A stretch of DNA of 33,153 nucleotides, taken from NCBI GenBank assembly GCA_013152355.1, contig JAADGO010000020.1:1-33153 (forward strand). The letters run 5' to 3'. The position numbers and the translations under genes are program-made. Below, piece by piece: positions 1-33,153 of this stretch. The notes under the pieces were generated by a model. That model did not search any database. It was not told the origin of the DNA and saw only the letters and a program-made list of their open reading frames with translations. How positions within the stretch are numbered: position 1 is the first letter of the stretch; every line of letters starts with the position of its first letter. The DNA comes from Chlorobiota bacterium (GTDB lineage: Bacteria > Bacteroidota > Bacteroidia > Bacteroidales > Prolixibacteraceae).

Positions 1-165
1 ATTACCGGAGTTGCCTGTAAAAAGAAGTTTAATATTTATCAAACCGATGTAAGCTTTAAAATAAGGCAAACAGGAGAAGTCTCTATAAAAAAATGGAAAT
101 TATTAAAATTCTCTATAAAATCTTTTTGGCAAACAATTAAATTCAGATTTCAAAATAAACTGTAA
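1..165 (+). CDS. C-terminal end of a probable family 2 glycosyltransferase (partial)
   Basis: An open frame enters from the left edge in frame 1 and ends at TAA 163-165, giving 54 residues. The pattern VSFKIRQTGE followed by a lysine- and tryptophan-rich IKKWKLLKFS resembles the C-terminus of dolichol/polyprenyl-phosphate sugar synthases of glycosyltransferase family 2, where a basic R-x-x-G-E stretch is followed by an amphipathic membrane-facing helix. Such enzymes charge a lipid carrier with a sugar. The next gene is a GT-C type transferase that would use such a donor, 62 bases downstream in the same direction, so the two may be co-transcribed. The catalytic domain lies outside the window, so the assignment rests on a short tail and on context. 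Confidence 0.55.
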   Translation: MTGVACKKKFNIYQTDVSFKIRQTGEVSIKKWKLLKFSIKSFWQTIKFRFQNKL

Positions 166-227
166 ATTTAGTGACGTTGTATTGCTTTTTTGAAATATAA
201 ACCCAATCATTCTCCGATTTCTGCTAA

Positions 228-2753
228 ATGAGAAATAAATTATTGAAAATATTCCATCCTATTTCTAATAAGAACATTTTTATTCTTATCTCAATAGGGC
301 TCCTATTCTGGATGCTTTTTCAAAGTAAAGATGCTGGTAATAGTGGTGACGAACATTATAACCTGGAACAATCAGAATATGTGTTCAATTATTTCAAATC
401 TGCCGGGAAAGATTTATCTGCGGTTGATACCGAGTTACCCATGCAAAAATACTACGGCCAATCTTTTGACAATCTGGTATATTTTGTTGAAAGATGGTTT
501 GGGTTTGAGGATTCTTATTTATTGCGGCACTTTTTCAACTCTCTAACCGGCTGGTTACTAATTCTGTTTTCCGGGTTGACAGCAAGCCTATTATTCGGTT
601 GGAGGGCAGGGCTGATTACATTATTATTAATGTTTCTTTCTCCCAGGGTATTGGGGCATTCCTGGAATAATCCCAAAGACATACCATTTGCAATGACATA
701 TTTGTTCACTATATATTTTATACTAAAACTTATAAAACAAATACCAAAACCTAAAACATGGACTTTTTTATTATTAATTATTGGGATTGCAGGGTCGATA
801 AGTATACGTATAGGGGGCTTGCTATTAGTGCCATACTTGTTTCTGTTTACCGGGCTATTCTATTTATTGCAAAAGGATTTTTATAATAAGGCATCATTCC
901 TTAAAGCAATAAAAATATTCCTTTTGTTAGCATTAGTCAGCATTATTGGATATTTTATGGGGTTAATATTATGGCCCTACGGGTTACAAAATCCATTGAA
1001 GAATCCAATGGTGGCATTAAAAGCATATACCAACTTCTCTGTTTCTTTACGCCAGTTATTTGAAGGCAAAACAATCTTTTCACAAAACCTGCCGTGGTAT
1101 TATGGTATCAAATATATTTTGATAACCACACCTATTGTAGTATTTGTTGGATTAGGTGCATTCTTTGTGTCACTTCCTTTCCGAAAAGAGCCTAAAAATA
1201 ATTACTTGTTTTATTCTTTCCTGGTTTTTGCTTTCATATTCCCGGTCTTTTATACCATATACAAGAGCTCTAACCTGTATGGAGGCTGGAGGCATCTGCT
1301 TTTCACGTACAGCCCAATTGCCATACTGGCAGCCGGGGGGTTCGAATTTCTATTAAGCAGGAAGAACAAATATCTTAGATATATTTCATTAGGTGTTTTG
1401 ATTTTATTATTCATCCACCCGTTAAAACACATTATTAAGAACCACCCTTATGAATATGTTTATTTCAATGAGCTTGTAGGTGGTGTAAATGGGGCGTATG
1501 GGAAATATGAAATGGACTATTATTACCATAGCTTAAAGATTGCCTGTGATTGGTTCATTAAAGAAGAACTTGGGGATGATACGGTTACAGTTGCAACAAA
1601 CCATGGGGCAATAGCAGAATATGCTTTTAGAAACAACCCCAATGTTAAAACAATTTATTCCAGGTATTATGAAAAGAATACCCATGATTGGGATTATGCT
1701 ATTTTTGTCAACACACATATTTCCCCCTTCCAGCTTAAACATAACCTTTGGCCCCCCGCAGGGACGATCCATACGGAAAATGTTGACAGTGTTCCGATAG
1801 CTGCCGTAATAAAGCGGGTTTCGGATGAAAACTATAAAGGGTTTCAGGCCCTAAAAAAAAGTAAGGTTGATGAAGCACAACAACATTTTGAGAATTACTT
1901 AAAACTTGACTATAAAAATGAAGAAGTGTTAAATGGGATGGCAAGAGTTTATTTAATGCGTAGAGACTTCAAAAAGGCACTGGAATATGCCAACAAATCG
2001 TTAAATTACTATCCCCGGTATTTAGGTGCTTTGTTTACACGTACTGTTGCATTAAATTCTAACAAAGATTTCAAAAAAGCACTTGCCTCTTCAGATCAGG
2101 TAATCGCAGTAAAGAAAGATTTTGCCGATGCATATTACCAAAGGGCTTTTGCCCTTTATAACCTGGGGAAGCCCAATGATGCCCTTAAAGAATTACAAAA
2201 GGCCACAAGTCATAAAAAAAAGTACTATGAGGCATTCATGCTAACCGGGGATATTCTAATGAATTACCAACAATACAAGAAGGCCGCAAAAAATATTTAT
2301 AAAAAAGTACTCTCGTTTAGGAAAAATGATATTCGGGCTACTCTAAAGTTAGCAGAGTGTTACCATTTTCAGAAGAATAATAATGAGGCTGAGAAGATAT
2401 TGGCTGAGGTACAAAAGAAAAACAGGCGTAGTTTTGAAGCAGCAAAGCTGGCATGCCGGATCGCTATTGACAAAGGGCAACAGGAACGGGCAAGGCAATA
2501 TTTGTATTTTATGAGGAAGGTAAGTGCTAACGCCGACCTTTACGTAATAAAAGCCTTATATGAGCTAAAAGTAAATAATAAAGCTGCTGCTAAAACGTAT
2601 CTGGAAAAAGCTATTAAACTTGACAAAAAAAACAATGAGGCTAAGCGATTACTAAAATCTTTTACACAGAAGCCTGTAAAAGAATCAATAATGGTAAAAA
2701 AAGAGCAACCCAAAAAGAGGATTAATTTCCTTAATCCAATCAGGAGAAGGTAG
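228..2753 (+). CDS. GT-C fold membrane glycosyltransferase (GT39/PMT-like) with C-terminal TPR array
   Basis: This is an 841-residue protein. Residues about 17-33 form the first membrane helix, followed by an exterior loop with the acidic pair D41-E42 (GDEHYN), the position of the catalytic acidic residues in GT-C enzymes such as PMT/ArnT. About ten further hydrophobic helices run to about residue 405. A soluble stretch follows, and from about 534 to 815 there are tandem TPR repeats (for example FADAYYQRAFALYNLGKPNDA). By family knowledge it should transfer a sugar from a polyprenyl-phosphate donor on the outer face of the inner membrane; the TPRs would sit in the periplasm and bind a partner or acceptor protein. 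A probable GT2 donor synthase lies directly upstream. The acceptor and the sugar are not deducible. The gene is strikingly AT-rich by eye compared with the GH20 gene further on. Confidence 0.75.
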   Translation: MRNKLLKIFHPISNKNIFILISIGLLFWMLFQSKDAGNSGDEHYNLEQSEYVFNYFKSAGKDLSAVDTELPMQKYYGQSFDNLVYFVERWFGFEDSYLLRHFFNSLTGWLLILFSGLTASLLFGWRAGLITLLLMFLSPRVLGHSWNNPKDIPFAMTYLFTIYFILKLIKQIPKPKTWTFLLLIIGIAGSISIRIGGLLLVPYLFLFTGLFYLLQKDFYNKASFLKAIKIFLLLALVSIIGYFMGLILWPYGLQNPLKNPMVALKAYTNFSVSLRQLFEGKTIFSQNLPWYYGIKYILITTPIVVFVGLGAFFVSLPFRKEPKNNYLFYSFLVFAFIFPVFYTIYKSSNLYGGWRHLLFTYSPIAILAAGGFEFLLSRKNKYLRYISLGVLILLFIHPLKHIIKNHPYEYVYFNELVGGVNGAYGKYEMDYYYHSLKIACDWFIKEELGDDTVTVATNHGAIAEYAFRNNPNVKTIYSRYYEKNTHDWDYAIFVNTHISPFQLKHNLWPPAGTIHTENVDSVPIAAVIKRVSDENYKGFQALKKSKVDEAQQHFENYLKLDYKNEEVLNGMARVYLMRRDFKKALEYANKSLNYYPRYLGALFTRTVALNSNKDFKKALASSDQVIAVKKDFADAYYQRAFALYNLGKPNDALKELQKATSHKKKYYEAFMLTGDILMNYQQYKKAAKNIYKKVLSFRKNDIRATLKLAECYHFQKNNNEAEKILAEVQKKNRRSFEAAKLACRIAIDKGQQERARQYLYFMRKVSANADLYVIKALYELKVNNKAAAKTYLEKAIKLDKKNNEAKRLLKSFTQKPVKESIMVKKEQPKKRINFLNPIRRR

Positions 2754-2790
2754 GGAAGGTTTGCTGGCTGATAATGTGCAAAAAGGCAAT

Positions 2791-3034
2791 AAAAACCCCG
2801 CAACCTCTGTTGCGGGGAAAAAAAACCAAAAATCAACTAACCTTTAAATTAAGACCTATTTGTCTTTTATTATTTCTAAACGAAAATACACCTTATTTGA
2901 ATTTAATCCAAATATTAACAAGCATATTTTTATTGAAATTATTGATTGCTCATAACCTGTTTCGATTAAAAAATATCCAAATCCCATTGCTCCCTAAGTA
3001 TAAAAAGGAGGAGACGTAAGATTTGGTTTTTAGA
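2791..3034 (-). ncRNA. Candidate minus-strand non-coding RNA
   Basis: A minus-strand promoter (TTTG, 21-base spacer, TAATTTTG at 3072-3040) would start transcription near 3034. The hairpin at 2817-2796 followed by TTTTTA would end it near 2791, giving an RNA of about 240 bases in a gap with no minus-strand gene. No known RNA family is recognised. This is a prediction from signals only. Confidence 0.35.
2796..2817 (-). terminator. GC-rich hairpin with T-run on the minus strand
   Basis: CCCCGCAAC (2796-2804) and GTTGCGGGG (2809-2817) form a perfect 9-bp stem with a CTCT loop. On the plus strand it is followed by A's. Read on the minus strand the stem is followed directly by TTTTTA, the form of an intrinsic terminator for leftward transcription. 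It may also mark the 3' end of the upstream glycosyltransferase transcript, but it lacks the U-tract for that direction. Confidence 0.6.
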
Positions 3035-3053
3035 AAAAACAAAATTAGATTTG
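3022..3053 (+). promoter_or_regulatory. Bacteroidota housekeeping-type promoter for the ECF sigma gene
   Basis: TTTG (3022-3025), a 20-base spacer and TAGATTTG (3046-3053) match the phylum consensus (-33 TTTG, -7 TAnnTTTG) exactly. The predicted start is near 3059, leaving a leader of about 85 bases before the sigma factor's TTG start codon. Confidence 0.7.
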
Positions 3054-3072
3054 TATCAGGCACTACACCAAA
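3040..3072 (-). promoter_or_regulatory. Divergent minus-strand promoter overlapping the sigma promoter
   Basis: On the minus strand TTTG (plus coordinates 3069-3072), a 21-base spacer and TAATTTTG (3040-3047) also fit the consensus. Its TA shares bases 3046-3047 with the TA of the rightward -7 element, so the two promoters cannot be occupied at the same time. Confidence 0.5.
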
Positions 3073-3144
3073 AGTATAGGTTAAGATTGCTCCGGGGAAG
3101 ATTTTAAAACAAAGTATAACAATCTCATAATAGAAAGGAATAGT

Positions 3145-3738
3145 TTGAAGGGTGATTCAGAAATATGGGAGAATTTTAAGAATGGGGATAAATCAGCTCT
3201 TTCATACATATATTTCCAGAATTTCCATTCAATGTTCCACTACGGGATAAAATTTAAAAACGATTCGGAATTTATAAAGGATTGTATTCAGGAAGTTTTT
3301 TTTAAACTAATTAAAGCCGGCAAAAGGTTAGGCTCTACCGATAATATCAGGTTTTATCTTTTCAGAGCCTTGAAGAACAGCATCTTGCGGGAGCTGGAAA
3401 ACAGCCGGAAGGTAGACTTTGTTGATGAATCACGGTTGAAATTCGAATCGCACTTTTCATTGGAAGAAGAAATCCTGCAAAAAGAAAAATTATCGTTACA
3501 GGAAAAAGCCCTTGCCGATGCTCTAAATAATTTGAGCAGCAGGCAGCGCGAAATAATTTATTTAAAATATGAATGTGGCATGGAATACAGCCAGATTTGC
3601 GAACTAATGTTTATCAATACCGACTCGGCAAGAAAACTGGTTTTCCGTGCAATAAGGTCACTAAAAGAGTTAATTAATAAACAAATCAATTCTTCGATAC
3701 TCTTTTTTATCCACCTCCGCAGGAAACATGTTCTTTAA
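3145..3738 (+). CDS. ECF RNA polymerase sigma factor (Bacteroidota FecI-like family)
   Basis: This 197-residue sigma-70 family protein has region 2 at about residues 20-85 (including DCIQEVFFKLI and the RFYLFRALKN segment) and the region 4 helix-turn-helix at about 122-176 (LSSRQREIIYLKYECGMEYSQI). The length is normal for the family. The start is TTG 3145, preceded by an AAAGGA ribosome-binding site at 3134-3139; no in-frame ATG occurs before residue 30, inside region 2. It precedes a FecR anti-sigma gene and a SusC with an STN domain, the standard arrangement of trans-envelope signalling in this phylum. It is predicted to activate the downstream susC operon when FecR releases it. A weak terminator-like hairpin overlaps its stop codon. 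Confidence 0.92.
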   Translation: MKGDSEIWENFKNGDKSALSYIYFQNFHSMFHYGIKFKNDSEFIKDCIQEVFFKLIKAGKRLGSTDNIRFYLFRALKNSILRELENSRKVDFVDESRLKFESHFSLEEEILQKEKLSLQEKALADALNNLSSRQREIIYLKYECGMEYSQICELMFINTDSARKLVFRAIRSLKELINKQINSSILFFIHLRRKHVL

Positions 3739-3748
3739 CATGTTTTTT
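3724..3748 (+). terminator. Weak intrinsic terminator overlapping the sigma stop codon
   Basis: AAACATG (3724-3730) pairs with CATGTTT (3739-3745) around an 8-base loop that contains the TAA stop, followed by further T's to 3748. The stem is AT-rich, so termination would be partial. If it is active, fecR would be transcribed at a lower level than the sigma gene. Confidence 0.45.
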
Positions 3749-3800
3749 CTTTGTCCACAAATCCTACCCCTCTGTACTTAATCATGTAAAAGCTTTATGA

Positions 3801-5045
3801 ATGGCAGCTAAAAAGGAACATAATTACTCTATTGAAGAACTTACCCAGGACAAAAAATTTATAAGTTGGGTCAAAGATGGGCTGAACCCTGAGGACTGGC
3901 AACAATTTATAAAAGAGAATCCACATAAAAGGAAAGATATAGAAACAGCAAGGAAGATTATTAATTTGCTGAAAACATCGGAATCCCCCATTGCAGAAGG
4001 AGAGGTTTATGCCGTTTGGAAAAATATCAACCTTTTTTATTCATTGTACCACAAGAAGCAGCGCAATACAGTATTGAAAAGGATGCTTAGGTATGCTGCC
4101 GTCTTTATAATTGCATTGTCAATCGGTGTTACCATACCCTATTTTTATTCACAATTAGGCAACCGGCAATTCAGCGAACTTAACATTTCTGATTCGGACT
4201 CATATTTGGGTGCTGCAAAGATAATTTTATCTGATGGTGAGCAGGTCGTACTGACAGAGAAAGAGTCAAGCCTGCTTTTTAACCCGGATGGGGCGGGAGT
4301 TAAAATTAATAACGATAGTATTGTTAAACAACATTACGACAGGAATAGTACTGAAGTACAGCCAATCCAGATAATTATGCCATTTGGGAAAAAATCAAAC
4401 CTGCAACTCCCCGATGGTACGGTTGTATGGCTAAATGCCGGGTCGAAGCTTGTTTTCCCGCCAACATTTAAGGGTAAGCACAGGAGGGTATACTTAAAAG
4501 GTGAAGCCTTTTTCAAGGTAGCAAAGAATAAACAAAAACCATTTGTGGTTAGCACCAACGATATAAATATCAATGTGTTTGGCACAGAGTTTAACATAAG
4601 GGCTAATAGTTCCGATAATGAAATAGAAGTAGTACTGGTTGAGGGGGAGATTAGCCTTAAAGAAAATAATATACTGAGCCTTTTAGGAAAAGAAATAAGG
4701 TTGAAACCCAGGCAAAGAGCAGTTTACAACAGGAATAACAATACTACTGATGTTACCTCTAATGTAGATGTAGATTATTATACATCATGGACAAAAGGGT
4801 TACTTGAATTCAGGCAGGAAAGCATTGTTAATGTATTCAGAAGGCTTTCAAGGTTTTATAATATAAAGTTTGTTGCCGAGAGGAGTGTTGAACTGAACAA
4901 GAAGATAAGCGGTAAACTGGATCTTAAAGAATCATTGGAAGATGTCCTCAAAGTAATCTCAGATGCAGTGCCAATCACATATAAGATTGAAGATGATAAA
5001 GTATTTGTTTACGGGAAACTGAATTATTTGCCTATGAGAAAATAA
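3801..5045 (+). CDS. FecR-family anti-sigma factor
   Basis: This 414-residue inner-membrane protein has a cytoplasmic N-terminus of about 95 residues, which should bind the sigma factor, and one membrane helix at about 97-116 (YAAVFIIALSIGVTIPY). The periplasmic FecR domain spans about 190-290 (LPDGTVVWLNAGSKLVFP, then YLKGEAFFKVA), and a C-terminal DUF4974 domain spans about 333-405 (FRRLSRFYNIKFVAE). By family knowledge the periplasmic part senses the STN domain of the partner SusC and controls release of the sigma factor. It lies 62 bases after the sigma gene and 87 bases before susC. The ATG at 3801 is the natural start; there is no strong Shine-Dalgarno site. Confidence 0.92.
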   Translation: MAAKKEHNYSIEELTQDKKFISWVKDGLNPEDWQQFIKENPHKRKDIETARKIINLLKTSESPIAEGEVYAVWKNINLFYSLYHKKQRNTVLKRMLRYAAVFIIALSIGVTIPYFYSQLGNRQFSELNISDSDSYLGAAKIILSDGEQVVLTEKESSLLFNPDGAGVKINNDSIVKQHYDRNSTEVQPIQIIMPFGKKSNLQLPDGTVVWLNAGSKLVFPPTFKGKHRRVYLKGEAFFKVAKNKQKPFVVSTNDININVFGTEFNIRANSSDNEIEVVLVEGEISLKENNILSLLGKEIRLKPRQRAVYNRNNNTTDVTSNVDVDYYTSWTKGLLEFRQESIVNVFRRLSRFYNIKFVAERSVELNKKISGKLDLKESLEDVLKVISDAVPITYKIEDDKVFVYGKLNYLPMRK

Positions 5046-5119
5046 AAAAAATACCCAGGAAATGTTGCAGCATTCCCTGGGGCATTATAAACGTCAATAA
5101 ATATTAACGCTTAATTTTA
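5042..5119 (-). ncRNA. Candidate cis-antisense small RNA over the susC leader
   Basis: A minus-strand -7 element TAAATTTG lies at plus positions 5133-5126, across the susC start codon. Leftward transcription from about 5119 would end at the terminator at 5081-5042, giving an RNA of about 75 bases complementary to the susC 5' leader. Cis-antisense RNAs in this position repress polysaccharide-utilisation loci in Bacteroides fragilis (the DonS type). No good -33 element is seen, so the call is tentative. Confidence 0.35.
5054..5081 (-). terminator. Hairpin in the fecR-susC gap, T-run on the minus strand
   Basis: CCCAGGAAATG (5054-5064) pairs with CATTCCCTGGG (5071-5081), with one A-C mismatch in 11 positions and a 6-base loop. 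On the plus strand the 3' flank is CATTATAA, with no T-run. On the minus strand the stem is followed by TATTTTTTTATT, a good intrinsic terminator for leftward transcription. Confidence 0.55.
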
Positions 5120-5132
5120 ATTATTCAAATTT

Positions 5133-8100
5133 ATGAAAAAAAAATTAATTGGATCTTGCTTTTTAAGTGAAAGCAAAAGAAACGTACTGAAGAAGATGAA
5201 ATTACTTATTGCATTCTTTTTTATCGGACTAATAACAGTTACTGCGAATACGTATTCTCAGCAGGTTAAGTTTAACTTTTCATTGAGTGATGTAACTGTT
5301 AAGGAGGTTTTTAAGCAGATCGAAGAAAACAGTGAGTTTATCCTGTTTTACAACGAAGATTATGTAAACGTAGGCCGTAAGGTAAGCCTGAACGCTAAAG
5401 AGAGCAATATTGAAGCTATCCTGGATAAGGTTTTTGAAGGCACTGGCAATACTTACAAAATCTACAATCGCCAAATTGTAATCCTGCCCGAAGGCAAGAA
5501 AGAGATCCCTTCGGTAATAAAATCCTGGCAGGAACAGCAGGAGCAGCAGGTTAGCGGGAAGATACTGAATAAAGATGGGGTTCCGTTACCAGGGGCTACC
5601 ATTGTGATAAAAGGCACTACCAAAGGTACTACTTCCGATGCAAACGGGAGTTTTAGCCTTGACGTTCCTGACGGCAACACCGTATTGGTAGTCAGGTTTA
5701 TTGGTTATTTGCAAAAAGAGGTAAAGTTGAAAGGGCAAACCAAAATTGATATTGTCCTTCAGGAAGACCTTGCAGACATTGGAGAGGTGGTTGTTACAGC
5801 ATTGGGTATTAAGAAAGATGCCAAATCACTGGCATATTCAACTACACAACTGGGGGGAGATGAATTTACCGAATCAAGGGAAGTCAACCTGGGGAATGCA
5901 TTAACAGGTAAAGTTGCAGGGGTTAATGTAACGAATGCAGCAACGGGTGTTGCCGGGTCTTCCCGCGTAATTATCCGTGGTAATACATCGTTGACCGGAG
6001 AAAACCAGCCGCTTTATGTTGTTGACGGAATCCCGATTGATAATTCAAACCTTGGGGCACCAAGGACAACCGGAGGCAGAGACTGGGGAGACGGGCTTTC
6101 AAGTATCAACCCCGATGATATTGAGTCTTTAACTGTGCTTAAAGGAAGTAATGCTGCCGCACTATATGGCTCAAGGGCTTCTAATGGTGTTATTTTAATA
6201 ACAACAAAACAGGGAGCTGAAGAAAAAGGGCTTGGCATTGAGTTCAATTCTAATATCGTTTTTGACCAGGTACAGGATTATTTTGATGTACAAACAGAAT
6301 ACGGGCACGGGAAGAAAAATCTTAAACCGTTGACCCAGGCTGAAGCTTTGCGTGGTGGTGTTGTAAACTGGGGGGGAAGGCTGGATGGAACTCCGGTAAT
6401 GCAATTTGATGGTGTAAAAAGGCCTTATGTCTATACAGGAAGTAAAATAGACCAGTTCCTTCAGGTTGGCCATACCTTCTCAAATAGTTTAGCCTTTTCA
6501 GGAGGGGATGCAATGAAGAACTTTAGGATATCTGCTTCCGACATGGAGAATAAAGCAACTATCCCTAATAGTGGGATGAGCCGTAAAACTCTTGCAATAA
6601 ATGCTAATAGTAAGATTGGTGATAAATTCTCTGTTTCTGCAAAAATTCAATACAGCAACGAGGTTGTGAAAAACAGGCCAAGGGTAGGCTCCCCTGTAAA
6701 TAATGTTAACTGGACCCTGGGTTATATGCCGGTATCAATAAACCTGGAAGACCTTAAAGGTCCAACCGACAAGCTGGGAGCCAATGCTGATGGGACAGAG
6801 TTGAAATATTCATCAAATGCTTATGTGCAGAACCCATACTGGACTGCTTATCAGGTAGAAACAAAAGACCAGCGGGATAGGATTATTGCTTCCGGGGTAT
6901 TGCGCTATAACCTTACAAACTGGCTATACATGCAGGGGCGGATTGGTACCGACTGGTTTGCTTCAAGAAGGAGGGACGTAACCCCTTATGGTGGGTCGGC
7001 CGACCCATTAGGGTTTATGAGTGAACTTGAAATAAGGCAAAGGGAAACCAATGCTGAATATATAATTGGAGGAGATAAAACATTTGGCAATTTTGGAATA
7101 AATGCCATATTTGGCGGCAACTGGATGAGGAAGTCATTTGAAGTACTGGGGACACGGGGAGAGAACTTTATAATACCGTTTTTCCACTCTTTGAATAACC
7201 TTGAAACCCAGATACCTGTTTTTAACCAGAGTGAAATAGGGATCAATTCTTTGTTTGGTTCTGCCGGGTTATCATATAAAAGTATCTTATTCTTGACTTT
7301 CACCGGAAGGAATGACTGGTTCTCAACCCTGGCCAAGGGGAATAATAGTGTATTTTATCCGAGTGTAGGGTTAAGTGCCGTTTTATCTGACGCTTTTGAA
7401 ATGCCCGAATGGCTTAGTTTTGTTAAGGTCAGGGGGTCTTATGCCCAGGTTGGTGGTGGTGCCAATACCCCTTATGGCACAAGTTTAACTTATAGCCTGG
7501 TTGGAGACGGGCATTTAGGTGTAGGCCGGGGGTTTATTGCTTCGCGTAATAACATTCCAAACCCAAAACTTAAGCCATATTTAGTTACAGAGTATGAAAC
7601 AGGGTTCGACATCAGGCTGTTTAACAATAGGTTCGGCATAGATTTTACCTATTACAATAAAAAGACAACAAATGATATACTGGATGCTATGGTTTCTAAA
7701 GCTACCGGCTTTAGTACGGCTAAAGTGAATGTAGGTGAGATGTTAAATCGTGGTATTGAAATATTAATAACAGGTACTCCTATAACAGGTGATTTTAGGT
7801 GGGATGTAAGCCTGAACTTTGCAAATAATACAAACAAAGTCCTGAAGTTGACTGAAGGAATTGATGTTTTGACAACAGCCAGGGCAAGGTCGAAAAGGGC
7901 CTGGATTGAAAATCGTATCGGGCAGTCATTCAGCTCTATTGCAGGATACAGGCAAAAAGTAATAAACGGGCAGAAAGTATATAGTGATAATGGGATGCCT
8001 GTAAGAGACAATGAAATTGTTTTATTAGGGAAAGGCGTAGCCCCGATTTCCGGTGGGTTCAACAATAATTTCCGGTATAAGAATTTTAATCTTAGTTTTC

Positions 8101-8567
8101 TGTTAGACTTTAGAGCAGGTGGGAGTATCTATTCTGAGTCGAATGCCAGGTTGTTAACTGCAGGGCTTCATAAAAAAACTATCCAGCAACCCAGGGAGGA
8201 AGGCCTCACTCTTCATGGTGTCAACGAAGCTGGGGAAGCTCAAACATTTACAGTTGCCCCTGAGAAATTAGTCGATTATTACTGGCGTTATTCCACGTTT
8301 ATTACTGAGAATATAATTTACAATAGTGATTTTATTAAATTACGGGAATTAGTTTTTGGCTACACCTTACCAAAAAAGTTTTTGCAAAAAACGCCTTTTT
8401 CTTCTGTAAACTTTTCGCTTGTCGGACGTAACCTGCTGTTAATTTATAGTGATATTGAAAATGTTGACCCTGAATCGGCTATTAATAGTTCGAACGACCA
8501 GGGATTTGAAATTGCAGCCGTCCCACCTGTGAGAAGTTTAGGTTTCAATTTAAAGGTAAAATTCTAA
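5133..8567 (+). CDS. SusC/RagA-family TonB-dependent outer-membrane transporter with N-terminal STN domain
   Basis: This is a 1144-residue protein. A signal peptide has its hydrophobic core at about 23-40 (KLLIAFFFIGLITVTA), with cleavage near TYS-QQ at 42. An STN (secretin/TonB N-terminal) domain spans about 46-118 and a carboxypeptidase-regulatory-like beta domain about 139-210 (GVPLPGATIVIKGT). A TonB-box-like segment lies near 217-224 (GEVVVTAL), then the plug (PLYVVDGIPIDN), and a large beta-barrel runs to a C-terminal LGFNLKVKF. It imports glycan fragments across the outer membrane with SusD. The STN domain plus adjacent sigma/FecR genes indicate a signalling transporter. ATG 5133 is the longest start; an internal Met at residue 22 would still leave a complete signal peptide. 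The susD start lies 4 bases after its stop. Confidence 0.96.
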   Translation: MKKKLIGSCFLSESKRNVLKKMKLLIAFFFIGLITVTANTYSQQVKFNFSLSDVTVKEVFKQIEENSEFILFYNEDYVNVGRKVSLNAKESNIEAILDKVFEGTGNTYKIYNRQIVILPEGKKEIPSVIKSWQEQQEQQVSGKILNKDGVPLPGATIVIKGTTKGTTSDANGSFSLDVPDGNTVLVVRFIGYLQKEVKLKGQTKIDIVLQEDLADIGEVVVTALGIKKDAKSLAYSTTQLGGDEFTESREVNLGNALTGKVAGVNVTNAATGVAGSSRVIIRGNTSLTGENQPLYVVDGIPIDNSNLGAPRTTGGRDWGDGLSSINPDDIESLTVLKGSNAAALYGSRASNGVILITTKQGAEEKGLGIEFNSNIVFDQVQDYFDVQTEYGHGKKNLKPLTQAEALRGGVVNWGGRLDGTPVMQFDGVKRPYVYTGSKIDQFLQVGHTFSNSLAFSGGDAMKNFRISASDMENKATIPNSGMSRKTLAINANSKIGDKFSVSAKIQYSNEVVKNRPRVGSPVNNVNWTLGYMPVSINLEDLKGPTDKLGANADGTELKYSSNAYVQNPYWTAYQVETKDQRDRIIASGVLRYNLTNWLYMQGRIGTDWFASRRRDVTPYGGSADPLGFMSELEIRQRETNAEYIIGGDKTFGNFGINAIFGGNWMRKSFEVLGTRGENFIIPFFHSLNNLETQIPVFNQSEIGINSLFGSAGLSYKSILFLTFTGRNDWFSTLAKGNNSVFYPSVGLSAVLSDAFEMPEWLSFVKVRGSYAQVGGGANTPYGTSLTYSLVGDGHLGVGRGFIASRNNIPNPKLKPYLVTEYETGFDIRLFNNRFGIDFTYYNKKTTNDILDAMVSKATGFSTAKVNVGEMLNRGIEILITGTPITGDFRWDVSLNFANNTNKVLKLTEGIDVLTTARARSKRAWIENRIGQSFSSIAGYRQKVINGQKVYSDNGMPVRDNEIVLLGKGVAPISGGFNNNFRYKNFNLSFLLDFRAGGSIYSESNARLLTAGLHKKTIQQPREEGLTLHGVNEAGEAQTFTVAPEKLVDYYWRYSTFITENIIYNSDFIKLRELVFGYTLPKKFLQKTPFSSVNFSLVGRNLLLIYSDIENVDPESAINSSNDQGFEIAAVPPVRSLGFNLKVKF

Positions 8568-8571
8568 ATAC

Positions 8572-10122
8572 ATGTTGATTATGAGATATTTAAATAAAAT
8601 AACAATATTTTTTCTTTCTACAATATTTGTAATCTCATCCTGTAATACAGATGAGTTGACTGATCTAAATATTAATCCGAATGCGGTTAACGAGATTGAT
8701 ATGAACCTTTTGCTTACCCAGGTTCAATTGCTAAATAATAATTCCGGCTATTCATTTGAAAAAACCTGGTGGTATTTGCCCGGATATATGCAATACATGG
8801 CTGCTACTCATGGCGTGTTGGATTTTGGTGATAAATACCTGAACTCAAGGCCGGAAGATTTAGCCGGTTTCTATGAAGACAGCTATCAGAATGCCGTTCT
8901 TAATGTTAATGAGATAATAGAGCATACTAAAGAAGACCCCGCTCAGAAAGGGTTGTATGCGGTTGCACGTATTATGAAGGTACTTGTGATGCACAGGCTT
9001 ACCGACTTTTACGGCGATATTCCTTATTCTGAAGCAGCAAAAGGATTCTCAGAAGGGATACTCCAGCCTAAGTTCGACCCGCAGGAAGGAATCTACCAGG
9101 ATATGTTAAAAGAATTGGAAGAATCGGTTTCAATAATTAAATCCGGGGCTTCTTTAACAAAACCTGAACAGGACATTTTCTACAAAGGGGATATGGCTAA
9201 ATGGAATAAGTTTGCTAATTCGCTGATGTTAAGGTTGGGGATGAGGATGTCAAAAGTGTCTCCTAATGGTGCTAAACAATGGGTGGCAAAAGCAATTTCC
9301 GGTGGATTGATGGAAAGTAATGATGATAATACGGTTTTATTGCATGCAAATGGGCCGTCAGACATAAACTGGAATCCATTGTCATTCTTAAATACGGATC
9401 CTGAGGTTGTAGGGTCAAAAATGTCGAGGACATTTATTGATTGGTTGAAAAACAATAACGACCCCCGCTTGATGATCTATACCATGGGGATTGGCCCTAA
9501 AGAAGGCCCCTTTGATGCAGACCCTGCCAATCAAAAGGGAATGCCCAATGGTTATGACGAAATAACTATCAAGCAGTATGAAGGGTTGCCTGAAACACAA
9601 GATGTTGACCTTGACCTCACCTATTCAACAATCAATGTATTATTGGTGTCACGCACATCACCATCGATATACATGAGTCATGCTGAGGTTGAGTTTTTGC
9701 TTGCAGAAGCATCTCAGCTAGGCTGGATCTCGGACGATGCTGCTGCTCATTACAATGCCGGGGTAACTTCCGCATTGAAACAGTACGCCATCTTTGACCC
9801 ATCATTCGAAGTTTCCGATGCAGAAGTACAAGAATACCTGGAAGCACATCCATATAATCAGGAGAAGGGGTTAGAAATGATTGGCGAGCAATATTGGGCC
9901 GTTAATTTTACTAATCCTGCAGAGGCATGGGCCAACTGGAGAAGGACAGGCTTTCCTGTATTAGAACAGATACAATACAAATATGGCTCTTATGATGATA
10001 AAATCCCCAGGAGGTTCCAGTACCCATTAGACGAACCTTCTGTTAACACTAAAAATTACAATGAAGTAATAGCAAGGCAAGGGCCTGATACTTGGCAGAC
10101 CAGAATTTGGTGGGATAAATAA
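8572..10122 (+). CDS. SusD/RagB-like outer-membrane glycan-binding lipoprotein
   Basis: This 516-residue protein has a lipoprotein signal peptide ending in the lipobox VISSC, with the lipidated cysteine at residue 24. The helical body carries typical SusD-like family 2 features: YMQYMAATHGVLDFGD near the N-terminus, a MHRLTDFYGDIPYSEA stretch, and a C-terminal WRRTGFPVLEQ with RRFQYPLDEP before a terminal RIWWDK. It should cap the SusC barrel on the cell surface and bind the glycan. It starts 4 bases after the susC stop, so the two are translated from one message. A second in-frame ATG at 8581 is an alternative start that removes three residues and leaves the lipobox intact. Confidence 0.95.
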   Translation: MLIMRYLNKITIFFLSTIFVISSCNTDELTDLNINPNAVNEIDMNLLLTQVQLLNNNSGYSFEKTWWYLPGYMQYMAATHGVLDFGDKYLNSRPEDLAGFYEDSYQNAVLNVNEIIEHTKEDPAQKGLYAVARIMKVLVMHRLTDFYGDIPYSEAAKGFSEGILQPKFDPQEGIYQDMLKELEESVSIIKSGASLTKPEQDIFYKGDMAKWNKFANSLMLRLGMRMSKVSPNGAKQWVAKAISGGLMESNDDNTVLLHANGPSDINWNPLSFLNTDPEVVGSKMSRTFIDWLKNNNDPRLMIYTMGIGPKEGPFDADPANQKGMPNGYDEITIKQYEGLPETQDVDLDLTYSTINVLLVSRTSPSIYMSHAEVEFLLAEASQLGWISDDAAAHYNAGVTSALKQYAIFDPSFEVSDAEVQEYLEAHPYNQEKGLEMIGEQYWAVNFTNPAEAWANWRRTGFPVLEQIQYKYGSYDDKIPRRFQYPLDEPSVNTKNYNEVIARQGPDTWQTRIWWDK

Positions 10123-10156
10123 TAGGTTTTTTGAAAGGACTATTTCGAATTTTGAG

Positions 10157-10345
10157 ACTGTTTAAAGTTATATTCAGCGATAAAGGCGAAATGGTTTTTA
10201 GTGATTTCTTGAGATTTGATCAGGCAATAATTATTGCCTGATCAAACTTTTTAAAGGTAATGCCCAGGCACAACCTATTGTTCAGGATGAATATGTTCTT
10301 ATGGAATATTTCAATATTTACAGTTTAACTTTAAACAACTTCAAT
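10157..10345. repeat. Probable relic of the 14189-14354 palindromic repeat
   Basis: The right end at 10328-10345 (ACTTTAAACAACTTCAAT) is identical over 18 bases to 14339-14356, the right end of the intact element. The left end near 10157-10169 (CTGTTTAAAGTTA) is its inverted counterpart. The interior does not resemble the intact copy, so this is either a decayed element or two solo ends. Confidence 0.4.
10215..10252 (+). terminator. Perfect 32-bp palindrome plus T-run after susD
   Basis: The half-site TTTGATCAGGCAATAA is followed immediately by its exact reverse complement (10215-10246), then CTTTTT. This is a strong intrinsic terminator for the sigma-FecR-SusCD transcripts. Unlike most terminators the palindrome has no obligatory loop, so cruciform extrusion or binding of a dimeric protein is also possible. 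Confidence 0.7.
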
Positions 10346-10371
10346 AAGTACAAAAACAGAAGGGCAACAAA

Positions 10372-12558
10372 ATGAATCAGATAAAAAAAATACTAATCCT
10401 TATTTTTTGCATAAACTTATTCATGCACCCATTGCAAGGGCAGCCTTCCGGTAAGCTACCTGCACCATTTTTAATAGTCCCGCAACCACAGGACTTAGAA
10501 TTGTTAGATGGCACAGGGCTTAGCAGCCTGGCAAACCTGAGAATTTCAGATGGGGTAAAACGCCCGGTGATGGGGCATTTGCTTTCCCAACTGGTTGAGG
10601 CCGCCGGCATAGGCGGAGGGGTGCTTACACTAAGGCTCGACAGTTCGGCATTGGTGCCTGCTTCCCCCGAAGGGTATGTTTTAACCATCTCAAACGGGCA
10701 AGCAGGAATAGTTGCCCGCGGGCAGCAAGGGATATTCTATGGCTGCCAGACATTGGAGCAACTCCTGGAAGATGCCCGTGACTTTAATAAACCAATACCT
10801 GCCTGTAAAATAACCGATTTCCCGGCTTTGGGGTACCGTGCCGTGCATTTCGATGTAAAACACCACCTCGACCAGATGAATTATTATTATGAGAGCATCG
10901 ATAGGCTTGCGCGTTATAAAATCAATGCAGTGATATTTGAGTTCGAAGATAAATTGCGTTACCGGCGGCAGCCACTGGTAGGGGCTCCCCAGGCAATCAG
11001 TATCGATGAAATGGCAGCCCTTACAAATTACGCACGTGAAAGGCATATCGAAATATCGCCACTGGTACAGGGGCTGGGGCATGCAACGTTCATCCTGAAA
11101 CACAAACATTACGAGCACCTGCGTGAACTGAAGGATAACCGCTGGGCATTTTGCCCTAAAGACGAAGGCACATACGAAGTTTTATTTGACCTTTACCGCG
11201 ATGCTATAGAAGCAACGCCCGGAGCAAAATACCTGCATATAGGCGGCGATGAGGTTGGCAATATTGGACTGTGCGAACGTTGTAACCCAACAGGCAGCGA
11301 AGAGGGGAAGCTGGGGTTGAATTTATATTGGCTGAAAAGGGTTTGCGACTTTGCCAATGCCAATGGGCGGACTCCTATTTTTTGGGATGATATGCCCCTG
11401 AAAGAGGCAGGGCTGTACAAAAGTACCTCTAAAAGTAGTATTGGCTTTGACGAGGCAAAAAAAATATGGGAATTGGGCAGCCCGAAATTGGAAGAGGTAA
11501 TTTCCGATTTCCCCAAAAACTGTGTTTATATGCGGTGGAATTACTCCAAAGCCCGCCAGCCGGGGAATATCTTTGCCCTCGATTGGTATCAGAAACATGG
11601 CTTGCAATCAATGATTTCAACTGCTGCTGTTTGTGGCCCTGCAGCCCTGTTCCCTTTTGACGACAGAGGTGGGGATATGGCCTCCCACGGAATACCGGCA
11701 ATTCAAAGTTTTATACAATTAGCAGCCGAGAAAGGGATTGGCGGTATGCTTTGCTCTGCCTGGGACGACCGCTCTGCACACATGGAAACGCACTGGCGCG
11801 GGCTTATCGCTTCTGCCGAATATAGTTGGTCGCCCAATGGCCGCACCCTTGATGAATACGATGAAGCCTATTTGCAACGGGAATATGGCACTACTGTTTC
11901 AAATTATGCAGATATTTACGGTATGCTAAGAAAAGCTGCCGTTTTTTGGGGAGGGGTGTTTAACAGGCAAGGCAGCCGTATGGATGTAGAAAACGCTTTG
12001 TTTAACCTGCCCGGACTTGCTCATTGGATGCCCCCAAGAGATAAAGCAGCTCCGATAAGGGCCGATTTTACCGGACTCCTTATTGAATTGCCCGATTTGG
12101 GCGAACCGGGTAGCTGGAGTAAAAAATACGGGGAGCGTTTAACCGAGGCAGAATCAATACTCAAAGAATACAAATATACTTCGTACGTACTCGACTCGCT
12201 GTATAAAACATCAAAAAGAAACCGCTACCATTGGGAGTTATTCTCAGTAATTAATAATTTCCAGGTGACTGCCCCTCATTTGCTCCTTGCCTTAAAGCAA
12301 TGCGATACTGCTGATAAAGGGCTGCAACTGGAAGGTGCAGAAAAGGTAAAACAAGCCGTAAACGGGTTTAATGAAGCCTGGCAGCAACTAAAAACTACTT
12401 ACGGGAAAACACGGTTTATTTCTTACCCTGTAAACTATGTCCCCGACCGGTATTACCATTTTGCAAGCCAGCGCGAAGACCTGTCGTGGATGATACAGGT
12501 AGAAGAGTTGTTCCATAAAATGGTTGATAATTGGATAACAAAGAATAATTTAAACTAG
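10372..12558 (+). CDS. Glycoside hydrolase family 20 beta-N-acetylhexosaminidase, exported
   Basis: This 728-residue protein has a signal peptide at 1-23 (ILILIFCINLFMHPLQG). A GH20b-type N-terminal alpha/beta domain spans about 33-150 (FLIVPQPQDLEL and GIVARGQQGIFYGCQTLEQLL). The (beta/alpha)8 catalytic domain begins near 154 with YRAVHFDVKHH. The catalytic Asp-Glu pair is D293-E294 in YLHIGGDEV. By family knowledge it removes terminal beta-linked GlcNAc or GalNAc by substrate-assisted catalysis; the Asp orients the acetamido group and the Glu is the acid/base. It should act in the periplasm on glycans taken up by the SusCD pair. It is followed 8 bases later by an SGNH esterase. By eye the gene is more GC-rich than its neighbours, and a repeat end lies 27 bases before its start. 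Confidence 0.9.
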   Translation: MNQIKKILILIFCINLFMHPLQGQPSGKLPAPFLIVPQPQDLELLDGTGLSSLANLRISDGVKRPVMGHLLSQLVEAAGIGGGVLTLRLDSSALVPASPEGYVLTISNGQAGIVARGQQGIFYGCQTLEQLLEDARDFNKPIPACKITDFPALGYRAVHFDVKHHLDQMNYYYESIDRLARYKINAVIFEFEDKLRYRRQPLVGAPQAISIDEMAALTNYARERHIEISPLVQGLGHATFILKHKHYEHLRELKDNRWAFCPKDEGTYEVLFDLYRDAIEATPGAKYLHIGGDEVGNIGLCERCNPTGSEEGKLGLNLYWLKRVCDFANANGRTPIFWDDMPLKEAGLYKSTSKSSIGFDEAKKIWELGSPKLEEVISDFPKNCVYMRWNYSKARQPGNIFALDWYQKHGLQSMISTAAVCGPAALFPFDDRGGDMASHGIPAIQSFIQLAAEKGIGGMLCSAWDDRSAHMETHWRGLIASAEYSWSPNGRTLDEYDEAYLQREYGTTVSNYADIYGMLRKAAVFWGGVFNRQGSRMDVENALFNLPGLAHWMPPRDKAAPIRADFTGLLIELPDLGEPGSWSKKYGERLTEAESILKEYKYTSYVLDSLYKTSKRNRYHWELFSVINNFQVTAPHLLLALKQCDTADKGLQLEGAEKVKQAVNGFNEAWQQLKTTYGKTRFISYPVNYVPDRYYHFASQREDLSWMIQVEELFHKMVDNWITKNNLN

Positions 12559-12566
12559 AATAAACT

Positions 12567-13667
12567 ATGTTACGGTTAATATTTACCTTTTCCTGTGTTT
12601 TTGCTATTACCCCTCTTTTTGCCCAAGCCAAAATGATTGATAATTCAAAAGACAATCAGATTGTCAGGTATTATAACAACGATTATTTTGTAATAGAAGG
12701 GACGGGTATCCCTGAAGCAGATAAAGAAAGCCCATACGACAGGTTGCCAAAATCGTACAAAGGAAAAGTGCGTAAGCCTGTATGGAATTTGTCCAAGTCT
12801 TCGGCAGGGATAACAGCCAGGTTTTTGTCGAACTCAAACATAATTAAAGTAAGATGGGAAGTATTGGAAAACCTTACGATGAACCACATGGCCGAAACCG
12901 GGATTAAGGGCATTGACCTGTACCTGAAGGATGGAGGTAATTGGAGGTACGTGAATACTGCAAGGCCGCAGGGGAAAATCAGCGATGTACTTCTAATAAA
13001 CAATATGCCTGGTAAAATGCGGGAATATAAACTATTCCTGCCTTTATACGATGGCGTGGTAAGCCTTGAGGTAGGCATTGACTCATTGAGCCAGATTGTT
13101 AAGCCCCAAAGGAGAAAGGGGAAACCTATTATTTTTTATGGGACAAGTATTACTCAGGGAGGGTGTGCCTCCCGTCCGGGAATGGTACATACCAGTATTA
13201 TCTCGCGCAAACTGAATGTTGAGTGCATTAACCTGGGTTTTAGCGGAAACGGCAAGATGGAAAAACCAATTGCCGAGGTTATAGCAGGTATCGATGCCTT
13301 GTTTTATGTGATTGATTGTGTCCCTAATATGGATTCGGCAGAGATACACCAGAATGCTATTCCCCTACTTGAAATTATCCGAAGCAAACGGCCAACTACT
13401 CCTGTTGTTTTTGTGGAAAGGATGATTCCGGAAAAAGCAATCTTAGACGAAGTAGCCAGAAATAATTCCTATGGTAAAAACAAAGCCCTCAGGATAGAGT
13501 TTGAAAAAATGCTTCAGAAAGGTTTTACCAACATATATTATATAAACAACCAGGGGGGATTGGGCTCCGATGGAGAAGCAACTGTTGATGGTTCGCATTA
13601 TACAGACTTAGGCTTTATGAGGTTTGCAGATTTTCTTATCTCAAAATTCAAACAATTTAATTTGTGA
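12567..13667 (+). CDS. Exported GxDLY/SGNH-type esterase
   Basis: This 366-residue protein has a signal peptide at about 1-20 (LIFTFSCVFAITPLFAQ). An N-terminal beta domain includes the GIKGIDLYL segment (residues 112-120) that defines the SGNH_hydro_N/GxDLY family. The hydrolase domain follows from about 185, with block I YGTSITQGG (nucleophile Ser194), block III GFSGNG (oxyanion Asn228) and the DGSH block giving D341 and H344 of the triad. Members are carbohydrate esterases or lipases. Beside a GH20 enzyme, removal of O-acyl groups from amino-sugar glycans is a reasonable role, but the acyl group cannot be read from the sequence. It lies 8 bases after the GH20 gene, so the two are in one operon. 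Confidence 0.87.
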   Translation: MLRLIFTFSCVFAITPLFAQAKMIDNSKDNQIVRYYNNDYFVIEGTGIPEADKESPYDRLPKSYKGKVRKPVWNLSKSSAGITARFLSNSNIIKVRWEVLENLTMNHMAETGIKGIDLYLKDGGNWRYVNTARPQGKISDVLLINNMPGKMREYKLFLPLYDGVVSLEVGIDSLSQIVKPQRRKGKPIIFYGTSITQGGCASRPGMVHTSIISRKLNVECINLGFSGNGKMEKPIAEVIAGIDALFYVIDCVPNMDSAEIHQNAIPLLEIIRSKRPTTPVVFVERMIPEKAILDEVARNNSYGKNKALRIEFEKMLQKGFTNIYYINNQGGLGSDGEATVDGSHYTDLGFMRFADFLISKFKQFNL

Positions 13668-13704
13668 TTTGGTAAAAAACAGGATAGGTATAAACAAGAG
13701 ATAC

Positions 13705-14226
13705 ATGAAAACAAATAATACAAATACAACAATACAATCGGTTGCATTAATAATACTACGGCTTTTAATAGGATGGCATATATTGTTCGAAGGGATTTCG
13801 AAATTATTAAGTCCGGGTTGGTCATCAGCAGAGTTTTTAAAAGAGTCAAAATGGATACTTGAAGGCTTCTCACGGTGGGTTCTCTCAAACCAGGGCGTAC
13901 TAAATGCAATCGATTTACTGAATACATGGGGGTTGATAGCAATTGGGGTTGGGTTGATTTTAGGGTTGTTTACCCGTACTGCCGCAATTTCGGGGGCATT
14001 GCTCCTTTTTATATATTACCTGAGCAACCCGCCCCTGATAGGTTTGGAATACTCAATCCCAACCGAGGGGAATTACCTGGTTGTTAGCAAAACATTGATT
14101 GAGTCGGTGGCTTTGCTGGTAATAGCAGTTTTCCCAACTAGCCGGGGTTTTGGGTTAGATATGTTTGTATCACGAATTTTTAGTGCAATGAAGTTGTTTA
14201 AAGTTAAAGTGGATTTTCGAGAGTGA
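13705..14226 (+). CDS. DoxX-like integral membrane protein
   Basis: This 173-residue protein starts at ATG 13705. The frame is open from 13624, but that would overlap the esterase gene and add a hydrophilic non-DoxX leader. Four hydrophobic segments are seen: near 12-28 (ALIILRLLIGWHILFEG), 70-90 (WGLIAIGVGLILGLFT), 93-110 and 130-145 (ESVALLVIAVFP). The RLLIGWHILFEGISKL motif and the GLFTRTAA turn are typical of DoxX, a family named for the small subunit of thiosulfate:quinone oxidoreductase and often found with redox enzymes. It lies between the esterase and a Tat-exported oxidoreductase, which suggests an electron or quinone link. The last 12 residues (from MKLFKVKV) are encoded inside a repeat element, so the native C-terminus may have been altered. 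Confidence 0.8.
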   Translation: MKTNNTNTTIQSVALIILRLLIGWHILFEGISKLLSPGWSSAEFLKESKWILEGFSRWVLSNQGVLNAIDLLNTWGLIAIGVGLILGLFTRTAAISGALLLFIYYLSNPPLIGLEYSIPTEGNYLVVSKTLIESVALLVIAVFPTSRGFGLDMFVSRIFSAMKLFKVKVDFRE

Positions 14227-14354
14227 CAGATTGATTCTCAGTGGCAAAGCTCGGTTTTTCTTGCATAGCCAAAGCTATGGAAGGGAAATTAGCTGAAGTC
14301 CAATGGAATCAAGATGTTACTCGCAGGTTTTCAATTTGACTTTAAACAACTTCA
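14189..14354. mobile_element. 166-bp MITE-like imperfect palindrome
   Basis: The left end TGAAGTTGTTTAAAGT (14189-14204) is exactly inverted at 14339-14354. Beyond these 16 perfect bases the arms keep pairing imperfectly for the whole length (ATTGATTCTC left against its counterpart near 14302-14312). At the centre is the hairpin CATAGC-CAAA-GCTATG (14264-14279), exactly at the midpoint. There is no open reading frame. It begins inside the DoxX gene and ends 22 bases before the next start codon. This is the layout of a non-autonomous transposon or a REP/BIME-type element that folds as a long hairpin in RNA. Confidence 0.7.
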
Positions 14355-14360
14355 ATGAAA

Positions 14361-14367
14361 AAGGAGG
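14361..14367 (+). promoter_or_regulatory. Strong Shine-Dalgarno site of the oxidoreductase gene
   Basis: AAGGAGG lies 9 bases before ATG 14377. A near-perfect ribosome-binding site is uncommon among the genes of this window and fixes the start. Confidence 0.7.
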
Positions 14368-14376
14368 AGAAAAAAA

Positions 14377-15978
14377 ATGGCAGGGAAAAAAAATAAACCG
14401 GTACAGGGGAATGAAGCAAGTAGCCATTCCGAAAAAAAACAGGTGTTAACACGCAGAGGAGTATTGAAATCCCTGGCAGGAATCCCTGTCCTGGGGGTAT
14501 TTGCTTACGGGCTCTTAGAGAAGCAATCATACGACCATCAGAAGAAACAAAATGTTTTAAATGAGTTGGGGCTTGATGATATAAAACGCCCTGGCATAAT
14601 AAAAAATACAGCCGGCAAAAAAGGCAGTTTACTCAGAGTAGGAATTGTTGGTTTTGGAAGCAGGGCGAACGCTTTGTCCAGAGGCATGGGTTTTATGCAC
14701 CCTAAGGATATAGAATTCAGTAGGAAAAGGGGGACATTGGATAACTGGCTTGCACAGGAGAATTTAAATATTGCAGTAACAGGCATTTGCGATGTGTTCG
14801 ACCTACATGCACAAAAGGGGTTAGAAACGGTGCGGGGAGGCCTTTACCCGGGAGGAGGCCCTGATACTACCCTGGAGGTTAAGCGGTTCAGGCATTACCA
14901 CGAAATGCTGGAAAGTAAAGATATTGACGCTGTTGTGATAGCTACCCCCGAGCACCACCATGCACAAATGACTATTGATGCTGTACATGCCGGGAAGCAT
15001 GTGTACTGCGAAAAAAGTTTTACCCGTACAGAGGAGGAATTATATGCTGCTTATGATACTGTGAAAAATAGTAAAATAGTATTCCAGTTGGGGCATCAGA
15101 TTGCAAAAAATATTGTTTTTAAACATGCACGGAAGATTATTAAAAAGGATATTCTCGGAAAAATAACATTGATAGAAGCCACAACCAACCGGAATACTGC
15201 CCATGGGGCATGGATCAGGCATCTTGACAAGCAGGGTAACCCCAAGCCGGGAGACAAAAAATCAATTGACTGGGCTCAATGGCTGGGTTCAAGGCCTTAT
15301 GTCCCTTTTAGCATCGACCGTTACTACAACTGGACAAAATGGTTTGATTACAGTACAGGCTTACTGGGGCAGTTATTCACACACGAGTTTGACGCGGTTA
15401 ACCAGCTTTTACATATAGGAATCCCTGAATCAGTTGTTTCATCGGGGGGTATATATTATTGGAAAGACAACCGTGAGATACCTGATGTTTTGCAGTCGGT
15501 TTTCGAGTACCCGGAAAGGGAACTAACGCTGGTATACAGTGCCAACTTAGCTAACAGCCGCCAGCGTGGCCGTGTTTTCATGGGCCACGATGCTTCTATG
15601 GAGCTTGGAGGGTCATTGTCGGTAACTGCCGATATCAACTCAACCCGCTACAAAGACAAAATAGCGAAGGGAATTATCGACCCATCGTACCCTATGTTCT
15701 CATATAACCCTTTATCGGGGGGGATTGATGCAGTCTCTTCAGCTACCGAGAAATATTATGCCTCAAGAGGCCTGACCGATACGTTTATAAATGGAAAACG
15801 TACCGATGTTACCCACCTGCATATCAAGGACTGGGTTGATTGTATCCGTAACGGTGGGACACCTGGCGCTAACATTGATTTAGCCTTTGAAGAAGGGGTT
15901 ACTGTATTAATGGCACATAAATCATACATCGAAAAAAGAAGGGTCAAATGGGATCCGGTAAAAAGAAAAATAGTCTGA
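14377..15978 (+). CDS. Twin-arginine-exported Gfo/Idh/MocA-family oxidoreductase
   Basis: This 533-residue protein has a Tat signal (TRRGVLKSLAG, Arg26-Arg27, then a hydrophobic stretch to about 46). The Rossmann fold begins at LRVGIVGFGSRA (86-97). The motif VVIATPEHHHAQMT (187-199) leads to GKHVYCEKSF, with Lys213 at the conserved EKP lysine; the following proline is replaced by Ser. The C-terminal alpha/beta domain carries YYNWTKWFDYSTGLLGQLFTHE, a signature of Bacteroidota and Planctomycetes members. These proteins bind NAD(P) and oxidise or reduce sugars; some relatives (GH109 type) cleave glycosides by a redox mechanism. Tat export implies folding with cofactor before translocation. Clustering with GH20, esterase and DoxX points to glycan processing in the periplasm. 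The exact reaction is unknown. Confidence 0.87.
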   Translation: MAGKKNKPVQGNEASSHSEKKQVLTRRGVLKSLAGIPVLGVFAYGLLEKQSYDHQKKQNVLNELGLDDIKRPGIIKNTAGKKGSLLRVGIVGFGSRANALSRGMGFMHPKDIEFSRKRGTLDNWLAQENLNIAVTGICDVFDLHAQKGLETVRGGLYPGGGPDTTLEVKRFRHYHEMLESKDIDAVVIATPEHHHAQMTIDAVHAGKHVYCEKSFTRTEEELYAAYDTVKNSKIVFQLGHQIAKNIVFKHARKIIKKDILGKITLIEATTNRNTAHGAWIRHLDKQGNPKPGDKKSIDWAQWLGSRPYVPFSIDRYYNWTKWFDYSTGLLGQLFTHEFDAVNQLLHIGIPESVVSSGGIYYWKDNREIPDVLQSVFEYPERELTLVYSANLANSRQRGRVFMGHDASMELGGSLSVTADINSTRYKDKIAKGIIDPSYPMFSYNPLSGGIDAVSSATEKYYASRGLTDTFINGKRTDVTHLHIKDWVDCIRNGGTPGANIDLAFEEGVTVLMAHKSYIEKRRVKWDPVKRKIV

Positions 15979-16055
15979 CTGTTTTGAAAAAATTCGTTCC
16001 TCCACAACTTTTCCATGCGGTCAGTAAATCCCCTGCACAATAGAATTAGGACAAT

Positions 16056-16096
16056 GAGGTATAGCCGCTACCCACCTTTAAAAGTGGGCTTACCTC
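16056..16096. terminator. Nested hairpin between convergent genes
   Basis: GAGGTA (16056-16061) pairs with TACCTC (16091-16096). Inside it CCCAC (16071-16075) pairs with GTGGG (16084-16088) around a TTTAAA core. It lies between the oxidoreductase stop (15978) and the channel stop (16099), where a two-way terminator is expected. T-runs are poor on both sides. Confidence 0.45.
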
Positions 16097-16098
16097 TC

Positions 16099-17136
16099 TC
16101 ATTCTTCTAATGACTCTCTTAACTTCTTAATCTGGGGAGGGCTGCCAATTACGAAGAGTTTATCGTTCCGTGAAATTATCATGCCCGGGTCGGGGTTAAA
16201 AACATACCTGGCGTCACTGACCTTGATCCCAACAATATTGGTGCCCGATACATCCTGGACTTTTAGCTCCGCTATTGATTTCCCAACAAACCGTTGAGCC
16301 ATGTTATCACACGAAACTTCTTCAATACTAACGTCTTTACTTGTTTGCATCAGGATATGCTCCAGGAACTCAACCACATTGGGCTGAATAACCAGTTTTG
16401 CCATTCGTTGCCCCCCTATACGTTCAGGCATAACTACATTAGACGCCCCCGCGCGCTTTAATTTCATGTGCGATTCTATTTCCGAAGCACGGCTAATGAT
16501 GGTCAGGTTGGGGTTCATACTTCTGGCTGTAAGTACCACAAAAACATTATCTGCATCGTTTGGGGTCGTTGCAATCAAAGCTTTTGCCTTATGCACCCCG
16601 GCCTGCTCCAACAATTCCTCATGAGTTGCATCGCCTTTTATATAAAGGAATTCGGGGTTCTCACGGATACGTGAAATAACATTGTCCCGCTTGTCGACAA
16701 CCACAAAGTCGATACCATGCCCGGCAAGTTCAATGGCTGCCTGCTCTCCATTCCTGCCATAACCAACAATTATTACGTGGTCTTTCAATTTTGCTATCTT
16801 CTTGTCCACTCTGTATGTTTTAATGTAATTAATAAGTTCACCATCAAACACAAAACGGGCCATATTCGACCCCACATACGCTAAGCTCCCCAGGCTGGTG
16901 AATATAAGAGCCATAGTAAAAACCTTCCCTGCCGGGGTTAAGGGGGTCTCGCCAATTTCGCGGAATCCAACTGTCGACATGGTAATAACAGTCATGTAAA
17001 GGCTATCAAGCATTGAATAACCCTCAATTATATGATACCCGTATGTTCCGCTAAAAACTATAAATACCAGTAAGCCTATTCCAACTTTAATAGTTTTGCT
17101 CGAAGCTTTCTGAAACCTATTTATCTGCTGGTTCAT
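16099..17136 (-). CDS. Potassium channel with C-terminal RCK (TrkA-N/TrkA-C) domains
   Basis: This 345-residue protein has a two-helix pore module: TM1 at about 17-34, a pore helix with selectivity filter TMSTVGF (residues 52-58) and TM2 at about 70-92. The cytoplasmic RCK module follows: a Rossmann fold with VIIVGYGRNGEQAA (121-134), the acidic strand end FVVVDKRD, and a TrkA-C domain near 255-345. This is the MthK/Kch-like architecture, in which the RCK ring gates the pore in response to a ligand such as a nucleotide or divalent ion. The filter has TVGF in place of the common TVGYG and lacks the second Gly, so strict K+ selectivity is less certain. It lies 6 bases after the DUF2851 gene, in the same operon. 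Confidence 0.88.
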   Translation of the reverse strand: MNQQINRFQKASSKTIKVGIGLLVFIVFSGTYGYHIIEGYSMLDSLYMTVITMSTVGFREIGETPLTPAGKVFTMALIFTSLGSLAYVGSNMARFVFDGELINYIKTYRVDKKIAKLKDHVIIVGYGRNGEQAAIELAGHGIDFVVVDKRDNVISRIRENPEFLYIKGDATHEELLEQAGVHKAKALIATTPNDADNVFVVLTARSMNPNLTIISRASEIESHMKLKRAGASNVVMPERIGGQRMAKLVIQPNVVEFLEHILMQTSKDVSIEEVSCDNMAQRFVGKSIAELKVQDVSGTNIVGIKVSDARYVFNPDPGMIISRNDKLFVIGSPPQIKKLRESLEE

Positions 17137-17142
17137 GAAATA

Positions 17143-18417
17143 TTATTCCGTGACTTTAATAAATTTATTCCCTATCTGGCAATTTAAGCATTTTTTTGTT
17201 TCGCAATATACATTTTTTAGTTGAAGCAGGGCCTGTGTATCATACGCCGACCGGACAGCTATTCCCAACAACCCCCATTTTTTTATGATCGAATTTTTCT
17301 CGGGAGGGAGCTCCTCCAGGAATCCGAGTGCCCGGTCTTTTAAGTAATGTTTACCCTGCACCTCCCCAAAAACAAAAAGAAACGGCACAACTGTATTGAT
17401 AATGATGGAATTAACCGATGATTCACCTATCCTTTTAATTCTTTTCTTTGACAACTTGTTAAAGCGGTAATGTGTGTCCCAATATGTTGAAGCTGTTACA
17501 TCGAAAAGGGTTTTAAGCCCTGCAATGCTTTCTATCTCAATAATCTTTGAGAATAATAATTCCGAACTATTTATTAATGCAGCAAACTGGGCAATCCTGA
17601 CCGTTGGGAAGTTGACCGGGCGCAAGCGCATAAATCTCCACAGATGGCTTTCGATTGCTTTTAATCCGTATTTGTTGAAAAGGTGCAAATACTCATTCCT
17701 GAGGCTGGTGTAGTAATCATCGCCGGGCAACTGTTCGTTTAGCAAACCTGCATTCCCAAACAAAAATGCTTCAATCTGAAAGAGGTTGTTTTTATGCTTT
17801 GATAAAATTGAAAGAGGCAGGGATTTTGCCAATAATTGAAAAGGGGCAGCATTTACCTTAAATCCGAAAAATTTGGCTAAAAACTGGTAAAAGGTTTCGT
17901 TCCAGTTATGATGGTTCTCCTCCAGGCATTGCATAATTTCCTGCGTTTTACCCTCCAGCCTTTCAATCATTAACCGGTGGTAAGCAATCTTAAAGGTCAA
18001 TAAATCTACCTTATAAAACTGCTGCTGGCAGGCAATCCAGGTTCTTGCCGACAATAGTTTTTGGTAATTCTCATTCAACTTTTCAGCATAACGTATTTCA
18101 AATGCCGGGATTATTTCAGCGTTTGAACGCAATACCGGAGTATCGTATTTTTCGACAACATGGAGGATAACATTGTCGTAAGCTTTGTCATCCTGGTGCT
18201 TGTGCTTTCCCCAGTCAGAGGCAGTTTTGTGGATTTCGACATTCCCTGCCCACAGGGTTTTGCCAATTCTAATTTTAGCGTTGAAAAAGTCAGGCCCGGA
18301 ATCAATATTCCGCCTGCCAACATCAACAATCTCGATCTTTTCACCATCAGTAGTTTGCAGACCGGACTGGGGGAACAACCGATTTTCCCAGATGTATTGG
18401 AGGAATTCTTCTGGCAT
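17143..18417 (-). CDS. DUF2851 family protein
   Basis: This 424-residue soluble protein is recognised from its N-terminal block: FLQYIWENRLF, then VDVGRRNIDSGPDFFNAKIRI, WAGNVEIHKTASDW and YDNVILHVVEKYD. These are the hallmarks of DUF2851, a family confined mainly to Bacteroidota with no assigned function. The conserved D-GPDF and E-HK residues around a beta-rich fold suggest a nuclease-like or metal-binding site, but that is only inference. The C-terminus holds a small cysteine cluster (CETKKCLNCQIG, three Cys within 9 residues) that could bind a metal. There is no signal peptide. It is co-transcribed with the RCK channel. Confidence 0.8.
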   Translation of the reverse strand: MPEEFLQYIWENRLFPQSGLQTTDGEKIEIVDVGRRNIDSGPDFFNAKIRIGKTLWAGNVEIHKTASDWGKHKHQDDKAYDNVILHVVEKYDTPVLRSNAEIIPAFEIRYAEKLNENYQKLLSARTWIACQQQFYKVDLLTFKIAYHRLMIERLEGKTQEIMQCLEENHHNWNETFYQFLAKFFGFKVNAAPFQLLAKSLPLSILSKHKNNLFQIEAFLFGNAGLLNEQLPGDDYYTSLRNEYLHLFNKYGLKAIESHLWRFMRLRPVNFPTVRIAQFAALINSSELLFSKIIEIESIAGLKTLFDVTASTYWDTHYRFNKLSKKRIKRIGESSVNSIIINTVVPFLFVFGEVQGKHYLKDRALGFLEELPPEKNSIIKKWGLLGIAVRSAYDTQALLQLKNVYCETKKCLNCQIGNKFIKVTE

Positions 18418-18451
18418 GGGTACCGTTTTTTTGTGTAAGATAAGGGAAAAA

Positions 18452-18459
18452 CAAATTTA
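18452..18459 (-). promoter_or_regulatory. -7 element for the DUF2851-channel operon
   Basis: On the minus strand TAAATTTG matches TAnnTTTG, 34 bases before the DUF2851 start. TTG triplets upstream are 16 or 24 bases away, so the -33 element is imperfect. Confidence 0.45.
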
Positions 18460-18524
18460 AAACAATCCTAACATCCAATTTTGCAATCTATTGTGGGTTA
18501 ACAAAATCCCGACAGCTTTTATCA

Positions 18525-19115
18525 CTAAATCAGTGTTTCGGGGTTTTGCCCCGAAGTATCAATAAGTTTGTTCAGGATAGCATACACTGTCAGCCCGGAG
18601 ATTGATTTGATACCCAACTTTTCGGTAATATTTTTCCGGTGAGAGATAACGGTGTGTACACTGATAAATAGCCGGGCTGCAATTTCCTTATTGGCATACC
18701 CCCGTGCTACCAGCCTCAATACTTCTGTTTCCCGCTCCGAGAGTTGCATTGACGGAGGTGGTTCTATCTCATTTTTATCAACATTGAGTACTTTTAAGAT
18801 TAATTGGCGTATGGATTCCCCGTCCATATCGAGGGTTATACTCTGGCCTTTCGTCCTGTCAGCCCCAGGCAATCCAAAAGTTATAACCTGTACTGTATTT
18901 GTTTGCCCCAACCTGTGTACGAAGGATGTATATCTGGCAAGTTGTTCAGGGCGTATAACCAGGGCAATAACCGAGCGGGTAATTCCTGCGTATTGCTCCA
19001 ACTCTTCAGGTGGAGCAACGCAAATTATTTCCGTCTCAGGTAAATTCCCTATAATAGAAGATAATCCCCTGGAAAGGATATCAGAATCAAGCATGATAAT
19101 AATCTTTCTTTTCAT
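18525..19115 (-). CDS. LuxR-type transcriptional regulator with degenerate receiver domain
   Basis: This 196-residue protein has a C-terminal LuxR/FixJ helix-turn-helix at about 124-186 (LSERETEVLRLVARGYANKEIA, then SVHTVISHRKNITEKLGI). The N-terminal 110 residues have the size and strand pattern of a response-regulator receiver (KIIIMLDSDIL start). However, the strand that should carry the phospho-acceptor reads IALVIRPEQ with no Asp, so it is probably not phosphorylated and may sense a ligand or a protein partner. The gene begins 6 bases after a hemerythrin-like gene, so the pair is translated from one message. Function in the NO/redox stress response is inferred from that neighbour. Confidence 0.82.
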   Translation of the reverse strand: MKRKIIIMLDSDILSRGLSSIIGNLPETEIICVAPPEELEQYAGITRSVIALVIRPEQLARYTSFVHRLGQTNTVQVITFGLPGADRTKGQSITLDMDGESIRQLILKVLNVDKNEIEPPPSMQLSERETEVLRLVARGYANKEIAARLFISVHTVISHRKNITEKLGIKSISGLTVYAILNKLIDTSGQNPETLI

Positions 19116-19121
19116 AAAGAA

Positions 19122-19838
19122 TCAGCTTTTTACTGCCTTCTCAATTAACATAATCTTCGGCACCAGTATCTTATCTTCTATACGGGCATGGTCAATCAGG
19201 TCTTGCTCTAACTGGAAGATCGCATATAAAAAAGCATTGCACATATTATCAACATACTGAGGCTCCAGGTATTTTATAATAATATTTTTCAGGTCGAACA
19301 GTTTATTGTCAATGTCAGTATGTTCCTCCTCAAAATTCCTGATAGAAAAATTACGCACCTTATCGGCCATTGGTATTTCTTTATCGTATACACGCTGCAA
19401 ATCAGTCATATAAGGGAAAACCCGTGTATCTTCTTCATTAAGGTGGTTGAGTAGCTCTACTTTGTACTTATCGTAAAAGCTACGAATCAATCTCAGATTC
19501 CTGCAATTGCCCTGGCAATCACCCATAAGGTTCTCCAGGTCGCTTTCAACTTTCGGGATGACATATTCCCGGTAATAGTCATGGGTTTTTTTCAAATAAT
19601 CAATGATCAGATGGGTAGAAAACCCCTGTAATTCCTTTTCAGGGAAATAATCCGGGTCATGGTAGGCATTCAATATAGCCAGGAAGAAACCGGCATTGAG
19701 TTTTTTTTCCCGGCAAACCTCTTCAACCGTTTTATCGCCAAAACCCAGCCTGACCCCAAACCGGTTGATTACCGGAAGCAGCAGGTAATTCGTGTGGATA
19801 ATATCGCTCATCCGGGTGGTAGGCTTAAAATGTTTCAT
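19122..19838 (-). CDS. Ric/YtfE/ScdA-like hemerythrin di-iron protein
   Basis: This 238-residue protein has a short N-terminal ScdA_N/DUF542-like domain (residues about 10-62) and a hemerythrin-like four-helix bundle (about 75-235). Likely iron ligands are H86 (THDYY), H132 and E136 (NHLNEED), H173 (EEEHTD), H217 and E221 (DHARIED), the same spacing as YtfE/Ric, which repairs iron-sulfur clusters damaged by nitric oxide or peroxide. The Cys-Cys pair usual in the N-terminal domain of Ric proteins is absent (the loop reads GVRLGFGDKT), so that activity may differ. It is followed at once by the LuxR-type regulator and preceded, 32 bases away, by the TrmH-like gene. Oxygen or NO sensing is an alternative role. 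Confidence 0.85.
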   Translation of the reverse strand: MKHFKPTTRMSDIIHTNYLLLPVINRFGVRLGFGDKTVEEVCREKKLNAGFFLAILNAYHDPDYFPEKELQGFSTHLIIDYLKKTHDYYREYVIPKVESDLENLMGDCQGNCRNLRLIRSFYDKYKVELLNHLNEEDTRVFPYMTDLQRVYDKEIPMADKVRNFSIRNFEEEHTDIDNKLFDLKNIIIKYLEPQYVDNMCNAFLYAIFQLEQDLIDHARIEDKILVPKIMLIEKAVKS

Positions 19839-19870
19839 TCCTATAATTTTTGCATTTATTTAGAGATTGT

Positions 19871-20404
19871 TTAAATCCTATACATTTTATTAAAAATGTC
19901 CCACAAAACAATACCTGCACAAACCGAAACATTAAATGAATGTTTGGTCCCGTATTGGGGGATCTCGATACTGCCGTGGCAAATATTTACAACCGGTTGT
20001 TGTACTCCTTTCACCTCATTCCCAAAAACCACTGCCAGTTTTTTATTTATTCCCGGCACAAAATCAGGCAGGGGGATACTGCCCTCAACCTGTTCTATAG
20101 CATAAACAGTATATCCTCCGGCTTTTAATGTGTTGATTGCATCTTCTGTGTTTTTTACATATTCCCATTTTACCGATTTCTCGGCATCCAACGCTGTTTT
20201 ATGTATCTCCTTATTCGGAGGAGTTGCAGTGATCCCGCACAAAACTATTTTTTCAATGAGCAGTGCATCCGAAGTCCTGAAAACAGAGCCAATATTGTTG
20301 CAACTCCGGATATTGTCAAGCACAACAACAATAGGTAATTTTTTTGTTGACTGGTATTCCCCTATGGTTAACCTGTTTAGTTCGTTGTTTTTTATCTTGC
20401 GCAT
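19871..20404 (-). CDS. TrmH/SpoU-family RNA 2'-O-methyltransferase
   Basis: This 177-residue protein consists of the SPOUT domain only. Motif 1 is DNIRSCNNIGSVFRTSDA (30-47, with N37 and catalytic R43), motif 2 is VVFGNEVKGV (126-134) and motif 3 is IPQYGTKHSFNVSVCAGI (148-165). The knot binds S-adenosylmethionine, and the enzyme methylates a ribose in tRNA or rRNA; the target cannot be told from sequence. The N-terminal substrate-binding extension of RlmB is missing, which favours a tRNA-type enzyme. It begins 21 bases after the arginine deiminase stop, so they probably share a transcript. Confidence 0.88.
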   Translation of the reverse strand: MRKIKNNELNRLTIGEYQSTKKLPIVVVLDNIRSCNNIGSVFRTSDALLIEKIVLCGITATPPNKEIHKTALDAEKSVKWEYVKNTEDAINTLKAGGYTVYAIEQVEGSIPLPDFVPGINKKLAVVFGNEVKGVQQPVVNICHGSIEIPQYGTKHSFNVSVCAGIVLWDIFNKMYRI

Positions 20405-20425
20405 GATTACCCCCTGGTATTATAT

Positions 20426-21700
20426 TTACCACCTTACCTCAGCCCTTCTAACAGGCATAGTCATACACCGGGCTCCGCCGCCACCACGCGCCAGTTCAGA
20501 GCCTTCGATGGTAATTACACACTTGTTGAAATCTGATGGGTTTACCTTCCCTTTTATAATCTCATCGGATGCTATTACCTCAAACCCATTCTTGTACAAC
20601 TCTTCCACGGTATTGCTGTTCCTCGCATAACCAATAACTTTCCCCGGTTCGAATGCAAGAAAGTTAGCTCCGCTATGCCACTGCTCCCTCTCCTGTATCC
20701 ACGAATCCACATCTCCTCCACAAGAGACCGACTTAAGTCTGATCCCCAGGGTTTTCAATGCTTCAAGGATATTTGTATACTCGGCAATACGAGTTACCCT
20801 GCCTCCCTCAATGGTGATTTTGATAGTATGGTGTTTGTTCGATTCAAGAATAATGGGTTTGTATACCATACAAGTGTCAACATCCAGTATGGTAAATACC
20901 ATGTCGAGGTGGATAAATGATTCGGGGGATGAAGGCAGCTCCTGGACAATTACGTGGTATACCCCGTTTTTCCTGTTTTGAAGGTTTTCAATGATAAAAT
21001 CAATCCCCTGGGTACTTGTACGGGTGCCGGTGCCTACAATAAATACATCCTCTTTAACCACCAGGAAATCGCCTCCTTCAATATAAACAGATTCATCAGG
21101 CAGCCTTCCCCCACCAGGGTGCATCGGGTCAATTACCGATGCCTCAAAAAGCGGGTGGTACTTAAAAATAGCTTTCATTATTAATGATTCCCGTTTGCGT
21201 ACACCACTAGCCATTTTGCCAATTAGAACATCTTCATTCATGCCCATGGCTGCATCGCGGGTAAAAAAGAGGTTGTGTAATGGCTTCAGTAAGAAGCGTT
21301 CATTACTCAGGTACCTGGTAAGGGTATTCTTCTCCAGGGCAACTCCCTCGATAAGCTGCCTTGCCAGCAAATCAGCCTCAGACGACAATAAATGGCTTTG
21401 GGCATCAGTGATACCTTCCAGGCTGCATACATCTTTTACCAACCCGGTTTTTACATTATTATCCTCAAGTATTTCCTGAAGCAGGGTTTTTACTTCAAAT
21501 GTTGAACTTACAACATTAAGTACCCCTTTCAGTTGCCTGAACTCTTTCAATGCAATTTGCAGGTTCAGAATGTCGCTATACAATGACCTTTCAGCATTGT
21601 CGGGAGTCATATTTTCAACCTCCGACCCGGGCGTATGTATCAATACTGCTTCAAGCTTCCCGATTTCCGAGTTGATACATGTTCTTACTTTTGATGCCAT
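20426..21700 (-). CDS. arcA: Arginine deiminase
   Basis: This 424-residue protein of the guanidino-group modifying superfamily hydrolyses L-arginine to citrulline and ammonia. N-terminal EIGKLEAVLIHTPGSE and FFTRDAAMG (R148-D149) are family blocks. Catalytic residues are E208 and D211 region (YIEGGDF), H264 and D266 (FIHLDMVFT), and nucleophile Cys412 in the C-terminal GGGGARCMTMPVRR. The C-terminal motif is the Bacteroidota-type variant rather than the HCMTCP form of classical ArcA. No carbamate kinase or ornithine transcarbamylase gene is adjacent, so it may act in arginine breakdown or acid tolerance without the full ADI pathway nearby. It has its own promoter-like element upstream. Confidence 0.92.
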   Translation of the reverse strand: MASKVRTCINSEIGKLEAVLIHTPGSEVENMTPDNAERSLYSDILNLQIALKEFRQLKGVLNVVSSTFEVKTLLQEILEDNNVKTGLVKDVCSLEGITDAQSHLLSSEADLLARQLIEGVALEKNTLTRYLSNERFLLKPLHNLFFTRDAAMGMNEDVLIGKMASGVRKRESLIMKAIFKYHPLFEASVIDPMHPGGGRLPDESVYIEGGDFLVVKEDVFIVGTGTRTSTQGIDFIIENLQNRKNGVYHVIVQELPSSPESFIHLDMVFTILDVDTCMVYKPIILESNKHHTIKITIEGGRVTRIAEYTNILEALKTLGIRLKSVSCGGDVDSWIQEREQWHSGANFLAFEPGKVIGYARNSNTVEELYKNGFEVIASDEIIKGKVNPSDFNKCVITIEGSELARGGGGARCMTMPVRRAEVRW

Positions 21701-21723
21701 AGTTTAAGTATCTTTACTAAAAA

Positions 21724-21731
21724 CAAAGATA
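21724..21731 (-). promoter_or_regulatory. -7 element for the arcA operon
   Basis: On the minus strand TATCTTTG matches TAnnTTTG, about 24 bases before the arcA start. No good -33 TTTG is seen at the right distance. Confidence 0.45.
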
Positions 21732-21751
21732 TAAACTTCTTTCATGGATAA

Positions 21752-21781
21752 TTGCAGAGTGGATTATTCGTTTTATTTTTA
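21752..21781 (+). promoter_or_regulatory. Promoter for the DUF4294-thpR operon
   Basis: TTG (21752-21754), a 19-base spacer and TATTTTTA (21774-21781) fit the phylum consensus with one mismatch. It lies 22 bases before the predicted TTG start codon and diverges from the arcA promoter. Confidence 0.45.
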
Positions 21782-21802
21782 CGCATCTTTTTTTAGAAAC
21801 AT

Positions 21803-22387
21803 TTGAAACGTTTTTTAATAAATATAGCCTTGTTTCTTACCGTTGTAACTGCCAGCGGGCAAGAGCCGGATTCTACCCATTTCGGGATGGGTATAATTTC
21901 GGGGAACGATACTATTATTGAACGCCAGTTGAAAGAGATTTGGGTTTTCCCACGCAAAAATTTCAAAAATAAAAGACGTGAACGCGAGTTCTGGAAGTAT
22001 GTGTATAAGGTGAAAAAGACCTACCCTTATGCCCATACAGCCAGCATGTTATTAAAAAAATACGGACCGGAATATTCGCAATTGAAGACACAAAGGGAGA
22101 AGAGGGCACTGATGAAAAAAATTGAAAAGGAACTACTGGGCCAGTATAAGGATGAGCTGAAAAGGTTAACCATATCCGAAGGGAGGATACTAATTAAGCT
22201 TATTGACCGTGAAACCGGAAGTACCTCATACGGGCTGATAAAAGATTTCAGGGGAGGGTTTACCGCATTCTTCTGGCAATCGATCGCCCGCTTCTTTGGG
22301 AACGACCTCAAATCGGAGTTTGACCCATACGGTGAAGACCGGTTAATTGATGAGATTGTAAAAATGATTGAATCGGGAGCCATCTAA
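21803..22387 (+). CDS. DUF4294 family exported protein
   Basis: This 194-residue protein has a signal peptide at 1-19 (FLINIALFLTVVTASG). The mature part carries the DUF4294 pattern: IWVFPRKNFKNKRREREFWK, then KVKKTYPYAHTASMLL, LKRLTISEGRILIKLIDRETG and a terminal FDPYGEDRLIDEIV. This is a Bacteroidota family of unknown function. The start is TTG 21803: an in-frame TAG lies 9 bases upstream and there is no ATG until past the signal peptide. It is followed 2 bases later by thpR. A role at the envelope is inferred from export alone. Confidence 0.8.
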   Translation: MKRFLINIALFLTVVTASGQEPDSTHFGMGIISGNDTIIERQLKEIWVFPRKNFKNKRREREFWKYVYKVKKTYPYAHTASMLLKKYGPEYSQLKTQREKRALMKKIEKELLGQYKDELKRLTISEGRILIKLIDRETGSTSYGLIKDFRGGFTAFFWQSIARFFGNDLKSEFDPYGEDRLIDEIVKMIESGAI

Positions 22388-22389
22388 TT

Positions 22390-22965
22390 ATGAAGCGATT
22401 GTTTGTTGCAATAAGAATAGCCCCCCAAATAAGGCTGGTACAGTTTATTGCTAAACTAAAGGAAAGGCTGGAAGGAGAAAATATTAAATGGGTTGATTAC
22501 GAAAACCTGCACCTAACCATAAATTTTCTTGGTGAGACGCCCGAGAGCATGTTGGATGAAATTTGTTCCTCGCTGGAAAAAGTATGTAAAAACTTCGGCC
22601 CGATTACTTTTCAGTTGAAAGGGCTGGGTATTTTTGGCCTAAAAAAGAGCCCCCGGGTAATTTATGTCAAGATTGTTGGCGGAGAAGAGCTGAAAGCACT
22701 TGGGCAGTCTGTAAACACTTCATTTACAGATCTGAAAATACAGGAGATATTAAAGCCCATTAATCCTCATCTCACTTTAGGCAGGATAAGGACTGTGAAA
22801 AACAAATTATCATTCATAGAATTGGCAGGCGAAAAAGAAGATGTTGTTTTGCAGGATGTAGAAGTCCCGGAGTTAATCCTTTATGAAAGTATTCTTAAGC
22901 CGCAAGGGCCAGTGTACATCCCCCTGCAAAAATTTGAATTGAAATTTATTTCCCATTCCCTTTAA
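22390..22965 (+). CDS. thpR: RNA 2',3'-cyclic phosphodiesterase (2H family, ThpR/LigT)
   Basis: This 191-residue protein has the two HxTx motifs of the 2H phosphoesterases: HLTI (H41, T43) and HLTL (H127, T129), plus the N-terminal RLFVAIRI strand and WVDYENLHLTINFLGE block. The enzyme opens 2',3'-cyclic phosphates on RNA ends. It is translated 2 bases after the DUF4294 gene. Its last 20 bases overlap the 3' end of the convergent sugar transferase gene. Confidence 0.9.
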   Translation: MKRLFVAIRIAPQIRLVQFIAKLKERLEGENIKWVDYENLHLTINFLGETPESMLDEICSSLEKVCKNFGPITFQLKGLGIFGLKKSPRVIYVKIVGGEELKALGQSVNTSFTDLKIQEILKPINPHLTLGRIRTVKNKLSFIELAGEKEDVVLQDVEVPELILYESILKPQGPVYIPLQKFELKFISHSL

Positions 22966-24361
22966 AACAGGCCATTAGTGTATAAATCAATATCTTAAAA
23001 TCGATATATAATGAGATGTTTTTCAGGTATATCATATCATAAGGTAACCTTTCCAGCATTTGCCCTACATCTGAAGCGTAGCCGTATTTCACTTGCCCCC
23101 ACGAGGTTATCCCGGGCCTGAGTTTATGCAGGTGTGTATAATGAGGTGCTTTTTTAATTATCTGGTCAATATAATATTTCCGTTCAGGCCTGGGGCCTAC
23201 CAATGACATATCGCCCACAATAACATTGTAAAACTGTGGGATCTCATCCAGATGGGTTTTCCGCATAAACTTGCCAATAGCTGTAATACGGCTGTCGGTG
23301 CGGCTTGATAACTCAGGGCCGTTTTCTTCAGCACCGTCAACCATGCTCCTGAATTTATAAATCGTAAATGATTTCCCGAACTTTCCAATCCTCTCCTGTT
23401 TATATAAAACCGGCCCTTTCGAGGTAGCCTTTATGATAATACTTAAAACAATAAGAACCGGTAAAAGAATGACAATTGCAATCAACGACAAAATAACGTC
23501 CAGCAACCGTTTTACATTTTCCTGCCACCCCGGCATCAACCCATTCGAAATTTTTATAAGCGGGCTGCTGAAAATAGTATTTATTCGTACCGTCCCCGAT
23601 AAAAAGTCGTAAAGGTCGGGTATCCCCCAAATAGTAATCTGCCGATTTTCAATAACTGTCAGGATATCACTTAATTTCTCATGCTCAACTGTCTCAATGG
23701 CAATAATCACCTCTTCTATATCATTATTTTCGATCACTTCTTCCAGTTGGTTTATGTTCCCCAGCTTGGGGATATAATTGCTCAATTCTGTTTCTGTATC
23801 ATTGTCGACACTAATGTACCCTATAAAAAAATTCCCGGCAGGCCTCACTTGTGTTGCCATATCGGTAAAGATCTTAACTGCTTTTTCATTGCTGCCGATT
23901 AAAAGTGTGTTAAACCCAATCTTCCGGCTATGTATCCGGTGAATAGTGCGAGTGGTCAGAATCAGCCTGAACAAATAGGTGAACCCAAAATGCAGCCCCA
24001 GCAATGTAAAAAACAGTTGGTAATAATTTTTATATGTATGTATTGTGTCGTCAAGCAACAATACAAAGAAAATAATAACAACCCCTGAAATAGTTGTTAG
24101 TATGGTTTGCCCCAATTCGATCAATCGCGAACGGTGGTAAATATTTTTGTAAAAACCGGTAACATAATAAATAGTAAGCCAAAAAAGAGGGATAATCAAC
24201 AACCCAAGGAAGTAACGGGTAGTAAACTCGATTGGGATATCCATGCCAAACTTTTGTGGTTCAATTACCTCTTTCCTGTAAATATAAAAGATGGACCAAC
24301 TAATTAATGCAGCAAAAAAATCAAACAATATGTATTTGGCAACCTGGCGTTTTTTATTCAT
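22946..24361 (-). CDS. Polyprenyl-phosphate glycosyl-1-phosphate transferase (WcaJ/WbaP-type exopolysaccharide initiator)
   Basis: This 471-residue protein has four N-terminal membrane helices between about 10 and 137, then a CoA-binding-like Rossmann domain about 148-250 (IGFNTLLIGSNEKA). The bacterial sugar transferase domain starts at KRLLDV (284), with a membrane-inserted helix at 287-310. Its YKQERIGKFGKSFTIYKFRSM block leads to the catalytic pair D372-E373 (THLDEIPQF), with GDMSLVGPRPER at 383-394. It transfers a sugar-1-phosphate from a nucleotide sugar to undecaprenyl phosphate, the first step in capsule or exopolysaccharide synthesis. No other EPS genes are next to it in the window, so it appears as a solitary initiator. 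It has its own promoter element upstream. Confidence 0.93.
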   Translation of the reverse strand: MNKKRQVAKYILFDFFAALISWSIFYIYRKEVIEPQKFGMDIPIEFTTRYFLGLLIIPLFWLTIYYVTGFYKNIYHRSRLIELGQTILTTISGVVIIFFVLLLDDTIHTYKNYYQLFFTLLGLHFGFTYLFRLILTTRTIHRIHSRKIGFNTLLIGSNEKAVKIFTDMATQVRPAGNFFIGYISVDNDTETELSNYIPKLGNINQLEEVIENNDIEEVIIAIETVEHEKLSDILTVIENRQITIWGIPDLYDFLSGTVRINTIFSSPLIKISNGLMPGWQENVKRLLDVILSLIAIVILLPVLIVLSIIIKATSKGPVLYKQERIGKFGKSFTIYKFRSMVDGAEENGPELSSRTDSRITAIGKFMRKTHLDEIPQFYNVIVGDMSLVGPRPERKYYIDQIIKKAPHYTHLHKLRPGITSWGQVKYGYASDVGQMLERLPYDMIYLKNISLYIDFKILIYTLMACFKGNGK

Positions 24362-24448
24362 CGAATCCCCCTGGTTAAGAAAATGGTCAAGTGTTACAAC
24401 AATAATCTGTTGCCTACTATTAACGCAGGCCGTTTTTATTTATTGCCG

Positions 24449-24456
24449 CAAAAATA
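24449..24456 (-). promoter_or_regulatory. -7 element for the sugar transferase gene
   Basis: On the minus strand TATTTTTG matches TAnnTTTG, in the 121-base gap between the Gfo/Idh-like gene and the sugar transferase. The -33 element is not evident. Confidence 0.45.
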
Positions 24457-24482
24457 ATTTTTTTAGATAAAACTTTTTGTAA

Positions 24483-25340
24483 TTAGTGGCTTTTCTTTTT
24501 TTCTATTTCTGCCATTGTTTGCCGAAGTGTCAGGTAATCATTTATCCCACAACAAGGAGCAAGTTTTTTGTTTATCGACCGGAAAAATGATTCATATTCT
24601 TTCTGAGGCTTGAAACTCTTCAGATTCACCGGAATACGCTTTGCTTTGACGATACCCTTTAAAACATTTACTTCGAATATATCGCTGTTAGAGATAACTT
24701 TTAATGAAAAATCCCCATCTGTATCAGACAAGGTGTAATTTAAATTAACCCTCGAAGAATCATCAAATTCAAACCTGAGGTTCTGAAAGCTGAAAAGATT
24801 GTCCGTTCCTTTGAAAAAAGTAGGGATTATTTTCTTTGGGTCTCTTTTGGCGAATTTAACAACCATCATTAAAATCTCCGGGAAAAACGCCTCGTTTACT
24901 TCCCTGCTGTTTTTAACAATATTTACCTCAATATAAAAAGGGAAGGAGATATTCGCATTAACCCACTGAATAACAGGGTTAAAATAAAAAGGGTTCTTTA
25001 CCTGTACAATAGTGCCTGCTTCATCAGTCAGCTTCATTAATTCCATACATTCCTGATGTGAGAAGCCAGGGTAATCAGCGAAAAAAATATGTTTATTCCT
25101 TTTTATAGCATCTTTCAGCAAGGCAAAAGGAAGGAGTGAGGAATCATCCAGGAAAATAGCATCCGACCGTTCGATTAACTCAATACGGTTATATTCAGGG
25201 ATGGAATAATGGTATTCGGAAGACTGGGTTTTGGTTCCCACCGAAGATTTCCCCAATATCCTTATATCGGCATAATCGACAAGCTCTTTAATTTGTTTCT
25301 CCAACAACTCAAATTTTCCTATAATCCCTATATTCAGCAT
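24483..25340 (-). CDS. Degenerate Gfo/Idh/MocA-fold protein
   Basis: This 285-residue protein follows the order of a Gfo/Idh/MocA protein: an N-terminal strand MLNIGIIG, a helix-strand alternation, LLPFALLKDAIKRNKHIFFADYP at about 69-91 (where active enzymes have ALxxGKHVxxEKP) and KNPFYFNP at 115-122 (active relatives have GHxxRFNP). The glycine-rich loop is lost (GIIGKFELL) and the EKP lysine is replaced by Ala-Asp-Tyr-Pro, so nucleotide binding and catalysis are doubtful. It precedes a sugar transferase gene, which might suggest a role in surface polysaccharide regulation, but the two seem to have separate promoters. A TACCTTTG -7-like sequence (plus 25345-25352) lies only 5 bases before its ATG. 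Confidence 0.65.
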   Translation of the reverse strand: MLNIGIIGKFELLEKQIKELVDYADIRILGKSSVGTKTQSSEYHYSIPEYNRIELIERSDAIFLDDSSLLPFALLKDAIKRNKHIFFADYPGFSHQECMELMKLTDEAGTIVQVKNPFYFNPVIQWVNANISFPFYIEVNIVKNSREVNEAFFPEILMMVVKFAKRDPKKIIPTFFKGTDNLFSFQNLRFEFDDSSRVNLNYTLSDTDGDFSLKVISNSDIFEVNVLKGIVKAKRIPVNLKSFKPQKEYESFFRSINKKLAPCCGINDYLTLRQTMAEIEKKKSH

Positions 25341-25453
25341 AAAACAAAGGTAAAATTTTTTACACTGTATTATATTTGTTAATACTGGAACTTATTAACG
25401 TTAATTGTTAATATTGAAAGTATTTTTTAGGTAATGAAAATGGTAAATTGAGT

Positions 25454-25461
25454 TATTTTTG
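25454..25461 (+). promoter_or_regulatory. -7 element for the pcm operon
   Basis: TATTTTTG matches TAnnTTTG, with a poor TTAG about 23 bases upstream as -33. It overlaps the upstream TTG at 25459, which supports translation from ATG 25486. Confidence 0.5.
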
Positions 25462-25485
25462 CATATCGGAAGTAACAGTTATACA

Positions 25486-26133
25486 ATGAATGACAGTTTG
25501 CGGCATCAGGGGTTAAGAAAACGGTTGGTAGAAGCGTTAAGAATAAAAGGCATTAAAGATGCTAAAGTACTGGAAGCCATAGGCAGGGTTCCCAGGCATC
25601 TGTTTATGGAGAGTACCTTCATCCAATTTGCTTACAAAGACCAGGCTTTCCCTATCGGGGCAGGGCAGACTATCTCACAGCCCTATACTGTTGCGTTCCA
25701 AACACAGCTCCTCGAGGTTAAAAAAAATGACAAAGTGCTTGAAATTGGCACAGGGTCAGGTTATCAGGCTGCGGTATTACTTGAAATGGGGGCAAAAGTA
25801 TATACTATAGAGCGGCAAAAAGAGCTTTTCGTAAAAACACAAGCCCTGCTGCCCACAATAGGCTATCATCCCAAGTTCTTTTTAGGCGATGGCTATAAAG
25901 GGCTGCCAACCTATGGCCCTTTTGACAAAATAATAGTTACGGCAGGAGCCCCTTCGGTACCTCATGAACTTAAAAAGCAATTGAAAATTAACGGGAAGAT
26001 GGTTATCCCGGTTGGAAGGGACGACCGACAGGAAATGTTCGTAATCACACGTTTAAGTGATGATGAATTCAAAACAGAAAAATATGGCAGCTTTGTATTT
26101 GTCCCATTACTTAAAGGGGTTGTAAATAATTGA
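25486..26133 (+). CDS. pcm: Protein-L-isoaspartate O-methyltransferase
   Basis: This 215-residue protein starts at ATG 25486. The frame extends to a TTG at 25459, but that codon lies in the promoter. The SAM-binding motif VLEIGTGSGYQAAVL is at residues 84-98, and the family substrate-site block IGAGQTISQPYTVAFQT at 57-73. The enzyme methylates isoaspartyl residues in damaged proteins to allow their repair. The MBL hydrolase gene follows after 2 bases, so both are in one operon. Confidence 0.94.
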   Translation: MNDSLRHQGLRKRLVEALRIKGIKDAKVLEAIGRVPRHLFMESTFIQFAYKDQAFPIGAGQTISQPYTVAFQTQLLEVKKNDKVLEIGTGSGYQAAVLLEMGAKVYTIERQKELFVKTQALLPTIGYHPKFFLGDGYKGLPTYGPFDKIIVTAGAPSVPHELKKQLKINGKMVIPVGRDDRQEMFVITRLSDDEFKTEKYGSFVFVPLLKGVVNN

Positions 26134-26135
26134 TT

Positions 26136-26774
26136 ATGCTAAAAGTTAAGAAATTTGTGGTGAACCCGGTACAGGAGAACACTTTTGTTTTATACGATGA
26201 AACAAAAGAATGCGCAATTATTGATGCCGGGTTTTATTATGGAGAAGAAAAGGATGAAGTGGATTATTTCATTGAGAAGAACCGGTTAAAACCGGCCCGG
26301 CTGATAAATACACATTGCCATTTCGACCATATTATGGGGGTTGAGTACATCCGTGAAAAATATTCGTTGAAATTTGAAGCACACCCCGATGATGCATTCT
26401 GGGTTGAAAAAGCAACAGACCAGGGGAAGTTGTTTAATATAGAAATGAATGCCGTTTCTCCGATTGACAAATTTTTGAATGAAGGGGAATCAATAGAATT
26501 CGGGAATACCTCATTAAGTATCATCCATCTGCCGGGGCATTCCCCCGGGCATATTGTTTTCTATGAGAAAACATGTAAAATGTTATTTGCAGGCGATGTC
26601 CTTTTCTACGGGAGCATTGGCCGTACCGACCTGCCCGGAGGTGATTACGACACCTTAATCAACGGGATAAAATCAAAACTGCTTACTTTGCCGGAAGATA
26701 CGGCCGTTTATTGCGGGCATGGGCCGGAAACATCCATCGGCTTTGAGAAAAAACAAAACCCTTTTCTTATATAA
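26136..26774 (+). CDS. Metallo-beta-lactamase-fold hydrolase (glyoxalase II-like)
   Basis: This 212-residue protein starts at ATG 26136; an upstream TTG at 26130 overlaps the pcm stop. The metal site is complete: THCHFDH (H60, H62, D64, H65), HLPGHSPGH (H135), AGDVLF (D154) and YCGHGPET (H195). The compact size and the GRTDLPGGD loop match the YcbL-type hydroxyacylglutathione hydrolases, which act on thioesters. The true substrate is not known; glutathione is often absent in this phylum. It is translated 2 bases after pcm. Confidence 0.9.
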   Translation: MLKVKKFVVNPVQENTFVLYDETKECAIIDAGFYYGEEKDEVDYFIEKNRLKPARLINTHCHFDHIMGVEYIREKYSLKFEAHPDDAFWVEKATDQGKLFNIEMNAVSPIDKFLNEGESIEFGNTSLSIIHLPGHSPGHIVFYEKTCKMLFAGDVLFYGSIGRTDLPGGDYDTLINGIKSKLLTLPEDTAVYCGHGPETSIGFEKKQNPFLI

Positions 26775-26854
26775 TTTTATCATATTGCAGAAAAATATTC
26801 TTTGAAATAAATAGATAGCATATAATTACCTTGAACATTGTAATAAACTAAAAG

Positions 26855-29734
26855 ATGTCAAACGATAAATTTGTTGCCCGCCATATCGGGCCACGCGGAA
26901 ACGACCTGAAAATAATGCTTGATAAGATTGGCGTTTCCTCTTTAGACGAGTTAATTGAGCAAACAGTCCCCGAAAGGATCAGGTTAAAAAAACCTCTGAA
27001 CCTAGCTGAAGGTTTAACGGAGAGGCAATATTACAGGCGTATCCACGAGTTAGCATCAAAAAATATTGTTTTTAATACCTATATCGGAATGGGGTATTAC
27101 GATACCATTACCCCTGCCGTAATCCTCCGGAATGTTTTGGAGAATCCGGTGTGGTATACCTCATACACCCCGTACCAGGCAGAAATCTCACAGGGAAGGC
27201 TGGAGGCATTGCTTAATTTCCAGACAATGGTTTGCGAACTGTCAGGGATGGAAATTGCCAATGCATCGTTGCTTGACGAAGCAACGGCTGCTGCCGAGGC
27301 TATGGCAATGATGTATAACCTTCGTTCACGGAAGATGGTGAAAAGCGGCGTGAATGTTATTTTGGTAGATGAAAAGGTATGGCCGCAAACCCTCGATGTA
27401 TTAAAATCCAGGGCAATGCCACTGAATATTGATTTAAGGATTTTGCCTCTTCCTGAATTTGTCCTTGACGACAATGTTTTTGGAGTGATTGTACAATACC
27501 CCAATTCGGACGGCGAAATAACAGATTATACAGGATTGGTACATGAAGCACATGAAAAAGAGGTCAAGGTAGCTGTAGCGGCCGACCTCCTGTCGTTGGC
27601 CATTTTAACCCCTCCTGGCGAATGGGGTGCCGATATAGTTTTTGGCAACAGCCAGCGTTTTGGTGTCCCAATGGGATACGGAGGGCCACATGCCGCTTTT
27701 TTTGCAGCAAAAAAAGCCTATAAAAGGAATATGCCGGGGCGGATTATCGGAGTTTCCAAAGATATTTATGGAAACAGGGCATTACGAATGGCACTGCAAA
27801 CCCGCGAACAACATATAAAACGCGAAAAAGCAACTTCGAATATATGCACTGCACAGGCACTGCTGGCAATCATGTCCGGGTTTTATGGCGTTTATCACGG
27901 CCCCGAAGGAATTAAAATAATTGCCGACAGGATATTCAATATTGCATCACTCCTCGACCTTGAGATATCAAAACTTGATTACCGACAATTAAATACCAAC
28001 TATTTTGACACCCTCAGGTTTGCCCTCCCTAAATATGTGAAGCGCGAAGATATTGAGTGGATTTCGCATGAACTGGAAATGAACTTACGGTTCTTTGAGA
28101 ATGGAGATGTTGGATTAAGCATTGATGAAACTACCAACCTCGATGATATCAACTGGATGATCGAGATTTTTGCAAAAGCAGCTAATAAGCCGTATCCGAC
28201 AATCACAGAATACCCGGAAGGGAAGAAAGTAAATGAGAAATATCGAAGGACGAGCAGTTATATGGCACAGGAGGTATTCAATAATTACCGTTCGGAAACA
28301 GAAATGCTCCGGTACATAAAAAAACTGGCACATAAAGATATTTCTCTGACCCAGTCGATGATTTCGTTGGGGTCGTGTACTATGAAACTCAATGCAGCTA
28401 CCGAGATGCTGCCCTTAAGCTGGATCGAATTTAATGGTATCCATCCATTTGTGCCAAAAAACCAGGCAAGGGGTTATCATATCATGATGGAAGAGTTGCG
28501 GCGCGACCTGGCTGAGATTACCGGCATGGCCGATGTAAGTTTAATGCCAAACTCAGGGGCCTCGGGCGAGCACACAGGATTGATGGTAATCCGCGAATAC
28601 CACAAAAGCAGGGGCGAAGGCCAGCGTAATGTGGTCATTATTCCTTCTTCGGCACACGGAACCAATCCTGCCAGCGCAGCAATGGCCGGGATGAAAGTTG
28701 TTGTGGTCAACTGCGATGAGAAAGGGAATATAGGACTGGAAGAGCTCCGTGTTAAAGCTAAAGAATACAGAGATACGCTGGCTGCATTTATGGTAACTTA
28801 TCCTTCAACCCACGGTGTTTTCGAATCATCTATTATTGAGATGTGCAGTATTATTCACGAAAATGGCGGACAGGTTTATATGGATGGTGCAAATATGAAT
28901 GCCCAGGTAGGATTGACAAACCCACGAATTATAGGAGCCGATGTATGCCACCTTAACCTACACAAGACATTTGCCATACCCCACGGTGGCGGAGGCCCCG
29001 GTGTTGGCCCAATTGCCGTTGCCGAACACCTGGTCAACTTTTTACCTTCGCACCCGGTAATGAACAACGGGCATATTGGTATTAAAGCTGTTGCCGGAGC
29101 CCCCTGGGGAAGTGCTTCCGTACTTACTATTACTTATGGGTATATAAAAATGATGGGTGCCGATGGTTTAACAGATGCAACCAAAATGGCAATACTGAAT
29201 GCCAACTATATTGCCGAAGCACTAAAGGATAATTACGGGATACTTTATACCGGCAAAAACGGGAGGGTCGCACACGAAATGATACTGGAGTGCCGCCACC
29301 TGAAGGCTATGACAGGAATTACCGAGACGGATATTGCCAAACGCCTGATGGATTATGGATTCCATGCGCCAACGCTGTCGTTCCCGGTACACGGCACTTT
29401 AATGGTCGAACCTACCGAAAGCGAATCGCTGCAGGAATTAGACAGGTTTATTGATGCCATGGATTCAATATACCTCGAAATTAAAGAAATTGAAGAAGGG
29501 AAGGCCGATATGGAAGATAATGTGCTGAAAAATGCACCACACACTGCTGAGATGGTGAGCAGCGATGATTGGCACCATGCTTATAGCCGCCAAAAAGCAG
29601 CTTATCCGCTCGACTGGATACGTGATAATAAATACTGGATGCCGGTGGGGCGTGTAGACAATGCCTGGGGCGACCGCCATTTGATTTGCACATCCGGCTC
29701 GCCGGAAGAAAAAGAATTGCTAGGGGCAGAATAG
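26855..29734 (+). CDS. gcvP: Glycine dehydrogenase (decarboxylating), P-protein of the glycine cleavage system
   Basis: This 959-residue single-chain P-protein is the normal length for fused alpha/beta types. The N-terminal half begins RHIGPRGNDLKIMLDKIG and has the SLLDEATAAAEAM block; the second half carries the PLP-binding NLHKTFAIPHGGGGPGVGP, with Lys704 forming the Schiff base. It decarboxylates glycine and passes the aminomethyl group to the H-protein lipoyl arm. The gcvH and gcvT genes are not in the window. It stands alone, with an 80-base upstream gap that shows only a poor promoter match (TTTG at 26801, TACCTTGA at 26827). Confidence 0.97.
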   Translation: MSNDKFVARHIGPRGNDLKIMLDKIGVSSLDELIEQTVPERIRLKKPLNLAEGLTERQYYRRIHELASKNIVFNTYIGMGYYDTITPAVILRNVLENPVWYTSYTPYQAEISQGRLEALLNFQTMVCELSGMEIANASLLDEATAAAEAMAMMYNLRSRKMVKSGVNVILVDEKVWPQTLDVLKSRAMPLNIDLRILPLPEFVLDDNVFGVIVQYPNSDGEITDYTGLVHEAHEKEVKVAVAADLLSLAILTPPGEWGADIVFGNSQRFGVPMGYGGPHAAFFAAKKAYKRNMPGRIIGVSKDIYGNRALRMALQTREQHIKREKATSNICTAQALLAIMSGFYGVYHGPEGIKIIADRIFNIASLLDLEISKLDYRQLNTNYFDTLRFALPKYVKREDIEWISHELEMNLRFFENGDVGLSIDETTNLDDINWMIEIFAKAANKPYPTITEYPEGKKVNEKYRRTSSYMAQEVFNNYRSETEMLRYIKKLAHKDISLTQSMISLGSCTMKLNAATEMLPLSWIEFNGIHPFVPKNQARGYHIMMEELRRDLAEITGMADVSLMPNSGASGEHTGLMVIREYHKSRGEGQRNVVIIPSSAHGTNPASAAMAGMKVVVVNCDEKGNIGLEELRVKAKEYRDTLAAFMVTYPSTHGVFESSIIEMCSIIHENGGQVYMDGANMNAQVGLTNPRIIGADVCHLNLHKTFAIPHGGGGPGVGPIAVAEHLVNFLPSHPVMNNGHIGIKAVAGAPWGSASVLTITYGYIKMMGADGLTDATKMAILNANYIAEALKDNYGILYTGKNGRVAHEMILECRHLKAMTGITETDIAKRLMDYGFHAPTLSFPVHGTLMVEPTESESLQELDRFIDAMDSIYLEIKEIEEGKADMEDNVLKNAPHTAEMVSSDDWHHAYSRQKAAYPLDWIRDNKYWMPVGRVDNAWGDRHLICTSGSPEEKELLGAE

Positions 29735-29811
29735 TGTTTGCCACCATTGCAACCCTTATCGGGATAGTCTGATTTTAATGGAATACGGCCTTAAAAAACT
29801 ATTTTTTTAAT

Positions 29812-30621
29812 ATGATTACTTTTCCGAATGCGAAGATAAACATTGGGCTAAACGTTGTTGAAAAACGGGCCGATGGGTTCCACAACCTGGAAACGGTATT
29901 TTACCCAATACAGCTTGCTGATGCATTGGAAGTGGCCGGTTCAAACCAGTTTTCTTTTCAGGTTACCGGAATAAACCTGGACAGCCCCCCGGAGGACAAC
30001 CTGGTGGTAAAAGCCTACCGGTTACTTAAAAAGGAATACCATTTGCCGCCTGTTAAAATTCACCTGCACAAAGTAATCCCTTTTGGAGCAGGGCTTGGCG
30101 GCGGCTCATCGGATGCTGCCTTTATGCTCAAGATGCTGAATCGCCTCTTCAAATTAAACCTCCCTGTATCAACACTTGAAAAGTATGCCGTAAAATTAGG
30201 AGCTGATTGTGCATTCTTTATCCGGAATAGACCATCTCTTGCATCGGGCAAGGGGGAAATATTATCTCCAGTTGGCTTAGGCCTTTCAAATTATTCAATT
30301 ATACTGATTAAGCCCCCTTTTTCAGTCGGGACTGCTGACGCCTACCGGGATATTGTCCCCGAGCCTCCGGGGTTTCCATTAAAAAAAACGATTGAAAAAA
30401 CCCCGCCCAGGCAATGGAAGGATTACCTTTCCAATAATTTTGAAACATCTGTTTTTCAATTATTCCCTGAAATAGCTAAAATCAAAGAAAAGCTGTATGA
30501 TATTGGAGCTGTATTTGCATCCATGACAGGCAGCGGGTCTGCCGTTTGGGGGCTATTTGAAGATTTACCGGTAAATATCGACAATTCCTTCCCTGACGAC
30601 TATATGGTTTACCGGCAATAA
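29812..30621 (+). CDS. ispE: 4-diphosphocytidyl-2-C-methyl-D-erythritol kinase
   Basis: This 269-residue GHMP kinase has the N-terminal NAKINIGLNVVEKRADGFHNLET (K8 in the substrate site), the ATP-binding glycine-rich loop PFGAGLGGGSSDAA (90-103), catalytic D132 (LGADCAFF) and the C-terminal SMTGSGSAVWG loop. It phosphorylates CDP-methylerythritol in the MEP isoprenoid pathway, so this organism uses the non-mevalonate route. It lies 77 bases after gcvP, with no obvious functional link. Confidence 0.96.
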   Translation: MITFPNAKINIGLNVVEKRADGFHNLETVFYPIQLADALEVAGSNQFSFQVTGINLDSPPEDNLVVKAYRLLKKEYHLPPVKIHLHKVIPFGAGLGGGSSDAAFMLKMLNRLFKLNLPVSTLEKYAVKLGADCAFFIRNRPSLASGKGEILSPVGLGLSNYSIILIKPPFSVGTADAYRDIVPEPPGFPLKKTIEKTPPRQWKDYLSNNFETSVFQLFPEIAKIKEKLYDIGAVFASMTGSGSAVWGLFEDLPVNIDNSFPDDYMVYRQ

Positions 30622-30686
30622 CCATGGTTTTCCCGGCATTAATGTTTCGTTAACAAAATCTTCGTACGTTTTAACAAGATTATGTG

Positions 30687-30695
30687 TAACCTTTG
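30687..30695 (+). promoter_or_regulatory. Possible -7 element for the WMxNxxxW repeat protein
   Basis: TAACCTTTG resembles TAnnTTTG with one extra spacer base, about 60 bases before the start codon of the small exported protein. The -33 region is not clear. Confidence 0.3.
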
Positions 30696-30755
30696 TGCCT
30701 TGAATGAGTCTATTTAATTGAAAACAGAAAAGGAAACAATAAAAATTAGAAAACA

Positions 30756-31094
30756 ATGAAAACCATAGTTAGTCAAATTTTATTTGCAACATTATTTACC
30801 CTGCTTGTGGCAGGGAACATAAATGCAAAAGGAGCAGAGGCGGGAACTGCCTCAAGCCTTGAGAACGAACAGGAAACAGCACTGAAAGTGGAAAATTGGA
30901 TGGTCAATGAAAATTGCTGGGCATCCTTTACCAATACAACTGTACTGAATACTGAAGCTGAGAGAGAACTCTCTTTAGAAGATTGGATGACCAATGATAC
31001 TTTTTGGGTATCGGACAATCTTGAAACAGGAAATGAACAGGAAATGAATCTTGAACCCTGGATGTATAACGCGAATTACTGGAGGGTTGATTAA
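30756..31094 (+). CDS. Small exported protein with three WMxNxxxW repeats
   Basis: This 112-residue protein has a clear signal peptide at 1-24 (ILFATLFTLLVAGNINA) and an acidic mature part of about 88 residues. It contains three imperfect repeats: LKVENWMVNENCW (43-55), LSLEDWMTNDTFW (72-84) and MNLEPWMYNANYW (98-109), each preceded by a Glu-rich linker. The invariant core is L/V-E-x-W-M-x-N-x-x-x-W. No known domain is recognised. Its start (ATG 30756) follows an untranslated leader and it is followed by a good terminator, so it is a monocistronic, probably well-expressed gene. The regular Trp-Met spacing suggests a binding or self-assembly motif exposed in the periplasm or on the surface, but this is inference. 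Confidence 0.75.
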   Translation: MKTIVSQILFATLFTLLVAGNINAKGAEAGTASSLENEQETALKVENWMVNENCWASFTNTTVLNTEAERELSLEDWMTNDTFWVSDNLETGNEQEMNLEPWMYNANYWRVD

Positions 31095-31125
31095 TTTTTG
31101 AGATTGATTAAGTTTAGTTAGAAGA

Positions 31126-31151
31126 GGCTACCTGAGAAGGCAGCCTTTTTT
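31126..31151 (+). terminator. Intrinsic terminator after the repeat protein
   Basis: GGCTACC (31126-31132) pairs with GGCAGCC (31139-31145), one mismatch, loop TGAGAA, followed directly by TTTTTT. Confidence 0.75.
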
Positions 31152-31393
31152 CATTGCAAAACTCCCATTGCAATACCCGATTTAGACACATTCTAAGTTA
31201 ATTCTAAATAAACTTTTTAATCTAAATAAAGATTCCTAAATTTACTCCCAATAAGTGGACAGATTTGTGATTGATTGCAACCACAGAAAAAATGCTAAAA
31301 CAATCGGATTTTTTTTACTATCCATTCAATCACACATCCCACAAATTTATTTTAAACCGTACCATTTATATTGGTAGTAAATTATTTGGGATT
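31152..31393 (+). other. Leader region of metK
   Basis: These 242 AT-rich bases lack a gene. A weak promoter-like TAAATTTA lies at 31237-31244. A small hairpin (TGTG-A-TTG with CAA-C-CACA, 31266-31285) and a T8 run near 31306-31313 follow. No fold matching the core of a known SAM riboswitch could be recognised by eye. Confidence 0.4.
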
Positions 31394-32647
31394 ATGAGTT
31401 ATCTATTTACAAGTGAGTCCGTTTCAGAAGGGCATCCGGATAAAGTATCCGACCAGATTTCAGATGCTTTGTTAGACCAGTTTATTGCATTCGACCCCGA
31501 CTCGAAAGTAGCCATTGAAACATTGGTTACCACAGGGCAGGTTGTTGTTGCCGGAGAGGTAAAATCAACTACCTACGTTGATGTACAGGAAGTGGCCCGC
31601 AGAGTAATTAACAAAATTGGCTACACAAAAGCAGCTTACCGTTTTGATGGTGATTCATGCGGTGTACTGACAGCTATTCATGAACAAAGCCCCGACATCA
31701 ACCGTGGCGTTGACAAAGCTGACAAAAAAGAGCAGGGCGCAGGCGACCAGGGTATGATGTTTGGCTATGCCTGCAAAGACACCGATTATTACATGCCGCT
31801 TCCGCTGGAACTTTCACACCTTATCTTAATGGAACTGGCTGCTATCCGCAGGGAAGAGAAAGAGATGCTATACCTCCGCCCCGATTCAAAGTCGCAGGTA
31901 ACCATTGAATATGCCGATGACAACACTCCGTTAAAAATACATACTATTGTGGTTTCGACACAGCATGATGAGTTTGACGAGGATGAGCCCATGCTGGCAA
32001 AAATAAAAGAAGATGTGGTCAATATTTTAATCCCGAGGGTGAAAGCAATATTACCCGGGCGGCTACAAACTTTGTTTAGTGACGACATTATCTACCATGT
32101 CAACCCAACCGGGAAATTTGTAATTGGCGGGCCACATGGCGATACCGGCTTAACCGGGCGCAAAATAATTGTCGACACATACGGTGGGCGGGGCGCGCAC
32201 GGTGGAGGAGCCTTTTCAGGGAAAGACCCATCGAAGGTTGACCGCTCGGCAGCTTATGCTGCCCGCCATATTGCCAAAAACCTGGTAGCCGCAGGAGTTA
32301 CCGATGAAATATTGGTACAACTGGCATACGCTATCGGAGTAGCCCGTCCGGTTGGTGTGTATGTGAATACTTATGGGAGGAAAAAGGTCAGCATTACAGA
32401 TGGGGAGATTGCAGAAAAAATAAGGGGGATTTTCGACCTCCGCCCGGCAGCTATTGAAGAACGCTTAAAATTGCGTAACCCAATTTACCTGGAAACGGCG
32501 GCATACGGACACATGGGGCGGACTCCTCAAACAATTAAAAAATCATTTGAATCACCTTATTCGGGTAAGATCGAGAAAGAGGTTGAACTTTTCACATGGG
32601 AAAAGCTGGATTATGTGGAAGAGGTGAAAAATGTTTTTGGATTATAA
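31394..32647 (+). CDS. metK: S-adenosylmethionine synthase
   Basis: This 417-residue enzyme makes S-adenosylmethionine from methionine and ATP. The start is ATG 31394, giving the family N-terminus [18 protein letters not shown] with metal and ATP ligands H14 and D16; the open frame reaches 31271 but that extension has no family match. Signature loops are [10 protein letters not shown] and [16 protein letters not shown], then [11 protein letters not shown]. The length is slightly above the E. coli enzyme, as usual in Bacteroidota. It supplies the cofactor of the Pcm and TrmH-type methyltransferases in the window. Confidence 0.97.
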
Positions 32648-32698
32648 AGCTTAGGAATATGAAAATATTTAGTAAGTTTACTCTTGGAATGGCTTACT

Positions 32699-32868
32699 TA
32701 GTCTCTGCAAGAAAACTCTGCAAAATCAGAAATGTTTCTTTTGGCGATATTTTTATTTTTCTCAATTCACTGATGCTCAGGCATCACTATCACTTCATCT
32801 CCAAAAAGTAAAAATCTCATCCCAAATAATTCATTTCGTAAAATTCGACAGTTTTCTTGCAGAGACTA
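32699..32868. mobile_element. 170-bp MITE-like palindromic element with 19-bp perfect terminal repeats
   Basis: TAGTCTCTGCAAGAAAACT (32699-32717) is perfectly inverted at 32850-32868. The arms remain partly complementary inward (a left CGATATTTTTATTTTT segment against AAAAAGTAAAAATCTC on the right). The centre is the hairpin TGATGC-TCAG-GCATCA (32771-32786). There is no coding frame. Size and design resemble the 14189-14354 element but the end sequence is different, so this is a second family, probably mobilised by a transposase elsewhere. Confidence 0.65.
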
Positions 32869-33153
32869 CTTAACAGGCAGAGGCAAACATATATTTATAT
32901 AATCTGTTTAACATCCAATTATGAGATCAAAAGTCGGATATGGGCATATTGCATACATAAAAATTGCTGTAAACACATCAATATCAGAACACTACAGAAA
33001 TGCGGGGTTGAAGTCAGGTATAAAATGAGGCATTACTGAAACTTTTCCTGTTTTTAAGTTTATACTATTGTTAAGTTAATCGTTAATTGACGGATAAAGT
33101 CTCCTTAGTTTTATTCTCGATTCTTTTGTTGTGAATTGCCAATTTATAGTACT
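32869..33153. other. Right-edge region without a recognised gene
   Basis: These 285 AT-rich bases hold only short frames. One of 35 codons (32921-33028, beginning MRSKVGYGHIAYIK) is too short and has no family match. The region may include the upstream region of a gene beyond the window. Confidence 0.4.

Follow-up and report, generated by a model that had tools for sequence, protein, structure and literature searches.

The window, the whole stretch of 33,153 nucleotides that was analysed, contains a series of genes on the + strand that opens with an ECF sigma factor (3145-3738) and a FecR anti-sigma factor (3801-5045), both recognised by Pfam and NCBIfam. These are followed by a SusC gene (5133-8567; NCBIfam TIGR04056, 655 bits against a cut-off of 368) and a gene for a SusD-like protein (8572-10122; PF12771), and the region is therefore a glycan-uptake locus. 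Downstream, also on the + strand, are the four genes to which an earlier note on this DNA had drawn attention, and open reading frames and Pfam matches confirm both their positions and the SusC/SusD setting.

The first of the four (10372-12558) encodes a secreted GH20-type hexosaminidase of 728 amino acids, with Pfam matches to the catalytic domain (55.9 bits, cut-off 22.3) and to GH20b (48.1 bits), and with the catalytic Asp-Glu pair in a GGDE block (11242-11253). The second (12567-13667) encodes a secreted GxDLY/SGNH esterase of 366 amino acids, a relative of PDB 4lhs, which matches the Pfam families GxDLY (155 bits) and Lipase_GDSL_3 (204 bits) and carries the motifs GTSITQ at 13140 and DGSH at 13587. 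The third (13705-14226) specifies a DoxX-subfamily membrane protein of 173 amino acids that scores 31 bits with PF07681 (gathering cut-off 23.6) and, with the DoxD profile PF04173, 15.3 bits, under the cut-off of 22.7. The mechanical open reading frame runs from a TTG start at 13624 to 14226, and the ATG at 13705 matches the start of the homologues. By analogy with a modelled fused homologue the protein probably has four membrane helices, and certain W, H, E, K and N residues hardly vary in its alignment. A promoter and terminator scan of positions 13500-16200 gave counts no higher than the shuffled level.

The fourth gene (14377-15978) encodes a Gfo/Idh/MocA oxidoreductase of 533 amino acids, predicted to be exported, which is identified both by its family profile (PF01408, GFO_IDH_MocA; 49.1 bits, cut-off 24) and by its fold. 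The AlphaFold model (pLDDT 86.7, pTM 0.85) matches many Gfo/Idh structures with VIA Z scores of 31-35 over more than 300 aligned residues, many of them nearly tied. The Rossmann dinucleotide-binding motif GIVGFGSR (14641-14664, + strand), of which G89, G92, G94 and R96 are present in 62/62 aligned relatives, points to a putative nicotinamide cofactor, NAD(P). Lys213 (codon 15013-15015, + strand) is a catalytic-type lysine of the family and presumably has the catalytic role that such a lysine has in other Gfo/Idh enzymes. E212, K213 and H336 occur in 62/62 relatives, the lysine lying in the context CEKS here and EKP in other clades, and position 332 is Q, D or N.

DoxX and the oxidoreductase form a fixed pair

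Linkage was counted at loci L038-L150 and the window, from which eleven rows were first removed by hand. Five of these (L040, L096, L094, L099 and L104) share contigs with kept loci; L055 lies on a short contig and is not a duplicate (its DoxX does adjoin its Gfo/Idh); and of L066-L070, L067 is a fragment at a contig edge and the others fall outside the family. The 103 anchors kept gave 96 non-redundant loci after merging at 95% identity. The genome scan contributed the best 80 of at least 545 confirmed hits, a sample that favours close relatives, and the alignments cover 62 of 93 usable Gfo/Idh proteins, 59 of 88 DoxX proteins and 31 fused proteins.

DoxX adjoins the Gfo/Idh gene at 92 of the 96 loci, the exceptions being L041, L097, L119 and L140. 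The two genes are on the same strand in all 89 pairs found by clustering, separated mainly by -40 to +40 bp. Among 296 Bacteroidota genomes both occur in the same seven, side by side in 9/9 copies. Within 61 genomes of relatives, 27 of the 28 stand-alone copies of the DoxX subfamily adjoin the Gfo/Idh gene and the remaining one is a single gene away. Apart from long fused frames, the subfamily was not found in these genomes away from this Gfo/Idh family. The locus L120 was not counted as a natural DoxX-Gfo/Idh fusion because its open reading frame crosses a stretch of N.

The DoxX–Gfo/Idh pair is thus a fixed module, present also in cultivated environmental hosts such as Mariniphaga and Proteiniphilum; the four genes together are not a conserved unit. 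The neighbourhood survey proposed in the earlier note upholds its suggestion that DoxX serves the exported oxidoreductase, to which the presence/absence pattern in the 296 genomes and the fusion of an oxidoreductase-fold domain to the same DoxX also contribute. Its inclusion of the hydrolases in the system does not hold, since GH20 is found at 10/96 loci and the esterase at 4/96, and neither is a fixed partner. A 3-keto-disaccharide hydrolase (DUF1080) was likewise rejected as an obligate partner; it is enriched, occurring at 16/96 loci where roughly 4.3 would be expected. Amino-sugar genes are linked to the module in part of the loci, an observation that goes beyond the earlier note, as do the fused sisters and the flavinylation-like motif described below.

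A shared twin-arginine helix and fused sister proteins

Near its N-terminus the Gfo/Idh protein has a twin-arginine sequence, LTRRGVLK, and a twin-arginine helix (14452-14520, + strand; RR at residues 26-27, then PVLGVFAYGLLEK) that is predicted to remain as an uncleaved anchor. Residues 26-63 form a single helix in the model, RR is present in 62/62 aligned relatives and K31 in 61/62. The helix suggests export by the Tat pathway. TatC is encoded in 58 of the 61 genomes, and being nearly ubiquitous it is uninformative when it co-occurs with the module.

The same helix is found in a second protein type (E 5.6e-6 for homology between the two). In the 61 relatives, 30 DoxX-subfamily matches lie in open frames of about 500-580 amino acids, and each of the 15 frames read consists of DoxX, an RR helix and an extra domain; RR is present in 31/31 aligned fused proteins, and this Tat-type helix follows four membrane helices. 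In the one member modelled, the DoxX helices are succeeded by the RR helix, residues 173-228 are of low confidence, and the extra domain has an aldo-keto reductase (AKR) fold (VIA Z 20.9, rmsd 3.1, 235 residues aligned, 12% identity), nearly all of the 50 entries listed being named aldo-keto reductases or Kv-channel beta subunits. Aldo-keto reductases have a catalytic Asp-Tyr-Lys-His tetrad and an NADPH site; the domain here is assigned by fold and may not be a reductase. A disordered linker lies between the helix and this domain, and bears the motif discussed below.

The fused family is built like dual Sec-Tat proteins, with an even number of membrane helices first and RR immediately in front of one last helix. 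In the actinobacterial Rieske protein, Sco3746, polyferredoxin and long YkuE, this last helix is less hydrophobic and positive charge follows it. In the fused family it has a mean KD17 of 1.29, against 1.42-2.08 for helices 1-4, and the next 14 residues contain a mean of 2.8 K/R (minimum 1) and 1.8 D/E, so that the likeness on these two points is tentative. The present proteins differ from those in having an AKR-fold soluble domain with a flavinylation-like motif, or in carrying the helix on a separate protein. The word DoxX occurs zero times in PMC5449189.

A flavinylation-like motif in both protein types

Residues 451-457 of the Gfo/Idh protein read DAVSSAT (15727-15747, + strand), with Thr457 as the candidate FMN site. 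The ApbE motif is D-x-x-[ST]-G-A-[ST], and a G-to-A change halves flavinylation, the effect of G-to-S not being given there (PMC12052999, section 8). In the Gfo/Idh alignment the successive positions D, [ST], [ST], A and [TS] are conserved in 62/62, 61/62, 62/62, 62/62 and 62/62 sequences. A relaxed form, D-x-x-[ST]-[GST]-A-[ST], is present in 94/96 Gfo/Idh proteins of the family, 0/33 other Gfo/Idh proteins and 5/873 other neighbours; the strict form is present in 2/96, the Gly being Ser or Thr in nearly all members. Among open frames of more than 400 amino acids with the AKR domain, 29/35 have the relaxed and 23/35 the strict form. In both models the motif borders on or falls within a segment of pLDDT below 50 (residues 448-453 in Gfo/Idh). 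The resemblance to an ApbE site may point to covalent FMN on Thr457.

ApbE genes lie near 4/96 loci (rough expectation 0.65), and at L056 genes for DoxX, Gfo/Idh, a 3-keto-disaccharide hydrolase, ApbE and TatC are all located inside 9 kb. ApbE is encoded in 56/61 genomes, so nearly ubiquitous that its presence proves little, and it is absent from one 99%-complete genome with a fused homologue (G030). A different ApbE subgroup adjoins Gfo/Idh genes that lack the motif, which makes an ApbE-Gfo/Idh neighbourhood non-specific; four loci where ApbE adjoins such other Gfo/Idh genes (L229-L232) yielded no protein with the motif and were therefore not used as support.

Known ApbE-flavinylated electron carriers (NqrB/C, RnfG, DUF2271, DUF3570, Flavodoxin_4 and FMN_red) similarly place D-x-x-[ST]-[G/S]-A-[ST] in an extracytosolic protein beside a membrane component, and differ in that the motif Gly is mostly replaced in the Gfo/Idh proteins here. 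The main text of PMC8238504 and that of PMC11334425 contain 'gfo' zero times and 'doxx' zero times.

A proposed route from sugar to quinone

The reading we favour, at a probability of roughly 0.55, is that of an exported, membrane-anchored nicotinamide dehydrogenase that uses a covalently bound flavin to send electrons to DoxX and on to quinone. DoxX and Gfo/Idh would form one membrane complex. The Gfo/Idh protein would fold together with its nicotinamide cofactor before leaving the cytoplasm by the Tat route, and the uncleaved helix would keep it anchored next to DoxX and its four helices. Once in the periplasm, the enzyme would oxidise a sugar hydroxyl, most likely at C3 of a glycoside; at the present locus (10372-15978) SusC/D may bring in an N-acetylhexosaminide, which GH20 and the esterase would trim to give the substrate. 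Because the periplasm is without a free NAD pool, the bound NADH would be re-oxidised in place, with electrons moving to FMN attached by ApbE at Thr457, then to DoxX and the quinone pool. The fused DoxX–AKR-fold design would work likewise, through the same helix and the motif-bearing linker. Of this scheme, the gene linkage, the folds, the common helix and the conserved motif were observed; Tat use, the flavin, the route of electrons to quinone and the substrate are inferred.

Several known systems share parts of this arrangement. BT2158 is a periplasmic glycoside 3-dehydrogenase (PMC11300592), and its type (NF058561; Alistipes AL3, PDB 8tdf/8tdh), a glycan-acting Gfo/Idh that is periplasmic in Bacteroides, is the best NCBIfam and PDB sequence match of the present enzyme, which scores 107 bits with NF058561 against a cut-off of 750. 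The descriptions found for it include no DoxX, RR anchor helix or motif. Thiosulfate:quinone oxidoreductase has a DoxD subunit, which in Acidithiobacillus is fused to DoxA; as here, a small DoxX/DoxD-type subunit is paired with or fused to a redox partner, and that system sends electrons to quinone (PMC6335251). It differs in that no DoxA was found here and the partner of DoxX is a nicotinamide-type enzyme. A Gfo/Idh fold is also shared with the Zymomonas glucose-fructose oxidoreductase (VIA Z 32.7). That enzyme is exported with its cofactor bound, recycles NADP with a second sugar and is not known to have a membrane partner.

The strongest competitor, though an unlikely one, is direct transfer: the exported Gfo/Idh would hand hydride or electrons of its bound NADH directly to a DoxX-bound quinone, and the D-x-x-S-S-A-T loop would be structural or a lid and no flavin site. 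Neither the link to DoxX nor the pair of exported oxidoreductase folds depends on the motif, and the canonical Gly is missing from most Gfo/Idh members; against this, the motif positions are fixed, T and S exchange at the acceptor, the motif recurs in a low-confidence loop and in an unrelated fold's disordered linker, and the strict G form occurs in 23/35 AKR-domain frames.

Slightly less probable again is redox-neutral cleavage or self-recycling NAD (of GH109, GH188, GFOR or aldose-aldose oxidoreductase type), with DoxX as an assembly or anchor partner only. Exported Gfo/Idh enzymes that retain their cofactor are known, and the NAD-dependent glycoside hydrolases 8qc8/8qc2 are among the best VIA rows, with glucose-fructose oxidoreductase lower; such ties among Gfo/Idh structures, however, do not discriminate, and a self-contained cycle needs neither a dedicated membrane protein whose W, H, E, K and N positions hardly vary nor a flavin-type motif. 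The GH109-type cleavage that the earlier note had offered as an alternative is not favoured, because a redox-neutral cycle needs no membrane electron carrier. Pfam and NCBIfam scans returned no GH109 profile, a result compatible with GH109 membership, and the missing GH109 structures in the fold-match lists were not counted as evidence.

That DoxX is a biogenesis or docking partner that helps to insert or hold the Tat helix, in the way of the earlier membrane helices of dual Sec-Tat proteins, with no redox chemistry, is improbable: the dual Sec-Tat layout of the fused form, with membrane helices, RR before the last and a tendency to positive charge after it, speaks for this idea (PMC5449189, section 9), whereas the confinement of the DoxX subfamily in the 61 genomes speaks against it. 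So does the fact that, to our knowledge, most proteins with a Tat anchor do without a partner of this kind.

The literature searched contained no DoxX-coupled flavinylated dehydrogenase of the kind favoured here. Still more tentatively, with odds somewhat short of even, the two protein types may constitute a new class of respiratory periplasmic dehydrogenase, made up of nicotinamide-type enzymes of two unrelated folds, Tat-exported, helix-anchored and flavinylated, in which a docked or fused DoxX reduces quinone. If so, the Bacteroidota and phyla near them could use NAD chemistry to oxidise hydroxyl groups of glycans outside the cytoplasm, and a new group would be added to both the flavinylated and the dual Sec-Tat proteins. 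The lack of a free NAD pool in the periplasm is a problem for exported nicotinamide enzymes; a dedicated membrane partner and a tethered flavin would join sugar oxidation directly to respiration. The favoured reading would also supply a concrete partner for DoxX proteins, a widespread family about which little is understood, and would bring enzymes of the Gfo/Idh and aldo-keto-reductase folds within the reach of ApbE chemistry. Glycan loci of the Bacteroidota contain many genes for exported Gfo/Idh proteins, and some of these would gain a testable role.

The window locus and conservation of the DoxX-Gfo/Idh pair

The four genes described in the earlier note were all found and had been named correctly: a GH20 (10372-12558), a GxDLY/SGNH esterase (12567-13667), DoxX (ATG at 13705, ending at 14226) and a twin-arginine Gfo/Idh (14377-15978). 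They are preceded by genes for a sigma factor, FecR, SusC and SusD. Upstream of the sigma/FecR pair, positions 228-2753 encode a protein of 841 aa that has TPR in its C-terminal part and, at its N-terminus, a weak, below-cut-off mannosyltransferase-like match, and a potassium-channel protein gene (Ion_trans_2, TrkA_N, TrkA_C; 16099-17136, minus strand) flanks the locus on the opposite strand.

Two sources supplied the Gfo/Idh loci: 80 named loci, which were the best of 545 confirmed, and 61 related genomes; 96 non-redundant loci were kept after removal of rows by hand. DoxX was present by neighbour cluster in 89 of these, always on the same strand as Gfo/Idh, being directly upstream in 79, directly downstream in 8, and two genes upstream or two genes downstream in one locus each. 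Inspection added L042 (DoxX missed by gene calling and recovered by tblastn), L084 (a DoxX remnant where the contig ends) and L120 (DoxX and Gfo/Idh in one ORF that crosses an N gap), so that DoxX accompanies Gfo/Idh in 92/96 loci; no adjacent DoxX was seen on inspection of the other four (L041, L097, L119, L140). The earlier note had named a lack of conserved linkage in relatives as grounds for refutation; linkage is conserved for DoxX with Gfo/Idh but does not extend to GH20 (10/96 loci) or the esterase (4/96). The most distant Gfo/Idh clade (L057-L065; 37-43% identity) has DoxX downstream rather than upstream, and has many paralogues in two genomes, G005 and G010.

Phyletic distribution shows the same association. 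In a scan of 296 Bacteroidota genomes (DoxX subfamily at E <= 0.001, Gfo/Idh at E <= 1e-60), both families occurred in the identical seven genomes and neither in any other, with DoxX adjacent to all nine Gfo/Idh copies; the chance of such co-occurrence is ~3e-14, a figure that ignores shared ancestry. Among the 61 relatives, 28 of 29 full-length Gfo/Idh proteins are accompanied by DoxX, the exception being G043:C58 (L041). The same relatives yielded 58 DoxX-subfamily matches, of which 28 are stand-alone, all at Gfo/Idh (with one gene between at L063), and 30 lie inside open frames of ~500-580 aa.

Fused proteins with an aldo-keto reductase fold

Fifteen of these 30 long frames were examined, and a second search, covering 295 genomes, supplied further fused proteins. 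All 15 share one layout, in which an N-terminal DoxX is followed by a linker, an RRExLKxLAxLPxLGAF-like helix and ~300 residues. Sequence similarity (E 5.6e-6) links the RR helix to the N-terminus of the window Gfo/Idh, a common element through which both protein types would use Tat. Outside DoxX, the fused members that were scanned matched nothing in Pfam, NCBIfam or the PDB sequences. An AlphaFold model of the L161 fused protein (31 sequences; pLDDT 79.8, pTM 0.57) has a mostly confident C-terminal domain and a disordered stretch at 173-228. By VIA this domain has an aldo-keto reductase (AKR) fold (4exa, Z 20.9, rmsd 3.1, 235 residues), and aldo-keto reductases and Kv beta subunits make up nearly all of the VIA entries listed; the Foldseek matches listed include other TIM barrels too. 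Assigned by fold, the domain may not function as a reductase. The window's own genome encodes a stand-alone 287-aa relative of the AKR domain without DoxX (L185/L228, G000:C28:8023-8760; 29% identity).

A flavinylation-like motif and ApbE

FMN is attached by ApbE to the final residue of D-x-x-[ST]-G-A-[ST], as described in two papers (PMC12052999, PMC8238504). At residues 451-457 (numbering of the window's Gfo/Idh protein), the 62 aligned Gfo/Idh proteins have D in 62, [ST] in 61, [ST] in 62, A in 62 and [TS] in 62; the corresponding counts in 31 fused proteins are D 29, [ST] 31, [GS] 31, A 30 and [TS] 31. A relaxed regular expression, also allowing S/T at Gly, matched 94/96 of the Gfo/Idh proteins that anchor the loci, versus 0/33 other Gfo/Idh and 5/873 other neighbour proteins; the strict motif matched 2/96. 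Among 35 AKR-domain ORFs of >400 aa, 23 carry the strict and 29 the relaxed motif. The six lacking it include three with little or no DoxX, and the rest have Asn for Asp (two) or Ser for Ala (one). The motif starts within 448-453 at pLDDT <50 in the Gfo/Idh model, and falls inside the disordered linker of the L161 model. That these residues stay fixed where the chain is poorly ordered, in two unrelated folds that share an anchor helix and DoxX, suggests modification, which would be covalent FMN; the absence of Gly genuinely weakens this reading.

Of the 96 loci, four have an ApbE gene nearby (L138, L145, L146, L056), three of them from Aminicenantes or Neomarinimicrobiota. The row at L056 reads DoxX, Gfo/Idh, another Gfo/Idh, 3-keto-disaccharide hydrolase, TIM-barrel protein, ApbE and TatC. 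At L145, on an Aminicenantes contig, a NusG domain II protein (7194-7964) adjoins ApbE by the DoxX-Gfo/Idh pair, and this ApbE may therefore serve a different system. Counting against flavinylation, one genome with a fused protein (G030) has no ApbE match. In four genomes, a separate ApbE-like subgroup of ~310-330 aa with no obvious signal peptide lies amid genes for exported Gfo/Idh proteins (L229:5602-6531, L230:7029-8021, L231:8385-9317, L232:8140-9060); 3-keto-disaccharide hydrolase-like genes are close by in some, and no neighbour protein there has a flavinylation-like motif.

Substrate, chemistry and precedents

Neighbour clusters, each named from one representative, comprised other Gfo/Idh (24 of 96 loci), SusC (20), DUF6807 (18), alpha/beta hydrolase (18), 3-keto-disaccharide hydrolase (16), NagP-like transporter (12), NagA-like (12) and NagB-like (10). 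For NagA-like genes ~0.4 loci would be expected by chance, a rough estimate of ours that takes each genome to have about one strong match to NagA. The neighbourhood is mixed, and the NagP-, NagA- and NagB-like and GH20 counts point to amino-sugar glycosides as the substrate for part of the family, which fits the GH20 of the window. Gfo/Idh enzymes use NAD(P) to oxidise sugars, and the dinucleotide motif, Glu-Lys and His336 are kept in all 62 aligned proteins. Four residues to the N-terminal side of His336, where many Gfo/Idh carry Asp, 41 of the aligned proteins have Gln, 12 Asp and 9 Asn, so that the chemistry may, judged from sequence, be unlike that of classical members.

A periplasmic glycoside 3-dehydrogenase is described from Bacteroides in PMC11300592, and DoxD is a component of a thiosulfate:quinone oxidoreductase system (PMC6335251). 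In the proposed mechanism DoxX would act as a quinone reductase. The literature searched, with few subscription journals, contained no paper joining DoxX with a Gfo/Idh-type oxidoreductase, polysaccharide utilization or ApbE flavinylation, and DoxX is unmentioned in the main text of a dual Sec-Tat paper (PMC5449189). The DoxX-Gfo/Idh module is best read as a form of respiratory periplasmic dehydrogenase, with a fair chance of forming a new class.
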